A stretch of DNA of 64,000 nt, taken from positions 1,240,001-1,304,000 of the forward strand of contig NZ_RYFW01000001.1 of NCBI RefSeq assembly GCF_004138335.1, in the 5' to 3' direction. The position numbers and the translations under genes were made by a program. Below the pieces are notes generated by a model, which was not told the origin of the DNA, searched no databases, and saw only the letters and a list, made by a program, of their open reading frames with translations. The DNA comes from Peristeroidobacter agariperforans (lineage in GTDB: Bacteria > Pseudomonadota > Gammaproteobacteria > Steroidobacterales > Steroidobacteraceae). Below, piece by piece: positions 1 to 64,000 of this stretch (position 1 is its first letter; each line of letters begins with the position of its first letter).

Positions 1-1920
1 TACGCGCTGCGTGGAGCGGTTGATTTCCAGCGGCAGCTTGTCGGTGTATGTGGACTTCAACTTCGCGAACGCGCGGTATTCCATGATGAGCTTGGGCAGC
101 TCATAACTTCCCGCCAGTTCTTCGAGCACGTCTTCGGCGGTCGACGGCTGGCCCGTCGGTGTCTTCCGAATGACTGGCAGCCCCAGCTTGCCGAACAAGA
201 CCTCCTGCAATTGCTTGGGCGATTCCAGCGAGAACTGTTGGCCCGCCGCTGCGTACGCCTGTGCCTCGATCTCCCGCATGCGCGTGGCCAGCTCGCTGCT
301 TTGTTTGCGAAGCAGATCGCCGTTGAGCAACACGCCCGCCTGTTCCATCTTCAGTAGCACGGGCACCAACGGCTGTTCGATGTTTTCGTACAGCTCCTTG
401 AGCGGCGCCAAAGCTTCGAGCCGAGGCCAGAGCAGACGGTGCAGTTGCAGAGCGAGGTCGGCTTCCTCGCTGGCGTAATTCATGGCCGTATCGAGCGCGA
501 CCTGGTTGAACTCGATCTGCTTCGCGCCTTTTCCCGCGACGCTCTCGTAAGCAATGGGATCGATGCCCAGGTAGCGACGTGAGATCGGCCCCAACTCGTG
601 TTTCGCCGCGGTGCTGTTCAGCACATACGACTCGAGCATGATGTCGAACTGGGCGCCGCGCAGCTCGATGCCGGCGCGCTTCAGCACGTGACCTTTGTAT
701 TTCAGGTCGTAGCCGACTTTGAGCGGCTGCTCGGCTTCGAGCACGGGCTGCAGCGCTTTCAATACAACATCGCGCGACAGCTGTTCGGGCGCGCCGGGAT
801 AATTGTGGCCGATGGGTACGTAAGCGACGGTGCCGGGCTCGACACTGAAGGCGATACCGACAATGTCGGCCTGCATGTAGCCGCCGGATGTCGTCGCCAC
901 ATTCAGCGATATCACACTCGCCGATTTGAGCTGCGCGACCCATGTTTCCAGCGCTGCGGCCGTCACCACGGTTTCATAGTTGCGCGGAACAGGAGGAGGC
1001 GGGGCGCCTTCGGCCGGCGGTTCTCCAGAAGCTGCAGCGGCCGACGCCGATGCACCGGGACCTTCGTCGCCGACGAGCTGCTTCAGCAGCGCGCGAAACT
1101 CCATTCGCGTGAACAACTCTCGCAAGCGATCTTTATCGGGCTCGCCGACCTTCAATGTCTCAAACGGCTGCTCCAATTTCACTTTGAGGTCGATGGTCGC
1201 GAGCTTGCGCGAGAGCTCCAGCTCTTTCATGCCGTTGCGCAGGTTCTCGCCCACCTTGCCGGTGATGGCGGCGGCGTTTTCCACCAACTTGTCGAGCGTG
1301 CCGTATTCGCCGAGCCATTTCGCTGCGGTCTTCGGGCCCACTTTGGGAATGCCCGGAATGTTGTCCGACGTATCGCCGACCAATGCCAGGTAGTCGATGA
1401 TCTGCTCGGGATAGACATCGAACTTGGTTTTCACGCCGTCGCGATTCAAGCGCGAGCCGGTCATCGTGTTGACCAGTGTGATGCGCTCGTTCACCAGCTG
1501 CGCCATGTCCTTGTCGCCGGTGGAGATGATCACGTCGTAGTCCTGCGCGGCCGCCTCGCACGCCAAGGTGCCGATCACGTCGTCGGCTTCGACACCTTCG
1601 ATGCGCAGTAACGGCAGGCCCATGGCGCGAACGCTGTCGAGCAAAGGTTGCAACTGCGAGCGCAGCTCATCGGGCATGGGCGTGCGCGTGGCCTTGTACT
1701 CTTCGAACAGCTCATCGCGGAACGTTTTGCCGGGCGCGTCGAACACCACGGCGATCAGATCCGGCGACTCTTCCTTGCGCAGTTTCTGCAACATGTTGAG
1801 CACGCCCAGCACCGCGCCGGTCGGCTCGCCACGCGAGTTGGTCAGCGGCGGCAACGCATGGAATGCGCGATACAAGTAACCTGAGCCGTCCACCAGGACG
1901 AGCTTGCGTTGAGCTGCCAT
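1..1920 (-). CDS. polA: DNA polymerase I (3' part beyond window)
   Basis: This is the N-terminal 640 codons of DNA polymerase I, which fills Okazaki-fragment and repair gaps. The reading frame leaves the window at base 1. Residues 1 to about 290 form the 5'-3' exonuclease (start MAAQRKLVLVDGSGYLYRAF, acidic motifs EADDVIG and GDTSDNIPGIPKVGPKTA). A 3'-5' exonuclease-like fold follows at about 320-500, and the polymerase domain begins near 520 (QLQEVLFGKLGLP). The proofreading site looks degenerate: N340 and A342 stand where E. coli has D355 and E357, K409 replaces D424, and E486 replaces D501, while Y482 is kept. The ATG overlaps the lptM stop in a TAATG junction, so polA is translationally coupled behind lptM. 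The palm and fingers cannot be assessed here. Confidence 0.97.
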   Translation of the reverse strand, partial: MAAQRKLVLVDGSGYLYRAFHALPPLTNSRGEPTGAVLGVLNMLQKLRKEESPDLIAVVFDAPGKTFRDELFEEYKATRTPMPDELRSQLQPLLDSVRAMGLPLLRIEGVEADDVIGTLACEAAAQDYDVIISTGDKDMAQLVNERITLVNTMTGSRLNRDGVKTKFDVYPEQIIDYLALVGDTSDNIPGIPKVGPKTAAKWLGEYGTLDKLVENAAAITGKVGENLRNGMKELELSRKLATIDLKVKLEQPFETLKVGEPDKDRLRELFTRMEFRALLKQLVGDEGPGASASAAAASGEPPAEGAPPPPVPRNYETVVTAAALETWVAQLKSASVISLNVATTSGGYMQADIVGIAFSVEPGTVAYVPIGHNYPGAPEQLSRDVVLKALQPVLEAEQPLKVGYDLKYKGHVLKRAGIELRGAQFDIMLESYVLNSTAAKHELGPISRRYLGIDPIAYESVAGKGAKQIEFNQVALDTAMNYASEEADLALQLHRLLWPRLEALAPLKELYENIEQPLVPVLLKMEQAGVLLNGDLLRKQSSELATRMREIEAQAYAAAGQQFSLESPKQLQEVLFGKLGLPVIRKTPTGQPSTAEDVLEELAGSYELPKLIMEYRAFAKLKSTYTDKLPLEINRSTQRV

Positions 1921-2231
1921 TACTGACCCGCCTTCGGCGGCGGGGTGGCGGGACGATCGGGATCGGGCGGAGAGACCGGCGTCGGCTGAGACTGAGCGGG
2001 TGTCGACGGATCTGGCGGCGATTGATCGCGCGTGCGCTCGCGTTCTTTCTTTTGCGCCTGGGGCGCCGGCGGCAGCGTACGAACTTTGCTGCCTTCGAAG
2101 ATCGGCTTCGGCGTCTGCGCCGGCACTTCCTGCTGCTTGTCGTCAGGTAAATACAGCGGACCTTTCAGCCCACAACCCGCCAGGCTGAACAGCAGCACGG
2201 CCAGCCCGATTCTGCGCACGGATGATTTCAT
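1920..2231 (-). CDS. lptM: LptM-like outer-membrane lipoprotein
   Basis: A 103-residue lipoprotein. It has a basic N-terminus, a hydrophobic stretch and the lipobox LAGC at about 17-20, followed directly by GLKGPLYLP. That CGLKGPLYLP start of the mature protein is the hallmark of LptM (formerly YifL), which assists LptD maturation in the LPS translocon. The tail is rich in Pro, Gln and Ser and contains no domain. Its stop overlaps the polA start (TAATG). In enterobacteria lptM sits next to dapF/lysA, so the polA linkage is a lineage-specific arrangement. Confidence 0.88.
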   Translation of the reverse strand: MKSSVRRIGLAVLLFSLAGCGLKGPLYLPDDKQQEVPAQTPKPIFEGSKVRTLPPAPQAQKKERERTRDQSPPDPSTPAQSQPTPVSPPDPDRPATPPPKAGQ

Positions 2232-2262
2232 CGGCGCAGTATAAAGGACGCTCCGGTCCCGG

Positions 2263-2691
2263 TCAGTTCTTGGCCTCGATCTCGATGACCGCCATCGTGA
2301 GACGGGAAATGCACACCAGCTTGTCGCGTTCGTCGACGATGCGAATTTCCCAGACGTGACTACGGCGACCGAGATGAATCGGGCGCGCGGTGCCGATCAC
2401 GAAGCCGCTGGCGACGCCGCGAATGTGGTTGGCGTTGATCTCCTGGCCGAGACACAGATATTTGTCCGGATCGGTCGTCAGCATGGCCGCGTAGCTGCCG
2501 AGCGTTTCGGCCAGAGCAACCGATGCACCGCCGTGCAGGATGCCGTGCGGCTGATGAGTGCGATCCTCCACCGGCATGCGGCCGCGGAGAAAGTCGGGGC
2601 CGAGCTCGGTGAACTCGATGCCCAGATGTTTCGCCATGCCGATGTGAGTGGTGAGATCGGCAAGCTTGTACGGTTTGAACCAGATGGACAT
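2263..2691 (-). CDS. Hotdog-fold acyl-CoA thioesterase, MenI/EntH-like
   Basis: A 142-residue single hotdog-domain protein. The motif HGILHGGASVALAETLGS near residues 50-67 matches the active-site helix of MenI/EntH/PaaI-type thioesterases, where the Glu of ALAE is the general base. EINANH and RPIHLGRRSHVW also align well with E. coli MenI (YdiI). It probably hydrolyses an aromatic or acyl-CoA thioester; the substrate cannot be read from sequence. The start at MSIWFKPYK was chosen because GGAG lies about ten bases upstream and the residues further upstream in the frame are not protein-like. It follows argH by 25 bases on the same strand and may be transcribed with the arginine cluster. Confidence 0.88.
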   Translation of the reverse strand: MSIWFKPYKLADLTTHIGMAKHLGIEFTELGPDFLRGRMPVEDRTHQPHGILHGGASVALAETLGSYAAMLTTDPDKYLCLGQEINANHIRGVASGFVIGTARPIHLGRRSHVWEIRIVDERDKLVCISRLTMAVIEIEAKN

Positions 2692-2716
2692 GGCTGCTGG
2701 ACTCCGAGGTCGACGG

Positions 2717-3904
2717 CTACTTTTTACGCAGCTTGTCCCCGATGCGTCTATAAGCTTCGCGGAAAGAGATTCCTTCCTTGACCACCAGTTCATTGGCTTC
2801 GGCGGCCGCATGGATCGAGGGATCGAGCCGGATGCGATCCTTGCGGAAAGTCACGCCGGCCAGCGCCGAGGGCAGAATCCCCAGCGTGTCCAGGCACAGA
2901 TCGATGCCGCGGAACAAAGGCACTTTGATCAACTGCAGATCGCGCTGATATCCCGACGGCAGCTTGGCGACGATGCCCATCACTTCGAGCAAACAGGCCT
3001 GCGCGCTGGCGCTGCGGCCGCGGATCAGCTCGAACACGTCTGGATTGCGCTTTTGCGGCATGATCGATGAGCCGGTCGTGAATGCATCCGGCAGCGCGAC
3101 GAACGAGAACTCCTGCGTGTAGAACAGCATCAGGTCGGATGCGAGACGGGCGACGTCCTGCATGACCAACGAGATCTCGAACAACAGCTGCGCTTCAGCC
3201 TTGCCACGCGATAGCTGCACAGACGTGACCGGTTGTTGAACTGACGCGAATGCCAGCTTCTTTGCCGTTGCTTCCCGATCGATCGACAGGTTCGGCGAGC
3301 CGTAGCCCGCTGCGGAGCCGAGCGGACTCTTCTGCAAACGACGCTGCACCTGTTGCAAGCCCTCGGCGTCGTCGCGCAACTCGGCAGCGAAGCCGCCGGC
3401 CCACAACTTCACCGAGCTGGGCATCGCCTGCTGCATGTGAGTGTAGCCAGGCAAGGGAACGTCACCCTCGCGTGCCGCCAACTCATCGAGCGCTTGGGCC
3501 GCGCCTTCGACACGTTGTTGCAATTCTTCGACGGCGTCGCGCAGATAAAGACGCAGCGCTGTGAGCACCTGATCGTTACGCGAGCGGCCCAGATGGACGC
3601 GCTTGCCAGCCTCGCCAATGCGCTCGGTCAGCAAGCTTTCCAGCGCGGTCTGGCCGTCTTCCTGCTCGAGCAGCACTTGCCACTTGCCGGCTGCGTGCTC
3701 AGCGGCGATTTCGGTCAGGCCGCGACGGATCGCTTCCAGGTCCGCCGAAGGCAGGAAACCCTGGGCATTGAGCATCTCGGCGTGCGCGATGGAAGCGCGC
3801 ACGTCGTATTCAACCAGGCGATTGTCGAGTGCGTGATCCTCGCCGGCCGTGTATCGCAATACACGTTCGTCGAGCGGCGCGCCCTTGTCCCACAGACGGC
3901 TCAT
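2717..3904 (-). CDS. argH: Argininosuccinate lyase
   Basis: Catalyses the last step of arginine synthesis, splitting argininosuccinate to arginine and fumarate. The fumarase/aspartase fold is marked by SRNDQ (108-112), GYTHMQ (153-158) and the mobile signature loop GSSIMPQKRNPD (278-289) with its catalytic Ser. At 395 residues it is shorter than enterobacterial ArgH (about 457). It reads EDGQTALE where most ArgH proteins have EDIHMxIE, so this is a divergent branch. There is no fused ArgA/GNAT domain at the C-terminus. The start overlaps the argB stop by four bases. It is the distal biosynthetic gene of the cluster. Confidence 0.95.
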   Translation of the reverse strand: MSRLWDKGAPLDERVLRYTAGEDHALDNRLVEYDVRASIAHAEMLNAQGFLPSADLEAIRRGLTEIAAEHAAGKWQVLLEQEDGQTALESLLTERIGEAGKRVHLGRSRNDQVLTALRLYLRDAVEELQQRVEGAAQALDELAAREGDVPLPGYTHMQQAMPSSVKLWAGGFAAELRDDAEGLQQVQRRLQKSPLGSAAGYGSPNLSIDREATAKKLAFASVQQPVTSVQLSRGKAEAQLLFEISLVMQDVARLASDLMLFYTQEFSFVALPDAFTTGSSIMPQKRNPDVFELIRGRSASAQACLLEVMGIVAKLPSGYQRDLQLIKVPLFRGIDLCLDTLGILPSALAGVTFRKDRIRLDPSIHAAAEANELVVKEGISFREAYRRIGDKLRKK

Positions 3905-4821
3905 GCGTGCTGTTCTGCCGGGCTCAGCGCGCTGACGTTCTCGACGACCAGCGTGCCGGTGCCTTCGTTCGTGAAGACTTCGGCGAGGATGCTGTCAGGG
4001 GTCTTGTATGAAGTGATGTGCACGCGACGCACGCCGCCGCGAATCGCCTCTTCGATGGCCTTGGCCTTCGGCAGCATGCCGTCTTTCAGGCTGCCCTGGT
4101 CCTTGAGCTTCTTCAGGCCCGCCAGATCGGTGTACGAAATGATGGAGCGCGGATCTTCCAGCGACTCGAGAATGCCAGGCGCGCCGGTCACGAGCATCAG
4201 CTTCTCCGCTTTCAGCGCGGCGCCAATGCCGGCGGCGACCGTATCGGCATTGATGTTCAACAGCGTGCCTTTGTCATCGGCGGACACCGGGCTCACAACC
4301 GGCATCAGGCCGTCGTCGAGCAACTGCTGCAGCACCTTCGCGTCGATCAGGTCGATGTCGCCGACCAAGCCGTAATCGACAGTCTGACCTTCGACCTGCA
4401 CCGGCGGACGCTTGTGAGCGCGGACCAGACCCGCATCGACGCCACTGACGCCGACCGCCGCGATATCCAACTCACGACAGATGCCGAGAATCTGGGTGTT
4501 GACCAGGCCGTTGAGCACCATGCTCGTGACTTCCATGGACTTCTCGTCGGTGACGCGACGGCCCGCGACCATGCGCGGCGTGATGCCCAGGGATTCCTGG
4601 ATCTGCGACAGCTGCGGGCCGCCGCCGTGCACGAGCACGACGCGAATGCCGACCTGGTGCAGGATCGCGACTTGTTCGATCAGCGTGCGGGTGGACTCGA
4701 TGTCGCCGAACACACCGCCGCTGGCCTTGATGACGAACACCTTGCCCTTGTACATGCGAATGTACGGTGCGGCGCTGCGCAGAGCGCGAACGGCAACGGA
4801 GGGATCAGAGCGAAGCACCAC
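3901..4821 (-). CDS. argB: N-acetylglutamate (N-acylglutamate) kinase
   Basis: An amino-acid-kinase-family protein of 306 residues that phosphorylates N-acylglutamate, the second step of the pathway. Visible signatures are VIKASGGVFGD near the N-terminus, the Gly-rich LVHGGGPQ loop, LLNINADTVAAGIG and GMLPKAKAIEEA. The length is that of a stand-alone kinase. It lacks the C-terminal acetyltransferase domain of the fused ArgAB proteins known from Xanthomonas and related genera. The N-terminal helix before KVFVIK resembles that of arginine-sensitive kinases, which would suggest feedback inhibition (inference). It overlaps argH by four bases and follows argF' by 57 bases. Confidence 0.95.
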   Translation of the reverse strand: MVLRSDPSVAVRALRSAAPYIRMYKGKVFVIKASGGVFGDIESTRTLIEQVAILHQVGIRVVLVHGGGPQLSQIQESLGITPRMVAGRRVTDEKSMEVTSMVLNGLVNTQILGICRELDIAAVGVSGVDAGLVRAHKRPPVQVEGQTVDYGLVGDIDLIDAKVLQQLLDDGLMPVVSPVSADDKGTLLNINADTVAAGIGAALKAEKLMLVTGAPGILESLEDPRSIISYTDLAGLKKLKDQGSLKDGMLPKAKAIEEAIRGGVRRVHITSYKTPDSILAEVFTNEGTGTLVVENVSALSPAEQHA

Positions 4822-4878
4822 GGCAATATTCCTTAGAAGTAACGAATGACAATGAACGATGACCGGTCGAAGAACCGA

Positions 4879-5877
4879 TCAGCCTCGGAGCAGCCGGTAA
4901 AGGACTGCCATCTGCACGACCATGCGGTTGAACGCTTCCCGGATGACCACGCTGCGCGGACCGTCCAGGACTTCGTCGGCCACCGCGACATTACGCCGAA
5001 CTGGCAGGCAATGCATGAAATGGCAGCCGGGATCCGCCGCCCGGAACCAGCTTTCCTTCACGCACCAGTCGCTCAAGTACTCGCGCAGGCGCTTGTCGGC
5101 CTCGTCGTCGCCGTAGTGCTGCGGCGAGCCCCATTCTTTCGCGTAGATCACGTGCGCGCCATCGAGCGCTTCGGCGCGATTATCCGTTTCACGTACGGAA
5201 CCGCCCGACGCCTTCGCCGCCTGTCGTGCTTTCTCCATGATGGGCTCAGGCAACGCGAAACCTTCCGGGCGCAACACCACGACGTCCATGCCGCGCATCG
5301 CGGCCATGTGAACCGTCGATGACGGCACGGCCAGCGGCAGCGCGCGAGGATGATTCGCCCAGCTCAGCACGAACTTGCCTCGCTCGGGCACGCGCAACTC
5401 GTCCATCGTGTGCCAGTCGGCCAGCGCCTGGCAGGGATGCCCCATCGCCGACTCCATGTTCACGAGCGGCTTGTCACAAAGGTCGGCCATCATGCGGAAG
5501 CCCGTCTCGGCCAGATCGGCGGCGAGGTTGCGGCCTTCGGCAAACATGCGAATGCCGATAGCGTCGCAGTACGAAGCGAGCACCGGCACCGCTTCGCGCA
5601 CGTGCTCGGCGGCGGCGCCATTCATGATCGCGCCCGAGCGCGTTTCCATCTGCCACGTGCCTTGGCCCGGCGTGATGACTACGGCGGTGCCGCCCAGACG
5701 CATCATCGCGCTCTGGAATGAAGCCAGCGTACGCAGCGACGGATTCAGGAACAGCAGGCCGAGCACCTTGCCGACCAGCGCTTGCGGCTGCGGTGTTTGC
5801 TGCAGGCGAGCGGCGAGACCCAGCAGGTCCTTCACTTGCTCGCGCGGAAAATCGCCCAGGTCGAGAAAACGATTCAT
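4879..5877 (-). CDS. argF': N-acylornithine carbamoyltransferase (AOTC/SOTC type)
   Basis: A transcarbamylase of 332 residues. It is not an ordinary ornithine carbamoyltransferase: the carbamoyl-phosphate loop reads NPSLRT (45-50) and the C-terminal motif is FMHCLPVRRN instead of HCLPA. TWQMETRSGAIMNG, VLASYCDAIGIRMFA and WANHPRALPLAVP align nearly gap-free with Bacteroides N-succinylornithine carbamoyltransferase and more loosely with Xanthomonas N-acetylornithine carbamoyltransferase. At the position reported to decide substrate (Glu92 in Xanthomonas, Pro90 in Bacteroides) it has Ala90. The acyl group is therefore uncertain. Its presence implies that carbamoylation happens on an acylated intermediate, so a deacylase must act on acylcitrulline. 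None is encoded in the cluster. Confidence 0.9.
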   Translation of the reverse strand: MNRFLDLGDFPREQVKDLLGLAARLQQTPQPQALVGKVLGLLFLNPSLRTLASFQSAMMRLGGTAVVITPGQGTWQMETRSGAIMNGAAAEHVREAVPVLASYCDAIGIRMFAEGRNLAADLAETGFRMMADLCDKPLVNMESAMGHPCQALADWHTMDELRVPERGKFVLSWANHPRALPLAVPSSTVHMAAMRGMDVVVLRPEGFALPEPIMEKARQAAKASGGSVRETDNRAEALDGAHVIYAKEWGSPQHYGDDEADKRLREYLSDWCVKESWFRAADPGCHFMHCLPVRRNVAVADEVLDGPRSVVIREAFNRMVVQMAVLYRLLRG

Positions 5878-5915
5878 GGTTATTGCTCGATGAGTTTGCG
5901 ACTCATGCGCTCCAG

Positions 5916-7082
5916 TTATTTCGGCAGTTGAGCGAGTGCCTTGCGCAGCAGCTCGACGTGCTCACTTTCCAAGACGAAGGGGGCCAGGATTCGCAGGATA
6001 TTCGGATCGGCGCTGGTGCCGGTCAGGATGTCCAGCTTCAACAGCTCTGCCTGCACGTCCTTCGCGGGACGCGACGTGCGCAGGCCCAGCAACAAGCCGG
6101 CGCCCTGCGAGCCGATGACCGGACCGACCTTGCAGGTCTCGCGAATTTCCGCCGAGCGCTGCTGGACGTTCTTCAGCAAGCCTTCGGATTCGATGATGTC
6201 GACGACCGTTTCGACGATGGCGCAGGCCATCGGACCGCCGCCGAACGTCGTGCCCAGCGAGTCCATCTTCAAATACGGCGCGACATGATCCGCCACCAGC
6301 ATCGCCGACACCGGGAAGCCGCCGCCGAGCGCCTTCGCCGTCGTGATGATGTCGGGCGTCACTTCATACATGTTGGCCGCGAACGGATGGCCCGTGCGTC
6401 CGAAGCCGCACTGGACTTCGTCGAAGATCAGCACGGAACCGTTCTCGCTGCAGCGGAAGCGCAGCGCCTGCAGGAATTCCTTGGGCATATCGACTGCGCC
6501 GGCGACGCCTTGCACGGGCTCGACGATGACGGCGGCCGTTTGATCGTTGATCAGCGTGCTCAGCTCGGCCGCGGTGGTCGTCGGCTTGATGAACTTCACT
6601 TCGAACGGCGTGTTCGGGAAGCCGTACCACTTCTTGTCCGCGCCCCAGGTCACAGCGCCGGCAGCAGCGGTGCGGCCATGGAAGCTGCCTTCGACCGCGA
6701 TCACCTGCGTGCCGCCGGTCATTTTGCAGGCGAGCTTCAGCGCGTTCTCGTTCGCTTCCGCGCCCGAGTTCACGAAGAACACAGTGTCCAGCCCGAGCCC
6801 GCAGAACTTCGCGAGCCGGGTCGCCGCGCGACGGCGCACATCGAGCGCCACGGCGTTGCTCTGAAAACAAAGTGACTTCGCCTGTTCGGTCAATGCCTCG
6901 ACCCAGCGCGGATGACCGTAGCCGAGTGCCGCCACGGCGTGACCGCCATAGAGGTCCAGTACTTTGCCGCCATCGGGCTTGTGCAAGAACACGCCGCGCG
7001 CGTCCGTGATCTGCAACGGAAATTGTGCGTAGACGGGCGCCAGATGATCGGCGGGGGCGTTCGAAGTCGTAGTTGCGCTCAA
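5916..7082 (-). CDS. argD: Acetylornithine (acylornithine) aminotransferase
   Basis: A class III PLP aminotransferase of 388 residues that converts N-acylglutamate semialdehyde to N-acylornithine with glutamate as amino donor. Signatures: VFFVNSGAEANENALKLA (cofactor phosphate site), GSFHGRT, the IFDEVQCGFGRTG segment with the Asp that holds the pyridine nitrogen, TTAKALGGGFP with the Schiff-base Lys, and TTFGGGPMA. It lies between argC and argF' on the same strand with short gaps of 23 and 38 bases. Whether it acts on acetyl or succinyl substrates should track the carbamoyltransferase next to it. Confidence 0.94.
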   Translation of the reverse strand: MSATTTSNAPADHLAPVYAQFPLQITDARGVFLHKPDGGKVLDLYGGHAVAALGYGHPRWVEALTEQAKSLCFQSNAVALDVRRRAATRLAKFCGLGLDTVFFVNSGAEANENALKLACKMTGGTQVIAVEGSFHGRTAAAGAVTWGADKKWYGFPNTPFEVKFIKPTTTAAELSTLINDQTAAVIVEPVQGVAGAVDMPKEFLQALRFRCSENGSVLIFDEVQCGFGRTGHPFAANMYEVTPDIITTAKALGGGFPVSAMLVADHVAPYLKMDSLGTTFGGGPMACAIVETVVDIIESEGLLKNVQQRSAEIRETCKVGPVIGSQGAGLLLGLRTSRPAKDVQAELLKLDILTGTSADPNILRILAPFVLESEHVELLRKALAQLPK

Positions 7083-7105
7083 GTTGTTTGCACTCTTCTA
7101 AGCAA

Positions 7106-8170
7106 TCAGGTCCAACCGGCCGCCGGCGTCGTCAGGCCGGTGGTTTCGTCCAGGTCGAACACGCGATTCAACCATTGCATCGCGCCGCCGGCTGCGCCCT
7201 TCACCAGGTTATCGATGGCGCACATCACGGCGACGGATTCCCCATTGGCAGCCGCGCTCAGGAACGCGTAGTTGCTGGCAGCCACATCTTTTACATGAGG
7301 CATCTCGCCGACGACACGAACGAAAGGCTTGCCGGCATAGAAGCCTTTCAACGCCTCGAGCAGCTCGGGCGTTTTGATCGGCTTCAGCGCCTTCGCCTGC
7401 ACCGTTACGTGAATGCCACGCGCGAACGGGCCGGAGTGCGGAACGAAGTTGAACTCCGCCGGCACTTGCGACGCCACTTGCGCCAGCGCTGCGATCTCCG
7501 GCGTATGCCGGTGCGACAGCGGATTGTACGCGTACAGGTCGCTGTGCCGCTGCGGATGGTGCGTGCCCGCGCTCGGCGTGCGGCCCGAGCCGGTGCTGCC
7601 CGTGATACCGGCAGCAAACAAACGCGGCTCGACCAGGCCTAGCGACAGCAACGGCACGCTCGACAGCAACACTGCCGTCGCGAAGCAGCCCGGATGCGCC
7701 ACATGCGGTGTCGTGATCTTGTCCAGGTGCTCTGGCACCGCGCAGCTGAACTGGGCGATGCGATTCGGCGCTCCGTGAGCATGCTTGTACACCGCCTCAT
7801 AGGCGCTGGCCGTGCTGTAGCGATAGTCGGCCGAAATATCGATGACGCGCGGCTTCGTGCCTTTCGCTTCGGCAGCCGCGAGGACGTCGTCGATGAGCTT
7901 CGCCGCCACGCCATGAGGCGCGGCCGAAATGATGGCCGACTTCGGCAGCGTGCCGACCAGCTGTTTCACCTCGTCCAGGCTGGAGAACTTCAGCTCGGGA
8001 TAGATCGGCGCCAGGTGCGCAAAGAACTTGGCCACCGGTTCGCCGGGCTGGCTGTCCGAAAGAATGGCTTTCAGCTCCAGGCGCGGATGACCGGCGATCA
8101 GGCGCAGCAGCTCGCCCGACACGTAGCCGGTGCCGCCCAGGACGATGACAGGAATCTTTGCGTCGCTCAT
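7106..8170 (-). CDS. argC: N-acetyl-gamma-glutamyl-phosphate reductase
   Basis: NADPH-dependent reductase of 354 residues that turns N-acylglutamyl phosphate into the semialdehyde. The N-terminal Rossmann motif is VIVLGGTGYVSGELLRL, and the catalytic Cys lies in HPGCFATAVLLSS. The block GSTGSGRTPSAGTHHPQRH is typical of the family's catalytic domain. The start MSDAKIPVIV was chosen because its ATG forms an ATGA overlap with the stop of the P-loop gene upstream. The open frame further upstream is antisense-like low-complexity sequence. Confidence 0.95.
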   Translation of the reverse strand: MSDAKIPVIVLGGTGYVSGELLRLIAGHPRLELKAILSDSQPGEPVAKFFAHLAPIYPELKFSSLDEVKQLVGTLPKSAIISAAPHGVAAKLIDDVLAAAEAKGTKPRVIDISADYRYSTASAYEAVYKHAHGAPNRIAQFSCAVPEHLDKITTPHVAHPGCFATAVLLSSVPLLSLGLVEPRLFAAGITGSTGSGRTPSAGTHHPQRHSDLYAYNPLSHRHTPEIAALAQVASQVPAEFNFVPHSGPFARGIHVTVQAKALKPIKTPELLEALKGFYAGKPFVRVVGEMPHVKDVAASNYAFLSAAANGESVAVMCAIDNLVKGAAGGAMQWLNRVFDLDETTGLTTPAAGWT

Positions 8171-9249
8171 TCTTCGGTCACTTCCGCCTTGGTCTTCGGA
8201 ACCAGCTTCAACGAATCGATCACGCAGTCGCCCAGCGCCGCGCCATCGGTGATGGCGTTGAAGGCCGGCACGCCGAACTTGTCCTTGATGATGTTCACGC
8301 CGACCGCGTTGTCCGTTGCCGGACCGGTGACGACCGACGGCTCGATGCCGAACTGTTCGCGCAGCAGCTTCACGCCGCCCCACGCAGCAACTGGATCGTT
8401 CGCCGACAACACCACCGACGTGAGCGCACTACGAATATCCGGCGAGGACAGGATCGCTTCGACGCCGTACGCGCCGAGGATGCCGTCGCCCAGCTCGAAC
8501 ACGATCACATCCGGCTCGCCTTGTGACATTTCCGTCAGCAGCGCGCGCGTGATCGCTGGGCCCACCTTCGCAGTGGTCGTGACGACGCCCAGATCGGTGA
8601 AGATCATGCTCTTGCGAGCGCCGGCATCTTCCATCGCCAGAATGTCACGACGCAGAGAAACACCGGTGGCCTTGAACGCGTGCACGTTCAAGCCACGATG
8701 CCGCATGCGGGCAACGATGGCGCACGCCGCGGCCGTCTTGCCTGCTTCCATACACGTGCCCGCAAGCGCCACGACCGGCACATTCCGCGTGTTCACAGCG
8801 ACGTTGTAGTCGAGACGTTTATAGCCGACCCGCGCCGGCACGCCGATGCGCTCGCCCAGATACGGGAACTGCAACACCACGCCGATGACCCTGGCGTCGA
8901 ACGGCGTGCCCTTCTCCGGGTTCACCGATTCGACCACGCCGAGCACGCCGCCGATGTTCAGCACCTGGATGATGTCGCCTTCCTTCACCGCGGTCGGCAA
9001 ATGACCCGAGTAGCCGAACAGCGCCTGACGATGGCCGAGCGCACCGACGATGACGTCGCCCTTGGCGACCTTGGCCATGCGGCCGCTGGTCAGCTCCAGG
9101 GTGTTGTAGTTCGACTTGTTGTTGAGGATCTCGACAACCAGCACCACGCCTTCCTCGCAAGGAATGTTGTCCGTGGCGACACGCAACTCATGCTTCAGGT
9201 TCAGCGCCTGAGTGATGGATGCGATCTTGTCGACGACTACTGTCTTCAT
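8167..9249 (-). CDS. P-loop protein of unknown function in the arginine cluster
   Basis: A 360-residue protein I do not recognise as a named enzyme. The N-terminal half (1-155) is predicted beta-rich, with GDVIVGALGHRQALFGYSGH and FPYLGERIGVPARVGYKR. The C-terminal half opens with a Walker A loop GTCMEAGKT at 164-172 and MRHRGLNVHAFKATGVSLRRD just after it, continuing with VIVFELGDGILGAYGVE. That layout recalls dethiobiotin-synthetase/MobB folds and, loosely, DUF1611 proteins, one of which (DgcN) has been described as a D-glutamate N-acetyltransferase. It lies between argG and argC and is coupled to argC by ATGA, so a role in arginine synthesis is likely. Acylation of glutamate is a hypothesis only. 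No transmembrane segment or signal peptide is seen. Confidence 0.8.
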   Translation of the reverse strand: MKTVVVDKIASITQALNLKHELRVATDNIPCEEGVVLVVEILNNKSNYNTLELTSGRMAKVAKGDVIVGALGHRQALFGYSGHLPTAVKEGDIIQVLNIGGVLGVVESVNPEKGTPFDARVIGVVLQFPYLGERIGVPARVGYKRLDYNVAVNTRNVPVVALAGTCMEAGKTAAACAIVARMRHRGLNVHAFKATGVSLRRDILAMEDAGARKSMIFTDLGVVTTTAKVGPAITRALLTEMSQGEPDVIVFELGDGILGAYGVEAILSSPDIRSALTSVVLSANDPVAAWGGVKLLREQFGIEPSVVTGPATDNAVGVNIIKDKFGVPAFNAITDGAALGDCVIDSLKLVPKTKAEVTEE

Positions 9250-9291
9250 GGCTGTGTTCGATTCACCTGTTCAGAAGTTAAAGAAAACAAC

Positions 9292-10512
9292 TCACTTGTT
9301 CTGCCCAGCACGGGTCCAGAACATGCCGGGCAGGCCGACCATCTTCGAGAAGCCCAGGGCATCGGCTGCTGTCCACTCACCGGCGGCTTCGCCATAGACG
9401 CCCTTGGAGGCGGCCATGATGGAGTAGGGCGAATTCACGCCGGCGACGAATGCGTTGCCCGGGCGGTACTGCACCTTCACTTCACCGGTCACGCGCGCCT
9501 GCGAATTCACGAACAGCGCTTCCATGTCGCGGCACACAGGATCCAGATGCTGGCCTTCGTGCACCAGATCGCCGTACGGGCCGGACAACATTTCTTTCAC
9601 GCGCTGTTGACGGCCGGTCATCACCAGCTTTTCCAGCTCGCGATGCGCAGTGATCAGCACTTCAGCGGCGGGTGCTTCGAACGCAACGCGGCCCTTCGTG
9701 CCAATGATGGTGTCGCCCAGGTGAATGCCCCGACCGACGCCGAACTTCGCGCCGATCGCTTCGACCCGTTCGATCACGCTCACCGGATCGAGCTTCACGC
9801 CGTCCAGGCTCGCGGGAATGCCCTTATCGAAGCCGATGGTGTGCACTTCCGGTGCCTGCGGATTCGAGTACGCATCCTTCGACAGCACCCACGCATGATC
9901 GGGAATGCTGCCGTCCGACGTAAGCGTCTCTTTACCACCGATCGTCACGCCCCACAGGCCGCGATTGACCGAATAGGCAGCGCCGTACGGCGGGATGGTG
10001 AGATTCCGATCCTGCAGATACTTCAATTGATCGGGACGCTTGAACGCCTGATCGCGCACCGGCGCGAGAATCGTCAGCTCGGGCGCGAGCGTGCGCAGCG
10101 CGACTTCGAAGCGTACTTGATCGTTGCCGGCGGCGGTGCAGCCGTGCGCGATCACTTTCGTGCCCAGCTTCTTCGCGTATTCAGCGATGGTCTGCGCCTG
10201 CATGACGCGCTCGGCGCCGACGCACAGCGGATACATCTGGCCGCGCTTCACGTTGCCCATGATCAGGTACTTGATCACCTGCTCGAAGTAATCCTTCTTC
10301 GCCTCGACCAGGATGTGATCCTTCGCACCCAGCGCGCGCGCACGCTGATCCAGCACTTTCGCCGCTTCGGCATCGATGCCGCCGGTATCGACCGTCACGG
10401 TGATGATCGGGCGCTGGTAGTTTTCCGACAGCCACGGCACCAGGAATGACGTGTCGAGGCCGCCGGAGAAGGCCAGCAGAATCGGTTCGTTGCCAGGAGG
10501 AAGTGTGCTCAT
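9292..10512 (-). CDS. argG: Argininosuccinate synthase
   Basis: Joins citrulline and aspartate with ATP to make argininosuccinate. It has the N-type ATP pyrophosphatase P-loop LLAFSGGLDTSFLVPWL near residues 11-27, followed by IAHGCTAAGNDQVRFE, GKETLTSDGSIPDHAW and NSPYSIMAASKGVYGEAAGEW. Length is 406 residues, normal for the short ArgG type. It sits between the P-loop gene (42-base gap) and argR (63-base gap), all on the same strand. It is the first biosynthetic gene after the regulator. Confidence 0.96.
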   Translation of the reverse strand: MSTLPPGNEPILLAFSGGLDTSFLVPWLSENYQRPIITVTVDTGGIDAEAAKVLDQRARALGAKDHILVEAKKDYFEQVIKYLIMGNVKRGQMYPLCVGAERVMQAQTIAEYAKKLGTKVIAHGCTAAGNDQVRFEVALRTLAPELTILAPVRDQAFKRPDQLKYLQDRNLTIPPYGAAYSVNRGLWGVTIGGKETLTSDGSIPDHAWVLSKDAYSNPQAPEVHTIGFDKGIPASLDGVKLDPVSVIERVEAIGAKFGVGRGIHLGDTIIGTKGRVAFEAPAAEVLITAHRELEKLVMTGRQQRVKEMLSGPYGDLVHEGQHLDPVCRDMEALFVNSQARVTGEVKVQYRPGNAFVAGVNSPYSIMAASKGVYGEAAGEWTAADALGFSKMVGLPGMFWTRAGQNK

Positions 10513-10575
10513 GCTCGTTTCCGTATCGATACAAATAGCTGGTCGGTTTGAGAGTGCGTGCGAGGCAGCGGCCGC

Positions 10576-11031
10576 TCAGATGCCGAAGATGCCGCGCAGG
10601 CGTTCGCGCAGCTTCTTCTGATCTTTGGGCTCGTCGGTCGCGATGAAAATGGTGTCGTCGCCCGAGATGGTGCCGACCACTTCGGACCAGTCGGAGCTGT
10701 CGATGGCGACGGCCACGCTTTGCGCCGTGCCGGTCGTGGTCTTGAGGACCGTCAGCGACGTGCCGGCGGTCTTGATCTCGAGCACGAACCGCGAGACGGC
10801 GGCGAATGGGTTGTCGGCCGCGGCGGCGTCTTGGGCGGGCAGGATGTAGCGGTCGCCGGCCTTGGCGACGCGGAGCTCGCGCAGGTCGCGGCTGACGCTC
10901 GATTGAGTCGCGTCAAATCCTTGTTTGTGAAGGATTTTCACCAATTCGTCCTGATTGCGCACGGTCGACTCTCCGATGATTCGGAGAATCGCGGCTCGGC
11001 GCGCGACGGATTGGTGAATCTCAGCAGCCAT
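10576..11031 (-). CDS. argR: Arginine repressor ArgR
   Basis: A 151-residue ArgR family regulator. It has a winged-helix DNA-binding N-terminus (NQDELVKILHKQGFDATQSSVSRDLRELRV) and a C-terminal oligomerisation/arginine-binding domain with GTAQSVAVAIDSSDWSEVVGTISGDDTIF. The segment GTISGDDTIFI carries the Asp pair that contacts arginine in hexameric ArgR. It is the promoter-proximal gene of the cluster. A perfect operator-like palindrome lies 70 bases upstream of its start, so autoregulation and arginine repression of the whole operon are likely. Confidence 0.95.
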   Translation of the reverse strand: MAAEIHQSVARRAAILRIIGESTVRNQDELVKILHKQGFDATQSSVSRDLRELRVAKAGDRYILPAQDAAAADNPFAAVSRFVLEIKTAGTSLTVLKTTTGTAQSVAVAIDSSDWSEVVGTISGDDTIFIATDEPKDQKKLRERLRGIFGI

Positions 11032-11096
11032 GTCGGTGAGAGCAGCCTCGGTTGCGGCACAGGCGCCCAGACGCGCCTGTGCATAAAAAGGCGCGC

Positions 11097-11125
11097 ATCA
11101 TGCATAATTATGCAGAGGTCGTCAA
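11097..11125 (-). promoter_or_regulatory. Predicted arginine operon promoter with ArgR operator
   Basis: On the minus strand a -35-like TTGACG (11120-11125) and a -10-like CATGAT (11097-11102) are separated by 17 bases. The perfect 14-base palindrome TGCATAATTATGCA (11101-11114) lies in the spacer and touches the -10. It fits the ArgR box pattern TGNATNWWNATNCA. A second half-site TGCATAAAAA occurs at 11080-11089, as expected for tandem ARG boxes. Arginine-bound ArgR sitting here would block polymerase. The motif is seen directly; its function is inferred. Confidence 0.7.
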
Positions 11126-11139
11126 TGATGGATTTTGCG

Positions 11140-12063
11140 TCAGGTCCGACGGCGCGAGGCCAGTACTCCATCGAGGGCGAAAACGGCGAGCGCAGTCCAG
11201 ATCATCGAGAAACCGACCACGCGCGGGCCGCTGAACGATTCCCCAAATACCAGGACCGCGCAGGCCAGCTGCAGGCTGGGTGCGATGTATTGCAGTAGTC
11301 CGACGGTGAACAAGGGAATGCGCCGCGCACCCACGGCGAACAGGACCAGCGGAACGGCGGTCAGCGGTCCACCCACTAATAAGAGAAGAGTGGTCTCGAA
11401 CGAGTTCTGGCTCATCGCGCCACTGCCCGAGAACTCACACCACAGCACATAGCCCGCCGCGAACGGCAGCAACAACAGCGTTTCGCCCGTGAAACCGGGC
11501 AGCGCTTCGACGTTGGCAGTCTTCCGCACCAGTCCATACAGGCCGAAGCTCAGCGCCAGCGCGATCGACACATACGGCGGCCGACCGGCAGCCCAGGTGA
11601 GATACAACACACCGGCCGCGGCGATCGCCACGGACAGCCATTGCATACGATTGAGCCGCTCGCGAAAACATACGACGCCGAGCGCCACGTTGAGCAGCGG
11701 ACCGATGAAATAACCGAGACTGATTTCCACGACGTGGGCCGTAGCGATGCCCCACATGAAAATCGACCAATTGATGGCGATGAAGGTCGCCGACGCGCAC
11801 AGCCTCAAGCGAACTTGCGGATTCGACAGCGCGCTCCACATCTGTTGAGTGTCGCCGCGCGCCGCCAGCCAGCCGAAACCGACCAGGCAACCCCATAACA
11901 TGCGGTGCGCGGTGATTTGCAGAACCGGGATGGCCTGCAACAGCTTCATATACAGCGGCATCAGCCCCCAGATCAGGAAGGCGGAGATGGCGGCGGAGAG
12001 GCCGCGGCCATCGATGCGTTGAGCCGCGGACGTGGCGTCGGCCACGTGAGAGGAATCGTTCAT
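11140..12063 (-). CDS. rarD: EamA/RarD family transporter
   Basis: A 307-residue inner-membrane protein of the drug/metabolite transporter superfamily with about ten hydrophobic segments. RarD-type signatures are SAFLIWGLMPLYMKLL at the start, ITAHRMLWG, INWSIFMWGIATAHVVEISLGYFIGPLLNV and LGLLQYI-like VGLLQYIAPSLQL near the C-terminus. The substrate is unknown for the family. It ends 108 bases before argR on the same strand, and the intervening region holds the separate arginine promoter, so it is probably not part of the arginine operon. Confidence 0.88.
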   Translation of the reverse strand: MNDSSHVADATSAAQRIDGRGLSAAISAFLIWGLMPLYMKLLQAIPVLQITAHRMLWGCLVGFGWLAARGDTQQMWSALSNPQVRLRLCASATFIAINWSIFMWGIATAHVVEISLGYFIGPLLNVALGVVCFRERLNRMQWLSVAIAAAGVLYLTWAAGRPPYVSIALALSFGLYGLVRKTANVEALPGFTGETLLLLPFAAGYVLWCEFSGSGAMSQNSFETTLLLLVGGPLTAVPLVLFAVGARRIPLFTVGLLQYIAPSLQLACAVLVFGESFSGPRVVGFSMIWTALAVFALDGVLASRRRT

Positions 12064-12191
12064 GGACGGGGGACAGTCTGCTGGGCGGCAATCATAGTGC
12101 AGTACGCAGTGGCATGTCGGGCTTTCTGAAGTTGCACGCGCCGCGCCGGCGCGAGAAGCTTCGAATCTCTTTACTGAATTCTCTGTTAGCT

Positions 12192-12803
<612 letters not shown>

Positions 12804-12806
12804 GCG

Positions 12807-13673
12807 ATGAGCGACACTCCGGCCCTGGGTTTCCTACCGCCCGAATGGTTCACGCGGGCGCTTGCCGTGCCGTGCGAGTCCCGCTATGTGGATGCCGGCG
12901 GCACGGCGATTCATTACTTGATCTGGAACGAGCACGAGACGCATAAGCCCGGTCTCGTGCTTGCGCATGGCTTTCGCGCCCACGCGCGCTGGTGGAGTTT
13001 CATCGCGCCCTTCTTCATCGAGCGCTTTCGCGTCGTTGCATTCGATTTCTCGGGCATGGGCGACAGCGGCAATCGCGATGAATACACCGACGAGAGTTAT
13101 GCACGCGACATTGTTGCTGTGATCGATGCGGCCGGCTTCGATCGGCCGGTCGTGGTTGGCCACAGCTTCGGCGGGGGACGAGTGCTGCAAGCGTGCGCTC
13201 AACATCCGAGCAAGGTCGGTCGAGCAATCATCGTGGATTCGCGCGTGCAGCTGCACGATGGCGAGCAAAAGCTTCCGGAGTTGCGTGCCAAGAAGATATA
13301 TCCGACGTACGAAGCCGCCCGAGCCCGCTTTCGGCTGATCCCGCCCGACAACAGGGCAGCGCCATATGTCATCAATTACGTCGCCGAGCATTCCATCAAG
13401 CGCGTCGACGATGGTTATACCTGGAAGTTCGACGATACGGGGCCGCGTCGAGTCGTGCACCGGAATGTTGCTGGCATGTTGAGGCGCATCGAAACGCCAG
13501 TGTCGTATATCTATGGCGACCACAGCCTGGTCGTTTCGCATGAGCATGCGGCAGAGATCGTTGCTCACATTCCCAATAGCCGCGGGCCGATCGCGATTCC
13601 CGAGTCGCACCATCACGTCATGCTGGATCAGCCGCTGTCGTTGATCGCGACGTTGCGGGCGCTGCTGTACTAA
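12807..13673 (+). CDS. Alpha/beta hydrolase
   Basis: A 288-residue alpha/beta hydrolase. The oxyanion-region motif is LAHGFRAHARWW, the nucleophile elbow is VVGHSFGGG with Ser in GHSFG, and a catalytic His is likely in ESHHHVMLDQP near the end. DFSGMGDSGNRDEYTDESYARDI matches the segment after strand 4 in esterases and epoxide-hydrolase-like members. There is no signal peptide, so it should be cytoplasmic. The substrate cannot be deduced. It is tightly spaced behind the Nudix gene and probably co-transcribed with it. Confidence 0.88.
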   Translation: MSDTPALGFLPPEWFTRALAVPCESRYVDAGGTAIHYLIWNEHETHKPGLVLAHGFRAHARWWSFIAPFFIERFRVVAFDFSGMGDSGNRDEYTDESYARDIVAVIDAAGFDRPVVVGHSFGGGRVLQACAQHPSKVGRAIIVDSRVQLHDGEQKLPELRAKKIYPTYEAARARFRLIPPDNRAAPYVINYVAEHSIKRVDDGYTWKFDDTGPRRVVHRNVAGMLRRIETPVSYIYGDHSLVVSHEHAAEIVAHIPNSRGPIAIPESHHHVMLDQPLSLIATLRALLY

Positions 13674-13701
13674 TAAACAGCGACTCGGGCATGCTGCCGC
13701 T

Positions 13702-13726
13702 CGCCCGCCGTGGTTGCCGGCGGGCG
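13702..13726. terminator. Hairpin between convergent genes
   Basis: A perfect 9-base inverted repeat CGCCCGCCG / CGGCGGGCG with a 7-base loop lies between the plus-strand hydrolase (ends 13673) and minus-strand tamB (ends 13773). It has no T tract on either side, so it may be only a weak or Rho-assisted bidirectional terminator. Confidence 0.45.
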
Positions 13727-13772
13727 CATCCCTATGCCTGGGGTGCCTCTAGTTGAGTTTTATAGCTCTCAA

Positions 13773-16700
13773 TCACTGCTCGATCGTGTACTCGAAGTCC
13801 GCGCTCTGATTCTCGCCGGCCTCGGTCTTGAATACCCACTTGTCGCTGATCGTGTAGCGCAGCTTCAGTGTGTTGATCGACTCTGTCAGCGAGATGCCGT
13901 AGCTGATGAACAGTCGGGGCGAGAGGAACTTGCCGAGCACCAGAGCCGTGTTCGCGCTACCGTCGGTGCCGAGCGAGCTTTCGACGCCGACTTCTTCCAG
14001 GCCGAGTCGACGGCCGATCTGCGAAGCGAGCAGGCCGCCGCCTTGCATGGTCAAAGTATCGCGAGCCGACGTCATGGTCGCCGTGTCGCTGCCCGACATC
14101 GAGTCGGGCGCTTTGCCGGTCAACAGATAAGTCACGATCTGAGTCTGCGGCATGGTCGGATCGGAAAAGAACGACAGCCGGGGCGCCTGCAACGTGCCGC
14201 GCACGTTCAGGCCGACGGTCACTGTCTCGATCCTGCGGCGGGCTTCGATGTCCAATCCCGGATCGTCGAGCGGTGAGGCTTCGAACAGCAGCTCGCCTTT
14301 ACTGATCTCGAGCTTCTGACCATAAGCCTCGTAACGTCCGTCGACGACGCTGAGCTCGCCGCGGCCGATGGGGACTTCGCCCGTGCGCACGGTCGTGCCG
14401 ACGCCGCCGGCGAGCCTGCCTTGCAAACCGAACGCCTCGACGCGCACGTCGTCGCCGATCGTGACTTTGATTTCGCTGTGCACGGTCGTGCGACCGGCGC
14501 GCTCCGATTCGGTTTCGTTGACGTAACGAGCATCGTCTGACGCGCGCACAGCGCCGGAGATCTGATTCGGCTGCACGCGCGCGCTCGGAATCAGCACATC
14601 GCCAGCGATATTGATCTGGCTGCCATCGATCAGAAAGCGCAGATCGGGAGAGGCGATCACGCGATACTCGGGCAAATCGGCCACGAGCAAGTTATTGCCG
14701 CGTAGATGCAAGTTGCCTTGCGACTTGCCTCCACTCCAGGTGAATCTTCCCTGCGCTGCCAGCTCGCCTTCACCGGCGCGGCCGGAGCCGCGAAAGTCCA
14801 GGCCGTTACTGGCAAGATCGGCGACCAGATTCAGATTGCGTAGCGCGAAGTTAACGCGATACGAATCCAGCTCGCCATTCGCCAGCTCGATGCGGCCGTT
14901 GACCTCGGGCTCGGCCAGCGTGCCGCCGATGGTGGCGTTGGCGGTCAGCAGCCCAGCCGCGTTATCCACTTCGGAAAACAGCAGCGGCAGAATGTTTGCG
15001 TCCGCCGCCCGTGCGCGCATGTCGCCGGTCAGCGGCAGGTGCATCAGGTCGTTACCCTGTTTTCGATCCAGATGCGCGTTGGCGAAGAGATAGGTATCGG
15101 TGAACGCTTGCACACCGAATGAGAAATCGATTTGCTCCGGCTTCGCGGTGGCGGCGAGACCGCCCGTGCCCAGATTCAGGGTCTCGGGCTCGGCGCCGGG
15201 CGGGCGATAGATGATGGCGGCGTCGATGATGCGCATGCCGGCTTCGCCTTGCCAAGGCTGATTCGGCGCGCCGAACGCGTGCACTCGGCCTTCGATGCGA
15301 CCACCGTACTCCGCTTCGTGCCCCGCGGGCGGCAGCAGCAGCGCCAACGGAATCTCATACCCGGACACCGTGCCTTCCCACGCACCCGCTCGCTGCCATT
15401 TGCCGCTCGCGCAAATGCGACCTGCGCCCGCAATCAAACAGAAGTTGTCGAGTTGTGCCCGGTCGCTCGACGCCATGATCTTCGCGGGCTCGGCGATCGA
15501 AATCTTGTCGTCGGCCTTGCCCGTGACCAGCTTGGTGGTCGTGACCGTCGCGTTCCATACCTTCTGATCGTAGGTGCCGGCGATCTGCATCTCGGCGGAT
15601 GGCGGCGTATCGCGTGGCGTCGCGGCTGCGCCTGTGACATTCATGTTGATGCGATGGTCGAGCGCTGTTCCTTCGCCACTGAGCTGCACGTTCTCGACGA
15701 TGGGACGACCGGCGCCGAGCCGGCTGGCGGAAGCGACCAGCCGCGACGGCGCCTTGCCGCTGGCGTCGATGTCGCCGTTGATCGTGAGCTGCCCCGCCTG
15801 CCACTGCTCATAGCGAATGTCATTCGCGGTCAGATCGCCGGTGATGTGCAGGCTCTTGAGCGGACCGCTGGCCTTGCCTTTCGAAACGATCCTGCCTTTC
15901 GCCTGCGGCAGCAAACGATCCAGCGACGGAGCGTCCAGCGACCAGGTTGCCTCGATCGTTTCCTTCCAGATGCCGTCCAATGACAGTCGTGCATCGGCAA
16001 GGCCCACACTCGCGTTGCGCACGGTCCAGCCGCCGCGACGATCTCTTTGTATGTAACCGCGACCTCGCAGCGGCTCGCCTCGCAGCGTGCCTCGAAGCTC
16101 GTTCACGTCGGCGATGAACGCAGCGTTCTTATCGAAGCCTTCGCCCGAGGCGTTGGCCGTCATGTTCACGGTGCCGGGAAAATCCTTGAACAATCCCGCT
16201 GGATTGACATTGGTTGTGCGCGTCGCGAGGCGCCACGCACGCGGCTGAGCGAATTGCAGCTCGCCGTTGCCCGTCAGCGATCCGCCCAGTGCATTTACCG
16301 AGTAGCTCGCAACCGTGACCTGCTCCTTCGAGATCACGCCTCTGGCCGAGCCGGCGCCCGAAGGAAAATTGGGCCCGGCCAGACTGGTCGTGACCGCGAA
16401 GTCATAGGGCAGCGGTCCGCTCAATGTGCCGTCGCCGTTGGAGCTGGTAACAATCGGTTTGCCACGCAATGGCCATTGCAGGTTCTGCCATTGTGCGGAC
16501 AGGTCGAGCGTCGGGGCCGAGCCGTCGAAGATCAGCTTGCCGGTCGTCTGCAGCGCCGCCGGCGAATCCTGCAGCTTGATGTCGGAATCCGTCAGGAACA
16601 GAGTGCGGTCCGCATATCGGCCGCGTGCATCGATCAGCAGTTGTTTCGCGTCGATCTCCGGAACGCCGAGCAACCCCTTGGCACGCACGCCCTGTGGATT

Positions 16701-17543
16701 GAGCTCCACGTCCAGCGCGATGTTCTGCAACGACAGCGGCGGATTCGGCAGCCACGGGTCGAGCAAGAATTGCTGCGACGTGACTTTACCCGCGACGTTC
16801 CAGCTGTCCTCCGGTCGTGTCATGACAGCAGCGACGCTGACGGCACTGGGTTTGAGCAACTCGCCGTTGATGTTCAGCTCATCGATGGTGCCATCGACCG
16901 AGCCCTTCAAATCCAGATCGACATCCGGCAGGTGCAGCTGGCCGCTGGTGTCGCCTTTCAATCCCATCGGCAGATCCGCCGCAGCCGCGGCCAGCAATTC
17001 GACATTGCCGGTGGCATCGAACAGATCGGCGTCGACGGCGAAGTCGCGCGCTCGAAGATGGGTGGAGTTGATCGTCACGCGTCCGCGAATGGTCTTCGCA
17101 TCGACGGCTGTGCCATTCATATGCACGTAGCGAACGTTGGAAAGCTCGACATTGCGCGCGTCAACGCGCAGGAACGGCGGCAAGAAACGCGGCGGTTTCT
17201 TGTTCGGGGGCATGTCGGCTTGGCGCAGCTCCACCAGCGACTCGCGCGCGGTCACCGATCCGGCCTGCAATGTTTGAATCAACAAGCCCCGCAGCTGGGG
17301 CTCGATGACGATGTCGTTCACCAGGACATGGACGCGTGGATGATTCAGCTCGAAGCGGTTGACGCGCAACGGGCCGGCCAGCGTGCCCGATACGCCTTCG
17401 ATCTTTACGTTGAAGCGCTCCAACCGCCACAGCTGCCCGGCAACCATCTGCAGGCCCGCTTCTGAGTACAGCAGCACGCCCACCGCGACCACCGGCACCA
17501 GCAGGATCACCGCGACAATGATCAGGATGAGGCGCGTGCGCAT
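13773..17543 (-). CDS. tamB: Translocation and assembly module inner-membrane component TamB
   Basis: A 1256-residue AsmA-like protein. One N-terminal membrane anchor (LILIIVAVILLVPVVAVGVLL) is followed by a very long repetitive beta-rich region predicted to form a lipid-conducting groove across the periplasm. The C-terminal TamB domain (PF04357) includes GRGELSVVDGRYEAYGQ, LSFFSDPTMPQTQIVTYLLTG and a terminal beta strand ending DFEYTIEQ. It works with TamA in outer-membrane protein assembly or phospholipid transport. The ATG shares its A with the tamA TGA stop, so the two are translationally coupled. A TTG one codon upstream is a less likely start. Confidence 0.95.
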   Translation of the reverse strand: MRTRLILIIVAVILLVPVVAVGVLLYSEAGLQMVAGQLWRLERFNVKIEGVSGTLAGPLRVNRFELNHPRVHVLVNDIVIEPQLRGLLIQTLQAGSVTARESLVELRQADMPPNKKPPRFLPPFLRVDARNVELSNVRYVHMNGTAVDAKTIRGRVTINSTHLRARDFAVDADLFDATGNVELLAAAAADLPMGLKGDTSGQLHLPDVDLDLKGSVDGTIDELNINGELLKPSAVSVAAVMTRPEDSWNVAGKVTSQQFLLDPWLPNPPLSLQNIALDVELNPQGVRAKGLLGVPEIDAKQLLIDARGRYADRTLFLTDSDIKLQDSPAALQTTGKLIFDGSAPTLDLSAQWQNLQWPLRGKPIVTSSNGDGTLSGPLPYDFAVTTSLAGPNFPSGAGSARGVISKEQVTVASYSVNALGGSLTGNGELQFAQPRAWRLATRTTNVNPAGLFKDFPGTVNMTANASGEGFDKNAAFIADVNELRGTLRGEPLRGRGYIQRDRRGGWTVRNASVGLADARLSLDGIWKETIEATWSLDAPSLDRLLPQAKGRIVSKGKASGPLKSLHITGDLTANDIRYEQWQAGQLTINGDIDASGKAPSRLVASASRLGAGRPIVENVQLSGEGTALDHRINMNVTGAAATPRDTPPSAEMQIAGTYDQKVWNATVTTTKLVTGKADDKISIAEPAKIMASSDRAQLDNFCLIAGAGRICASGKWQRAGAWEGTVSGYEIPLALLLPPAGHEAEYGGRIEGRVHAFGAPNQPWQGEAGMRIIDAAIIYRPPGAEPETLNLGTGGLAATAKPEQIDFSFGVQAFTDTYLFANAHLDRKQGNDLMHLPLTGDMRARAADANILPLLFSEVDNAAGLLTANATIGGTLAEPEVNGRIELANGELDSYRVNFALRNLNLVADLASNGLDFRGSGRAGEGELAAQGRFTWSGGKSQGNLHLRGNNLLVADLPEYRVIASPDLRFLIDGSQINIAGDVLIPSARVQPNQISGAVRASDDARYVNETESERAGRTTVHSEIKVTIGDDVRVEAFGLQGRLAGGVGTTVRTGEVPIGRGELSVVDGRYEAYGQKLEISKGELLFEASPLDDPGLDIEARRRIETVTVGLNVRGTLQAPRLSFFSDPTMPQTQIVTYLLTGKAPDSMSGSDTATMTSARDTLTMQGGGLLASQIGRRLGLEEVGVESSLGTDGSANTALVLGKFLSPRLFISYGISLTESINTLKLRYTISDKWVFKTEAGENQSADFEYTIEQ

Positions 17544-19276
17544 CAAAACTGGGTCGCGATGTATAGATGGAAGCGCGGGCTGCGTCCCGAGTCGGACAAC
17601 GCCTGAGCCACGTCGAGGCCGAAGGTGGCGACAGCGATGTTGTAGCGGGCGCCCAGGCCGGCCGAGTACTGCAGATCCGGCTCGCTGAAATCGTCGAAGG
17701 CGTTGCCGATGTCGTAGAAGGCCGCAACCCCGAAGTTACGAGGCAGGTCGCGCACGACCTCGACTGTGCCGGTCACAAGATTGCGTCCGCCGATCGTACG
17801 GCCTTGGTCATCCTTGGGTGAAAGCTCGTTGAGCGCGAAGCCGCGTACGCTGCCTTCGCCGCCGGCGAAGAAACGTTGCGAGGCGGGCAGGTCGGAGGTG
17901 GCGGCGATACGGCTGATGCCAAGCTCGCTGCGCAAGTGCAAATGCCACAGCTCCGTCATGTCGAAGACGCGCTCGCCTCTCAGGCGCAGTTGCAAGAACG
18001 AGGCGTCGGAGCCCAATGTTTCAGGTGAGCCGCGCAACTCGGCCGAGAAGGAGTAAGGACGCCTGCGTCCACCGACGATATAGCTCGGCAGTGTCGAGTA
18101 GCCGATGCTGGGCACGATATAAAAGTTCGTGCTCGACGTGTTATCGGCTTCGATGGTCTCTTCTTCCGCCAGCGCGATCTTCAGCACGCGCTGCCAACGG
18201 CCCATCACCTGTGTGAGGCCGGCACTGACTTCGGCTCGTTTGGACTGGGTGTCGCCGAGCTCTTCGTCGCGCAGCGTACCGGTGAACTCCAGTTTCTCGA
18301 GCGCGATGTCCATGACCGGCACGACGTAGCGACCGGTGAGGTCGCTCACGATGGATGAGCCGAGCAGCTCGAGCTTGAACTTGTGGCCGTCCTCGTTCAC
18401 GCGCCGGTTGTCCCACGTGAACTTGCCGCGTGTCTTGGTATCCGTGCCGTAGCCGATGCTGGCCGCGTAGCGATGTTTCCTGCTGGGCTCGGCGGTCACC
18501 GTGATCGGAACGGTGCGCGTCACGGGATCCGGATCGCCGCTCTCGATGTCGACGACCGAGAAGTATTGGGTATCGTCGAGCGTGTACTGCGTTCTCAGCA
18601 GTGTATCGAGCGTGTAGGGATCGCCGGGCTGCATGCGCAACAGCCGACGCATCGCTTCGTCGGTGATCACGTCCTGCGCGATGTCGATGTCGCCGAACAG
18701 ATAACGTTCGCCGGTATCGGCTTCGAGGTCGACGGTGGCGCGCCGCTCGAAGCGATCGATCACCAGGTCGTGCCGGGTGAGCTTGGCATCGAGATAGCCT
18801 TCGTTCTTGGCGATGCGCACCAGGTTGCCTTTGACGCGCTCGTAAGTGCCATGATTCAAGCGCAGGCCGGGCTTGATCTCTTGCTCATCGAGCAGCTCGC
18901 GAATCGCGCGCTCTTCGGCGCCGGGGCCGGTGACGTTGATGTTCACTTCCGACAGGCGCACCGGGCGGCCGGGCTCGATGTGGATGGTCACCTGCCAGCC
19001 AGCGCCTTCCTGCTTCACATCGTAGGTGACGGTGGGGTCGTAGAAGCCGAGAGGTTCGAGAGCCTGGCGCGTTTCGCTGACGATGCGCCGTTGCAAGCGG
19101 CTCATGACTTCCGCGGTCACATCCTCGCGCTCTGCGTAGCGCGTGAGACTGAGGAAGGCGCGAACGTTCGTCTGGATCGCTTCGCTGACCTCGGGGATCG
19201 TGATCTCGATCTTGGCGTCCGCCTGCAATGGCAACAGCAATGCTGTCGCCAGCACTCCCGTCGCCATCGCACGCAT
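17543..19276 (-). CDS. tamA: Outer-membrane Omp85-family protein TamA
   Basis: A 577-residue Omp85 protein. It has an N-terminal signal peptide (MATGVLATALLLPLQADA), three POTRA-like periplasmic repeats up to about 300, and a C-terminal 16-strand barrel. The conserved lid-lock motif appears as FFAGGEGSVRGFALNELSP and the last strand ends HLYIATQF with a terminal Phe. The start is uncertain: ATG 19276 gives a basic N-terminus, whereas ATG 19267 has the better spaced GAGG. A GTG at 19288 is also in frame. The frame further upstream overlaps the NRDE gene and is not TamA. It is paired with tamB directly downstream. Confidence 0.93.
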   Translation of the reverse strand: MRAMATGVLATALLLPLQADAKIEITIPEVSEAIQTNVRAFLSLTRYAEREDVTAEVMSRLQRRIVSETRQALEPLGFYDPTVTYDVKQEGAGWQVTIHIEPGRPVRLSEVNINVTGPGAEERAIRELLDEQEIKPGLRLNHGTYERVKGNLVRIAKNEGYLDAKLTRHDLVIDRFERRATVDLEADTGERYLFGDIDIAQDVITDEAMRRLLRMQPGDPYTLDTLLRTQYTLDDTQYFSVVDIESGDPDPVTRTVPITVTAEPSRKHRYAASIGYGTDTKTRGKFTWDNRRVNEDGHKFKLELLGSSIVSDLTGRYVVPVMDIALEKLEFTGTLRDEELGDTQSKRAEVSAGLTQVMGRWQRVLKIALAEEETIEADNTSSTNFYIVPSIGYSTLPSYIVGGRRRPYSFSAELRGSPETLGSDASFLQLRLRGERVFDMTELWHLHLRSELGISRIAATSDLPASQRFFAGGEGSVRGFALNELSPKDDQGRTIGGRNLVTGTVEVVRDLPRNFGVAAFYDIGNAFDDFSEPDLQYSAGLGARYNIAVATFGLDVAQALSDSGRSPRFHLYIATQF

Positions 19277-19307
19277 CCTCGCTGTCACGAGAGCGCCGCT
19301 CGTATGG

Positions 19308-20153
19308 CTATTCCGGTGAAGAATCGAACGAAGTGTCGGTCGCCACGGTCTCGTCGGGATCTTCGGCTTCGAACCAGACCTCGGGCACTTCGGCGCTGGT
19401 GAATTCGAAGCGCGAATTGCCGCTCTGGATGCCGGCGGCGTCGAAGCGACGCTCCTGAAGAATCGTGCGACCGGTGCGCTCCACCAGCAGCACGCTGGAG
19501 CAGCGGGTGCCATAGCGTTCGTTCACGATGAACGGCGCGGACACCACGCGTTCCCAATCCTCCGGCAGACCGGTGGACGGCAGGTCGGGGCCGGTGGCCT
19601 GCTCACGATCCGCGAGCATGGCGAACAGATCTTCCGGTGAGACCTCCGGTTGCGACAGCAAGCTGTTGAAGCGCTCGCGGGTGCGCGCCAGCTTGGGCCA
19701 CGGCGTATCGAGCAGATGATTGCTCAACCCGTACACGCCCGGCGCCAGCGCCCGGGGGTTCGGTCCGCGGTTGGAGAAGTAGTACAGCGCGCGCGTGCCG
19801 CCGACGAGCAGGTTGAAGCCCGAGTAGCGAGGTGCCGCGCCGCGCAGGTCGTCCAGGAATTCTTTCGGCGACGTAGCGCCGGTGAGGAAGCGCGGGATCA
19901 GCTGGCCGCGCGACGGGGCGTTCTCCACGGGCGCTTGCAGGTCGCGGTAGTTGGTCACGACGCCAAACCGCCCGGAGCGGGCCACCCCCAGCCAGGTGCC
20001 GTTGGCCTTGAGGTCCCGTCCGCCGAGGATGCGCGGATCGTCCTGCCACCAGTTCAGCGGCGCGGCCGGGCGGTCATGAAACTCGTCGCGGTTGCCGGCG
20101 AGGATCAAGCGGTAACGAGGATGGTGTTTCCAGGCGAGGACGAGCAGGCACAT
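19308..20153 (-). CDS. NRDE/TANGO2 family protein
   Basis: A 281-residue protein starting MCLLVLAWKHHPRYRLILAG, followed by NRDEFHDRP, the defining NRDE motif of the TANGO2 family (PF05742). Other family blocks are WLGVARSGRFGVVTNYRD, GFNLLVGG, YGLSNHLLDTPWPKL and RYGTRCSSVLLV. The fold belongs to the N-terminal-nucleophile-like hydrolases, with Cys2 as candidate nucleophile after Met removal. Bacterial members have been linked to heme handling, but the reaction is not firmly known. It lies upstream of tamA on the same strand and may share its transcript. Confidence 0.9.
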   Translation of the reverse strand: MCLLVLAWKHHPRYRLILAGNRDEFHDRPAAPLNWWQDDPRILGGRDLKANGTWLGVARSGRFGVVTNYRDLQAPVENAPSRGQLIPRFLTGATSPKEFLDDLRGAAPRYSGFNLLVGGTRALYYFSNRGPNPRALAPGVYGLSNHLLDTPWPKLARTRERFNSLLSQPEVSPEDLFAMLADREQATGPDLPSTGLPEDWERVVSAPFIVNERYGTRCSSVLLVERTGRTILQERRFDAAGIQSGNSRFEFTSAEVPEVWFEAEDPDETVATDTSFDSSPE

Positions 20154-20224
20154 GGCGAGGGATTGTAGAGCAGCAGGTCTAACGGTGGATGAATACGCCT
20201 GAAAATAGGCGCATGGGTCGCGCA

Positions 20225-21178
20225 TCAGCGGCGCGGCAATTGCCACATTCGTACGCCGGGCTCTTCCCGCAGCGGGCGCGCGGCGCCCGAGTCGTACCAA
20301 TCCTCGACCAGCCGGAAGGAGATCGAATGCGTGATCGGCAGCGCGACCGCTCCGCCAGCGATCTCGGCGCGCGTCCACCAGCGTACGTCCTCTAGCTCGT
20401 CGTCGACTCGCGAGATATCCGTGCTACGGGCGTATGCCGTAAATCCCAGCATCAACGATGAGGGGAAGGGCCAGGGCTGCGACGAATGGTAGTCCACCGC
20501 GCCCACAGCCACGCCAGTTTCCTCTCGGACTTCACGCGCGACGGCGTCTTCCAGGCTCTCGCCCGGCTCGACAAACCCGGCAATCGTCGAGTACCGGCCC
20601 GGTGGCCAGCTTGCCTGGCGGCCGAGCAGGGCGCGCTCGCCGTCCGTGACCAGCACGATGACTGCTGGATCGATGCGGGGAAACTGCTGCGAACGGCAGC
20701 TTTCATTGCTGCATCTGAGCACGTGGCCGCCATCGACGGCCTCCGTCCGCGAGCCGCACCGGCCGCAGAAGCGGTGACTTTCGCGCCAGTGAATCATGGC
20801 CCGGGCGTACGCCAGCAGCCCGGCCTCGTCAGCCGGCAGAGCGCCGGCGAGCATGCGCAGGTCCTGGAAGTCCACGGCGGGGTCGGCCAGTTGCGGGCGT
20901 TCGCCTGACACACCGACAGCAAAAACGGCCTGGCCGCGAAACTCGCCCAACCACACGTAATCGGTGACCACGGTGGCGCCAAGCGCCTGCACGCCGGTGA
21001 CGAAATGGGCGGTCACCAGTTCGCCCTGCCGAAGCACGGAATTGCGCGTTTGCCAGACCGGCACGAACAGCGTCCGCGGATCGGCCAGCACTGCCTGCAC
21101 ATGCGCCTCGTCCTTGCGACGGTGCGCGGCACGTTCGAGATAAGGTCCGGCGAGGATGTTGGGCGAGCGCGGTAGCAT
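20225..21178 (-). CDS. nudC: NADH pyrophosphatase / RNA NAD-decapping hydrolase NudC
   Basis: A 317-residue NudC. A zinc ribbon (FCGRCGSRTE ... CSNESCRSQQFPRIDP) is followed by the Nudix box GFVEPGESLEDAVAREVREE completed by TGV, and SQPWPFPSSLM, the SQPWPFPxS signature that separates NADH pyrophosphatases from other Nudix enzymes. It hydrolyses NAD(H) and removes NAD caps from RNA 5' ends. The second Cys pair is C-x4-C (CSNESC), the usual NudC spacing. It starts 12 bases downstream of the FlhC-like gene's stop on the same strand. Confidence 0.94.
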   Translation of the reverse strand: MLPRSPNILAGPYLERAAHRRKDEAHVQAVLADPRTLFVPVWQTRNSVLRQGELVTAHFVTGVQALGATVVTDYVWLGEFRGQAVFAVGVSGERPQLADPAVDFQDLRMLAGALPADEAGLLAYARAMIHWRESHRFCGRCGSRTEAVDGGHVLRCSNESCRSQQFPRIDPAVIVLVTDGERALLGRQASWPPGRYSTIAGFVEPGESLEDAVAREVREETGVAVGAVDYHSSQPWPFPSSLMLGFTAYARSTDISRVDDELEDVRWWTRAEIAGGAVALPITHSISFRLVEDWYDSGAARPLREEPGVRMWQLPRR

Positions 21179-21190
21179 GCAAGCAGTTTA

Positions 21191-21799
21191 TCAGTCGCGC
21201 ATTACAGCGCGTGAACTGGAACAGGGGCTGCTGGGCCTGGCGCGTCGGACGCGCGCCCGTTTCAGTCTGCATGTCGGACAGGTGTGGCGACAAAGGTTGA
21301 ATTTGTCGCGCAAGTAGTAGCTGTCGCAGTGTCGACAACGCACAGCGCGCAGGTCACCACTGCGGTTCAGCAGTTGAAGCAGGAACCACGCGTGCTCGAA
21401 CGAGAGCGTAGGCGTGTTGAGTAGCTGTTGGTGTGTTTCGTACGCATCGCAGAACCGGCGGCCATAATCGAGCACGCCAGCTGGCTCGGTCGGCATCTTG
21501 TTCTTTATTGCATACAAGAGGCCGAAGGCGGCGAACGCGCTCGCTAACAGCGACGATTCGAACTGCGCGCGAGTGTTGCGGACGAAGAAGGTGACCTGCC
21601 GCGGCGATTTGCCACGGCGGCGGCGCACGGGCGCTTCGCTCAGCTCATGTGCATAGGATTTGTAGAGGCGACGAATGCGATCGTCCGTGAGGCCCGTGCA
21701 TTCGCGAATCGTGCACGTACGCGCTTCATGACGAATCATGCGGAGCGCGAGGTCGTGCCGGCTGCGCTCGTTGCTGTACGAATCGTTATCCAGATCCAT
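21191..21799 (-). CDS. FlhC-like transcriptional regulator
   Basis: A 202-residue protein that resembles the flagellar master-regulator subunit FlhC. Residues 14-55 (RHDLALRMIRHEART, TGLTDDRIRRLYKSY) align with the FlhC N-terminal helices (LAMELITLGARLQML ... LSRGRLIKLYKEL). The C-terminal zinc site is C155-x2-C158 and C174-x2-C177, spaced by 15 residues as in FlhC. The middle (SFEHAWFLLQLLNRSGDLRAVRC) matches the FlhC segment [21 protein letters not shown]. A GGGAG ribosome site precedes the ATG. No flagellar genes occur in the window. The partner appears to be the divergently transcribed FlhD-like gene 138 bases away. Assignment is by pattern, not by search. Confidence 0.72.
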   Translation of the reverse strand: MDLDNDSYSNERSRHDLALRMIRHEARTCTIRECTGLTDDRIRRLYKSYAHELSEAPVRRRRGKSPRQVTFFVRNTRAQFESSLLASAFAAFGLLYAIKNKMPTEPAGVLDYGRRFCDAYETHQQLLNTPTLSFEHAWFLLQLLNRSGDLRAVRCRHCDSYYLRDKFNLCRHTCPTCRLKRARVRRARPSSPCSSSRAVMRD

Positions 21800-21937
21800 G
21801 CGAACTCCCTGTTCGGTGTGCCGTTCCGTTGCTGCGCCCGTTGACTTGTCTGCGGGCGCGCATAGTGTGCTCCGCAATTGACCTGCGCGTAAAGCTCCGA
21901 ATACATTCGTCGCCCCTTTGGTTCGCAAGGAAGCGAC

Positions 21938-22780
21938 ATGTCATCGAGCTACACGGAAGAGTCTTTGGTTCACGATGCGAGCGCACATTCGATTGCTGTC
22001 GAGAGAGCGACACTAGATCGTGATGTCGAGGTGCGTGCACCTGTGCTCAATTCAGCGCTGCTCGCGCGGATTCGTCAGCTCAATCTGGACTACCTGGAGC
22101 TGCTCGTAGCGGAGCGCGACTCCACGAATAGCTCAACCCAACTGCAACACTTGCCGCCGCGACAGAGCGCGGCACTCTGCTCACTATCGCCCCGCGCCCT
22201 GCGTGCACTCGCGGCGATGCCTTACACCCTGTATTCACTAGGGTTCGAGGACGAAAATTTTTGGAATGCAGTGTGCGAGAACGCGACGTCGTCCGCGAGC
22301 GCGTTGGCTGTTCAGCGCTATGCGCGCGTGGGAGATGCGTCCGCGCAGTGTTCGTTCTGTGAATTGGCGCTGCTACATGCGTGGCATGTCGCGGGCAAGA
22401 ACACAATGGCCGCGCGCATGGTGTACGCGATGCCTCATGCCACGGCCAAGCGGTTGGTGAACACACCGCTTTGGCAAATCAGATGCATTGCTGGAAGTTA
22501 TGGCGAACTGATGATGCCTCGCTGGCCGACGAATCCCGCCTTCTGGCCAGATCTGATCCGCTTCGCCGCTTCTAACGACGCTCGCCGACTGCACATGACG
22601 CGCTTGCTCGGCACTCAACTGATCGCGGCTGAACTGGAAGTGGCGTGCGAAATCTCGCGCCAATGCCCGCGCATCGCTCCCGCGTTAGCTTCGCCTCGGC
22701 TGCGCGCGAGAAAGTTGCAAATGGCGCCGCGGGTGTCGGTGGGGATGAAAACATCGATCCATGATGAGGAGTCCAAATAA
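21938..22780 (+). CDS. FlhD-like protein with probable tandem FlhD domains
   Basis: A 280-residue protein with no obvious annotation. Residues 37-113 resemble FlhD: LNSALLARIRQLNLDYLELL against [20 protein letters not shown], then ALCSLSPRALRALAAMPYTL and LGFEDENFWNAV against TLAALTLPQMVKLAETNQLV and FRFDSHQTITQL. Residues 138-212 repeat the pattern (CELALLHAWHVAGKNTMAAR, MPHATAKRLVNTP, NPAFWPDLIRFA), suggesting an internal duplication. FlhD is a dimer, so this may be a single-chain pseudo-dimer. AAGGAA precedes the ATG. The divergent neighbour is FlhC-like, which supports the reading. The C-terminal 60 residues have no assignment. Confidence 0.62.
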   Translation: MSSSYTEESLVHDASAHSIAVERATLDRDVEVRAPVLNSALLARIRQLNLDYLELLVAERDSTNSSTQLQHLPPRQSAALCSLSPRALRALAAMPYTLYSLGFEDENFWNAVCENATSSASALAVQRYARVGDASAQCSFCELALLHAWHVAGKNTMAARMVYAMPHATAKRLVNTPLWQIRCIAGSYGELMMPRWPTNPAFWPDLIRFAASNDARRLHMTRLLGTQLIAAELEVACEISRQCPRIAPALASPRLRARKLQMAPRVSVGMKTSIHDEESK

Positions 22781-22803
22781 ACAAAACGTGCGGCTCGGCG
22801 AGA

Positions 22804-22822
22804 CGCGGCCAATGTAGCCGCG
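22804..22822 (+). terminator. Short hairpin after FlhD-like gene
   Basis: CGCGGC / GCCGCG with a 7-base loop lies 23 bases past the stop of the FlhD-like gene. No T tract follows, so termination is only possible, not shown. Confidence 0.3.
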
Positions 22823-22888
22823 CGCTCGCGAGCTAGATACAGCCTTAAGTGGAAGTCGCGGACGCTATGTCGTAGCTGCGAGGCAAGG

Positions 22889-23290
22889 ATGCCTAAAATC
22901 AATTTACGTGAGATCTATACCCGAACAGGTATTGTGATACCCGAGAATCGTAAGCCTTTGCACTGGGAGGGTTCCTCGAAGAAGAACTTCAAGGAGTTCC
23001 CGATTCCGGTTCAGAAGGACATGGGCGTGCGCTATTCGTCGTGCAGTTGGGCGGCACCCCTGATTCTGCCAAGCCATGGCGAGGGAACCGCTCGGGAGAG
23101 TACGAGTTGGTCGAGGATCATTGGGGTGGCGCCTTTCGCGCCGTCTATGGTGCGTATTGGCGATGTGCTGCACGCATTCCAGAAGAAATCCAGGTCCGGC
23201 ACTGCGACGCCACGGCCCGATGTGGAGCTGATCGAGAAGCGAATGAAGTCGGTGCTCGCCCGGTACGAGGCGAGCAGGAGAGTGCAATGA
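22889..23290 (+). pseudogene. HigB/RelE-like toxin gene with two compensating frameshifts
   Basis: The open frame gives 133 residues, but only its ends look like the Gp49/HigB-type toxin family. RKPLHWEGSSKKNFKEF ... VQKDMG (to base 23026) and VRIGDVLHAFQKKSRSGTAT ... DVELIEKRMKSVLARY (from 23150) are family-like. The middle, in this frame, is not. Shifting by two bases at 23027 restores ALFVVQLGGTPDSAKPWRG and GEYELVEDHWGGAFRAVY. A single extra G at 23149 then returns to the first frame. The expected toxin thus spans two frames, with net length change a multiple of three. Either the toxin is inactivated, leaving a scrambled core, or the read carries two errors. Its stop overlaps the antitoxin ATG (ATGA). 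Confidence 0.75.
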
Positions 23291-23610
23291 GTCGCAAGGC
23301 CAAAAATCCCAAGGGCACCACCAACGTCCTGGTAGATCTCGGTTTCGAGGATGCGGAAGAGCTGTCGGTGAAGGCTATGCTCGCGATGAAGCTCAATAGT
23401 CTGATCGACCAGCGCAGCCTGAGCCAGACGGAGGCGGCTGCCATCATCGGCATGAGTCAGCCCAAGGTCTCTCAGGTCCGACGCTATCAGCTTCAGAACA
23501 TCTCGCTCGAGCGCCTGATGCAGGCGCTGGTGTCGCTGGACCAACATGTCCAGATTGTTGTGCAGCCCGCGCGCCGCTCTCACGGGGCAGGTATTACTGT
23601 GGCTGCCTAG
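23287..23610 (+). CDS. XRE-family antitoxin (HigA-like)
   Basis: A 107-residue DNA-binding protein. The helix-turn-helix is LSQTEAAAIIGMSQPKVSQV at about 57-76, followed by LERLMQALVSLDQHVQIVV, the standard C-terminus of antitoxins paired with HigB/Gp49-type toxins. It begins inside the stop of the toxin frame (ATGA). The toxin-first order and the overlap are typical of HigBA-like modules. It appears intact although the toxin gene is frameshifted, so it may persist as a solitary regulator. It converges with dinB. Confidence 0.87.
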   Translation: MSRKAKNPKGTTNVLVDLGFEDAEELSVKAMLAMKLNSLIDQRSLSQTEAAAIIGMSQPKVSQVRRYQLQNISLERLMQALVSLDQHVQIVVQPARRSHGAGITVAA

Positions 23611-23623
23611 TGCCGGCGCGTGC

Positions 23624-24796
23624 TCAGTGCGGCTCGCGATTTTTTAGCGAGCTGGCCCGGGACACCGCGGCGTTCCCGAACTTGGCGCGGATGTCATCCA
23701 GCGCCGCATCGAGGTGCTTGTTCTTCTTCGACTCCTGCGCCGAAAACAATTCCAGCTGAGGCTGAGCCGTGAGATCGCCAGCGCCGACGCCGAGCAAGCG
23801 GATCGGTGTGCGAGGCTGCGCTTTAATCCACTCGTCGAGTAGTTTCGCCGCCGCGGTCGCAAGGGGCTTTGTTTCCTGGGTCGCCGGGCGAATAGCACAC
23901 TGGCGCGTGTATGTTTTGAAGTCGTGCCGGCGAATCTTCACCGTCACGCGCTCCGACAACCAACCCTGCGCCCGCAACCGGGCCGCGGTTCGATCGGCCA
24001 ACTGCACGAGCACAGCGTGCAGTTGCGATGGATCGACGATGTCCTTGTCGAAAGTCGTTTCCGAAGAGATCTGCTTTTCGTCGTAATCCGGAATGACCGG
24101 CCGATCGTCCTCGCCGGCAGCACGCGCCTTCATCTGCGATGTGTATTTTCCAAACACAGACCGCAGCGTCGCATCGGTGGCGAGCCGCAGATCGCGCAAA
24201 GTTACGATGCCGAGTCGCTCGAGCAGAGGAGCAGTCTTATTGCCAAGTCCGTGCAGCCGTCGAATCGGCAGCGGATCCAGAATCGTCGTCACCTGTTCCG
24301 GCGGCACCACGACCAACCCGTCGGGCTTGCGCAGGTCAGAGGCGATCTTCGCGACCAGCTTGTTGGGCGCGACCCCAACCGACGCCGTCAGCTGAGTCTG
24401 CTGCAAGATGAGCTGCTTGATCTGCTTCGCGATCGATTCGGCCGAGCCAAGCGCCGCTTGACTGTGCGTCACATCGAGAAACGCCTCATCGAGCGACAGT
24501 CCCTGAACCAAAGGGGTGAAGCGATGAAAGATCTCGAAGACGGCGTTGGAGACTGATTTGTACTGTTCGAAACGGGGCTTCACGCACACCGCGTGCGGGC
24601 ACCGTTTCAATGCTTCGCGCATCGGCATGGCGGAGTGCACGCCGTATTTGCGCACTTCATAGGAAGCGGCCGCGACGACACCACGTCCGCCGAGGCCGCC
24701 CACGATCACCGGTTTACCGCGCAACTCGGGATTGTCGCGCATCTCAACGGACGCGTAGAACGCGTCCATGTCCACGTGCAGGATGGATCGCGTCAC
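23624..24796 (-). CDS. dinB: DNA polymerase IV
   Basis: A Y-family translesion polymerase of 390 residues. Motifs in order: HVDMDAFYASVE (metal-binding Asp), AAASYEVRKYGVHSAMPM, SLDEAFLDVT (catalytic Asp/Glu), TASVGVAPNKLVAKIASDL, the helix-hairpin-helix IRRLHGLGNKTAPLLERLGI and a little-finger domain to about 350. A C-terminal LELFSAQES could be a beta-clamp-binding peptide, as in other DinB proteins (inference). The start is GTG and overlaps the stop of the DUF4399 gene in a GTGA junction. No LexA box was identified upstream. Confidence 0.95.
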   Translation of the reverse strand: MTRSILHVDMDAFYASVEMRDNPELRGKPVIVGGLGGRGVVAAASYEVRKYGVHSAMPMREALKRCPHAVCVKPRFEQYKSVSNAVFEIFHRFTPLVQGLSLDEAFLDVTHSQAALGSAESIAKQIKQLILQQTQLTASVGVAPNKLVAKIASDLRKPDGLVVVPPEQVTTILDPLPIRRLHGLGNKTAPLLERLGIVTLRDLRLATDATLRSVFGKYTSQMKARAAGEDDRPVIPDYDEKQISSETTFDKDIVDPSQLHAVLVQLADRTAARLRAQGWLSERVTVKIRRHDFKTYTRQCAIRPATQETKPLATAAAKLLDEWIKAQPRTPIRLLGVGAGDLTAQPQLELFSAQESKKNKHLDAALDDIRAKFGNAAVSRASSLKNREPH

Positions 24797-25233
24797 TTCA
24801 CCGTGATCGTGATTTTCTTCGAAGTCACGATCGGATCGTGCGGCACGTGGCCGAAGTCGCCGAGCAACAGCTGCAACGTGTGCTTGCCGGGCTTGAGCTC
24901 CACGGTCGCTTCGGTCTGGCCTTTGCCGAAGTGCATGTGATTGGCGTCGGTCGGAATCGGCGCGCCGGCCGGCGGCAGGTCCGCGTCGATGATGAGGTGA
25001 TGATGGCCGGTGTTGTCGAACGTGATGCCGGCCGGGGCGATGCCCATGCCCTTCAAGCCGAACCTCACCGTCACCGGACCCGTGACCGTCGCGCCGTCGG
25101 CGGGCGCGATGAAGTACACCTCAGCGCCGGCGGGTGAAGGCGTGCGCTTCGGGCCATCAGCGAGCGCGACGCCGGCGCCGATGGAAAGAGCAGCCACCGC
25201 GGCAAGCGCGAATCGAGCCTTGAGTTGGTTCAT
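24793..25233 (-). CDS. Secreted DUF4399 protein
   Basis: A 146-residue exported protein. The signal peptide is MNQLKARFALAAVAALSIGA with likely cleavage after ALA. The mature part holds DUF4399: VYFIAPADGATVTGPVTVRF, FDNTGHHHLIIDADLPP, NHMHFGKGQTEATVELKPG and HTLQLLLGDFGH. The conserved His clusters (GHHHLI, HMHFGKG) suggest metal binding, but no function is established. Proteins with this domain are typically periplasmic and occur beside unrelated housekeeping genes. It overlaps dinB by four bases. Confidence 0.88.
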   Translation of the reverse strand: MNQLKARFALAAVAALSIGAGVALADGPKRTPSPAGAEVYFIAPADGATVTGPVTVRFGLKGMGIAPAGITFDNTGHHHLIIDADLPPAGAPIPTDANHMHFGKGQTEATVELKPGKHTLQLLLGDFGHVPHDPIVTSKKITITVK

Positions 25234-25422
25234 TCTTGGAGGACTCCGATTAAAGCGAATAAATCGAGCAAATGCGGGGATTGGATTTTCTGCCGCGCTC
25301 AGTTCCAGTAGCCATCCCTGGAGCGTCGGCCAGCCGTTACGTCCGTGTACCGGCGTTCGCGCGGTTCGACGCGACGTTAAGTCGCCTCGAACAGGCATCC
25401 GCGCTCACCCCACGCAAAAGGA

Positions 25423-25444
25423 GCGTACACAGCGAGGTGTACGC
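25423..25444 (-). terminator. Intrinsic terminator for the EthD-like gene
   Basis: An 8-base stem GCGTACAC / GTGTACGC with a 6-base loop is extended by an AAAGG/CCTTT pairing. On the minus strand it is followed by CTCCTTTTG. It lies 50 bases past the stop of the EthD-like gene, and its A/T flanks would allow it to act in both directions. Confidence 0.65.
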
Positions 25445-25494
25445 CCTTTAATGTACCCGCGCCGAGATCGCGGTGGAAGCGTTCAGAGCCTGGC

Positions 25495-25887
25495 TCAGTC
25501 CAACTTACAGGTCACTCGCGTTACGGTCGTACCCTCTGTGAAGTTCGGAACGTCAGCTCGCACCTTCATTCCCTCGGGGGTTGCGAATACGGCTGCCATG
25601 TGTTCGGGGCTGTCGAACCAAGCCTCGAAAATTCTATAGAACGCAGGTGGTGAGCCGTCGGCCTGCGGCAAACACTTGGCCGCCTCCATTTTGCGCGCAC
25701 CCTTCATGGCATGGACCAGCGGCATGTGGACGCCGAGATAGTACTTCTCGAACTCATCGGGCTTCGGGGGATGTCCATAGAGGACCATCAATTTGATTCC
25801 GCCAGTGGATTGGCTGGCTTCGGCGGCGCTGGTCCCGGTCGCAGCAAGGCCGAGTGCAAGCGTCGAGATAGCAGTTCTTCGATCCAT
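25495..25887 (-). CDS. EthD-like protein with export signal
   Basis: A 130-residue protein. The N-terminus MDRRTAISTLALGLAATGTSA looks like a Tat-type or Sec signal peptide (RR near the start, hydrophobic core). The remainder matches the EthD ferredoxin-like dimeric alpha/beta-barrel family: KLMVLYGHPPKPDEFEKYY, HMPLVHAMKGARKMEAAKC and an EGTTVTRVTCKLD tail. EthD itself is needed for ethyl tert-butyl ether degradation, but most members have unknown roles. Start at 25887 is preferred because AAAAGGA is well spaced; an ATG at 25905 is in frame. Confidence 0.83.
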   Translation of the reverse strand: MDRRTAISTLALGLAATGTSAAEASQSTGGIKLMVLYGHPPKPDEFEKYYLGVHMPLVHAMKGARKMEAAKCLPQADGSPPAFYRIFEAWFDSPEHMAAVFATPEGMKVRADVPNFTEGTTVTRVTCKLD

Positions 25888-26399
25888 TTCCGAGTCCTTT
25901 TGCATGGCGAACTGATGTGTGTTGCAGGGAGTATGACGGTTGAGAGTGCTTGCGCGTAGTCATCGGCCGGTGATCTGTGAGGCCTGATGCTGAGCCATTC
26001 TTTCGTCGCAATCCGCAGCTGATGAGCGATCAAGGTGATCCATGCAGGCAATGGATCGAGCTCGCACGCAGTTGTTCCACGGATTCGCCCAGTTTTAACG
26101 CGCTTCTGCTCCAATGTCGAGGCATGACGGCGGCACGAGGCCAGTTGGATCGAACGATGACAAGCGGCGCAGAAGAGGCGTTCACTGCCTCGTTCAGTGG
26201 AAGGAGAAACATAACAAGCCGTTGCAGCCGAGGCGATTCGCCAGCGGCCTTTCGTGCTCGGAAGCAGCTAACAGAAGTAACCAAAGATCACGGGAGTCAT
26301 TGAGAAATATCCTCGCAGCGTACTTGGCCGCCGTGATATATCGCGTCACTCAGGTCGTTCCATATTTGAGTGCGGCTGGAGAGAAAGGAGGGATGCGCA
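25888..26399. other. Intergenic region without a supported gene
   Basis: About 510 bases between divergent small secreted-protein genes. Frames on both strands are short and compositionally unlike neighbouring proteins. One stretch (26216-26276) holds an imperfect inverted repeat, GTTGCAGCCGAG against CTCGGAAGCAGCTAAC. It superficially recalls an integron attC site, but the terminal GTT/AAC boxes are in the wrong orientation. I assign no function. Confidence 0.5.
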
Positions 26400-26924
26400 A
26401 TGCGCGGCCAATCACTCACCTGCTTATTGAGTGCGCTCGCGTTTGGCTCGGCTGGTGCGGCGGAAGTCTCGAAGTCAGAGCCCGCAAGGACAGCGAATCG
26501 GGATGCGTTCGTGTGTCCCGTCACTGTCGTGAACGAAGGAAAGGGCGGCGTCTATGGCAACGAAGCGCTCGATGTGGTCTTGAATCCCGGAGGCAAATTC
26601 GTGTTCGCACCCGGAGGTGCAGGCTTTGTAGACCGAGACGGTGCCTTGGGAATCAAGGTCGGGTGGGAGCGCCGGAAGAAGGGGCCGCTGCAACTAAGCG
26701 GTCGTCGTCTGGACGGACCTGCGGGCCCCGCGCGCGCTTATATTTACGACTATGGCGACATCGGCTTCCAGCCGATCTACCTTGTCTTTCCGACGCCCGG
26801 TTGCTGGGAGATAACCGGCCGTGTAGCGGATGCCAGCCTGACGTTTGTAGCGGTCGTCGAGAAGATCGGGGATGGGCCTGGAAAGTTCGAAGGGCTTGGG
26901 AGTGGATGGCGGGTCAGCCGATGA
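26400..26924 (+). CDS. Secreted protein of unknown function
   Basis: A 174-residue protein with signal peptide MRGQSLTCLLSALAFGSAGA. A strong AAGGAGGG ribosome site lies nine bases before the chosen ATG, which settles the start over an upstream GTG at 26370. The mature part is predicted beta-rich, with VCPVTVVNEGKG, YGNEALDVVLNPGGKFVF, GIKVGWERRKKGPLQLSGRR and the C-terminal block FPTPGCWEITGRVADASLTF. That GCWEITGRVxxASLTF block recurs in uncharacterised bacterial periplasmic proteins. No catalytic motif is visible. Confidence 0.82.
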   Translation: MRGQSLTCLLSALAFGSAGAAEVSKSEPARTANRDAFVCPVTVVNEGKGGVYGNEALDVVLNPGGKFVFAPGGAGFVDRDGALGIKVGWERRKKGPLQLSGRRLDGPAGPARAYIYDYGDIGFQPIYLVFPTPGCWEITGRVADASLTFVAVVEKIGDGPGKFEGLGSGWRVSR

Positions 26925-27127
26925 TTGGAGCCATTCGGAGGCTGAGGACAAGAGCGTTACTGCCATTGATTGCTGGGATTCCTCTTGCGACCTACGGTCA
27001 CGATTCGGAGCAACATGACGACTCTGCGCCTGCAGATCCTCCGAGCGACTACGTGACCAAGCTCGAGGAAATGACCGCCATAGAGGCAGGAAAGGGCGAA
27101 AAAGATCCATCTCTTGCGAGGCAATGA
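26921..27127 (+). CDS. Possible small membrane or exported peptide
   Basis: A 68-codon frame whose ATG overlaps the stop of the secreted protein upstream (ATGA). It begins MIGAIRRLRTRALLPLIAGI, a basic then hydrophobic stretch like a signal or anchor, followed by an acidic Pro/Ser-rich tail (HDSEQHDDSAPADPPSDYV). Translational coupling and the signal-like start argue that it is real. There is no recognisable domain and the ribosome site is weak. Confidence 0.4.
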   Translation: MIGAIRRLRTRALLPLIAGIPLATYGHDSEQHDDSAPADPPSDYVTKLEEMTAIEAGKGEKDPSLARQ

Positions 27128-27314
27128 GCACGGCTTCAAGAGCCTGTCCTTCATCCTCAAGCCACTTGCTGCAAATCCTCTGCAGAAAGCAGAGACCGAA
27201 GCGCCGTGACCCAACGATTGCTCGCTGGGACAGTGCCATGTCGGTTTCGTGTTTGTTTGTTCGTCTTTCAGGGGGACCGGCGCCGATCTCCGGCGCCGAC
27301 GCAGCGAGGGCAGC

Positions 27315-27884
27315 ATGGGCAAGGTAATCGTGGAACAGATCGTCAGCCTCGACGGGTACGCCGAGGATGCAGCTGGCGGTATCGATTTTTTCGTCAATGC
27401 GAACTGGGTCAACGAAGCCGATACTGAACAATTGCGGATGTTGTCCGGCGTGGCGGCCATCGTCCTCGGCGCAAAGACCTACCGCATGTTCGCGGACTAC
27501 TGGCCATCCGCGGACCCGGCTGCCGAACCGATCGCGATTCCGATCAGGGAACTACCCAAGTTCGTCGTTTCCTCCGCGCTGGAATCGGCGCCTTGGGGAA
27601 CGAACGATTCGGCGGAGATCCTCAGGGGTGACGCCGTGGCCGCGGTTCGCGGCCTTCGCCACCGATTCAGCGGCGACGTGATTGTCTGGGGCAGTTTGAG
27701 CCTGAGCGATGCGTTGTTGCGCGCAGACGAAGTCGACGTATTGCGCCTGCGCGTACTACCGGTGCTGCTTGGGCGGGGCAGATCCTTTACCCCGTCGGAC
27801 ATGAGCTTGCGCCGGTTGTCACTGGTCTCGGCGCAGTCGTTCACAGGCGGACTGGTCGTGCTGGAATACAATGCGAAATCCTAG
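27315..27884 (+). CDS. RibD C-terminal/dihydrofolate-reductase-like protein
   Basis: A 189-residue reductase-like protein of the RibD_C family (PF01872). It starts MGKVIVEQIVSLDGYAEDAA, which matches the N-terminal strand of DHFR-like YwjB/YyaP proteins. It continues with AIVLGAKTYRMFADYWPS, ELPKFVVSSALESAPW, GDVIVWGSLSLSDALLRAD and LRVLPVLLGRGRSFTPSD. These proteins bind NADPH; their substrate is usually unknown. GAGGG sits just before the ATG. The gene stands alone and converges with fadE. Confidence 0.87.
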   Translation: MGKVIVEQIVSLDGYAEDAAGGIDFFVNANWVNEADTEQLRMLSGVAAIVLGAKTYRMFADYWPSADPAAEPIAIPIRELPKFVVSSALESAPWGTNDSAEILRGDAVAAVRGLRHRFSGDVIVWGSLSLSDALLRADEVDVLRLRVLPVLLGRGRSFTPSDMSLRRLSLVSAQSFTGGLVVLEYNAKS

Positions 27885-27910
27885 CCAACGGCACCGGCGT
27901 GGAGCCGGCG

Positions 27911-30385
27911 TTACGCGTTGCCGACCCTGACCTGACGCAGCTCGACCGGCTGATGGCCGGCAGCCATGTCTTCGGTGTTGAAGTCGTCGACGTTGATGAT
28001 GTCCATCACGCGCCGATCGTAGTCACGCAGCATCGCGGCTTCGGTCTCGGACAGGATGCCGGCTGCCAACGCCTGTTGAATCTGTCCGGGCAGATCGAGC
28101 GCCGTGATCCTGCCAGTCTTCACGCCGTCGACACGGATGCGCTTTTCCAATGGCTCGGCGGTTTCACTCAGCACCAGCGCTTCGTGCAGCAGGCCCAGCG
28201 GATTGGTCGGCTCGACTGTGCGATAAACGCCATCGGTCAGGCGATCGCGCGTGATCGTCGGGTGCATGACCTGATCGACCAACTGATGGCTGAGCGGATC
28301 CGACGGCGCGTGATACGTCTGGCCGCGCGGGAAAATGAACACCCGCATGAACCCCGCGAGGAACCGATTCGGGAAGTTGCGCAGGAAGCTGTGCAATTGT
28401 TCCTGAGCCTTGTACAGCAGGGTGCGGCACGCCCATTCCACCAGCGGCAGGTCGGCTTCCTGACGGCCCTGGTTCTCATAGTGTTTCAGCACCATCGACG
28501 CCAGATACATGCACGACAGCACGTCGCCGAGGCGCGCCGACAGGCTTTCTTTCTTCTTCAGATAGCCGCCGAGCGACAGCATCGCCACGTCGGTCGCGAA
28601 AGCAAACGACGCGCTGAAACGATTGATGTGTTGATAGAAACGTTGCGTCGGGCCTTCGGGGACCTTTGTGAAGCGCGCGAGCGTCAGCGCCATCACCATC
28701 GAGCGCACGGCATTGCTGATCGTGAAGCCGATGTGACCGAACAACGCCTTGTCGAACTCGATCGTGCCTTTGCGCTTGTCCTTGTCTTTCGCGGCATTCA
28801 TCTCACGCAACACGAACGGATGGCAGCGAATCGCGCCCTGGCCGAAGATGATGAGGCTGCGCGTCAGCAGGTTCGCGCCTTCCACGGTGATGGCGACGGG
28901 CACCAGCTCATAGCCACGGCCCAGATAGTTCTTCGGGCCCAGGCAGATGCCTTTGCCGCCGTGAATATCCATCGCATCGTTCGCGATCACGCGGCCGTAT
29001 TCGGTGAGGTGATATTTCAACATCGCGGAGGGCACCGAGGGCTTCTCTCCGCCATCGATGGCGCCGGCGGTGACGGAACGCGCCGCGTCCATGATGTAGG
29101 TCGTGCCGGTCATGCGAGCCATCACTTCCATCACGCCTTCGAACTGGCCGACGGACACGTTGAACTGACGACGAATGCGAGCATAGGCGCCGGTCGCGAA
29201 CACCGCGGCCTTGGCTGCGCCGGTGGCGCTGGAGGGCAGTGAGATACAACGGCCGACCGACAACTGCTCGACCAGCATGCGCCAGCCCTGGCCGGCCATC
29301 TTGATGCCGCCGATCAGATAGTCGAGCGGCACGAATACGTCCTTGCCCTGGATCGGGCCGTTCTGGAACGGCGCGTTCATCGGGAAGTGACGACGGCCGA
29401 TGGTGATGCCCGCGGTGTTGCGTGGGATCAGCGCGCAAGTGATGCCGTAGTCGGTCTTGTCATCGCCGAGCAGCTTGTCGGGATCGAACAGTTTGAACGC
29501 GAGACCGATGACGGTCGCGATCGGCGCGAGCGTGATGTAGCGCTTGCTGAAGTTCAGCTTCACGCCAAGGATCTCGCGACCTTCAAACGTTCCTTTACAG
29601 ACCACGCCGAAATCCGGAATCGAGGCGGCGTCCGAGCCGGCGCGTGGGCCGGTCAAAGCGAAGCAGGGAACCTCTTCGCCACGAGCCAGGCGCGGCAGGT
29701 AGTAATCGCGTTGTTCCTGCGTGCCGTAGTGGAGCAGCAGTTCGCCAGGGCCAAGCGAGTTGGGCACCGCGACGGTGGACGCAACCACACCGGAGCGGCT
29801 CGACAGCTTCACGAGCACGCACGAATGAGCATACGCGGAGAATTCCAGGCCGCCATATTTCTTCGGGATGATCATCGCGAAGAAGCCTTTGCTCTTCACG
29901 TATTCCCAAATGTGCGGCGGCAGGTCGGCGCGACGATGGGTGATGTCCCAATCGTCGATCATACGGCACAGCTCTTCGCAGGGGCCGTCGATGAAGGCCT
30001 GCTCTTCGGCAGTGAGCTTCGGTGCGGCGGCGGAAAGCAGCTTGTCCCAATCCGGACCGCCGGTGAACAACTCGCCGTCCCACCATACGGTGCCGGCTTC
30101 GAGCGCGTCCTTTTCGGTTTGTGACATCGACGGCAGCATGCGTCGATAGATGCGCAGGAACGGGCGCGAGATGAAACGGATGCGCAGTGCGTCGATATTG
30201 AGGAACACCAGCACGGCGAGCGCCGTCCACAGCACCACCAGCAAGGGCAGCGAGGGGTCGCCAAACAAACCGTAGGCGAGCAAGCCGCCGCCGTACACCA
30301 GCGTCGTCGTCAGTAACGAAGCGCGGTTATAAGCAAGCGTCAGTGCGCCGAGCACGAACACCAGGAACCAGATCACGCTGCTCAC
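27911..30385 (-). CDS. fadE: Acyl-CoA dehydrogenase FadE
   Basis: An 824-residue FadE, the first enzyme of fatty-acid beta-oxidation. It has two N-terminal hydrophobic segments (VIWFLVFVLGALTLAY and LPLLVVLWTALAVLVFL), which anchor it to the inner membrane, then an acyl-CoA dehydrogenase core. Core motifs: MIIPKKYGGLEFSAYAHS, CFALTGPRAGSDAASIPD, GKGICLGPKNYLGRGYELVP and a FadE-specific C-terminal domain (DUF1974) with YHAPSDPLSHQLVDQV. The start codon is GTG with GAGG nine bases upstream. Length agrees with E. coli FadE (814). No other beta-oxidation genes are adjacent. Confidence 0.95.
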   Translation of the reverse strand: MSSVIWFLVFVLGALTLAYNRASLLTTTLVYGGGLLAYGLFGDPSLPLLVVLWTALAVLVFLNIDALRIRFISRPFLRIYRRMLPSMSQTEKDALEAGTVWWDGELFTGGPDWDKLLSAAAPKLTAEEQAFIDGPCEELCRMIDDWDITHRRADLPPHIWEYVKSKGFFAMIIPKKYGGLEFSAYAHSCVLVKLSSRSGVVASTVAVPNSLGPGELLLHYGTQEQRDYYLPRLARGEEVPCFALTGPRAGSDAASIPDFGVVCKGTFEGREILGVKLNFSKRYITLAPIATVIGLAFKLFDPDKLLGDDKTDYGITCALIPRNTAGITIGRRHFPMNAPFQNGPIQGKDVFVPLDYLIGGIKMAGQGWRMLVEQLSVGRCISLPSSATGAAKAAVFATGAYARIRRQFNVSVGQFEGVMEVMARMTGTTYIMDAARSVTAGAIDGGEKPSVPSAMLKYHLTEYGRVIANDAMDIHGGKGICLGPKNYLGRGYELVPVAITVEGANLLTRSLIIFGQGAIRCHPFVLREMNAAKDKDKRKGTIEFDKALFGHIGFTISNAVRSMVMALTLARFTKVPEGPTQRFYQHINRFSASFAFATDVAMLSLGGYLKKKESLSARLGDVLSCMYLASMVLKHYENQGRQEADLPLVEWACRTLLYKAQEQLHSFLRNFPNRFLAGFMRVFIFPRGQTYHAPSDPLSHQLVDQVMHPTITRDRLTDGVYRTVEPTNPLGLLHEALVLSETAEPLEKRIRVDGVKTGRITALDLPGQIQQALAAGILSETEAAMLRDYDRRVMDIINVDDFNTEDMAAGHQPVELRQVRVGNA

Positions 30386-30553
30386 GATGTGAACCTCTTG
30401 AAAGCTGTGCGCGGGACGAGGCCATAAGAGGGAGCGAATGTTTCAGTCGGAATGTCCGACAATGCGGTCACGGCCTGCTGTGTCGCGCGGTCCCGACGAC
30501 AGTAACTTGCGCGGCGGACAGCGGCAAGTCGGGCAAGGCGTTAAATAAAAGAA

Positions 30554-30588
30554 AACGGCGAACGCATCCATATGATGCGTTCGCCGTT
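30554..30588 (-). terminator. Rho-independent terminator of mdh
   Basis: A perfect 15-base stem (AACGGCGAACGCATC with GATGCGTTCGCCGTT) and a 5-base loop. On the minus strand it is followed by TTCTTTTATTTAA, a classical U-rich tail. It lies about 35 bases past the mdh stop. Confidence 0.9.
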
Positions 30589-30621
30589 CAAGTGCGAATC
30601 GAAGTGCTGGCGAGGAATCTG

Positions 30622-31599
30622 TTAGATCAGTTCCTTCACGCCGTCCTTCTCTTCCAGCAGTTCCTTGTGGGTGGCATCCATGCGGGCGCGGCTGAAGTCG
30701 TTGACCGACAGACCCTGCACGATCTGGTACTCGCCGTTCTTGCAGGTCACCGGATAGCCATAGATGACGCCTTCCGGAATGCCGTAGCTGCCGTCCGACG
30801 GCACACCCATGCTGACCCAATCGCCTTCCTGCGTGCCCAACACCCAGTCACGGATGTGGTCGATGGCTGCCGAAGCGGCCGACGCCGCCGACGACTGGCC
30901 GCGGGCTTTGATGATGGCCGCGCCGCGCTGCTGCACGACCGGGATGAATGTTTCGGCGTACCACTTCTGATCGACCAGCGACAGCGCCGGCTTGCCGTCG
31001 ACCGTGGCCTGGTGCAGATCGGGATACTGAGTGGCCGAGTGATTGCCCCAGATGATGGCCTTCTTGATCTTGGTGCTGTGGCTGCCAGTCTTCTCGGCGA
31101 GCTGCGACAGCGCGCGGTTGTGATCGAGACGAACCATCGCGGTGAAATTGCGAGGGTTGAGGCCAGGCGCATTGCGCTGAGCGATCAGCGCGTTGGTGTT
31201 CGCCGGATTGCCGACCACCAGCACGCGGACGTTGCGGTTTGCGACCGCATCGAGCGCCTTGCCCTGAGCCGAGAAAATCTGCGCATTGGCGAGCAGCAGA
31301 TCCTTGCGTTCCATGCCCGGGCCACGCGGACGCGCGCCGACCAGCAGAGCGACATCGCAATCCTTGAATGCGACCTTGGCGTCATCGGTGGCGACGATCT
31401 TGTTGAGGGTCGGGAACGCGCAATCGTTGAGCTCCATCACCACGCCCTGCAGCGCGCCGAGGGCCGGCGTGATCTCCAGCAGGTGCAGATTGATCGGCTG
31501 ATCGGGACCCAACATGGCGCCGGAGGCGACACGGAAGGCGAGGGCATAGCCGATCTGGCCGGCGGCGCCGGTGATGGCAACATTGACGGGCTTTTTCAT
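30622..31599 (-). CDS. mdh: Malate dehydrogenase
   Basis: A 325-residue NAD-dependent malate dehydrogenase of the cytosolic/plant-like type found in many proteobacteria. It has [16 protein letters not shown] (NAD-binding Rossmann loop), the substrate loop [15 protein letters not shown] with the discriminating Arg, [26 protein letters not shown] and the catalytic His in [13 protein letters not shown]. It interconverts malate and oxaloacetate in the TCA cycle. GGAGTGAG lies about ten bases before ATG 31599; a GTG four codons upstream is an alternative. It is a single-gene unit with its own terminator. Confidence 0.96.
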
Positions 31600-31948
31600 G
31601 AGACCGCTCACTCCAAGACGACGAAGGGGACGACAACTGCATCGATAGGGGCGCGAATTCTAGCGTTTTCGATCTGCTTTCAGGAGCAAGGCGGCTACTC
31701 ATCCGGTGAACGCAGCCTTCGCCTCGCGCGTCAGCCGCTCGATTCGAATCAATTGTTTGAATCGTCTGGTAATTTCCACGAGCTGCGCTTCGGAACACGG
31801 TGCAACGACAACGCTGGTCATGGAAATTTGCGAAGCCTGCGTACGGGTTTTGTGAAACATTACCGGCCCTTGGTGCGTTAGGCGGCGTTATCGGCAAGCC
31901 TGCGCCAGAGCTTTTTCTTGTAGGGCCTATATCGAGCACACGGACTAG
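31600..31948. other. Divergent intergenic region between mdh and otsA
   Basis: About 350 bases that must carry the mdh and otsA promoters. It is locally AT-richer than its surroundings. A GATTCGAATC palindrome at 31740-31749 is followed by a similar GATTCGAATCAATTGTTTGAATCGTC arrangement extending to about 31765. I see no supported coding frame or RNA gene. Confidence 0.5.
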
Positions 31949-33361
31949 ATGACACGACTTGTCTGCGTTTCCAACCGGATTTCCCTGCCACGTAAATCGG
32001 CCGCGCCCGGTGGACTGGCGGTGGGCATACTCAGCGCGCTGAAGCGCACCGGCGGGCTGTGGTTCGGCTGGGGCGGTGAAACCGTCGAGACCGAGCCGGC
32101 CGACCCGGACATTCACATTCGCGAAGGCGTCAGCTACGCGACCATCGATCTGCGCCGCGCCGAATTCGAGCTCTATTACAACGGTTACTCCAACGATGTG
32201 TTGTGGCCGTTGTTTCATTACTTCTCCAAGGGCATGCGCTACTCGAACGAGCAGCGCGAGGCCTACGAGAACGTCAATCGCATCTTCGCGCAGAAGCTGC
32301 TGCCGCTGTTGCAGCCGCGCGATCTGATCTGGGTGCACGACTATCACCTGATTCCGCTCGGCCGTCGCTTGCGCGAGCTGGGCGTGCAACGGCCGGTGGG
32401 CTTCTTCCTGCACATTCCATTTCCAAACATCGAAATGCTCCGCGTGCTGCCGTGCTACTCGGAGCTGCTGCGCGATCTCACCAGCTACGATGTGGTCGGT
32501 TTCCAGACGCAGAACGATCTGCGCTCATTTCACAGCGGCATCGAGCATTTGTTTGGCGCCGAAGCGGTGCGGCCGGATGGGCGCATCCGCATCGGCGACC
32601 GCACGATCCGCGCCGAAGTATTTCCTATCGGCGTCGATGTAGCGGCGGTCGAGAATGAGGCGCTGGAAGCGAGCAGCTCGGATGTAGTGCGACGCATGAC
32701 CGACAGTCTGGTCGGGCGCTCGTTGATGATGGGTGTGGACCGGCTCGACTACAGCAAGGGCCTGGTGGAGCGGTTCTCTGCTTATCAGCAGTTCCTGGAA
32801 ACGCATCCGGAAAATCTCGGGCGTATTACATACATTCAGATCGCGCCGCTGTCGCGCACCGACGTGCGTGCATACGCAGAGATTCGTCAGGCGCTCGAAC
32901 AGGCGGCGGGCCGCACCAATGGCCGCTTTGCCGACACCGACTGGACGCCGATTCGCTACCTCAACCGCAACTTCCCGCATGCCACGTTGATGGGCTTCCT
33001 GCGCGCAGCGAAGGTGGGGCTGGTGACGCCGTTGCGCGATGGCATGAACCTGGTCGCGAAGGAATTCGTCGCCGCTCAGGATCCGGCCGATCCGGGCGTG
33101 CTGATTCTTTCCAATCTCGCCGGCGCCGCGCGTGAGCTGGCGTCGGCGCTGCTCGTGAATCCCTACGATGTTCGCGGCGTGAGCCACGCGATTCAGGCGG
33201 CGTTATCGATGCCGCTGAATGAAAGGCGAGAGCGGCACGGCGACATGATGAAAGTGCTCCGACGCAACGACATCGCGGCCTGGACGCGCCGCTTCATGGA
33301 AGCGCTCGAGCAGACGCAGGCGCCGGAGAGCCGCGTCCGCGCCATCAGCAATCTGAAGTAG
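31949..33361 (+). CDS. otsA: Alpha,alpha-trehalose-phosphate synthase
   Basis: A GT20 glycosyltransferase of 470 residues that makes trehalose-6-phosphate from UDP-glucose and glucose-6-phosphate, an osmoprotectant precursor. Signatures: VSNRISLPRKSAAPGGLAVG at the N-terminus, VHDYHLIPLGRRLR, GFFLHIPFPNIEMLRVLP, MGVDRLDYSKGL and TPLRDGMNLVAKEF. No otsB phosphatase is encoded in the window. It lies tail to tail with a MscS channel gene, giving two osmotic-stress genes side by side. Confidence 0.95.
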   Translation: MTRLVCVSNRISLPRKSAAPGGLAVGILSALKRTGGLWFGWGGETVETEPADPDIHIREGVSYATIDLRRAEFELYYNGYSNDVLWPLFHYFSKGMRYSNEQREAYENVNRIFAQKLLPLLQPRDLIWVHDYHLIPLGRRLRELGVQRPVGFFLHIPFPNIEMLRVLPCYSELLRDLTSYDVVGFQTQNDLRSFHSGIEHLFGAEAVRPDGRIRIGDRTIRAEVFPIGVDVAAVENEALEASSSDVVRRMTDSLVGRSLMMGVDRLDYSKGLVERFSAYQQFLETHPENLGRITYIQIAPLSRTDVRAYAEIRQALEQAAGRTNGRFADTDWTPIRYLNRNFPHATLMGFLRAAKVGLVTPLRDGMNLVAKEFVAAQDPADPGVLILSNLAGAARELASALLVNPYDVRGVSHAIQAALSMPLNERRERHGDMMKVLRRNDIAAWTRRFMEALEQTQAPESRVRAISNLK

Positions 33362-33362
33362 G

Positions 33363-34478
33363 TCAGCTGTCTCGCGACGTCGGCGGGCTGTGCTCGCCAT
33401 TCTTTTCCAGCGTCGTGTGCGCGCCGGTTTGCGACTCCACGTAGTACACCCGCTGCGGCGTCGAGAACACGATGCGCTCTTTATTGAACCACTCCACCAG
33501 CCGCAGGTTGATGTCCTGCAGGATGTCCATGTGCTTGGCGTAGTCCGGCGTCAGCACGATGTACACCGCCTCGAAATCGAAGGACGCTGCGCCGATCTTG
33601 GCGAAGTGCGAGCGGTCGAATTTGATCGGCTGATGCGATTCGATCAGCTCGCGCACCTTGCCGGGGATCGCCTGTAACTTCTCCACGGGCGTCTGCTGAT
33701 CGACGCTGAGATTGATCACGACGCGCCGCTGATTCATGCGCGAGTTGTTGCGCACGCGACTGCTGATCAGGTTCGCGTTCGGCATGATGATCTGCTCGCC
33801 GTTCAGGCTGCGCAGCCGCGTGCTTTTCACGCCGATGTATTCGACCGTGCCGTTGAAGTCATCGACCTGCAGGGCGTCGCCGACCACGAATGGCCGGTCG
33901 AGCGTGATCGACAGCGAGGCGAACAGATCGCCGAGAATGTTTTGAGCGGCGAGTGCGACGGCGATACCGCCGATGCCCAGACCGGCCAGCAGCGGCTTGA
34001 TCTCGATGCCGAGGTTGTCCAGCGTCAGCAGCAGGACGAAGGACCAGATGGTCGCGCGGGCCAGGAAGCCGATGATGCCCATCGAGCTGGCGGCGGCCGG
34101 ATCCGCCGCTTGCCGTTTGCGTTCCAGCGCGGCGATCACGGCGATCGTGGCCCACAGGCCGACCTGCCAGAAAATCGCAATCGTGAACAGGCTCAGGATG
34201 GCTTTGGTCACAGCTGGCGCCAGCGTCAGCCATTGCGAACCGATGAACAGCGCAGTGAGCAGCACGGTGAGCACGGTCGTGCGGCTTGCGACCTTGAGCG
34301 GCAGCTCCAGGAATTCGGTTTCCGGCGTGGCGGCGAGCTTCTGATAACGGGACCGGATCGCGCGCCGGATCAGCAGCAGCACCAGGAATACGGCCACGGC
34401 GACGCCGGCAGCGACTGCCAGCTCCCACAGCGTGTTGCCCATGTATGTAGCTTCGACCAGGTTCTCAACGTCCGTCAT
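33363..34478 (-). CDS. MscS-family mechanosensitive channel
   Basis: A 371-residue small-conductance channel. About four transmembrane segments are predicted (AAGVAVAVFLVLLLI, VLTVLLTALFIGSQWL, SLFTIAIFWQVGLWATI, TIWSFVLLLTLDNLG). The pore helix follows with the Ala/Gly pattern LAGLGIGGIAVALAAQNILG. The beta domain contains LDRPFVVGDALQVDDFNGTV and the conserved IIMPNANLISSRV. The C-terminal alpha/beta domain ends near 350. It releases solutes on hypo-osmotic shock. It has one base of separation from otsA, in convergent orientation. Confidence 0.92.
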   Translation of the reverse strand: MTDVENLVEATYMGNTLWELAVAAGVAVAVFLVLLLIRRAIRSRYQKLAATPETEFLELPLKVASRTTVLTVLLTALFIGSQWLTLAPAVTKAILSLFTIAIFWQVGLWATIAVIAALERKRQAADPAAASSMGIIGFLARATIWSFVLLLTLDNLGIEIKPLLAGLGIGGIAVALAAQNILGDLFASLSITLDRPFVVGDALQVDDFNGTVEYIGVKSTRLRSLNGEQIIMPNANLISSRVRNNSRMNQRRVVINLSVDQQTPVEKLQAIPGKVRELIESHQPIKFDRSHFAKIGAASFDFEAVYIVLTPDYAKHMDILQDINLRLVEWFNKERIVFSTPQRVYYVESQTGAHTTLEKNGEHSPPTSRDS

Positions 34479-34585
34479 GTGCGGATCCCAAGCTCGACAA
34501 TCGCGCAGGATATCGCGATGTGCCGCCGGTCAGAAGGCTCTGTTAATCTTGCGCACATTCTTACGGAGTCTGGACATCCAACCCG

Positions 34586-35704
34586 GTGCTATTCGAATCG
34601 GAACGATCTGGCGATGGGCTGACGCTGCGGCTGCGCGGCGGCTGGTGCATCGACAACCTTCGTGAGATCGAAAGCTCGCTCGCGCAACTGAACGAGCAGG
34701 GACGGCACGTCAAGCTCGACTTCAGCGGCATTGAAACATTGGACCTGTCCGGGGCCTGGCTGCTGCGTAACTGGCTGGAGCGCGCGAAGCACGCCGGCGG
34801 TCGTTTCGAAGTGGTGGGCGAGCGGCCTGCGCATTTCGCCTTCCTCGATGAGTTGCTCGAGCACAAGGCGGCCCAGCCGGGCGAGCCTGCGCCGGGCGCG
34901 ACCTCGTTGCGAGACGCCGTAGTCTGGATCGGGCGAGGCGCGGTTCAGCAAGGCATCCAGACCCGCGATGCCGTCGGCTTTTTCGGCCGGATCGCCGCGA
35001 CCATGCTTCGTTCCATGCGCAGCGCCCATCACCTGCGCCTGCCGTCCGTGGTCCGTCATATATATGAGACCGGCATCCAGGCCATCCCGATCGTCTCGTT
35101 GATTGCGTTCCTGATCAGCGTGATCGTGGCCTATCTCGGTGCGCAGCAGTTGCAAACCTTCGGCGCCGAGATCTTTACCGTCGACCTGGTGGCGATCTCG
35201 GTGCTGCGTGAGATGGGTGTGCTGCTCACGTCGATCATCGTCGCCGGCCGCTCCGGCAGCGCCTTTGCGGCGGAAATCGGCGTGATGCGCCTGAACGATG
35301 AGATCGATGCCCTGCAGTCCATGGGCGTGGATTTCTACGAGGTGCTGGTTGTGCCGCGCCTGATCGGCCTGGTCATCGCGCTGCCGCTGCTGACCATCAT
35401 CGCCGACGCCATGGGCCTGGCCGGCGGCGCACTGCTGTCGTCGCTGCTGCTCGATATTCAATTGTCACAATTCATCCCTCGCGTGCAGGACGCGCTCGCG
35501 CCGACTACTTTCTGGGCCGGCTTGATCAAGGCGCCGGTGTTCGCGATGTTGATTGCGCTGGTCGGCACTTATCGCGGCATGCAGGTGCGCGACTCGTCCC
35601 GGGAGCTGGGCCGGCTCACCACCCTGGCGGTCGTGCAATCGATCTTCCTGGTGATCTTCGCCGACGCCATCTTCGCCGTGGTGTTCGTGGAGCTGGACTT
35701 CTGA
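34586..35704 (+). CDS. mlaE: MlaE-type ABC permease with N-terminal STAS domain
   Basis: A 372-residue protein. Residues 1-95 form a STAS/MlaB-like domain (DGLTLRLRGGWCIDNLREIE, VKLDFSGIETLDLSGAWLL). From about 135 the MlaE permease core begins: RSMRSAHHLRLPSVVRHIYE, AIPIVSLIAFLISVIVAYLG, GVLLTSIIVAGRSGSAFAAE and MGVDFYEVLVVPRLIGL. In E. coli MlaB is a separate subunit, so this is an MlaB-MlaE fusion. It heads an operon for phospholipid transport across the envelope. The start is GTG with no strong ribosome site, so a slightly different start is possible. Confidence 0.92.
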   Translation: MLFESERSGDGLTLRLRGGWCIDNLREIESSLAQLNEQGRHVKLDFSGIETLDLSGAWLLRNWLERAKHAGGRFEVVGERPAHFAFLDELLEHKAAQPGEPAPGATSLRDAVVWIGRGAVQQGIQTRDAVGFFGRIAATMLRSMRSAHHLRLPSVVRHIYETGIQAIPIVSLIAFLISVIVAYLGAQQLQTFGAEIFTVDLVAISVLREMGVLLTSIIVAGRSGSAFAAEIGVMRLNDEIDALQSMGVDFYEVLVVPRLIGLVIALPLLTIIADAMGLAGGALLSSLLLDIQLSQFIPRVQDALAPTTFWAGLIKAPVFAMLIALVGTYRGMQVRDSSRELGRLTTLAVVQSIFLVIFADAIFAVVFVELDF

Positions 35705-35711
35705 TGGAGAA

Positions 35712-35835
35712 GCGGTTGGCGGTTAGCGGTTGGCGGTTGGCGGTTGGTTCGGAGAAGAACCAAACCGGCCATTCTCTACCTCTTTGCCTTTTTCCGGCGC
35801 CAACCGCCAACCGCCAACCGCCAACCGCTAACCGC
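35712..35835. repeat. Inverted arrays of a heptamer, 5 + 5 copies
   Basis: Five tandem copies of GCGGTT(G/A) at 35712-35746 are mirrored by five copies of (C/T)AACCGC at 35801-35835, with 54 bases between. The arms are almost perfect reverse complements and would form a stem of about 35 base pairs in RNA or cruciform DNA. One variant unit (GCGGTTA) is at position two of the left arm and the end of the right arm. It fills the mlaE-mlaF gap. Confidence 0.9.
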
Positions 35836-35849
35836 TATGGGCGGCCTGC

Positions 35850-36620
35850 ATGAGCGAATCCCGGCAGCCTGTCATTTCCGTGCGCAATCTCGTCAATCGC
35901 TTCGGCAAACAAGTCGTGCACGACGGGGTGAACCTGGATGTGATGCCCGGCGAGGTGCTCGGCGTCGTCGGCGGCTCGGGCAGCGGCAAGTCGGTGCTGC
36001 TCAGGACCATGCTCGGACTGCAGCGGCCCTCGTCGGGGGAGGTGCGGATCGAGGGTCGGGATATCACCCAGATGAGCGACTCGGAACTGCTGTCCGTCAA
36101 GCGGCGTTACGGCGTGACTTTCCAGCACGGTGCGCTGTTCAGTTCGCTCACCGTGGCGGAAAACATCCAATTGCCCATTCGTGAGTATTTCGATGCCTCG
36201 CCGGAGGCGCTGGAGTCCTTGACCGAGCTGCGGCTGCGGATGGTCGGGCTGCCGGTGGACGCCGGCGGGAAGCTGCCTTCGCAGCTGTCCGGCGGCATGG
36301 TCAAGCGCGCCGCGCTGGCCCGGGCGCTGGCGCTGGATCCGGCCTTGTTATTTCTCGACGAGCCCACCGCCGGCCTCGATCCGATCTCGGCGGCCGGCTT
36401 CGACGAGCTGGTGACGTATCTGCATCGGGGCCTGAAGCTGACCATCGTCATGATCACCCACGACCTGGATACGTTGCTGGCCACCTGCAGCCGCGTGGCG
36501 GTGCTGGTTGACAGAAAAATCGTGGTCGATACGCTCGACGGCATCATGAAGAACCCGCATCCGTGGATTCAGGAGTACTTCCACGGCCCCCGCGCCCGGG
36601 CGGCGCAGGCGGCCGTGTAA
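35850..36620 (+). CDS. mlaF: MlaF-type ABC transporter ATPase
   Basis: A 256-residue ATPase of the phospholipid (Mla) ABC transporter. Walker A is GVVGGSGSGKSVLL, the Q-loop TFQHGALFSSLTVAEN, the signature QLSGGMVKRAALARAL, Walker B ALLFLDEPTAGLDPIS and the switch His in IVMITHDLDTL. GALFSSLTVxEN and GLDP are typical of MlaF/Mkl proteins. It lies 145 bases after mlaE, separated by the heptamer arrays, and six bases before mlaD. Confidence 0.94.
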   Translation: MSESRQPVISVRNLVNRFGKQVVHDGVNLDVMPGEVLGVVGGSGSGKSVLLRTMLGLQRPSSGEVRIEGRDITQMSDSELLSVKRRYGVTFQHGALFSSLTVAENIQLPIREYFDASPEALESLTELRLRMVGLPVDAGGKLPSQLSGGMVKRAALARALALDPALLFLDEPTAGLDPISAAGFDELVTYLHRGLKLTIVMITHDLDTLLATCSRVAVLVDRKIVVDTLDGIMKNPHPWIQEYFHGPRARAAQAAV

Positions 36621-36626
36621 GTCAGC

Positions 36627-37562
36627 ATGGAAAGAGACGCTCATTACGTTGCGGTCGGCGCCTTCATCCTGCTGGTGGTCGCGATGGCCATCGGCTTCGT
36701 GCTTTGGTACACGGACGCGAACGACGGCCGCGAGTACGAGCGCTACGAGATTTATTTCACCGGCTCGGTGAGCGGCCTGGACCGCGGCAGCCCGGTTCGT
36801 TTCCTCGGCGTCGATGTCGGCCGGGTGCGCCGGCTCGCCATCGATTCCAGCGATGCCACTCGGGTCCACGTCGTGGTCGAAGTCGACAAGACCGCGCCGA
36901 TCTCGGCCGCCACGCGCGCCAGCCTCGGACTGCAGGGCGTGACCGGTCTGCTCTATGTGAACCTCAAAGAAGCGTCCGATGTGGATCGCAGCGCGCCGCT
37001 GACGCAGGGCGAGCAATATCCCGTGATCGAGGCGGTCGAGTCCGATTTCGATGCCTTCCTCGCCAGCCTGCCGGAATTGATGGGGCGGGCGAACACGCTG
37101 CTCGAACGTATGCAGCGCGTGGTGTCCGATGAGAACCTCGCCGGCATCGCCGACACCATCAAGGGTATGCGCGACACGATGGTGACCATGCCGCAAACAG
37201 CGAAAGACGTGCAGTCGCTGGTCACGGAGCTGCGCTCGACGGTTGCCGAAATTCACGGCGCGTCCGAATCGTTGCGGGGCATGACGACCGATGCACGGCC
37301 TGAAGTGCAGCAGGCGCTGGCTCGCATGAACGACATCGCAAACAATCTCGCCGACGCTTCCAAGCGCATCGACAGCTTCACGCAAAAGAGCGAAGTGCAG
37401 CTCGGCAACTTCACCGAGCAGGGCTTGTTCGAGCTGGAGCGCTTGATGCGCGAAACACGCCAGGCGGCGCGTGAATTCCGCGACCTGTCGCGCAGCCTGC
37501 AGGAAAACCCGTCGCAGATTCTGTATGAGCCGCCGGAGAGCGGCGTCGAGATCAAGAAATGA
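36627..37562 (+). CDS. mlaD: MlaD-type MCE-domain substrate-binding protein
   Basis: A 311-residue inner-membrane-anchored periplasmic protein. One transmembrane helix (VAVGAFILLVVAMAIGFVLW) is followed by a single MCE domain at about 38-125 (YFTGSVSGLDRGSPVRFLGV, VGRVRRLAI, LGLQGVTGLLYVNL). A long helical tail (about 150-300) rich in heptad-like segments resembles longer MCE proteins such as those of Mycobacterium or PqiB more than short E. coli MlaD. It presents lipid to the MlaEF complex. It ends in an ATGA overlap with the lipoprotein gene. Confidence 0.93.
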   Translation: MERDAHYVAVGAFILLVVAMAIGFVLWYTDANDGREYERYEIYFTGSVSGLDRGSPVRFLGVDVGRVRRLAIDSSDATRVHVVVEVDKTAPISAATRASLGLQGVTGLLYVNLKEASDVDRSAPLTQGEQYPVIEAVESDFDAFLASLPELMGRANTLLERMQRVVSDENLAGIADTIKGMRDTMVTMPQTAKDVQSLVTELRSTVAEIHGASESLRGMTTDARPEVQQALARMNDIANNLADASKRIDSFTQKSEVQLGNFTEQGLFELERLMRETRQAAREFRDLSRSLQENPSQILYEPPESGVEIKK

Positions 37563-38218
37563 GCACGCGCATGAGAACTGTGCTGGTCGCTACGGTTGCA
37601 GCGTTGGTTGCCGGCTGTAGTACGGGCTCGCTGTTCGACAGCGATGTGCCTGTGCCGAGCGCTTACGTGATTGCCCCTGCTGCTGCCGGCTCGCTCACCG
37701 GAGTGCCGGCTACACCGGTGGACCTGTCCATCGGTCGACCGGATTTTGCGCCGGGATTGGATAGCGACCGCATTGCCGTGCTGAAAGGGCGGCACCTCGA
37801 TTACTACCGTGGCGTGCGTTGGGGCGCCCGCACCGTCGAGGTCGTGCAGAGCGTGCTGGTCGGTTCATGGAACGATCAGAACATCTTTCGCAGCGTCACG
37901 GCCGAGCAGGCGCGTGTCGCCAACGACTATATCGTCGACGTAGAAGTTCGGCATTTCGAGGTGAGCACGGCAGACGGCCAGCTTCCCGAAGTGCACGTGA
38001 TGATCATCGGCCGCTTGATCCGTGTCGCCGATCGTAAGTTGGTGGCGACGGTGACGAGCGAAGCTCGCGAGCGTGCTTCCGAAGACCGCATGGGCGCGGT
38101 CGCGGCGGCGTTCGAATCCGCTGCTCAGAAAGTCTCCCTGGACCTGGCGAAGCAAACCGCAACGGTTGTCGCCGACGATCAGCCAAACCTGAAGAAAGTG
38201 CGCGGTGAGAGTGGCTAG
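37559..38218 (+). CDS. ABC transport auxiliary lipoprotein, PqiC/YmbA-like
   Basis: A 219-residue lipoprotein. The signal MSTRMRTVLVATVAALVAGC has lipobox LVAGC (Cys20). The mature part matches the ABC-type transport auxiliary component family (PF03886): YVIAPAAAGS, RIAVLKGRHLDYYRGVRWG, NDYIVDVEVRHFEVS and KLVATVTSEARERASEDRM. In related systems (PqiC, MlaC-independent MCE loci) it sits in the outer membrane and may receive the MCE tube. ATGA overlap with mlaD confirms membership of the operon. Its end overlaps the start of the nuclease gene by 14 bases. Confidence 0.88.
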   Translation: MSTRMRTVLVATVAALVAGCSTGSLFDSDVPVPSAYVIAPAAAGSLTGVPATPVDLSIGRPDFAPGLDSDRIAVLKGRHLDYYRGVRWGARTVEVVQSVLVGSWNDQNIFRSVTAEQARVANDYIVDVEVRHFEVSTADGQLPEVHVMIIGRLIRVADRKLVATVTSEARERASEDRMGAVAAAFESAAQKVSLDLAKQTATVVADDQPNLKKVRGESG

Positions 38219-38891
38219 AGCTTGGTTGGTTCTTGCCGCCGCGTGCCTGCTGCCGGCCGCCACCAGTGCGGATGAGCTGGATTTTTCGGGCACGGTCGGA
38301 CGGATCTTCGATGGCGACAGCTTTCTCGTGCGGCCTGCGAAGGGCCGCGATGTCGACGTTCGCTTGCAGGACATCGACGCGCCGGAGAAATCCCAGCCCT
38401 ACGGCAACACCGCCCGCGCAGCCCTCGTCAAACTGATCGCCGACCGGCAAGTGTTCGTCGATGTGATCGAGACCGATCGCTACGGTCGCAAGGTCGTGCG
38501 GGTGTATCGAGAGCCGGATCGGCTCGATGTCGCGAAGGCGATGGTGCGCGATGGTCACGTCTGGGTGTATCGGCGCACGATTCACGATCGGTCGTTCATC
38601 GAGCTCGAAGACGCGGCGCGTGCGAGTCGTCGTGGCTTGTGGGCGCTGCCTCCCGACGACCGATTGCCGCCGTGGCAGTATCGATACCTGCAGCGCCAGA
38701 AACCGAAGCGAGCCGCGCGTGTTGCGTTAGAAGGTGCTCAGGCCGGTGGCTTCCATCAAGCGATAGCGCCAGTAACGGCCGGTGTCGTCATCCTTCCAGG
38801 CGCCGAACGCGGCCGTGAAATTCGTTCCCGGTGGCCCGTCGTTATTCCACAGCCGGTCGAAATAGCTGATCAGCTCGATGCCCAGCGGTGA
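38205..38891 (+). CDS. Staphylococcal-nuclease-like exported nuclease
   Basis: A 228-residue thermonuclease-family protein with signal peptide VARAWLVLAAACLLPAATSA. The SNase domain (about 27-155) has GRIFDGDSFLV, VRLQDIDAPE (Arg, Asp and Glu equivalent to the S. aureus catalytic residues), DRYGRKVVRVY with the second catalytic Arg, and MVRDGHVWVYRR. GTG start at 38205. The last 55 codons run beyond the domain and are antisense to the phospholipase-D-like gene, giving a 165-base tail-to-tail overlap. The natural stop may have been lost recently (inference). Confidence 0.88.
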   Translation: MRVARAWLVLAAACLLPAATSADELDFSGTVGRIFDGDSFLVRPAKGRDVDVRLQDIDAPEKSQPYGNTARAALVKLIADRQVFVDVIETDRYGRKVVRVYREPDRLDVAKAMVRDGHVWVYRRTIHDRSFIELEDAARASRRGLWALPPDDRLPPWQYRYLQRQKPKRAARVALEGAQAGGFHQAIAPVTAGVVILPGAERGREIRSRWPVVIPQPVEIADQLDAQR

Positions 38892-40232
38892 CGCCGCGCC
38901 CAACTCCACCGCGACGTTCGCTTCCAGATTGTAATTGCCGATGTTGCGCCGGGTGAGGTTCGCCGAGCCCAGCGACGCGATCAGCCGGTCGCCGTGCGTT
39001 ACCAGTGCGAGCTTGGTGTGGAATTGCTCGCCATGCGTGCGATACCAGCGCACCTGGATTTTTTCGTCGCTCTTTTTCACCAGCTCGCTGGCGACCGGAC
39101 GATTCGGCACGCCGTCTTTCTGACGCCCGAATGCATCTTTGTTTGGATCGAGGATCAGCCGGACTTTCACGCCGCGCGACGCGCAGCTCAGCAGCGACTG
39201 CACGACCTTGCGATCCGAGAGATAAAACGTTGCGATGCTGACTGCGTCGCCGTTGCGCGTCGTGTCGATGGCGCCGACCAGGTGATCGCGAATCCCTTCC
39301 TCGGTGATGAATTGCAGTTGCACGGGATCGGCGGGCTCAGTCGTCGCGGCCTGCGGCGGCGACGTAGCATAGACGTGCCCTTTCCAGCCCGAGAAGCGCG
39401 CCACCGCCATTTCGCTGTTCACCATCTCCTGCGCCAGCGGGCCCGTGAATCGCAGCCCCACATTCGAATGCGAGCTGCTGCCGTCGTGCGGATTCGCCGA
39501 GGTGACCATGCCGGTCAGCGTGCCGTCCGCACGATCGGCAACGATGACCTTGCGATGATTTGCTTTGAAGTTCGCCAGCGCCAGCCAGCTGCGAAACGTA
39601 ATCGGCGGACTGCCCGGCGGCGCAAAGGGATTCATCATCGAGCCGCCGTCCGGCGAGTTGCCCCACCATTGCAGGAACATGCGCCACAGCGCCGAATAGA
39701 TGGCATTGGAGTCGCGCAGCCGGTCCAGATCCGTGCTGACGACTTCGATGCCGGCGGCGCGCAGCTCGTTCAACAGAGGCGACGGCATGCCGCCGTACAC
39801 ATCATTGATAGGGTCGGTAATGAGCAGAACTTTCAGTTCTGGATTGGCCGCCTTGCGCGCGAGCAGCCTGTCGGCGAGCTGGCGGCTGAGCGGGCGGTAG
39901 ACGCCGTCGGCCGCGCCCATCATGTCGTTGAGCAAAAAGAAATCCGCAATCACGAACGACTGCGCCTGATCGATGATGTCGAACACTGCATCGAAGATGC
40001 GCTGCTCGCGAACGGTTTTGCCGTCCGGCAGCGCGGTCGTGAGGTCATAGAGAAACTGCACGTCGCTTGCTGCAGCGGTGATGAGCGGTGAGCTCACCTC
40101 GGTGCCGGGTGGCATGGGCTTGCTGACATTCCACGCCGCAACTGCCGCCCACCACGCGAGGAATGCCCACCACAGCCAGCGTTTCTGGAAGCGCCGAGCC
40201 GGCGCCGATTCTTCTTCTAACAAGGAATCCAT
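38727..40232 (-). CDS. Phospholipase-D-like membrane protein
   Basis: A 501-residue PLD-superfamily protein with one N-terminal transmembrane helix (WLWWAFLAWWAAVAAW). It has two HKD regions: NHRKVIVADRADGTLTGMV (canonical HxKxxxxD) and FHTKLALVTHGD ... SLGSANLTRRN, where the expected Asp is Thr. GxGSANLxxRN after the second motif is family-typical. Likely activities are phospholipid headgroup exchange (cardiolipin-synthase-like) or hydrolysis; the substrate is not resolvable. The start MDSLLEEESAPARR was chosen over an upstream TTG/GTG frame. It converges with and overlaps the nuclease gene. Confidence 0.86.
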   Translation of the reverse strand: MDSLLEEESAPARRFQKRWLWWAFLAWWAAVAAWNVSKPMPPGTEVSSPLITAAASDVQFLYDLTTALPDGKTVREQRIFDAVFDIIDQAQSFVIADFFLLNDMMGAADGVYRPLSRQLADRLLARKAANPELKVLLITDPINDVYGGMPSPLLNELRAAGIEVVSTDLDRLRDSNAIYSALWRMFLQWWGNSPDGGSMMNPFAPPGSPPITFRSWLALANFKANHRKVIVADRADGTLTGMVTSANPHDGSSSHSNVGLRFTGPLAQEMVNSEMAVARFSGWKGHVYATSPPQAATTEPADPVQLQFITEEGIRDHLVGAIDTTRNGDAVSIATFYLSDRKVVQSLLSCASRGVKVRLILDPNKDAFGRQKDGVPNRPVASELVKKSDEKIQVRWYRTHGEQFHTKLALVTHGDRLIASLGSANLTRRNIGNYNLEANVAVELGAASPLGIELISYFDRLWNNDGPPGTNFTAAFGAWKDDDTGRYWRYRLMEATGLSTF

Positions 40233-40307
40233 GCCCGAATTGTAGTGGGCCTCGCGCGGCAACGCTGCAACCCAGTGTTTGTTTCCGGACCTGCGTCGCG
40301 CCGTTCT

Positions 40308-41051
40308 TTACTTTTTCCAGTCGCGCGCCCGGGCGGCCTGTTCCTGTTCGCGATCCAGCGCCTCGCCTGCCATGCTTTGCTCGACTGCTTCGAGAATGGC
40401 CGGCGGCAGCTCGGTGCCGGCCATGCGATAGTCGCCGTCCTTAGCGTCGGCAGCGCCTTCGCTCAGGGCGCGGACTTTCCATTCGTCCGGCTCGCGGCAC
40501 GCGAACCCAGCTGTCGAAGAGGTGACGAATGTGCGGCAGTAATCGCCGCTCGTAGCGCGGAATGTCAGACCGATCCGAACCTTTGCACCCGTGTCCTCAC
40601 CACCGATTTGATCGGTCAGTGCAGCCGACAGCTCGCCGCGTGCGACGATGCCGTCGGCCCGGGTTGCAAACAGATCAGAACGCGAAGGCTGCAGAGCGGT
40701 GCGTCCGGCGAGAATGCCGATGATCAGGCTGGCAGCGATCGACGTCCATTCCACCCACGACCAACGTCGCGGATGTGCGGCCCGCTCCTTGGCCACGCGA
40801 GCTGCTTTGAGATCGGTGACGGTCGCGGGCTGTGCGGGCGATGACGCTGCGGCCTCGAGCAGACGATCGGGAATGGGCTCGTCGAGTACGCCATCGAACG
40901 CGACGCCGACGTCGGCCCGCAGACTGCGATGCTTCGCGACGCGCTCGGCAATCGACGGATCGAGCGCCATCGCAGCTTCAATCTGGCGGCGCAGGTCGGC
41001 GTCGACTTCGTCGTCGGCATACGCCATCAGGATTTCATCCGAGAACTGCAT
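40308..41051 (-). CDS. Anti-sigma factor (transmembrane)
   Basis: A 247-residue anti-sigma protein paired with the ECF sigma factor nine bases upstream. The N-terminal helical domain (FSDEILMAYADDEVDADLRR, ALDPSIAERVAKHRSLRADV) is the sigma-binding ASD type without the HxxxCxxC zinc motif. One membrane helix (WTSIAASLIIGILAGRTAL) lies near 100-118. The periplasmic C-terminal domain has two Cys (DYCRTFV and FACREPDEW), possibly a disulfide that senses redox or envelope state (inference). Confidence 0.87.
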   Translation of the reverse strand: MQFSDEILMAYADDEVDADLRRQIEAAMALDPSIAERVAKHRSLRADVGVAFDGVLDEPIPDRLLEAAASSPAQPATVTDLKAARVAKERAAHPRRWSWVEWTSIAASLIIGILAGRTALQPSRSDLFATRADGIVARGELSAALTDQIGGEDTGAKVRIGLTFRATSGDYCRTFVTSSTAGFACREPDEWKVRALSEGAADAKDGDYRMAGTELPPAILEAVEQSMAGEALDREQEQAARARDWKK

Positions 41052-41060
41052 GGTCCACCT

Positions 41061-41567
41061 TCATTCCAGCTGCTTTTGCAGCGCCTCGCGGCCCCGCGCC
41101 AGCCGGCTCGTCAACGTCCCGATCGGCACGTCCAGCGCCGCGGCCGCTTCCTTGTACGAGAGCCCTTCGACCAGCACCAGCGCCACAGCCAGCCGCTGCT
41201 CCTCCGGCAGCGACGCCATCGCTCGCTGCACCGATAACAAACGCAGCTGCGCCTCGCTGGCGTTATCGGGTACGTCGAGGCCGGCCTCTTCCGGCGCCAG
41301 GAACCTTCCCTGCCGGCCGCGAGCCCGAGCTTCATCGATCCAGGCATTGCGCATGATGCCGAACATCCAGCTGTGAAACGGCGCCTCCGGCCGCCACTGC
41401 TCATAGCGCGCCAGCGCGCGCTCGATCGAAATCTGCACCAGATCGTCCGCATCCGCCGGATTGCGAGTGATCGCGCGGCCAAAACGCCGCAGCCTGGGCA
41501 GAAGCGCCACGATCTGCTCGCGCACCTGCTGCAAGGAGGACTTCGAGCTTGCGGGTGTCTCGCTCAT
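41061..41567 (-). CDS. ECF-type RNA polymerase sigma factor
   Basis: A 168-residue extracytoplasmic-function sigma factor. Region 2 carries DADDLVQISIERALARYEQW and HSWMFGIMRNAWIDEAR. Region 4 carries LPEEQRLAVALVLVEGLSYKEAAAALDVPIGTLTSRLARGREAL, with the recognition helix in the last third. Family relatives often start near VREQIVALLPRLRRF, so GTG 41522 is an alternative start. GGGAATAAACCC on the minus strand at 41586-41597 resembles an ECF -35 box for autoregulation. It is co-oriented with its anti-sigma and divergent from a secreted protease. Confidence 0.92.
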   Translation of the reverse strand: MSETPASSKSSLQQVREQIVALLPRLRRFGRAITRNPADADDLVQISIERALARYEQWRPEAPFHSWMFGIMRNAWIDEARARGRQGRFLAPEEAGLDVPDNASEAQLRLLSVQRAMASLPEEQRLAVALVLVEGLSYKEAAAALDVPIGTLTSRLARGREALQKQLE

Positions 41568-41585
41568 TACTACGAGTTCGAGGCC

Positions 41586-41597
41586 GGGTTTATTCCC
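41586..41597 (-). promoter_or_regulatory. Possible ECF-type -35 element
   Basis: GGGAATAAACCC on the minus strand, 19 bases before the annotated sigma-factor ATG. GGGAATA-type -35 boxes are common in front of ECF sigma operons, and CGTAGTA about 16 bases downstream could be the -10. If real, transcription would begin at or after the annotated ATG and favour the internal GTG start. Confidence 0.35.
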
Positions 41598-41697
41598 GAG
41601 CGGTCAAAATGATTGTGCCCCAACCTGACGCCGGCGGGCGACTTGGAAGAATCTGGGTTCCTGGCGCGTATATTCATGAAGATGGTTGAGCGTACTC

Positions 41698-43068
41698 ATG
41701 TTCCCGACTAAGTCCACCGTGCTTGCCGTGCTGCTGCTCGCGGTCGGCGGGGCGGCGCGCGCGCAGGTCATGCTGCCGCAGGTACAGGTGCCTAATTTGC
41801 CTGGGCTGCCGACCGAACCGCTCAATCGCACCGTCAACGGCGTGCTTGACCAAGCCGATCCGCAGCGGCTGCGTGATCTGCGGCGGGTGCGGATTCGTAG
41901 TCTGCTTCGGACCAATCGGACGGTCCTCGAAGCCGACCCCCGCGGCGCGCCGATCGTTCGCAACGAGGTCGTGGCCTTGTCGCCTACGCAGGCTGCGTTG
42001 GAGCGCGCACGTGCGGCTGGATTCGCGATTGGACGGACGAGGACGTTGGAAGGGCTGGATGTTTCCATCGTCGTCCTGCAGGCCCCGCAAGGGATGTCGA
42101 CTCGGCGAGCGCTGGAGCGGTTGCGCCGGGAGGACCCTGAGGGGACGTACGATTACAACCATGTTTATTTGGAGAGCGGGGAAGTTGGTGCGGCAGCTGT
42201 AAGCAATGAGGCAGCGCTGGCTCGGATGGCCGGCACGATGAATGAAGCGATTCGCGGCCTGCAGGTTGCCGCGATTGCGGCCGGCGTTGGTTCGTCCGCC
42301 GTCGCGGGCAAGGTTGGGTTGATTGACGGTGGCCTACAGCGTTCTCATCCCGTGTTCAACGGCGTGAACGTGCGCGAGCACGGCTGCGCTGGCGGCGCGG
42401 TGCCGAGCGCGCATGGGACGGCGGTTGCTTCTTTGATGGTCGGGCAGGGCGATGTGTTTCATGGCGCCGCGCCGGGCGCGGAGTTGTTTGCAGCGGATGT
42501 TTATTGCGGGTTGGCGACCGGCGGTGCGCTCGATTCCGTCGCTGAAGCGTTTGCCTGGATGTCGAGGGAAAAGGTTCCTGTCATCAATATCAGTTTGGTC
42601 GGGCCTGACAACGTGTTGCTCGAACGGATCGTTCGTCTGGTCACGGCGCGAGGACACATTATCGTCGCTGCGGTGGGTAACGATGGCCCGAGTGCTCCGC
42701 CTTTGTTTCCTGCTGCTTACCCTGAAGTCGTCGCGGTCACCGGCGTCGATGCGAAACAACGAGTGCTCGTGGAAGCGTGTCGAGGCAAGCACGTCGATTT
42801 CGCCGCGCCGGGAGCGGACATGTCCGCCGCCGCTATCGCGGCTCCCTTCGGGGTAGTGCGCGGGACTTCGTTTGCCGCGCCGATCGTTGCTGGGCTGCTG
42901 GCGCGCCAGCTCCTGGCTGTCGATAAATCCCAGGCTGACGTTGCTGTTGCTGGGCTCATCGCTCAGGCAACGGATTTAGGGGCGCGCGGCGCAGACAAGA
43001 TCTATGGCAACGGGCTCGTGGGCCAGGATCTCCGTCCACCTGAACAACTTTCCTCGGCTGCGCAGTGA
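41698..43068 (+). CDS. Secreted subtilisin-like serine protease (S8)
   Basis: A 456-residue exported protease. The signal peptide is STVLAVLLLAVGGAARAQ. A prodomain-like region (about 60-180, including IVRNEVVALSPTQAALERA) precedes the S8 catalytic domain. The triad is Asp in KVGLIDGGLQ, His in SAHGTAVASLMVGQG and Ser in VRGTSFAAPIVAGL; the oxyanion Asn is in VAAVGNDGPSA. Length and layout are normal for a single-domain subtilase. It is divergent from the sigma/anti-sigma pair by 130 bases and may be a regulon member or the protease that releases the sigma factor; this is inference from position. Confidence 0.92.
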   Translation: MFPTKSTVLAVLLLAVGGAARAQVMLPQVQVPNLPGLPTEPLNRTVNGVLDQADPQRLRDLRRVRIRSLLRTNRTVLEADPRGAPIVRNEVVALSPTQAALERARAAGFAIGRTRTLEGLDVSIVVLQAPQGMSTRRALERLRREDPEGTYDYNHVYLESGEVGAAAVSNEAALARMAGTMNEAIRGLQVAAIAAGVGSSAVAGKVGLIDGGLQRSHPVFNGVNVREHGCAGGAVPSAHGTAVASLMVGQGDVFHGAAPGAELFAADVYCGLATGGALDSVAEAFAWMSREKVPVINISLVGPDNVLLERIVRLVTARGHIIVAAVGNDGPSAPPLFPAAYPEVVAVTGVDAKQRVLVEACRGKHVDFAAPGADMSAAAIAAPFGVVRGTSFAAPIVAGLLARQLLAVDKSQADVAVAGLIAQATDLGARGADKIYGNGLVGQDLRPPEQLSSAAQ

Positions 43069-43332
43069 ACGCGGCTTTGCGGCCCGAAGCCTCCTGAAAG
43101 TTACGTCATGCTCTGTGCGGTCTTATGAACGCCGGCGCAGTGCCTCCGGCCCAAAGTTGACCTGTGCGTCTCGTCATAACCAAACGCGCGGCTCGCCTCA
43201 CTCAATGCAATATGCGGTCTCCGACGCTTCATGGGTTTCATAGGAAACGCGCCGATCTCATGAATCCTCAATTGACTCTTTCGTAGCTCATGACACTATC
43301 CGGTAGCTCCAAATCACTTATGGGAGAGTGTC

Positions 43333-43488
43333 ATGACTGAGAAGGAAGATGAGACGCTTGAGGTTGTTGAATATGACGTGAAGTTGATCGACCTCGGCGA
43401 TGCCGTCGACGAGACCAAGCAAGTAGTTCCACATGGAGTATGGCCGGACTGCCAATTTGCAGTCGGCGCAAGGCCCGGGTGCGGTTAG
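43333..43488 (+). CDS. Small peptide, possible orphan RiPP (lasso-like) precursor
   Basis: A 51-codon frame with a strong GGGAG ribosome site six bases before the ATG. The acidic N-terminus (MTEKEDETLEVVEYDVK) leads into LIDLGDAVDETKQ at 18-30. That resembles the leader of proteobacterial lasso-peptide precursors such as benenodin (LIDLGAASVETQG), including the Thr usually found at position -2. The tail VVPHGVWPDCQFAVGARPGCG has two Cys (40, 50), a Trp and one Asp (39). Counting from residue 31 the Asp is at position 9, a permissible ring acceptor; counting from residue 30 it is at 10, which is not. No maturase genes are nearby. It ends overlapping the convergent receptor gene by four bases. 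Confidence 0.55.
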   Translation: MTEKEDETLEVVEYDVKLIDLGDAVDETKQVVPHGVWPDCQFAVGARPGCG

Positions 43489-46400
43489 AGTCGCCCGGAT
43501 ATGGCAATGAAGGCGGTTCTGCCGACCAGATCGTCCTGATTGAAATCAAAGCCGGCCTCACCGTACACCTCACTGAAACTCGGCGAGCGATCGAAGATAT
43601 CTGACGCACCAAGGGTCACTTCGAAATGCTCGCCGATGTCTTTCGTCAGATTGAAATCGACAGTCGGTCCGGGGCAGACACGCCTGCCAGTGCGCATAAG
43701 CGCGGAATCGACATCGTCATAGCATGAGTTCCAGCGGGCGAGAACGTTCGCATTCCATTCCGCGGTGGCGATCTGCAACCAGCCGCGCAGCCGCCACCGA
43801 GTGATCGTTCCCAGGATATTCGCGACTCCAGTTCGCTCGCTGCCAGGGTCGCTGCTGCTGGGAAGGTCCGCGTAGCGAAAATCATCGGTATACGTGATGT
43901 CCAGGCGAGGAGTAACTCGCGCAATCTGTGTTTTGAACGTATTTGACACGGAAGCATCAATGCCTCGTGTTTCAATCTCACCGAAGTTGGCGCGCCTAAC
44001 GTCGAGCGCTCGCAATCTACCGCGGCGGCCAGCCGCGATGTCATCGGATGTCGCGGGGTCACGCACAATGCGACCATCCAGCGCAGTATCCTCATAGGCA
44101 AGAAGCGTCACAGGAGGCACGATCGCGATCCGGTCCTGCAGTGAAACACTCCAGAACTCGATCGAGGTGTTGAATGCGTCTTCCGCAGAGCCATAAGTCA
44201 ACCCGAATGTTGACGATCGGCCTATGGTGGGGCGTAGGCCTTCATTGCCGCCGAAGACAATCGTCACTGGCACGATCTCTCCCCACGAAGGGTCAAATAT
44301 CACCGTCGAGGTTGACCCCACGGGTAAATTGAGATCAAACATTCGTGGCGCGGCGAACGTGTCACTGTATGAAGCGGATAACCGGAGCCGATGCTGCGGT
44401 TTCCATTCCAGTGAATACTGGTAGCTGGTGACGGGATCGAGTTGCTCATAATCATCCAGCCGAGCCCCGAAGGTCGCTTTCACGCCTTCAACGATCGGAA
44501 GCTGGAAGATTCCGAATCCAGACACGATCTGTCGATGCAGCTTGGCTGTCACGTTGCCGTAGTCCGCGAATTCGCGTGATACTTCACTTCCGATTTGAGC
44601 AGATGCGTTTCCACCTGGCATGTTGAAGAGGTCGCCGCGGACGCTCGCGGAAAATACGGTGCCCCCAATGACGGAGCGCACGGTACTGGCAGGAGACAAG
44701 ACGTGGCTGCCGCCCAGGCCCGGCCTGTCCGTCAGAACGTTCAACGGGGAGGCTGTTAGCCCCGAGAGGCTTTCCGCTAGAGCACCATAATCTATCCAAT
44801 TGCTCGATGTGGTCGCAGCATCTTCCGTCGAGTGCAATGCGTAAATCGAATAGTCGAGCTTGGACCAGCGGCCATCAATTTGAAGTACTCCGCGGAGGAG
44901 GGTGGAGTCGACTTCATCCTGAGGCAATGGCAGACCGGTGAGAGCCGCTTGAACAGCGACCGGTACGCCAAATCGGTTTTGGTAGTGATTCGCGCCAAGC
45001 ACGAAGCCGGGAATGACGTTGGGAGCGTACTGAAGCGTCACTGATCGATCAGCCAACAGAAACTCGGACCTCAGCAGGACCGTCCCGACTTCACGTTCGG
45101 CGATCGCCGAAACATTCATTCTCCTTATTTCTGGCACGATGTCTTGCCACGCGTACAGGCTGGACTGATTCTGTTCACCGGCGGCGAAATCAATTGAGCC
45201 TGCCGGCGAGGCGCTCACCGCGGCGGTGGAAGAGTTGAGGCCGGCGAGATTGCGTCCATCCAAACTGCTGACGTTCGGAGGCGCGGAAAAGGAGGATCGA
45301 TAGTCGCGAGCGCCAAAACGTCTGAAATCCTGATTCCTCCATCGCTCACGCTCCGCGCCGCGCAGAGACGAAGTCTCGGAATAGTCCAGGACCAACGAAG
45401 CAAGCCAAGAATCGTCCAATGCGCCCGCCACAATGGAGGTGTGTAGTACACCGGCGCCACCTCGAGCGCCTTGGATTCTTGCCTCTGCGGTTTGCGTGTC
45501 GCTTGTCTTCAGCACTAAGTTGATCGCGCCGCCCAGTGCATCCGCCCCGTGGGCGAATGACACCGTATCCGGGCTCGCTTCTATACGTTCCACGGCGCTG
45601 AGTGGAATACTATTCAGATCTACGCAGTCCTCGAAAAAGTCTGCAGCAGATCCAAATGTCGGGCGCCCATTGATCAACACTTTGACTGGCGCGACTCCTC
45701 GCAACGCTGCACACTGAGTTCCCGTTGCACGATATCCGACCCCCCGATGGAATGCGGTTTGCGACAACTGCTGCAACACATCGGGCAGGTTGTCCTTGCC
45801 GCTGTCTTCCAGGCGCTGGCGGTCGAAGGTCGTTGGGAACGTGGCGTCAGCGAACGAGGGCCAGCGCGCGGCCGTGACAAGCATCCGGTCAGAGGAAGGT
45901 GGGATCGTGACTTTACAGATTTCTCCTTCCAGGTCGCGTGCGATCAGGTCCTGCGCAGGAGGCACGCTCGCTCGCGGTTCGACCGAGATCGTTCCCTCGT
46001 CCATCCACCGGAACGTGAGGTTGGGCTTTTCAGCCAAGATTTTCAGAATGGCGTCGAGAGGCGTCCAATGACCGTTGTAGGGTCCGACAACGGTCTCTTC
46101 TTCCGCGTTGCTTGTGGGTAGGTAGTAGATCCTGAGATCGGATTGACGGCCCAATGAGTTGACGACATTGCGGAACGTGTCCCGCGGGATTCGGTAGTCG
46201 AACGATCTATCATTCAGGCGGGGAATTTCGCGGGCTACGATCGCGTAAGTGCCACCGTCGGCCGGGCTATTTATTTGTCCACAGGATGCATTGGCGAGTA
46301 GATTAAACAGTTGGACGGGGGACAGGAGCCCATTGATGGGGCCGACATAGGGATCGCTGGTGGTGGATACGGTAACCTGAATCCCATACCGTTCGCTGAC

Positions 46401-46565
46401 CAGCTTCGCGACTTCGACGAGCCGCATTCTCGGGATGTTCCACTCGATTGGTTCGTCGGGGGCAGGCCATGATGAACTCTCCGACGCGGCTCCGTTAGCA
46501 CACGGGCCGCAAAGCACAGGTGCCAGGAGAGCGCCGAGAAAGGTCTGTGCTGGACGACTGCGCAT
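43485..46565 (-). CDS. TonB-dependent receptor with two STN domains
   Basis: A 1026-residue outer-membrane receptor. Signal peptide MRSRPAQTFLGALLAPVLCG. Residues about 40-112 (IPRMRLVEVAKLVSERYGIQ, INGLLSPVQLFNLLANASC) form a secretin/TonB short N-terminal (STN) domain, and 121-198 (FDYRIPRDTFRNVVNSLGRQ, GHWTPLDAILKILAE) look like a second one. The plug has LPDVLQQLSQ, VKVLINGRPTFG and VERIEASPDTVSFAHGADAL, followed by a barrel to the C-terminus (VGRTAFIAISGRL). One STN domain normally signals to a FecR-type anti-sigma; none is adjacent. Ligand unknown. The ATG at 46583 is an alternative start without a spaced ribosome site. Confidence 0.9.
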   Translation of the reverse strand: MRSRPAQTFLGALLAPVLCGPCANGAASESSSWPAPDEPIEWNIPRMRLVEVAKLVSERYGIQVTVSTTSDPYVGPINGLLSPVQLFNLLANASCGQINSPADGGTYAIVAREIPRLNDRSFDYRIPRDTFRNVVNSLGRQSDLRIYYLPTSNAEEETVVGPYNGHWTPLDAILKILAEKPNLTFRWMDEGTISVEPRASVPPAQDLIARDLEGEICKVTIPPSSDRMLVTAARWPSFADATFPTTFDRQRLEDSGKDNLPDVLQQLSQTAFHRGVGYRATGTQCAALRGVAPVKVLINGRPTFGSAADFFEDCVDLNSIPLSAVERIEASPDTVSFAHGADALGGAINLVLKTSDTQTAEARIQGARGGAGVLHTSIVAGALDDSWLASLVLDYSETSSLRGAERERWRNQDFRRFGARDYRSSFSAPPNVSSLDGRNLAGLNSSTAAVSASPAGSIDFAAGEQNQSSLYAWQDIVPEIRRMNVSAIAEREVGTVLLRSEFLLADRSVTLQYAPNVIPGFVLGANHYQNRFGVPVAVQAALTGLPLPQDEVDSTLLRGVLQIDGRWSKLDYSIYALHSTEDAATTSSNWIDYGALAESLSGLTASPLNVLTDRPGLGGSHVLSPASTVRSVIGGTVFSASVRGDLFNMPGGNASAQIGSEVSREFADYGNVTAKLHRQIVSGFGIFQLPIVEGVKATFGARLDDYEQLDPVTSYQYSLEWKPQHRLRLSASYSDTFAAPRMFDLNLPVGSTSTVIFDPSWGEIVPVTIVFGGNEGLRPTIGRSSTFGLTYGSAEDAFNTSIEFWSVSLQDRIAIVPPVTLLAYEDTALDGRIVRDPATSDDIAAGRRGRLRALDVRRANFGEIETRGIDASVSNTFKTQIARVTPRLDITYTDDFRYADLPSSSDPGSERTGVANILGTITRWRLRGWLQIATAEWNANVLARWNSCYDDVDSALMRTGRRVCPGPTVDFNLTKDIGEHFEVTLGASDIFDRSPSFSEVYGEAGFDFNQDDLVGRTAFIAISGRL

Positions 46566-47024
46566 AATTCCGTTTCCACACATCCTATTTGCACACGACC
46601 GGTCAACAGTACTGCGTAATCCTCTTAGTCCTCGGATATATTTGCTCGCACGAATTGAGCAGCCAATGTTTTGTGCACCCGCAACTTGGCGAGGAGTTCC
46701 AGGGCGGACCTCCTTTGTCCGCCTGTCGAGTCGTCACGAAGATGGGCTCGCGCTGAATCGGTGATGTCGCTTGCGTCTCGTCCGGCGGCCACACCTCTTT
46801 CGTGTGTAGCGGAGCAGAGCGACGCCGTCGAGAGCAACTTCAAGTCCAATGATCTGGCCCTTCTCCAGCCGTCGGGGGCCGGTAGAGTCCTGCGGTTTCT
46901 ACCTACATCGCTCGGGCGAGTTGTCAGGCGCAGCTTATTTTGAGGCCAACGGAAGAAATCGCTGCGCTGCCTCGTACTCCTATCAAAGGCTGCAGATTGG
47001 CTGCGTGCCGAATAGGAGACTCAC
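46566..47024. other. Intergenic region without a supported gene
   Basis: About 460 bases between the divergent receptor and a secreted low-complexity protein. Short frames exist on both strands (the longest minus-strand one, 46625-46849, gives 74 residues), but none has a ribosome site or recognisable motif. It should carry the promoters of both flanking genes. Confidence 0.45.
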
Positions 47025-47699
47025 ATGAAAACTCGTTCCATGCTGATCGGTGTTGCGATGGCTGCCATGTTGAACTGCGCAGCTGCGAATGCCCAGGTTG
47101 TGGGTGGGCTGGGCGGCGGCCTGGGTGGCGGTTTGTCGGGTGGTCTGCGCGATATGAGCATGGCCACGCACGGCACACTCAATGGTTCGCTCGGAGCTGA
47201 CCTCGACACGCGCACACTGCGCCGGACCACCCGGGATACTGCTGAGCGCGCGACAAATCGTGCGCGTAACACGACGAGTGCTGTGCGCGATCGCGCCAGT
47301 GAGACGGTTGATAAGACGCGAGAGAAGGTGGGTGAGACGCGTCAGATGGCGACGGCCACGGCGTCATCCGCTGCAGCGTCCGCAGTGAGCGCCGTGAAGG
47401 ACGTGCAGATTGAAGGCGCCGCTGATATGGCCGGCTCTGCGGGCTCAAATGCCAGTCGCGACGGCAAGGACGGTTCGACGCCTGGCCTGCTGAGCGGCGC
47501 GACTGGCGCAGCGACCGGCCGCGAAGCGGGCACTGAGAGCGGGGGGTTGCTTGATGCACCGAAGAGCACGACGGCGTCGGAGGCTTCGCAGCCATCCGGT
47601 GGTTTGAACATCGCCGGCAATGCGAACGGCTCGGCCTCCGCATCGCGCAGTGGAGCCTCCACCGAAGGTGGTGGTTCGATGGGCGCGTCGCCTAAGTAA
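47025..47699 (+). CDS. Secreted low-complexity protein with LEA-like helix
   Basis: A 224-residue exported protein with no recognised domain. The signal peptide MKTRSMLIGVAMAAMLNCAAANA is followed by a Gly-rich patch (VVGGLGGGLGGGLSGGL). Next is an amphipathic stretch with 11-residue-like periodicity (RDTAERATNRARNTTSAVRD, ETVDKTREKVGETRQMATA), similar in style to LEA or apolipoprotein-like helices. The rest is Ser/Gly/Ala-rich and probably disordered. An AGGAG lies before the ATG. A role in surface or stress protection is conceivable but not shown. Confidence 0.75.
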   Translation: MKTRSMLIGVAMAAMLNCAAANAQVVGGLGGGLGGGLSGGLRDMSMATHGTLNGSLGADLDTRTLRRTTRDTAERATNRARNTTSAVRDRASETVDKTREKVGETRQMATATASSAAASAVSAVKDVQIEGAADMAGSAGSNASRDGKDGSTPGLLSGATGAATGREAGTESGGLLDAPKSTTASEASQPSGGLNIAGNANGSASASRSGASTEGGGSMGASPK

Positions 47700-47710
47700 C
47701 AATCATCGGT

Positions 47711-47738
47711 GAGACGCCGGGGCCAATCCCGGCGTCTC
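47711..47738. terminator. Bidirectional hairpin between convergent genes
   Basis: A perfect 11-base stem GAGACGCCGGG / CCCGGCGTCTC with a 6-base loop fills the gap between the secreted protein (ends 47699) and the DUF3565 gene (ends 47739). There is no long T tract on either side, but position and symmetry favour termination in both directions. Confidence 0.6.
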
Positions 47739-47939
47739 TCAATCCGGCGGTCGGCCCTCATCGCATTTCTTGCAATCCAATTCCACGCCGAGCGCCGCCT
47801 GGCGTCCTTCCGGCGTAACGACCCAAGGTCTGTTCGTCCAGGGCGGATTGTGACGAACATGCTGGTTGTGGCCACACGCGAGCCGCGCCACCCAGTGCTG
47901 TTCGTCGTCCTGATGAAACGAGACGATCTTCCGCTTCAT
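47739..47939 (-). CDS. DUF3565 protein
   Basis: A 66-residue protein starting MKRKIVSFHQDDEQHWVARL. CGHNQHVRHNPPWTNRPWV and LDCKKCDEG give a Cys/His set (C..H..H ... CxxC) suggesting a bound zinc. This is the DUF3565 pattern; no function is established. The ATG forms an ATGA overlap with the stop of the upstream CAP-domain gene, so the two are co-translated. Confidence 0.88.
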   Translation of the reverse strand: MKRKIVSFHQDDEQHWVARLACGHNQHVRHNPPWTNRPWVVTPEGRQAALGVELDCKKCDEGRPPD

Positions 47940-48769
47940 CGGGGCGCCGCAAACACCTGCGTCCAATAGATGCCCGCATCGCTCTTGCGATCCACCGCGA
48001 AGGCAATGCCCATTTCAGTAAATCCCGGCGTCATGATGTTCGCGCAGTGGCCCGGGCTTTTGAGCCAGAGCTCGACGACGGTTTGCGCGGTCTGGGCGCC
48101 GTCGGCAATGTTTTCGCCGACGGTGCGCCACTTGTAGCCGACGCGCGCTGTGCGCTCGCCGACCATGCTGCCATCGGAGCCCCGGTGTTCGAGAAAGCTC
48201 TTGCTCGCCATGTCCTGGCTATGGATCAATGCGGCCCGATGCAACACGGCTGACAGCGTCAATGGCGGAACCGCCGCAAACTGTTTCCGCCCGCACTTGC
48301 GGGCTTGGCCGCGGGCCGTATTCACGAGCGATAAAACTTCCTTGCTGACTTGCGACGTATCCTTCACGCCAGGCGTGACGAACGGTGTGGCCACGACAAT
48401 CCAGATACCGTCGCGTTGCTGATAGACGCCAATTTCCTTGAGCGTGGCGTCGGTGATGGTCTCGCAATAGTTGGCGCGCAGGACCTCGAGAATGGCTTTC
48501 CGGTCGGTGGCGCCTTCCACGTGCATCGAGGCGGAATTCGTGAAGCGATAATCGCCGCGCTCCATCGCTTCTCGCAGGCGGCCGCCCTTCGACCATTCAC
48601 GCGCGACGCCATCGAGGCCTTTACTGGATCGCAGCGGCTGCGAGACGCCGGGGCGCTTGTCGCAGCCTTGGCGTCGAAGCTGATTCAGGTCGTCGGCGAT
48701 GTCCGCGAGTGCCGGCATCGCAATCCACGCGCCGCACAGAACGACCAACGCACTCGCGAGTTTTCTCAT
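47936..48769 (-). CDS. Secreted CAP-domain protein
   Basis: A 277-residue exported protein with signal peptide MRKLASALVVLCGAWIAMPALA. The C-terminal half is a CAP/SCP domain: LSLVNTARGQARKCG, HRAALIHSQDMASKSFLEHR, RVGYKWRTVGENIADG and LWLKSPGHCANIMTPGFTEMG. The catalytic-like His and Glu residues of CAP proteins are present (HSQDM, FLEHR, GEN, GHC). The N-terminal half (24-130) is specific to this branch and has paired Cys. Function of bacterial CAP proteins is mostly unknown. It follows ligD by nine bases. Confidence 0.88.
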   Translation of the reverse strand: MRKLASALVVLCGAWIAMPALADIADDLNQLRRQGCDKRPGVSQPLRSSKGLDGVAREWSKGGRLREAMERGDYRFTNSASMHVEGATDRKAILEVLRANYCETITDATLKEIGVYQQRDGIWIVVATPFVTPGVKDTSQVSKEVLSLVNTARGQARKCGRKQFAAVPPLTLSAVLHRAALIHSQDMASKSFLEHRGSDGSMVGERTARVGYKWRTVGENIADGAQTAQTVVELWLKSPGHCANIMTPGFTEMGIAFAVDRKSDAGIYWTQVFAAPR

Positions 48770-48778
48770 GCAGCGATG

Positions 48779-51610
48779 TTAAGTCATCGCGTGCGAGTGA
48801 TTCGAGTGCTTCCGGCGATGCGTCGTGTGCCGGGGCTTCCTCACCGCCGTGCCCAGCGAACGATCGTCCTGCACGAACTTTCGAATCGCATCCTCCAGCG
48901 GCCGCTCGGCGTCACAGTAGTCCTGCCATTCGGTGGCCTTGCCTGCATGGTCCGCCGCAGTTCGCAGGGTGTAACGCGTCGGATCGAGGCCTGCTCTAAC
49001 CTGCGACCAGTTCAACGGCATGGAAACCGTCGCGCCTTCGCGCAGGCGCGGCGAGTAAGGCGCGACTGCCGTCGACATGCGATCGTTGCGCAAGTAGTCG
49101 AGGAAGATTTTTCCGCCGCGCAGCTTCTTCGACATGTTCACCAGATAGCGATCGGGACTGTCCTCCGCCATCCGCGTGCACACGCCCTGCGCGAACGCCT
49201 TCGCTTCCGGCCACTTCAAGCGATTCTTCTTCGCATCGGCCAGCGGCGTGACGACGTGCAGGCCTTTACCGCCGGTGGTCTTGCAGAAGGCCACCAGGCC
49301 GAGCGCTTCGAGGCGCTCTTTGATCTCTTTCGCTGCGATGATGACATCGTTGAAGTCGAGATCCGGTCCGGGATCGAGATCGAACACCAACCGACCCGGC
49401 GTTTCCGGTTTGTAGGGTTGGCAATTCCAGGGGTGCAACTCGATGCCCGCGATCTGCGCAATCGCTGCCAACGCTTCGACACGATCGATCTGCAGATACG
49501 GCTTGTGGTCGCCGAACACCTTGACCAGCGAGAGCAGGCTCGAGGTGCCTTGCATGGCGTGGCGCTGGAAGAAGCGTTCCTTGCCGATGCCATCCGGCGC
49601 GCGGATCAGCGAGCAGGGGCGGCCCTCGATGTGCGGCATGATCCATTCGCCCATGCTCTCGTAATAGCGGGCGAGCTCGAGCTTGGTCACGGGCTTCTTG
49701 TCGTTCGCGTGCGGCCACAGAATTTTATCGGCGCTCGAAATCGGCACGCCCATGACGACATTCGATCCTGCAGCGGCCGACTTGCTCGACTTCGCAGTGG
49801 CGGATCGTTGCTTCGCAGCTTTACTGCGAGTGGCCGTCTTCGCTGCAGCTTTGGCCTTGCCGCGAGCGGCCTTCGGCGCCGGCTCCACGACATCGACGTC
49901 TTCGGCCACGGCCGGCCGCTCCGCGATGATCTCGCTCGCCGGTTTGTCGGTGCGCAAACCTTTGAAGGCGGCCTGACGAATATTGCCGTCGCCGGTCCAG
50001 CCCGCGAATTCGATCTCGGCGACCAGCTGCGGTTTGACCCAGTGAATCTCGGGCTTCTTGCGCGGCGCCGTCTTGCCGCCAAAGGGATTCTCGTCGGTCT
50101 CCAGCTTCTTCAGCTTCGGCCACAGCTGCCGGACCTTGTCGCCGCCGAAACCGGTGCCGACCCGGCCGACGTGAACGAGATGACCGTCGCGATTCACGCC
50201 GACCACCAGCGAGCGGAAGTTCGCGCCGGTTTGCGTCCAGCCGCCAATCACGACTTCCTGTCCGGCGCGGCACTTCGATTTCGTCCAATCGCCGCTGCGG
50301 CCGGCGCGATACGGAGCATCGAGGCGCTTGGAGATAATGCCCTCGAGATTCATGCGACACGCCGACTGCAAAACCGCGTCGCCGGCGGTCTCGAAGTGAT
50401 CGACATAGCGAATCAGCGAGCTCGAGTCCTGTCCTTGGTCGCCCAAATAGTCGTGCAACGCGGCTTTGCGATCCCGCAATGACTGCGAGCGCAGGTCGCC
50501 GTCGTCGCTGTACATGAAGTCGAAGGCGAAGAAGATCAGATCGTCGGTGCGATCTTCCGACAGCGCAGCTTGCAGCGCCGCGAAGTCCGGCGAGCCGTTC
50601 TCGTCGAGCGCGGCGACTTCGCCATCAATGATGGCGTTGGGGAACCCGGCGGCCGCATCGGCAATGGCCTGGAACTTGTGAGTCCAGTCGAGCCCTTTGC
50701 GAGTCTTCAATGTGACTTCGCCATTGGCGATGCGCAGTTGCAGGCGATAGCCATCGAACTTCACTTCGTGACCCCAGCCCTCGCCAGCGGGCGGGCGGTC
50801 GACCGGCTTGCACAGTTCGGGCTCGATGAACGCAGGAACGCGTGCCCGTTTGCCGGAAGCTTGCTTGGCTCGCGACCGCGAAGTCTTCGTAGCGCGGGCT
50901 TTCTTGTGAGCCACTGCGGTGGTGTCGGGCGCCGCTTCTACCGGATCGCGGTTGGAGTTCCACACCGCATCCGCTTTGGTTGGCTTGCTGCTCAACATGA
51001 ACGGTTTCGGCGCGCGCCCCTTGCCGGCGGCGATCGACGCCATCGGCCGGCCCGAGGCGACCGAGCGATCCTCGCTCATCATTCTCTCGACGCCCTTCGC
51101 ATCCGTTGCGTAGTCGTCGCGATGTTTGATCAGCAGCCAGTTGGTGCGCTTGCCGCCGTAACGATCGCCCTTCATGCGCACCAGCACGAAGCTGCCTTTC
51201 AGGCGCTCGCCCGCGACTTGAAATTTCAACTCGCCCTTTTTCAATTGCGCTTCGGCCGACAGCTCGCCTTCGGGGCGCCAGAAGCCGCGATCCCAGAGTT
51301 GTACTGTACCTCCGCCGTATTGGCCCTTCGGGATGGTGCCCTCAAAGTCGCCGTAATCGAGCGGGTGATCTTCCACTTCCACCGCGAGTCGTTTGTCCTT
51401 GGGATCGAGCGACGGGCCGCGCGTGACCGCCCAGGATTTGAAGACGCCGTCCAGCTCCAGCCGGAGATCGAAGTGCAGGCGGGTGGCCGCGTGCTTCTGG
51501 ATCACGAAACGCAACTCCGGCGACTTGTCCACCTTTTGCCGGCCGCTGGGCTCGGCGGTCCGGGTGAAATCGCGCATGGAGCGATAGCGTGAAAGTTTGC
51601 GAGTTGCCAC
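48779..51610 (-). CDS. ligD: ATP-dependent DNA ligase D
   Basis: A three-domain non-homologous end-joining ligase of 943 residues. Order: 3'-phosphoesterase (about 25-175; [44 protein letters not shown]), ATP-dependent ligase (catalytic Lys284 in [26 protein letters not shown]) and a primase-like polymerase (about 620-930; [29 protein letters not shown]). Lys/Ala/Ser-rich linkers join the domains. The GTG at 51610 was chosen because AGAGG precedes it and [18 protein letters not shown] matches LigD N-termini. NHEJ normally needs Ku; no ku gene is present in this window. Confidence 0.95.
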
Positions 51611-51693
51611 ATCACACCTCTGCGGGAAACAATCGGCGGCGAGTAAGTGGAAACGCTGTGAGAGCGGACCACGTTCCTTAACCTGAGACAACC

Positions 51694-52263
51694 ATGAAAA
51701 TGCTGAAAACGACTGCGATCGCGGCGCTGACACTGACCGCCCTGAGCGTGGCTGCGGCCGCTCCGGAGCGCCTCAACGTCAAGCTCGGCTTGTGGGAAAT
51801 GACCTCCATCGTGCGTTTCAGCGGCGTGCCGCCGTTGCCGAAGGAAGTGATGGATAAAATGACGCCGCAGCAGCGCGCCAAGCTGGCCGCAGATCTCAAG
51901 GCTGCCGCCGCCGAAGAGCCGGAGCCGGAAACCAGCAGCGAGTGCATCACGCAGGAGGATCTGGACAAGCCGTTCAAGTCCGCCGACCCGGATGACTGCA
52001 CCTCGACCGTCGTGCGCACCACACGCACCAGTCAGGAATTCCGCATGGTGTGTACCGGCAAGACCAAAGGTTCGGGCACGTTCAAGGTGAATACGCCGAC
52101 GCCGGAAACCATGAACGGCACGATCGATCTGAAGGCGGGCGAGGGGCCCGATGCCTTCGTGATTAAAGGCACGATCAAAGGCCGCTGGCTTGGAGCGGAC
52201 TGCGGCGATGAGGAAGATAGCGACGACATCGCCGACGACGAAGAAGACTCCGCAGAGCAGTAA
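51694..52263 (+). CDS. Periplasmic DUF3617 protein
   Basis: A 189-residue exported protein. Signal peptide [20 protein letters not shown], then the DUF3617 core: [60 protein letters not shown] and [17 protein letters not shown]. Cys residues are placed for two disulfides. The C-terminal tail is highly acidic ([17 protein letters not shown]), possibly cation binding. No function is established for the family. Confidence 0.88.
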
Positions 52264-52284
52264 TCGCAACCGTCGGTAATGAGG

Positions 52285-52303
52285 GGCCGCGATTCTCGCG
52301 GCC
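52285..52303 (+). terminator. Hairpin after the DUF3617 gene
   Basis: GGCCGCGA / TCGCGGCC with a 3-base loop, 21 bases beyond the stop. The downstream ACTTCCCTTA is only weakly T-rich. Confidence 0.4.
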
Positions 52304-52346
52304 ACTTCCCTTATGCTTGCCGCCAGCAATAACGCCTGGAGGCCGC

Positions 52347-53357
52347 ATGACTGTTCGCAATCATCAGTTCCGTCTGGCAGCCCGGCCGGTGGGCGCGGTG
52401 AAGCGTACCGACTTCAACTACGTCGAAGAACCGGCCCGCTCGCCTGGCGACAATGAAGTGCTGGTGAAGACGTTATATCTCTCGCTCGACCCGGCAATGC
52501 GCGGCTGGATGAACGAGGGCAAGTCATATGTTCCACCCGTGGCGCTCGGCGAAGTCATGCGCGCCGGCGGCGTCGGCAAAGTCATCGAGTCCAAACATCC
52601 CAAGTTCAGTGCCGGCGACTTCGTGTACGGCACGCTCGGCATCCAGGAATACGCGACGCTCGATGGCAAGGGGCTGAGCAAGGTCGATCCTTCAGTCGCG
52701 CCGCTGCCGGTTTATCTCGGGACGCTCGGTATGCCGGGAATGACCGCGTATTTCGGCCTGCTCGATATCGGCAAGCCGCAGCCAGGCGAGACGGTCGTCG
52801 TTTCAGGCGCGGCGGGTGCCGTTGGCACGGTCGTCGGTCAGATCGCGAAGATCAAAGGATGTCGCGTGGTTGGCATTGCCGGCGGCAAGCAGAAGTGCGA
52901 TTACCTCACGCAAACGCTCGGCTTCGACGCCGCCATCGATTACAAGTCCGAGGACGTGAAGAAGGCGCTGCGTCAGCATTGCCCCAAAGGCGTCGATGTT
53001 TATTTCGACAACGTCGGTGGCGACATTCTCGACATCGTGCTCACTCAGCTGGCCCGCAAGGCGCGCATCATCATCTGCGGCGCGATCTCACAGTACAACA
53101 GCACATCGGGTGTGAAGGGGCCGTCGAACTACATGTCGCTGCTGGTCAATCGCGCCAGCATGACTGGCATGGTCGTGTTCGACTACGCCGATCGGTATCC
53201 GGAAGCGGGGCGGGAGATGGCAGGTTGGCTGCAGAGCGGCCAGCTCAAGACGCGCGAAGATATCGTCAGTGGGTTGGAAACATTTCCGGAGACGCTGCTG
53301 AAATTGTTCAGCGGCGAGAACTTCGGCAAGTTGGTGTTGAAAGTCGCTGACGCGTGA
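52347..53357 (+). CDS. NADP-dependent MDR-type oxidoreductase (CurA/leukotriene B4 dehydrogenase-like)
   Basis: A 336-residue medium-chain reductase without structural zinc. It has YLSLDPAMRGWMNEGKSYVP (typical SLDPxxRxWM of CurA/YncB/PTGR proteins), YLGTLGMPGMTAYFGLLDIG, the Rossmann motif VVVSGAAGAVGTVVGQIAK, VVGIAGGKQKC, VDVYFDNVGGDILD and GAISQYN. It reduces activated double bonds (enones, curcumin-like compounds) with NADPH. GGAGG lies four bases before the ATG. It stands as a single gene with its own terminator. Confidence 0.93.
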   Translation: MTVRNHQFRLAARPVGAVKRTDFNYVEEPARSPGDNEVLVKTLYLSLDPAMRGWMNEGKSYVPPVALGEVMRAGGVGKVIESKHPKFSAGDFVYGTLGIQEYATLDGKGLSKVDPSVAPLPVYLGTLGMPGMTAYFGLLDIGKPQPGETVVVSGAAGAVGTVVGQIAKIKGCRVVGIAGGKQKCDYLTQTLGFDAAIDYKSEDVKKALRQHCPKGVDVYFDNVGGDILDIVLTQLARKARIIICGAISQYNSTSGVKGPSNYMSLLVNRASMTGMVVFDYADRYPEAGREMAGWLQSGQLKTREDIVSGLETFPETLLKLFSGENFGKLVLKVADA

Positions 53358-53378
53358 GTCATCGGCCGCTCGCGCGGC

Positions 53379-53402
53379 CTCTTCTTCAGAAGGGTTTTTT
53401 TT
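53379..53402 (+). terminator. Intrinsic terminator of the oxidoreductase gene
   Basis: A six-pair stem around CTTC-TTCA-GAAG is followed by eight T residues (53395-53402). A second GC-rich hairpin GGCCGC/GCGGCC (53364-53379) sits just before it. Confidence 0.75.
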
Positions 53403-53444
53403 CGATCTGCAGCAGAGGCGTTGCGCTGGCGAATGGCGGACGGC

Positions 53445-54014
53445 TTAAACGCCCGCTCTGGCGAGCAGCACGGCCGACACGCCTTGCGCCGGCCGGTTCG
53501 CGTCGGTGTTCCTGTACGAATGCGGTACGTTCCCCGGAAAGGCGAGCACATCGCCGGTGGCCAGGTCGAAGCGGTCGCCGGCGACGAAGATCGTCACCTG
53601 GCCTGACAGGCACGTGAAGAACTCCCGCGTGCCGGGCAGGTGAGGCGAGCCTCGCATCGATGCGCCCGGTGCGAAATCCATCACCTGGAGCACTTCGTCC
53701 GGCACGCGCTCCGGAATCAACGATCGAATCGTGACGCCGCGTCCGGCACTCTGTGTCGCCATCTCATCGCTCGCCCACTTCCGAACCTTCGCTCGCGGCG
53801 AGGCGAGCAGCTCATCGAGCGGCACGTCCAGCGCATTGGCAACCTTGACCAACACCGTGAGCGACGGGTTGCCGCTACTCGATTCCAGATTGGCAATGGT
53901 CGAGCGCGGCACGTCAGCACTCTTCGCCAGCGCGCCTTGCGTGAGATTGCGCACCTGGCGAAAGGCGACGAGATTGCGGGCGAGGTGTTCGGCGACGAGT
54001 TCTGGCTTGTCCAT
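53445..54014 (-). CDS. XRE-family regulator with cupin domain
   Basis: A 189-residue regulator. The N-terminal helix-turn-helix (VRNLTQGALAKSADVPRSTI, ANLESSSGNPSLTVLVKVAN) is followed by a linker and a C-terminal cupin (FFTCLSGQVTIFVAGDRFDL, ATGDVLAFPGNVPHSYRN) at about 105-185. The cupin probably binds a small effector; HSY and the GTREFF segment supply possible ligand residues. It is similar in layout to SutR/PuuR-type regulators. It is divergent from the SDR/QueA-like pair, and a palindrome in the 85-base gap is a likely operator. Confidence 0.9.
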   Translation of the reverse strand: MDKPELVAEHLARNLVAFRQVRNLTQGALAKSADVPRSTIANLESSSGNPSLTVLVKVANALDVPLDELLASPRAKVRKWASDEMATQSAGRGVTIRSLIPERVPDEVLQVMDFAPGASMRGSPHLPGTREFFTCLSGQVTIFVAGDRFDLATGDVLAFPGNVPHSYRNTDANRPAQGVSAVLLARAGV

Positions 54015-54029
54015 GCTTGCTACCGCTTG

Positions 54030-54041
54030 CCAATATATTGG
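54030..54041. promoter_or_regulatory. Candidate operator of the XRE-cupin regulator
   Basis: The perfect 12-base palindrome CCAATATATTGG lies 15 bases before the regulator's start and 58 bases before the divergent SDR start. Its centre TATATT could serve as a -10 on the minus strand. Binding there would autoregulate and control both directions. Sequence symmetry is seen; function is inferred. Confidence 0.55.
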
Positions 54042-54099
54042 ACACGGTGGTTGGCTAGTTGCTGCAGGTCCCTAAGATGCTGTCATCGAAGGAGACCCT

Positions 54100-54834
54100 A
54101 TGCAAACTCAACGACAGTCCGAAACTCCGCGCCGGTTGACCGGCGTAAGAGTCGCGATCACTGGCGGCACATCGGGGCTCGGCCTCGCGCTGGTCAGGGA
54201 GCTCACGCGTCGCGGAGCTCTGGTTGCTTTGGTCGCTCGCACGCCCGCTCGCGTTGCCGTCGTGGCAGCGGAAGAATCTGCGCACGGCATCGTCGGCGAT
54301 GTTTCCAACAAGCACGACATTCACCGTATCGCGCTGCAAGTCACCGGCCGATTGGGCGGGCTCGATGTGCTCATCAACAACGCGTCCGATCTCGGTCCCG
54401 TGCCGCTTGCGGTGCTCGGTGACACTCAGTGCGAGGATTTCGAGCGCGCGCTGGTAACGAATGTGCTCGGCCCGTTTCGATTGACGAAGGCGCTGCTCGG
54501 TGCGCTGGCCGCGTCGGCGCGTGAAGGGAAAGGTTCGCTGGTGTTGAACATCTCCAGCGACGCGGCGGTCAACGCGTACCCGCAGTGGGGCGCTTACGGC
54601 GCTAGCAAGGCTGCATTGGCGCATATGACGCGCATCTGGAACGAAGAGTTGTCCGCGCAAGGAGTGCGCTTCATCGCGCTCGATCCAGGCGACATGGACA
54701 CGCCGATGCACGCCGCCGCGCTGCCCGACGCCGATCCGTCGACGCTCAAGCAACCGGCCCAGTCAGCGTACGAGCTGGCGGAAACCATTTGTGATTTGCT
54801 GCCGGCGCGCCCGGCGCTGAGAAACGCATCATGA
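54100..54834 (+). CDS. Short-chain dehydrogenase/reductase
   Basis: A 244-residue classical SDR. Cofactor loop TGGTSGLGLALVRELTRRG (TGxxxGxG), NNAS in DVLINNASDLGP, catalytic Ser in LNISSDAAVNAYPQWG and YxxxK in AYGASKAALAHMTR. PGDMDTPMHAAA follows the usual PG motif. The preference for NAD or NADP is unclear. GAAGGAG precedes the ATG. The stop overlaps the QueA-like gene by four bases (ATGA), so the two probably serve one pathway. Confidence 0.92.
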   Translation: MQTQRQSETPRRLTGVRVAITGGTSGLGLALVRELTRRGALVALVARTPARVAVVAAEESAHGIVGDVSNKHDIHRIALQVTGRLGGLDVLINNASDLGPVPLAVLGDTQCEDFERALVTNVLGPFRLTKALLGALAASAREGKGSLVLNISSDAAVNAYPQWGAYGASKAALAHMTRIWNEELSAQGVRFIALDPGDMDTPMHAAALPDADPSTLKQPAQSAYELAETICDLLPARPALRNAS

Positions 54835-56057
54835 TTCCAGCCGATCGCCCCACTCAACGACCCGCCACTGCTCGTTTGCTATATGTCGACGAGCACGGCG
54901 CGATTCGTCACGCGCCGCGCTCGCAATTGGTGGACTTGCTCCGTCCCGGCGATCTGGTGATTGCAAATGACGCCGCGACGCTGCCGGCGAGCTTGCAGGG
55001 AATGCACGTGCGCACTGGACGCAGCATCGAGGTGCGGCTCGCAGGCAAGCCATCGCTGGCTCATCGAGATGTGCAGCGATTCATCGCTGTGGCATTCGGG
55101 CCCGGCGACTATCGCACGCGCACGGAAGATCGGCCGTTGCCACCTGTGTTCGAGGCGGGCGATGAGCTCGAGCTGGGTTCCTTGATCGCGCGTGTCGAAC
55201 GAGTACTGGGGCATCCGCGACTGCTCGCGCTGCGTTTCGAAGCTGCGGTCGATGAGTTGTGGCGAGGGCTGGCCGAGCACGGTCGTCCCATTCAATACGC
55301 TCATCTCAGCGAGCCTTTGTCGCTATGGGATGTTTGGACCTCGATTGCGGGCGCGCCTGTGGCCTATGAGCCACCGTCAGCCGGATTTGTGCTGGACTGG
55401 CAGATGCTCGCGGACTTCGAGGCGCGAGGCATCGAGTTCGCAACGCTCACGCACGCCGCGGGGATTTCCTCCACGGGAGATCCGGAGCTGGATCGCAAGC
55501 TGCCGTTCGATGAGCCGTACCGGATTCCGGTCGCGACCGAAGAGGCGATTGCGGCCGCGTTGTGCGAGGGCCGGCGGATCGTCGCGATCGGTACGACGGT
55601 CGTGCGGGCGCTGGAGCACAGCGCCGCGACTTTCGGCTCGGTTGCGGCCGGCGAGAGCGTCGCGAATCTCCGGATCGACGCCGAGACGCAGCTGCGCGTG
55701 GTTGACGTGATTCTGTCCGGTACACACGAGCCCGGCACCAGTCACTACGCGTTGCTGCAAGCATTCGCCGACAAAGCAGCGCTGCTGCGCGCGGATGACG
55801 CGCTGGAGAGTGCCGGCTATCGCAGCCACGAATTCGGCGATTCCGTTCTGATTGAACGCGATAGCCGTCGATATTCGCGCCCGGCCGGACCGACCAGGGC
55901 GACTAAAAGTGGGGGCGAAGATTTTCCGGAACGTCAAGGACTGGTCGGACGGCGTGCGCCACGTATACTCCGCCGTTTTGCGCCGGCGCCCGCCCATGTG
56001 GTTCAAGAATCTCATCGTCTATCGCCTGCCCGACGACTTCTCTGTCTCCGCGACTGA
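54831..56057 (+). CDS. QueA-family S-adenosylmethionine ribosyltransferase-isomerase paralogue
   Basis: A 408-residue member of the QueA family. Bona fide QueA transfers the ribosyl part of SAM to preQ1-tRNA. Family blocks are LLRPGDLVIANDAATLPASL, VEVRL-like IEVRLAGK, GRPIQYAHLSEPLSLWD, FATLTHAAGISSTGDPE, the IVAIGTTVVRALEHSA motif, and ILSGTHEPGTSHYALLQAFA near 295-320. The spacing and the SDR partner suggest a paralogue acting on something other than queuosine precursors (inference). The last 55 residues past VLIERDSRR are Arg-rich, unlike QueA, and overlap rdgC by 62 bases, so the true stop position may be an extension. Confidence 0.82.
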   Translation: MIPADRPTQRPATARLLYVDEHGAIRHAPRSQLVDLLRPGDLVIANDAATLPASLQGMHVRTGRSIEVRLAGKPSLAHRDVQRFIAVAFGPGDYRTRTEDRPLPPVFEAGDELELGSLIARVERVLGHPRLLALRFEAAVDELWRGLAEHGRPIQYAHLSEPLSLWDVWTSIAGAPVAYEPPSAGFVLDWQMLADFEARGIEFATLTHAAGISSTGDPELDRKLPFDEPYRIPVATEEAIAAALCEGRRIVAIGTTVVRALEHSAATFGSVAAGESVANLRIDAETQLRVVDVILSGTHEPGTSHYALLQAFADKAALLRADDALESAGYRSHEFGDSVLIERDSRRYSRPAGPTRATKSGGEDFPERQGLVGRRAPRILRRFAPAPAHVVQESHRLSPARRLLCLRD

Positions 56058-56913
56058 GCTGGAAGAGAAGCTCGCCGCGCGCTCGCTCATGCCGTGCGGC
56101 AGCTTCGACATGCAGAGCAAGGGCTGGGTGTTCTCCAGTGACCTGGAGCGCTACGTCCACACGGTCAACGGCCAGCACCTGATCGCGCTCGGCGTGGATC
56201 AGAAGTTATTGCCGGGCTCCATCATCCGCCAGGTAGCTACCGATCGCGCCAAGGAGATCGCCAAGGAGCAGGGCTATCCGGTCGGCCGCCGTCAGATGCG
56301 CGAATTGAAGATGCGCGTCACCGAAGAGCTGCGCGGTCGCGCGTTGACGCGTAAACGCGTGACGCACGCGTGGATCGATCCGGCGCACGGCTGGCTGGTC
56401 GTGAATGCATCCAGCGAAGGCAAGGCCGAAGAGCTGGTCGAGACGTTGCGGGACACGCTGGGCAGCTTGCAGGTCACGTTGATGGAGACGGAGCGCTCTC
56501 CCTCGTCCTCGATGACGGCCTGGTTGGCGCTGGGCGATGCGCCGGTCACGTTCACCATCGATGACGATTGCGAATTGCAGGCGGCGGATCAGAGCAAGCC
56601 GGTGGTTCGCTACGTGCGCCATCCGCTCGACGGCAAAGAAATCCGCGCGCAGATCACCGGCGGCATGTTCGCGACACGTCTCGGCCTGACGTGGAAGGAT
56701 CGCATCTCGTTCGTACTGAACGAGAAGCTGCACGTGAAGAAGGTGGAGTTCCTGTTGATGGACAAGGACACGCCCGCGGAAGGCGAGTCGGCCAATCCGG
56801 GCGAACAGTTCGATATCGACTTCACCCTGATGACCGGCGAGCTCGCCGCGCTGCTGGCCGATTTGGCCAAGGCCCTCGGCGAACCGGAACAGAAGCAGGC
56901 CGCGGCTGCATAA
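55996..56913 (+). CDS. rdgC: Recombination-associated protein RdgC
   Basis: A 305-residue RdgC, a ring-forming DNA-binding protein that limits RecA activity; E. coli RdgC has 303 residues. It starts MWFKNLIVYRLPDDF as in other RdgC proteins. Further signatures are SKGWVFSSDLERYVHTVNGQ, YPVGRRQMRELKMRVTEEL, TRKRVTHAWIDPAHGWLVVN and WKDRISFVLNEKLHVKKVEF. The start is fixed by homology; the frame upstream lies within the QueA-like gene. RdgC is confined largely to beta- and gammaproteobacteria and supports the taxonomic reading. Confidence 0.95.
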   Translation: MWFKNLIVYRLPDDFSVSATELEEKLAARSLMPCGSFDMQSKGWVFSSDLERYVHTVNGQHLIALGVDQKLLPGSIIRQVATDRAKEIAKEQGYPVGRRQMRELKMRVTEELRGRALTRKRVTHAWIDPAHGWLVVNASSEGKAEELVETLRDTLGSLQVTLMETERSPSSSMTAWLALGDAPVTFTIDDDCELQAADQSKPVVRYVRHPLDGKEIRAQITGGMFATRLGLTWKDRISFVLNEKLHVKKVEFLLMDKDTPAEGESANPGEQFDIDFTLMTGELAALLADLAKALGEPEQKQAAAA

Positions 56914-56965
56914 CGCAGCAGCAGGTACTTCTGAAGAGGGGGCCGCGAATCGCCGGCCGACTACG

Positions 56966-57910
56966 TCAGGGCGTCAGCGGCTGGCCGGCCCACCGCAGGA
57001 TCGCCCGCGACACATCCTGCTCCTTCTTCAGCTGATCCATCAGCTTGAGCATCTGCTCGGAGAATTTCTCTTTCTCCACTTGCGCCGCAACGACGGCGCC
57101 GGCCGCCTGATTCTGATGGCGCAGCGTCTGGATCTTGTCCGTTACCTGCATCGCCGCTGCCGAATCGGGAATGGCAAGGCGCTGCGCCAGGCCCAAGCCC
57201 AGCCCTTCGACCAGCGCGGTGTCGCTGTTTTGTAATGCTTTCGCCACTCGCTCACAGCGCACGCGAGTTTCGGGTTCGCGAACGTCTTGTTCATCGCACG
57301 CCGCAGTCACTGGCCGTAACGCGGGAATCGCCAGCGCGGACAGCCAGCCGATAGTCACATTCATGGCATTGGTCAGCGGCGTCGGGACCGCCTGCGCGGT
57401 CGACGTCGCTATGGGCATCCGACTCACGGCGGGAGTGAGCCTCGCGACGGTCGTCGTCCAATAAATGTTGAAGTCCGCCGCCTGGCTCATCATGTCCAGG
57501 ATCTGCGCTTCGGCTCGCGCATCGCCTCGCGCTTGCGCCCGCGCGAGGGGGCCGATCCAGACGGCGCCGTTGTCCGGGTCGAGCTTGCGCAGGCGCGCTT
57601 CGATGGGCTGAGGCTCGCAGCCGGGCACTTCCGTGCAGAGTCGCAAATGTAGCCACAGAATTTCCGGACGCTCCGGAGCGGCCTGCGCTGCTTTCTGAAT
57701 CTGCGACAGGGCCTGCGAACCATTGGTGACTGGGCTCGCACCCCAGAGCGCCACAGCGGTGGCGGCCATCTGGTCTGCATCGCCCTCTCCAGGGGCGGGC
57801 CTGGCGTTCGAGGTGCTCTGTTGCGGCGGCGAACTGGCGCACGCCGAGAGCAGCAACACTGCGAGCAATGGCCACGAACGAGCCCGACCAATCCATGATG
57901 CGCGTTTCAT
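56966..57910 (-). CDS. Lipoprotein of unknown function
   Basis: A 314-residue predicted lipoprotein. MKRASWIGRARSWPLLAVLL is followed by lipobox LLSAC (Cys near 23). The mature chain is helical. It contains TPR/Sel1-like spacing in ALSQIQKAAQAAPERPEILW and LWLHLRLCTEVPGCEPQPIE, PDNGAVWIGPLARAQARGDA, and a C-terminal segment EKFSEQMLKLMDQLKKEQDV. No catalytic motif. I choose ATG 57910 because it gives an intact signal peptide. It converges with rdgC. Confidence 0.8.
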   Translation of the reverse strand: MKRASWIGRARSWPLLAVLLLSACASSPPQQSTSNARPAPGEGDADQMAATAVALWGASPVTNGSQALSQIQKAAQAAPERPEILWLHLRLCTEVPGCEPQPIEARLRKLDPDNGAVWIGPLARAQARGDARAEAQILDMMSQAADFNIYWTTTVARLTPAVSRMPIATSTAQAVPTPLTNAMNVTIGWLSALAIPALRPVTAACDEQDVREPETRVRCERVAKALQNSDTALVEGLGLGLAQRLAIPDSAAAMQVTDKIQTLRHQNQAAGAVVAAQVEKEKFSEQMLKLMDQLKKEQDVSRAILRWAGQPLTP

Positions 57911-58143
57911 GGGCGGCAATCTTAGCAATGCCAGCCGGATGATGGGCCACACCGAACCGTCGCTCGCAAACAACGCCCCGGATGTCTACCGGCGCGTATC
58001 CGCCGTTCACCGGTAGTTGCTGGTAAGCCCGTCCGGCAGGACTTAGTTTCGGAGCCCATGGTCGTTAGTCCGTCAGCGCCCGCGACATCCCTCACGCCCG
58101 CCGTCGGGCCTGTATTCAGGGCGCTCACGGCTGGAGTCATTCG

Positions 58144-58530
58144 ATGAACGATTTATCCGCACAGCACCGGCCGCGCCGCTCCCGGCTGGTGGCGGGCATT
58201 TTTCTGCTGGTGCTGGGTGGGCTGCTGCTGGCGGTCAACCTGGGCTTCGGGCTGCCGTGGGGCTGGTGGCAGTTCTTACCGTGGGGATTGTTCGTGATCG
58301 GCGGCTTCGGCCTGCTCCTTCCGACCCGGCACATGGACCGCGTGGGCGGCGTCTGGTCGATGGCTATAGGCTTGTACTGCTTGATTGGCTTCCATCAATG
58401 GTGGGGCCTGGGCTGGTCCAGCGCCTGGCCGATCTTCGTGATCGCCGCGGGCCTGGGCTTCATCCTGCATCGGCATGAAGATCGGCCACCGCCTGCGGCG
58501 AGCGGCCCGTCGGGCACTGGTGTGTCATGA
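58144..58530 (+). CDS. Small membrane protein, LiaF-TM/DUF5668-like
   Basis: A 128-residue inner-membrane protein with about four hydrophobic segments (LVAGIFLLVLGGLLLAVNLG, FLPWGLFVIGGFGLLL, VWSMAIGLYCLIG, SSAWPIFVIAAGLGFIL). The pattern GxxLLxxNLGF ... WPxxLIxxG is that of DUF5668 (LiaF-TM-like) domains. It overlaps the next gene by four bases, and the whole block through the LytTR regulator is one operon. It probably acts as a membrane partner of the sensor system (inference). Confidence 0.82.
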   Translation: MNDLSAQHRPRRSRLVAGIFLLVLGGLLLAVNLGFGLPWGWWQFLPWGLFVIGGFGLLLPTRHMDRVGGVWSMAIGLYCLIGFHQWWGLGWSSAWPIFVIAAGLGFILHRHEDRPPPAASGPSGTGVS

Positions 58531-59411
58531 ACCAGGTCCCGCCCGGAGATGATCCGAATCGGAAGCAGCACGAGGATTGGCCGTTGCATCCGCCCCGCTC
58601 AGCGCCGCAACCCAGCACCCGTCACGAGATGTTCTCGACCCGGCTGATCGTCGGGCTACTCATCATCCTGCTCGGCGGCACGCTGCTCGCCGACAATCTC
58701 GGTTGGTTCGAAGCGCGTCATATATTGCGCAGCCTGTGGCCGCTGGCGCTGGTCGCGGTCGGCGTCGCGATGATTCGCAATCCCCAGCACAAGCGCAGTC
58801 GCGCGTGGGGCTGGGTTCTGGTCACGGTGGGCTTCTGGATCTTCGCCGACAAGATCGGCTGGATCCACGTCAGTCTCGGTCAGCTGATATTGCCGGGCAT
58901 ATTGTTGTTCGTCGGCGGCGTGCTGGTGTTCCGTTCGTTGAGCGGTCCGCCCAGCGGACCTGACGCCCCGACGCCTACTAGCACCTCAAACAGCAACGGC
59001 GCCGCCAGCACCAACGGCACGAGTTACACGAACCAGGACCAGGGCTTCAGCTTCGGCAGTGCGCAGGCGAGCGACAGCGCTGAGTTCGTACGCTCGTTCG
59101 CGATGCTCTCGGGTCACGAGCTCCGGCCGGTGTCGCGACCGTTTCGTGGCGCCGATCTGAATGCCATCATGGGCGGCATCAAACTGGATTTGACCAGTGC
59201 GCGCATGGAAGGCGACAGCGCTGTGATCGAAGTGTTTGCATTCTGGGGCGGCGTGGAAATCTATGTGCCGCCGGACTGGACCGTGACCAGCGAAGTCACG
59301 ACGCTGCTGGCCGGCTTCATCGACAAGCGACGCCCCACCAGTGTGGTGCCGACCAAACATCTGGTGGTCAAAGGCATGGTCGTGATGGCCGGCGTCGAGA
59401 TCAAAAATTAA
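58527..59411 (+). CDS. LiaF-like membrane protein
   Basis: A 294-residue protein. An N-terminal DUF5668 membrane part (TRLIVGLLIILLGGTLLADN, LWPLALVAVGVAMI, WVLVTVGFWIFADKIG) is followed by a Ser/Asn/Thr-rich linker. The C-terminal domain is like the cell-wall-active antibiotic response domain of LiaF/VraT (AIMGGIKLDLTSARMEGDSA, VIEVFAFWGGVEIYVPPDW, VVKGMVVMAGVEIKN). In Firmicutes LiaF modulates the LiaS kinase; here the next genes are a LytS-type kinase and a LytTR regulator, so a similar modulatory role is plausible. Stop and next start overlap as TAATG. Confidence 0.87.
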   Translation: MNQVPPGDDPNRKQHEDWPLHPPRSAPQPSTRHEMFSTRLIVGLLIILLGGTLLADNLGWFEARHILRSLWPLALVAVGVAMIRNPQHKRSRAWGWVLVTVGFWIFADKIGWIHVSLGQLILPGILLFVGGVLVFRSLSGPPSGPDAPTPTSTSNSNGAASTNGTSYTNQDQGFSFGSAQASDSAEFVRSFAMLSGHELRPVSRPFRGADLNAIMGGIKLDLTSARMEGDSAVIEVFAFWGGVEIYVPPDWTVTSEVTTLLAGFIDKRRPTSVVPTKHLVVKGMVVMAGVEIKN

Positions 59412-60475
59412 TGCACCCGATCTTCAAACACCGGGGGCGCCTGCTGCTGTATCTCGGCGTGTGGGTGGTGTTCGGCCTGTTGCTGACCGTCGTGTTCGTG
59501 TTCGGCGGCAACGCGCCCGTGGCCTGGTCGCTGGAGTTCGCGGTGCCGGTGGCGATCGTGCTCGGCCTGCAATCGTTGTCGTTCTGGTATGTCGTGCAGG
59601 CCATGCCGCCCGACGACACGCCGGTTGCACGCTTGGTGACTACCTGGGCGATCGCGGGGCTGGTGTCGTTGATCGTGTGGATCGCCATCGCGTCCGCCTG
59701 GGCGATGTGGCTGCTGCCGGAAGGTGAGGTTTATCCGGAGTCCGCGGCGGGGCTGCTGCCGTTGCTGATATTCGCGGGCGCAATCGGCATGTCGCTCGCC
59801 GTGCTCGGTCATTATCTCGCCGGCGCGTTCCAACGCTCGCGGAATGCTGAACGTCGTGCGCTCGAACTGCAGGTGCTGGCGCGCGAAGCGGAGTTGAAAT
59901 CGCTACGCGCGCAGCTCGATCCACATTTCCTGTTCAATAGCTTGAACTCGGTGGCGGCGCTGATCGGCAACGACACCCAGGCCGCCCGGCAGATGTGCTT
60001 TCTCATGGCGACGTTCTTTCGCAAAAGTCTGACATTGGCGCGCCAGCAGGCGATTCCGCTGGCCGAGGAAGTGTCGCTGGCCGAAACTTTTCTTGCCATC
60101 GAGAAGGTGCGCTTCGGCGAGCGGTTGCGCGCCAGTTTCGACATCGCCGACGACGTGAAGGAAGTGGCAGTGCCGCCGCTGATGTTGCAGCCTCTGGTGG
60201 AGAATGCGGTTCATCACGGCGTGGCGCACATGCTCGAAGGCGGTGAAGTGTGCGTGCAGGCCCGCCGGCGGGAAGGCTTTCTGGAGCTGGTGGTTGCGAA
60301 TCCCTGCGATCCCGATCGACCGCCTTCGCGCAGCACCGGCGTCGGCCTGGTCAACGTGCGCTCGCGCGTGGAAACATTGTGCGGTCACCGCGCCAGCGTC
60401 GATGTCGATGCCGGCGAGACCGCGTTTCGAGTTTCCATTCTGCTGCCGGCCGTCAGCACTCATGCAACGTCTTAA
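59411..60475 (+). CDS. LytS/YehU-type sensor histidine kinase
   Basis: A 354-residue membrane kinase. Four hydrophobic segments fill residues 10-140, followed by the His_kinase domain of the LytS type: LRAQLDPHFLFNSLNSVAAL with the phosphorylated His, then a HATPase region VPPLMLQPLVENAVHHGVAH, ELVVANPCDPD and GVGLVNVRSRVETLCG. There is no extracellular domain, so it is likely to sense within the membrane or through the LiaF-like partner. It directly precedes its LytTR response regulator. Confidence 0.93.
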   Translation: MHPIFKHRGRLLLYLGVWVVFGLLLTVVFVFGGNAPVAWSLEFAVPVAIVLGLQSLSFWYVVQAMPPDDTPVARLVTTWAIAGLVSLIVWIAIASAWAMWLLPEGEVYPESAAGLLPLLIFAGAIGMSLAVLGHYLAGAFQRSRNAERRALELQVLAREAELKSLRAQLDPHFLFNSLNSVAALIGNDTQAARQMCFLMATFFRKSLTLARQQAIPLAEEVSLAETFLAIEKVRFGERLRASFDIADDVKEVAVPPLMLQPLVENAVHHGVAHMLEGGEVCVQARRREGFLELVVANPCDPDRPPSRSTGVGLVNVRSRVETLCGHRASVDVDAGETAFRVSILLPAVSTHATS

Positions 60476-60486
60476 AGGAATCTTCC

Positions 60487-61227
60487 GTGCGTGTCCTGAT
60501 CGTCGATGATGAAACCCTGGCCCGTTCCATCCTGGCCGAGCACCTGGTGAAGCTGCCGGACATCGAAATCGTCGGGCAGGCGGCGAACGGCTTCGAGGCG
60601 GTGAAGCTGGCCGAGGAGCTCAATCCCGATCTGATGTTCCTGGACATCCAGATGCCCAAGCTGTCCGGTTTCGAAGTGCTGGAGCTGTTGGGCGAGCGCG
60701 CCCCGGCCGTCATATTCAGTACGGCATTCGACGAGTACGCATTACGCGCCTTCGAGGTGCACGCGGTCGACTATCTGTTGAAGCCCGTGGAGCCGCCGCG
60801 TTTGGCTGCCGCTGTGGAGCGTGCCGCCGAGCGCCTGCGAAACAAGACCCCCGCGCCCTCGCCGGAACAATTGTCGGCGTCGGCCCGCCCGCCCGGACGC
60901 ACGCTGGAGCGCATTCTGATCCGCCACGAGGGGCGCGTGCACGTGCTGCCTCTGGAACGGATTGATTTCATCGAAGCCCAGGACGATTACCTGTCGTTCG
61001 CGGCCGGCGGCAAGCGGCTGCGCAAGCAGCAGACCATGAGCGACCTGGAAACTCAGCTGGATCCCACGCGTTTCGTGCGTATCCACCGTTCGTTCATCCT
61101 GAACGTGGAACGCCTGGCGCGGATCGATCTGTACGGCAAGGACAGCTGGCTGGCGATCCTGTCGGACGGCAGCAAGCTGCCCATGTCGCGCACGGGGCAT
61201 ACCAAGTTGAAGGAGCTGATCGGATGA
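60487..61227 (+). CDS. LytTR-family response regulator
   Basis: A 246-residue regulator. The receiver domain (1-120) has VLIVDDETLARSILAEHL, the phospho-Asp in DLMFLDIQMPKLSG, and STAFDEYALRAFEVHAVDYL ending in LKP. The C-terminal LytTR DNA-binding domain (about 145-246) contains IDFIEAQDDYLSFAAG, RFVRIHRSFILNVERLARID and LPMSRTGHTKLKELIG. The start is GTG with AAAGGA seven bases upstream. It should bind direct-repeat LytTR sites; none were mapped. The neighbouring genes downstream may be targets. Confidence 0.94.
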   Translation: MRVLIVDDETLARSILAEHLVKLPDIEIVGQAANGFEAVKLAEELNPDLMFLDIQMPKLSGFEVLELLGERAPAVIFSTAFDEYALRAFEVHAVDYLLKPVEPPRLAAAVERAAERLRNKTPAPSPEQLSASARPPGRTLERILIRHEGRVHVLPLERIDFIEAQDDYLSFAAGGKRLRKQQTMSDLETQLDPTRFVRIHRSFILNVERLARIDLYGKDSWLAILSDGSKLPMSRTGHTKLKELIG

Positions 61228-61248
61228 ACTTACCCGGAGGGCACTGCC

Positions 61249-61548
61249 ATGACCGAGACGCATTCCACCCGTAACGAGCCACCGCGTTCAGAAGAATTTC
61301 AGTTCAGCGGCGATACGCTGCTCACCAAGGTCAAGGAGATCATCCGCGCCGGCAACGTCCGTCGCGTGATCATCAAGAACGAGGAGGGCCGCGTATTGAT
61401 CGATATTCCTTTGACGCTGGGCGTCGTGGGCACTCTGCTCGCGCCGCAGCTCGCTGCTATCGGCGCGATCGCCGCGCTGGTGCTGAAGGGCTCCATCGTC
61501 ATCGAGAAGGAAGCCGAGACTCCTTCGACGGTGACGCCGTCGCTGTGA
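61249..61548 (+). CDS. DUF4342 protein
   Basis: A 99-residue protein: an N-terminal helix containing FQFSGDTLLTKVKEIIRAGN, a strand pair RRVIIKNEEGRVLIDIPLTL and a hydrophobic segment VVGTLLAPQLAAIGAIAAL. This is the DUF4342 pattern, which in Firmicutes sits beside envelope-stress two-component systems. Here it follows a LytTR regulator by 21 bases with its own GGAGG, consistent with the same operon. Function unknown. Confidence 0.87.
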   Translation: MTETHSTRNEPPRSEEFQFSGDTLLTKVKEIIRAGNVRRVIIKNEEGRVLIDIPLTLGVVGTLLAPQLAAIGAIAALVLKGSIVIEKEAETPSTVTPSL

Positions 61549-61565
61549 GTCGTGGAGCGATGTAA

Positions 61566-62333
61566 GTGGCGAGGCGCATCGGCATCGTAGCGATTGTCGC
61601 CTTGCTGCTTGCGCCGCTGCAGATGACGTTCGCGTCGACGGACGGCGCGCTCGATGAGTATCTGAAGCACATCGCGGACAGCCTGCCCGAGAAGACCGCC
61701 GCGGCATTGAAACAGATCGACGGCACGCCCCGCCGGTTGTTGGCAGCGCGCTCTTATCTGCGAGCGGGCGACACTCTGGGTTCGCGCTGGAGCTGGACGA
61801 CGGATGAGATCCAAAAGCACGCGCGCTCGCCGGAATATCGCGCGCTGCTCGCCGAGACCGAAAAGGTTCGGGCACGTTTCCAGTCGCAGAATCCCGGTTA
61901 CACGTTGTACGCCAACACCGAGGCGCGCAGCCTCGAGTTGCAGATCGTTCGTTTCAACACGAATACCTCGGTCGGCAAAGTGGCCGCATCCCTGCACAAA
62001 CAAGCGCTCGCCGAGCTCAGCAAGCCCGCTTATGGCTCACCGGATCAAGCTGACGATGTCGAGCGTTTCAAGTCATTCCTGGCCCGCTGGCGGCCGCCGA
62101 CGGCTGCGCCGCTCGCTGCGCCGGGGATTTCTCGACACGGTCAGCTGCGGGCCATCGATTTTCAGATCATGAAGGACGGCGCGATCGTGGCGCCCACCGA
62201 GACGGCCACGGTCAAGAGCAATTGGGACGCGCAGGGGTGGACGAAGAAACTGCAGGCCGCGATCGCGGGCAGTAATTTCCGCGGCCCGCTGCAATCGCCT
62301 TACGAGCCGTGGCACTACGAGTACGATCCTTGA
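61566..62333 (+). CDS. Exported M15/VanY-like peptidase
   Basis: A 255-residue exported protein. Signal peptide ARRIGIVAIVALLLAPLQMTFA. The C-terminal half (about 135-255) resembles D-Ala-D-Ala carboxypeptidases of family M15: SRHGQLRAIDF supplies the zinc His and Asp (usual SxHxxGxAxD; the Gly is Leu here) and PYEPWHYEYD supplies the second His site (EPWHxEY). The N-terminal part is helical. It starts with GTG behind GGAG. Placement after an envelope-stress operon fits a peptidoglycan role (inference). Confidence 0.72.
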   Translation: MARRIGIVAIVALLLAPLQMTFASTDGALDEYLKHIADSLPEKTAAALKQIDGTPRRLLAARSYLRAGDTLGSRWSWTTDEIQKHARSPEYRALLAETEKVRARFQSQNPGYTLYANTEARSLELQIVRFNTNTSVGKVAASLHKQALAELSKPAYGSPDQADDVERFKSFLARWRPPTAAPLAAPGISRHGQLRAIDFQIMKDGAIVAPTETATVKSNWDAQGWTKKLQAAIAGSNFRGPLQSPYEPWHYEYDP

Positions 62334-62341
62334 GGCTGCTT

Positions 62342-62884
62342 ATGAAGACCGCCGTTTTATCTTCTGGTTTGTTGCTGGGTGCGACGCTGCTCGCTGGCTG
62401 CACGGCCACGGCTCCGTCGAAAGTGCGAGTCGATATGGCGGAGACCGGCCTGCCGAATTGCCAATCTTTTGAATGGCTGCCGACGCAGCAACAGCCCGCG
62501 TCGCTTACCGAGCAGCGAGTGAAGAGCGAGGTGATGTCGCAGCTCAAACAAAAGGGCTATACCCAGGCTGCCGAGAAAGGCGACTGCCGCGTCACTTATG
62601 CGCTCGACATCTACGAGCGGCCGGCAAACAAGCCCGGCGTTGGCGTGGGTGTCGGCGGCGGTTCCGGAGGCGTGGGTGGAGGCATCGGTGTCACGCTGCC
62701 GATCGGCAAGCGCGCCGAACAAGCGGGCACCTTCACCATCGACATCGTGGACACGGCGAAGAACGCGCAAGTGTGGAGCGGCTCGCTCGATGCTTCATTC
62801 CTCAAGCCCGAGCCGAACGAAGATGAGACGCGCGAGATCGTCGCGAGGATTCTGGAGAAGTATCCGGATCGAGAGCCGAAGTAA
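62342..62884 (+). CDS. DUF4136-like lipoprotein
   Basis: A 180-residue lipoprotein. MKTAVLSSGLLLGATLLAGC carries lipobox LLAGC. The mature part has VRVDMAETGLPNCQSFEWLP, EQRVKSEVMSQLKQKGYTQA, VTYALDIYERPAN, a Gly-rich loop (GVGVGVGGGSGGVGGGIGVT) and VDTAKNAQVWSGSLDASFLK, the pattern of DUF4136 (PF13590). No known function; likely outer-membrane or periplasmic. It begins eight bases after the peptidase stop. Confidence 0.85.
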   Translation: MKTAVLSSGLLLGATLLAGCTATAPSKVRVDMAETGLPNCQSFEWLPTQQQPASLTEQRVKSEVMSQLKQKGYTQAAEKGDCRVTYALDIYERPANKPGVGVGVGGGSGGVGGGIGVTLPIGKRAEQAGTFTIDIVDTAKNAQVWSGSLDASFLKPEPNEDETREIVARILEKYPDREPK

Positions 62885-62902
62885 CTTCGGCGCTCGCCAT
62901 CG

Positions 62903-63292
62903 TCAGAGGCTCGGCGTGCGTGCCGAAGCGTGCGTCTTCTCGTAGAGCTCCTGACATTCCACGTCGCGCTCGGCGGTCGGCTCGGCCTGCAGGCGCTTGA
63001 TCGGAATCTCTCTTCCGCAGTCCACGCAAGTGCCATAGGTGCCGGCGTTGATCCGCTGCAATGCCGAGTCGATCATCCGCAGCTCGTCCACGTCCCGCTC
63101 GATTTCCGTCAGATTGGTATCCACGACCAGTGTCGCGAACGAATCATCCTCGGCATCCCGAGCACGCTCGGCGACGTTCCCAGGGCTCTCTTCGAGCGAC
63201 CTCGCCCGCGTCCGCTGCACTTCATCGCGCAGCTGTTCCGCCCGGTCTCGCAAGCGAGTCTTGAGCTCCAGGGCCTGCCCTTGATCGATCAT
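62903..63292 (-). CDS. TraR/DksA-family zinc-finger-like protein
   Basis: A 129-residue DksA-like protein. A helical coiled-coil part (LELKTRLRDRAEQLRDEVQR, NLTEIERDVDELRMIDSAL, with two acidic residues near the tip) is followed by the finger GTYGTCVDCGREIPIKRLQA and RDVECQELYE. The usual four-Cys pattern CxxCG ... RCxxCQ is reduced to three, since RDVECQ has Asp at the third position. It may bind the RNA polymerase secondary channel like DksA homologues. Start at ATG 63292 is supported by AGGTGA; a GTG two codons upstream is possible. Confidence 0.88.
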   Translation of the reverse strand: MIDQGQALELKTRLRDRAEQLRDEVQRTRARSLEESPGNVAERARDAEDDSFATLVVDTNLTEIERDVDELRMIDSALQRINAGTYGTCVDCGREIPIKRLQAEPTAERDVECQELYEKTHASARTPSL

Positions 63293-63350
63293 GTGCACTC
63301 ACCTCAAAGCCTCGACTGGTACGTAACCCGCCGCCGAGCGACGGGTTCCT

Positions 63351-63382
63351 GAGCGAGGCAATGAAGGGGCATTGCCTCGCTC
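63351..63382. terminator. Strong hairpin between rsgA and the DksA-like gene
   Basis: A perfect 13-base stem GAGCGAGGCAATG / CATTGCCTCGCTC with a 6-base loop, 25 bases past the rsgA stop. No T tract on the minus strand, so it may terminate poorly or stabilise the rsgA 3' end. Confidence 0.5.
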
Positions 63383-63407
63383 CGCTGTCGGTAATAGATG
63401 TGCAAAC

Positions 63408-64000
63408 TCAGCGTTTGTTTTTCTCCTTTACTTTCATAGCCGATGAGGCCATCCGGCCGAAACTGCGGTCGCGGGCACGGCGCTCGCGAGTGCTCATTTC
63501 GGCCAGCGCGGCCTCGCGCTGCAATTTGCGATAACTCGCCAGACGCCGAGGATCGAGTTGCCCGGCTGCGATGGCGGCGAGCACAGCGCAGCCCGCTTCC
63601 GATTCATGCTTGCAATCGCGGAATCGACACTGAGCGGCAAGCGTCTCGATGTTGTCGAACACCGTGCGCAGTCCGGCTTCGACCGCGCCGATCTTCAGCT
63701 CTCGCATGCCCGGCGTGTCGATGACCCACGCGCCGCCATGGAGCGCAAACATCTCTCTCGACGTCGTCGTGTGGCGACCTTTGCTGTCGTCCTCGCGAAT
63801 GCCGCCGGTCGCTTGCTGCGTGTTGCCGGTAAGCGTGTTGACCAGCGTAGATTTGCCAACGCCGGAGGAGCCGACGAATGCGACGGTCTGACCGGGTTGC
63901 AGCCATTGCTCGAGTGCTGCCGCCGTGGTGATGTCCATCGCGTTGACGGCGATCACTGCCGCCGTCGTTCCCAGTGCATTCGCCTCGTTGATGAACGATG
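63408..64000 (-). CDS. rsgA: Ribosome small-subunit-dependent GTPase RsgA (5' part beyond window)
   Basis: The C-terminal 197 codons of RsgA, a circularly permuted GTPase involved in 30S maturation. Visible: P-loop VAFVGSSGVGKSTLVNTLTG, RHTTTSREMFAL (switch), WVIDTPGMREL (G3), and the C-terminal zinc site CRFRDCKHESEAGC. The N-terminal OB domain and G4 motif lie outside. The frame is open to base 64000 (FINEANALGTTAAVIAVN upstream of the first internal Met). The basic C-terminal tail MKVKEKNKR is typical. Confidence 0.93.
   Translation of the reverse strand, partial: SFINEANALGTTAAVIAVNAMDITTAAALEQWLQPGQTVAFVGSSGVGKSTLVNTLTGNTQQATGGIREDDSKGRHTTTSREMFALHGGAWVIDTPGMRELKIGAVEAGLRTVFDNIETLAAQCRFRDCKHESEAGCAVLAAIAAGQLDPRRLASYRKLQREAALAEMSTRERRARDRSFGRMASSAMKVKEKNKR

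Follow-up and report, generated by a model that had tools for sequence, protein, structure and literature searches.

Regulators of the FlhDC type are known in two settings, flagella and conjugative elements, and each chain of classical FlhD holds one FlhD domain. In the solved structures 8j56 and 1g8e, FlhD comprises about 110 residues. Complexes of this type described on mobile elements include AcaCD, SetCD, the FlhDC of SGI1 and BisDC (PMC4207636, PMC4605294, PMC4344509, PMC7423338). SetCD of SXT/R391 is described as an FlhDC-type activator outside flagella, carried on integrative conjugative elements, whose 19-bp binding site lies close to the -35 box and is unlike those of AcaCD and FlhDC (PMC4344509). 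In the description of BisDC of ICEclc, also located on a conjugative element, BisC resembles FlhC, BisD has a ParB domain and no FlhD domain that its authors detected, and production of the complex is subject to feedback from the complex itself (PMC7423338). A literature search covering mostly papers outside subscription returned no study of FlhDC in Steroidobacter, and no statement that AcaD of the IncA/C plasmids contains two FlhD domains. Here we describe a gene pair which we regard, with a probability of about 0.7, as a non-flagellar regulator of the FlhDC superfamily that would be old in its order, putatively controls itself, and has had copies captured by conjugative elements.

An FlhC-like protein and a protein with two FlhD-like domains

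The window, that is the whole stretch of 64,000 nucleotides analysed, corresponds to positions 1,240,001-1,304,000 of contig C9 in a genome of 7.65 Mb. An FlhC-like gene on the minus strand (21191-21799; product P0001, 202 residues) and a gene on the plus strand (21938-22780; product P0002, 280 residues, hereafter D2) diverge from a gap of 138 bases (21800-21937). The longest open reading frame on the minus strand begins at a TTG codon at 21928. As the ATG at 21799 aligned with the starts of relatives, it was taken as the start of P0001.

A first-pass annotation, made from the letters alone, had considered the minus-strand product FlhC-like, and this assignment held. P0001 matched the Pfam FlhC family (PF05280) with 36.9 bits, above the cut-off of 27, and was the only FlhC match in the whole genome. 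Searched as a single sequence against PDB, it reached FlhC only at E 0.012. A profile of 43 FlhC-like rows, 40 of which matched Pfam FlhC (E up to 0.01), retrieved FlhC from Cupriavidus necator (8j56_C, E 5.2e-13) and from E. coli (2avu_E, 4.6e-9), with the next match at 0.12. The AlphaFold2 model of P0001 (pLDDT 88.2) had only three fold matches at E up to 0.001, namely 8j56_F (2.5e-6), 8j56_C (4.2e-6) and 2avu_E (2.0e-4). A predicted four-cysteine zinc site, C-x2-C-x15-C-x2-C, lies at residues 155-177 (21269-21337, minus strand). Its FlhC-like spacing of 15 residues, already pointed out in the first-pass annotation, was found in the window and in 42 of the 43 rows of alignment A2, the site being missing in L020. 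C155, C158 and C174 are invariant in this alignment and C177 is conserved in at least 90%.

In the plus-strand product, an FlhD-like segment and a second, similar block at residues 138-212 had been proposed. D2 gave 18.4 bits with Pfam FlhD (PF05247; E 0.0027) over residues 39-120, under the cut-off of 27, and even with E allowed up to 10 no other FlhD match was found in the genome. As a single sequence it had no match in PDB, and its second half on its own had none in Pfam. Profiles of the N-terminal and of the C-terminal halves, each with 43 rows, both found FlhD (8j56_A) as the best solved structure, at E 3.7e-9 and 2.4e-8, respectively, which bears out both proposed blocks. At E up to 1, Pfam FlhD was matched by 14 of the 43 N-terminal halves, including that of the window, and by 8 of the 43 C-terminal halves, that of the window not among them. 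By profile, D2 is shown to carry two FlhD-like domains, the first at residues 39-120 (22052-22297, plus strand) and the second at residues 136-236 (22343-22645, plus strand), the bounds of the latter being those of helices in the model.

The two half profiles were weakly alike (17.7% probability). In single-domain FlhD-like proteins from outside the order (for example, L072 and L071), one and the same stretch was matched by both half profiles. A profile built from 13 such proteins recognized two stretches of P0002, at 40-119 with 21.8 bits and at 145-231 with 11.4 bits, no stretch in 880 shuffled sequences scoring above 6.6 bits. Both stretches exceeded this value in 16 of the 43 D2 rows, P0002 among them, in a test that is not independent because the 13 proteins were themselves found with the D2 profile. 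Two confident helical regions were seen in the AlphaFold2 model of D2 (pLDDT 83.8, pTM 0.78). A whole-chain Foldseek search with this model gave nothing significant (2avu_B with a probability of 0.60 and 8j56_B with 0.25, both at E 4.9), and the FlhD identity of D2 therefore rests on the profiles. DUF2857, a domain reported in BisC of ICEclc (PMC7423338), was weakly matched by 3 of the 43 C-terminal halves of D2 (alignment A4; best E 0.025).

We also examined AcaCD of the IncA/C plasmids (pRA1, L130). AcaC is FlhC-like (31.8 bits with Pfam, 93% probability by profile comparison). AcaD, a protein of 202 residues (L130, 46679-47284), scored 27.4 bits as a whole with Pfam FlhD over two stretches, and the profile of 13 proteins gave two FlhD domains (20.2 and 32.8 bits) collinear with those of D2. 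The first of these is weak, with no Pfam FlhD match for the first half alone and 1.3 and 5.0 bits with the two D2 half profiles; the D2 profile compared with AcaD gave 15% probability. Since AcaD scores as two FlhD domains, the FlhD fusion of D2 is not unique, and the doubled FlhD is probably an architecture shared between D2 and AcaD. The two systems differ in that acaD and acaC lie in tandem on a conjugative plasmid and in that AcaC, on a long branch, joins the classical FlhC rows in the tree described below.

Distribution, arrangement and neighbours of the pair

Named relatives of D2 were found in Steroidobacter agaridevorans (95% identity), Peristeroidobacter soli (80%), S. gossypii (71%) and a Steroidobacter metagenome bin (60%). 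NCBI taxonomy places Steroidobacter within Steroidobacterales. The order as used here is the genome grouping on which our counts are based, and is possibly wider than the Steroidobacterales of NCBI. In a set of 98 genomes, 72 had relatives of P0002 by single-sequence search and 38 had a Pfam FlhC match, which passed the cut-off in 30. When 196 genomes of the order were searched with profiles, 162 had D2 and 161 had FlhC, and among the 146 good genomes the figure was 133 for each. Twelve of the 20 genomes listed as having no match belong to families f13 and f14, the genomes of f13 being 1.1-1.6 Mb in size. When 369 genomes of the class were searched with the D2 profile, 16 matches were obtained; five, from the order, extended over most of the length, and the other 11 over one half.

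A divergent layout in place of the classical flhD-flhC tandem had been noted for the window, and it proved to be the rule in related genomes: among 127 genomes in which the places of the two genes were compared, they were adjacent and divergent in 123, in tandem in one and on different contigs in three. The fetched loci contained 54 distinct divergent gaps, one of them that of a second-copy pair (L032), and tandem pairs at two loci of the order (L007 and L012) and at nine outside it.

Downstream of the FlhC-like gene lie genes for a nudC-like NUDIX hydrolase (20225-21178, minus strand; Pfam NUDIX, NUDIX-like and Zn_ribbon_NUD) and a TANGO2-like protein (19308-20153, minus strand; 235 bits with Pfam TANGO2, its start being inferred from the first residue of the domain). 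Relatives of the nudC-like and TANGO2-like products were found by blastp in 15 and 14, respectively, of 24 other stretches, a set that includes four close relatives and three stretches that are not neighbourhoods of the pair. TamA, TamB, dinB and DUF4399 are further neighbours in the window, the TamA- and TamB-like outer-membrane assembly genes (13776-19513, minus strand) being situated downstream of the TANGO2- and nudC-like genes. At L155 and L158 the gene following D2 was, by eye, an ABC ATPase, and in L158 a permease comes next. In the window, D2 is followed by what resembles the remnant of a toxin-antitoxin pair (22889-23607, plus strand), in which a frame of 133 residues, matching a Gp49-type family below cut-off over residues 93-120 only, precedes an antitoxin-like protein that matched HTH_37 (85.1 bits). 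A toxin-antitoxin identity for the FlhC-like/D2 pair itself was rejected, as neither gene matched such a family.

A palindrome in the gap between the two genes

The first-pass annotation had taken the gap to be a natural target of the regulator. A palindrome search of 40 gaps outside the genus of the window yielded TTTGGTnnAAnTnnACCAAA, at 12.05 per sequence compared with 5.5-6.1 in five shuffled sets. Sites close to TTTGGT-N8-ACCAAA (score 14) were present in 36 of the 54 gaps, many of which had served to train the model that scored them. In 17 neighbourhoods (336,794 positions) there were 16 sites with a score of 12 or more, 12 of them with 14 or more, and 15 of the 16 sat between the two genes, the exception being L152:12821 with a score of 12.3. 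Ten exact copies of TTTGGT-N8-ACCAAA were found in 20 genomes, nine in the gap of the pair and the other at G561:C11:920. When one mismatch was allowed in these genomes, there were 72 sites compared with 44 for a reversed control, so that inexact sites elsewhere are indistinguishable from chance. A paired-palindrome pattern occurred in six of 196 genomes, at the gap of the pair in five and in one genome without a D2 match (G492), with one occurrence for the reversed control. A -10 box stood at the right distance from the palindrome in 13 of 36 cases towards D2 and 8 of 36 towards the FlhC-like gene, which is not above control (means of 0.21 and 0.20, largest values of 0.52 and 0.56, respectively). 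The presence of the palindrome in 36 of 54 gaps and its rarity elsewhere suggest that the pair regulates itself through this site across the order.

In the genus of the window, the palindrome was found in none of ten gaps (score 14), and the window itself contained none at up to two mismatches. The view of the gap as a target is thus weaker in the genus. There it rests on another conserved element, TTGACCTGCGCGTAAAG (21878-21894, plus strand), identified by comparing gaps of the same genus. A loose form of this element (TTGAC ... GTAAA/GTGAA/GTTGA) was present in 8 of 10 such gaps, and the element is the sole match in the window at up to one mismatch, with 0.05 expected. By eye, we also noted TTGACC with TACATT (21902-21907) 18 bases beyond it, a putative promoter-like pair reading towards D2. 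The case for self-regulation is less direct in the window itself.

The palindrome might belong to another DNA-binding protein, with the pair still a regulator whose own targets lie elsewhere. In line with this, the site is missing in the genus of the window and its form varies between lineages (GGT/ACC, GGG/CCC and GGTCC/GGACC). On the other hand, a site so nearly confined to one gene pair is fitted more simply by a self-regulator, and we consider a foreign owner of the site improbable.

Arrays of three palindromes were observed at L148 (876-1025) and L149 (3258-3409), in two species of one genus (G561 and G550), the array of G561 including the exact site at C11:920. Each array lies before a gene whose product, predicted to be secreted, has GSMGSG repeats and matched DUF5666 with 22.0 and 24.4 bits in the two species, below the cut-off of 27. 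DUF5666 homologues were present in 44 of 196 genomes. In 30 fetched DUF5666 loci, arrays were found only in the original two species, and L187 and L190 had one site each. This DUF5666-like protein is the only candidate target that we found.

Relation to flagella

With flagellar FlhDC (PF05247 and PF05280; 2AVU and 8J56) the pair shares both domains, the FlhC fold, the four-cysteine site and FlhD as the best solved structure for each half of D2. It differs in the doubling of FlhD within one chain, in the divergent arrangement of the genes and in its occurrence in many genomes without FliG. We examined whether the pair could be the flagellar master regulator of the order, merely rearranged. In addition to the homology of both subunits, this is favoured by a positive association between D2 and FliG (Fisher p 1.4e-4). 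FliG_C was matched in 92 of the 196 genomes, and 86 genomes contained both D2 and FliG, 76 D2 without FliG, six FliG without D2 and 28 neither. The association may, however, come from small genomes that lack both. As 76 of the 162 genomes with D2 had no FliG match, flagella are unlikely to be the general target. In addition, P0001 scored 32.4 bits with the flagellar FlhC equivalog, far below its cut-off of 216 bits, and the absence of flagellar genes nearby, noted in the first-pass annotation, was supported in that 13 of the 16 other frames between 11 and 33 kb of the window, those scanned, matched no flagellar family. The two FliG matches of the genome are on contigs C10 and C15, the window being on C9. 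A role as flagellar master regulator is thus very unlikely, and the pair probably controls something other than flagella.

Second copies and conjugative elements

Some genomes carry further FlhC-like/D2 pairs. Those at L168, L170, L171 and L172 lie near frames of 814-816 residues, the length of VirB4; Pfam identified VirB4-type proteins in three of them (L168, L171 and L172) and, in L168, also T4SS and TrbL proteins, the frame of L170 being judged by similarity of its read-out. A VirB4-like gene was not identified in the fetched stretches of L169, L173, L174, L176, L177 and L032/L175. In L168, a single run on one strand (7810-16050) comprises genes for a LuxR-type regulator with an autoinducer-binding domain, the FlhC-like protein, D2, the VirB4-type protein, T4SS and TrbL. 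In the genome of the window, L150 (3598-3918, on G000:C9) holds a 3' fragment of a second-copy D2; its tail reads identically to that of L168, and the fragment overlaps a relaxase-like frame on the opposite strand. No match was obtained when P0001, P0002 and one second-copy D2 were compared by tblastn with 72,556 plasmid records.

A tree of 64 FlhC rows placed nine labelled second copies together with L032, the second copy of G035, in one clade (98/88), of which one member (L176) comes from another family. This clade grouped with seven family f1 chromosomal copies (100/99) and was nested within the chromosomal copies overall, in a tree that is midpoint-rooted, in which several second copies have long branches and in which one classical row (L091, branch length 5.97) is placed among the chromosomal copies. 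The simple reading of this nesting is that mobile elements captured a host regulator.

It is hardly credible that the pair of the window is itself a remnant of a conjugative element, comparable to AcaCD or SetCD: known non-flagellar FlhDC-type activators do sit on mobile elements and some second copies, such as that of L168, have such a location, but the window pair lies among ordinary chromosomal genes (nudC, TANGO2, TamA, TamB, dinB), is found in over 80% of the sampled genomes of the order, and has second copies that branch within the chromosomal ones.

Discussion

The distribution, neighbours and tree support the view that the pair is a chromosomal regulator of long standing in the order, passed on mostly by vertical inheritance. 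Our preferred reading is that the two proteins would be the subunits of one transcription regulator of the FlhDC superfamily, one chain of which has two FlhD domains. Two D2 chains and two FlhC-like chains may then form an assembly resembling FlhD4C2, made of four chains where FlhD4C2 has six. In most sampled lineages outside Steroidobacter, the regulator would bind the 20-bp palindrome in its own gap and control its own two genes, as the near-restriction of the site to the gap points to; in the genus of the window, another conserved element would occupy the gap. Other targets appear to be few or specific to lineages, with the DUF5666 protein with GSMGSG repeats in two species as the candidate. 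Conjugative elements seem to have acquired copies of the pair, which there probably activate transfer genes in the manner of AcaCD and SetCD.

A more specific version, which we put forward only as a speculation with the odds against it, is that this non-flagellar regulator with its covalently doubled FlhD is a core switch, vertically inherited across the order, that acts mainly on its own divergent promoters, is self-reinforcing and possibly bistable with a small output, and was captured by conjugative elements as an activator of transfer.

What appears to be new here is the combination of a doubled FlhD with a chromosomal location, a divergent layout found order-wide, a putative site belonging to the pair and mobile offshoots. 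A conserved chromosomal and apparently non-flagellar branch with fused FlhD would make the assembly of FlhDC and its reading of DNA open to study in a simpler complex. The suggested direction of traffic is from a host regulator to conjugative elements. The finding points to an unstudied core regulator of the order.
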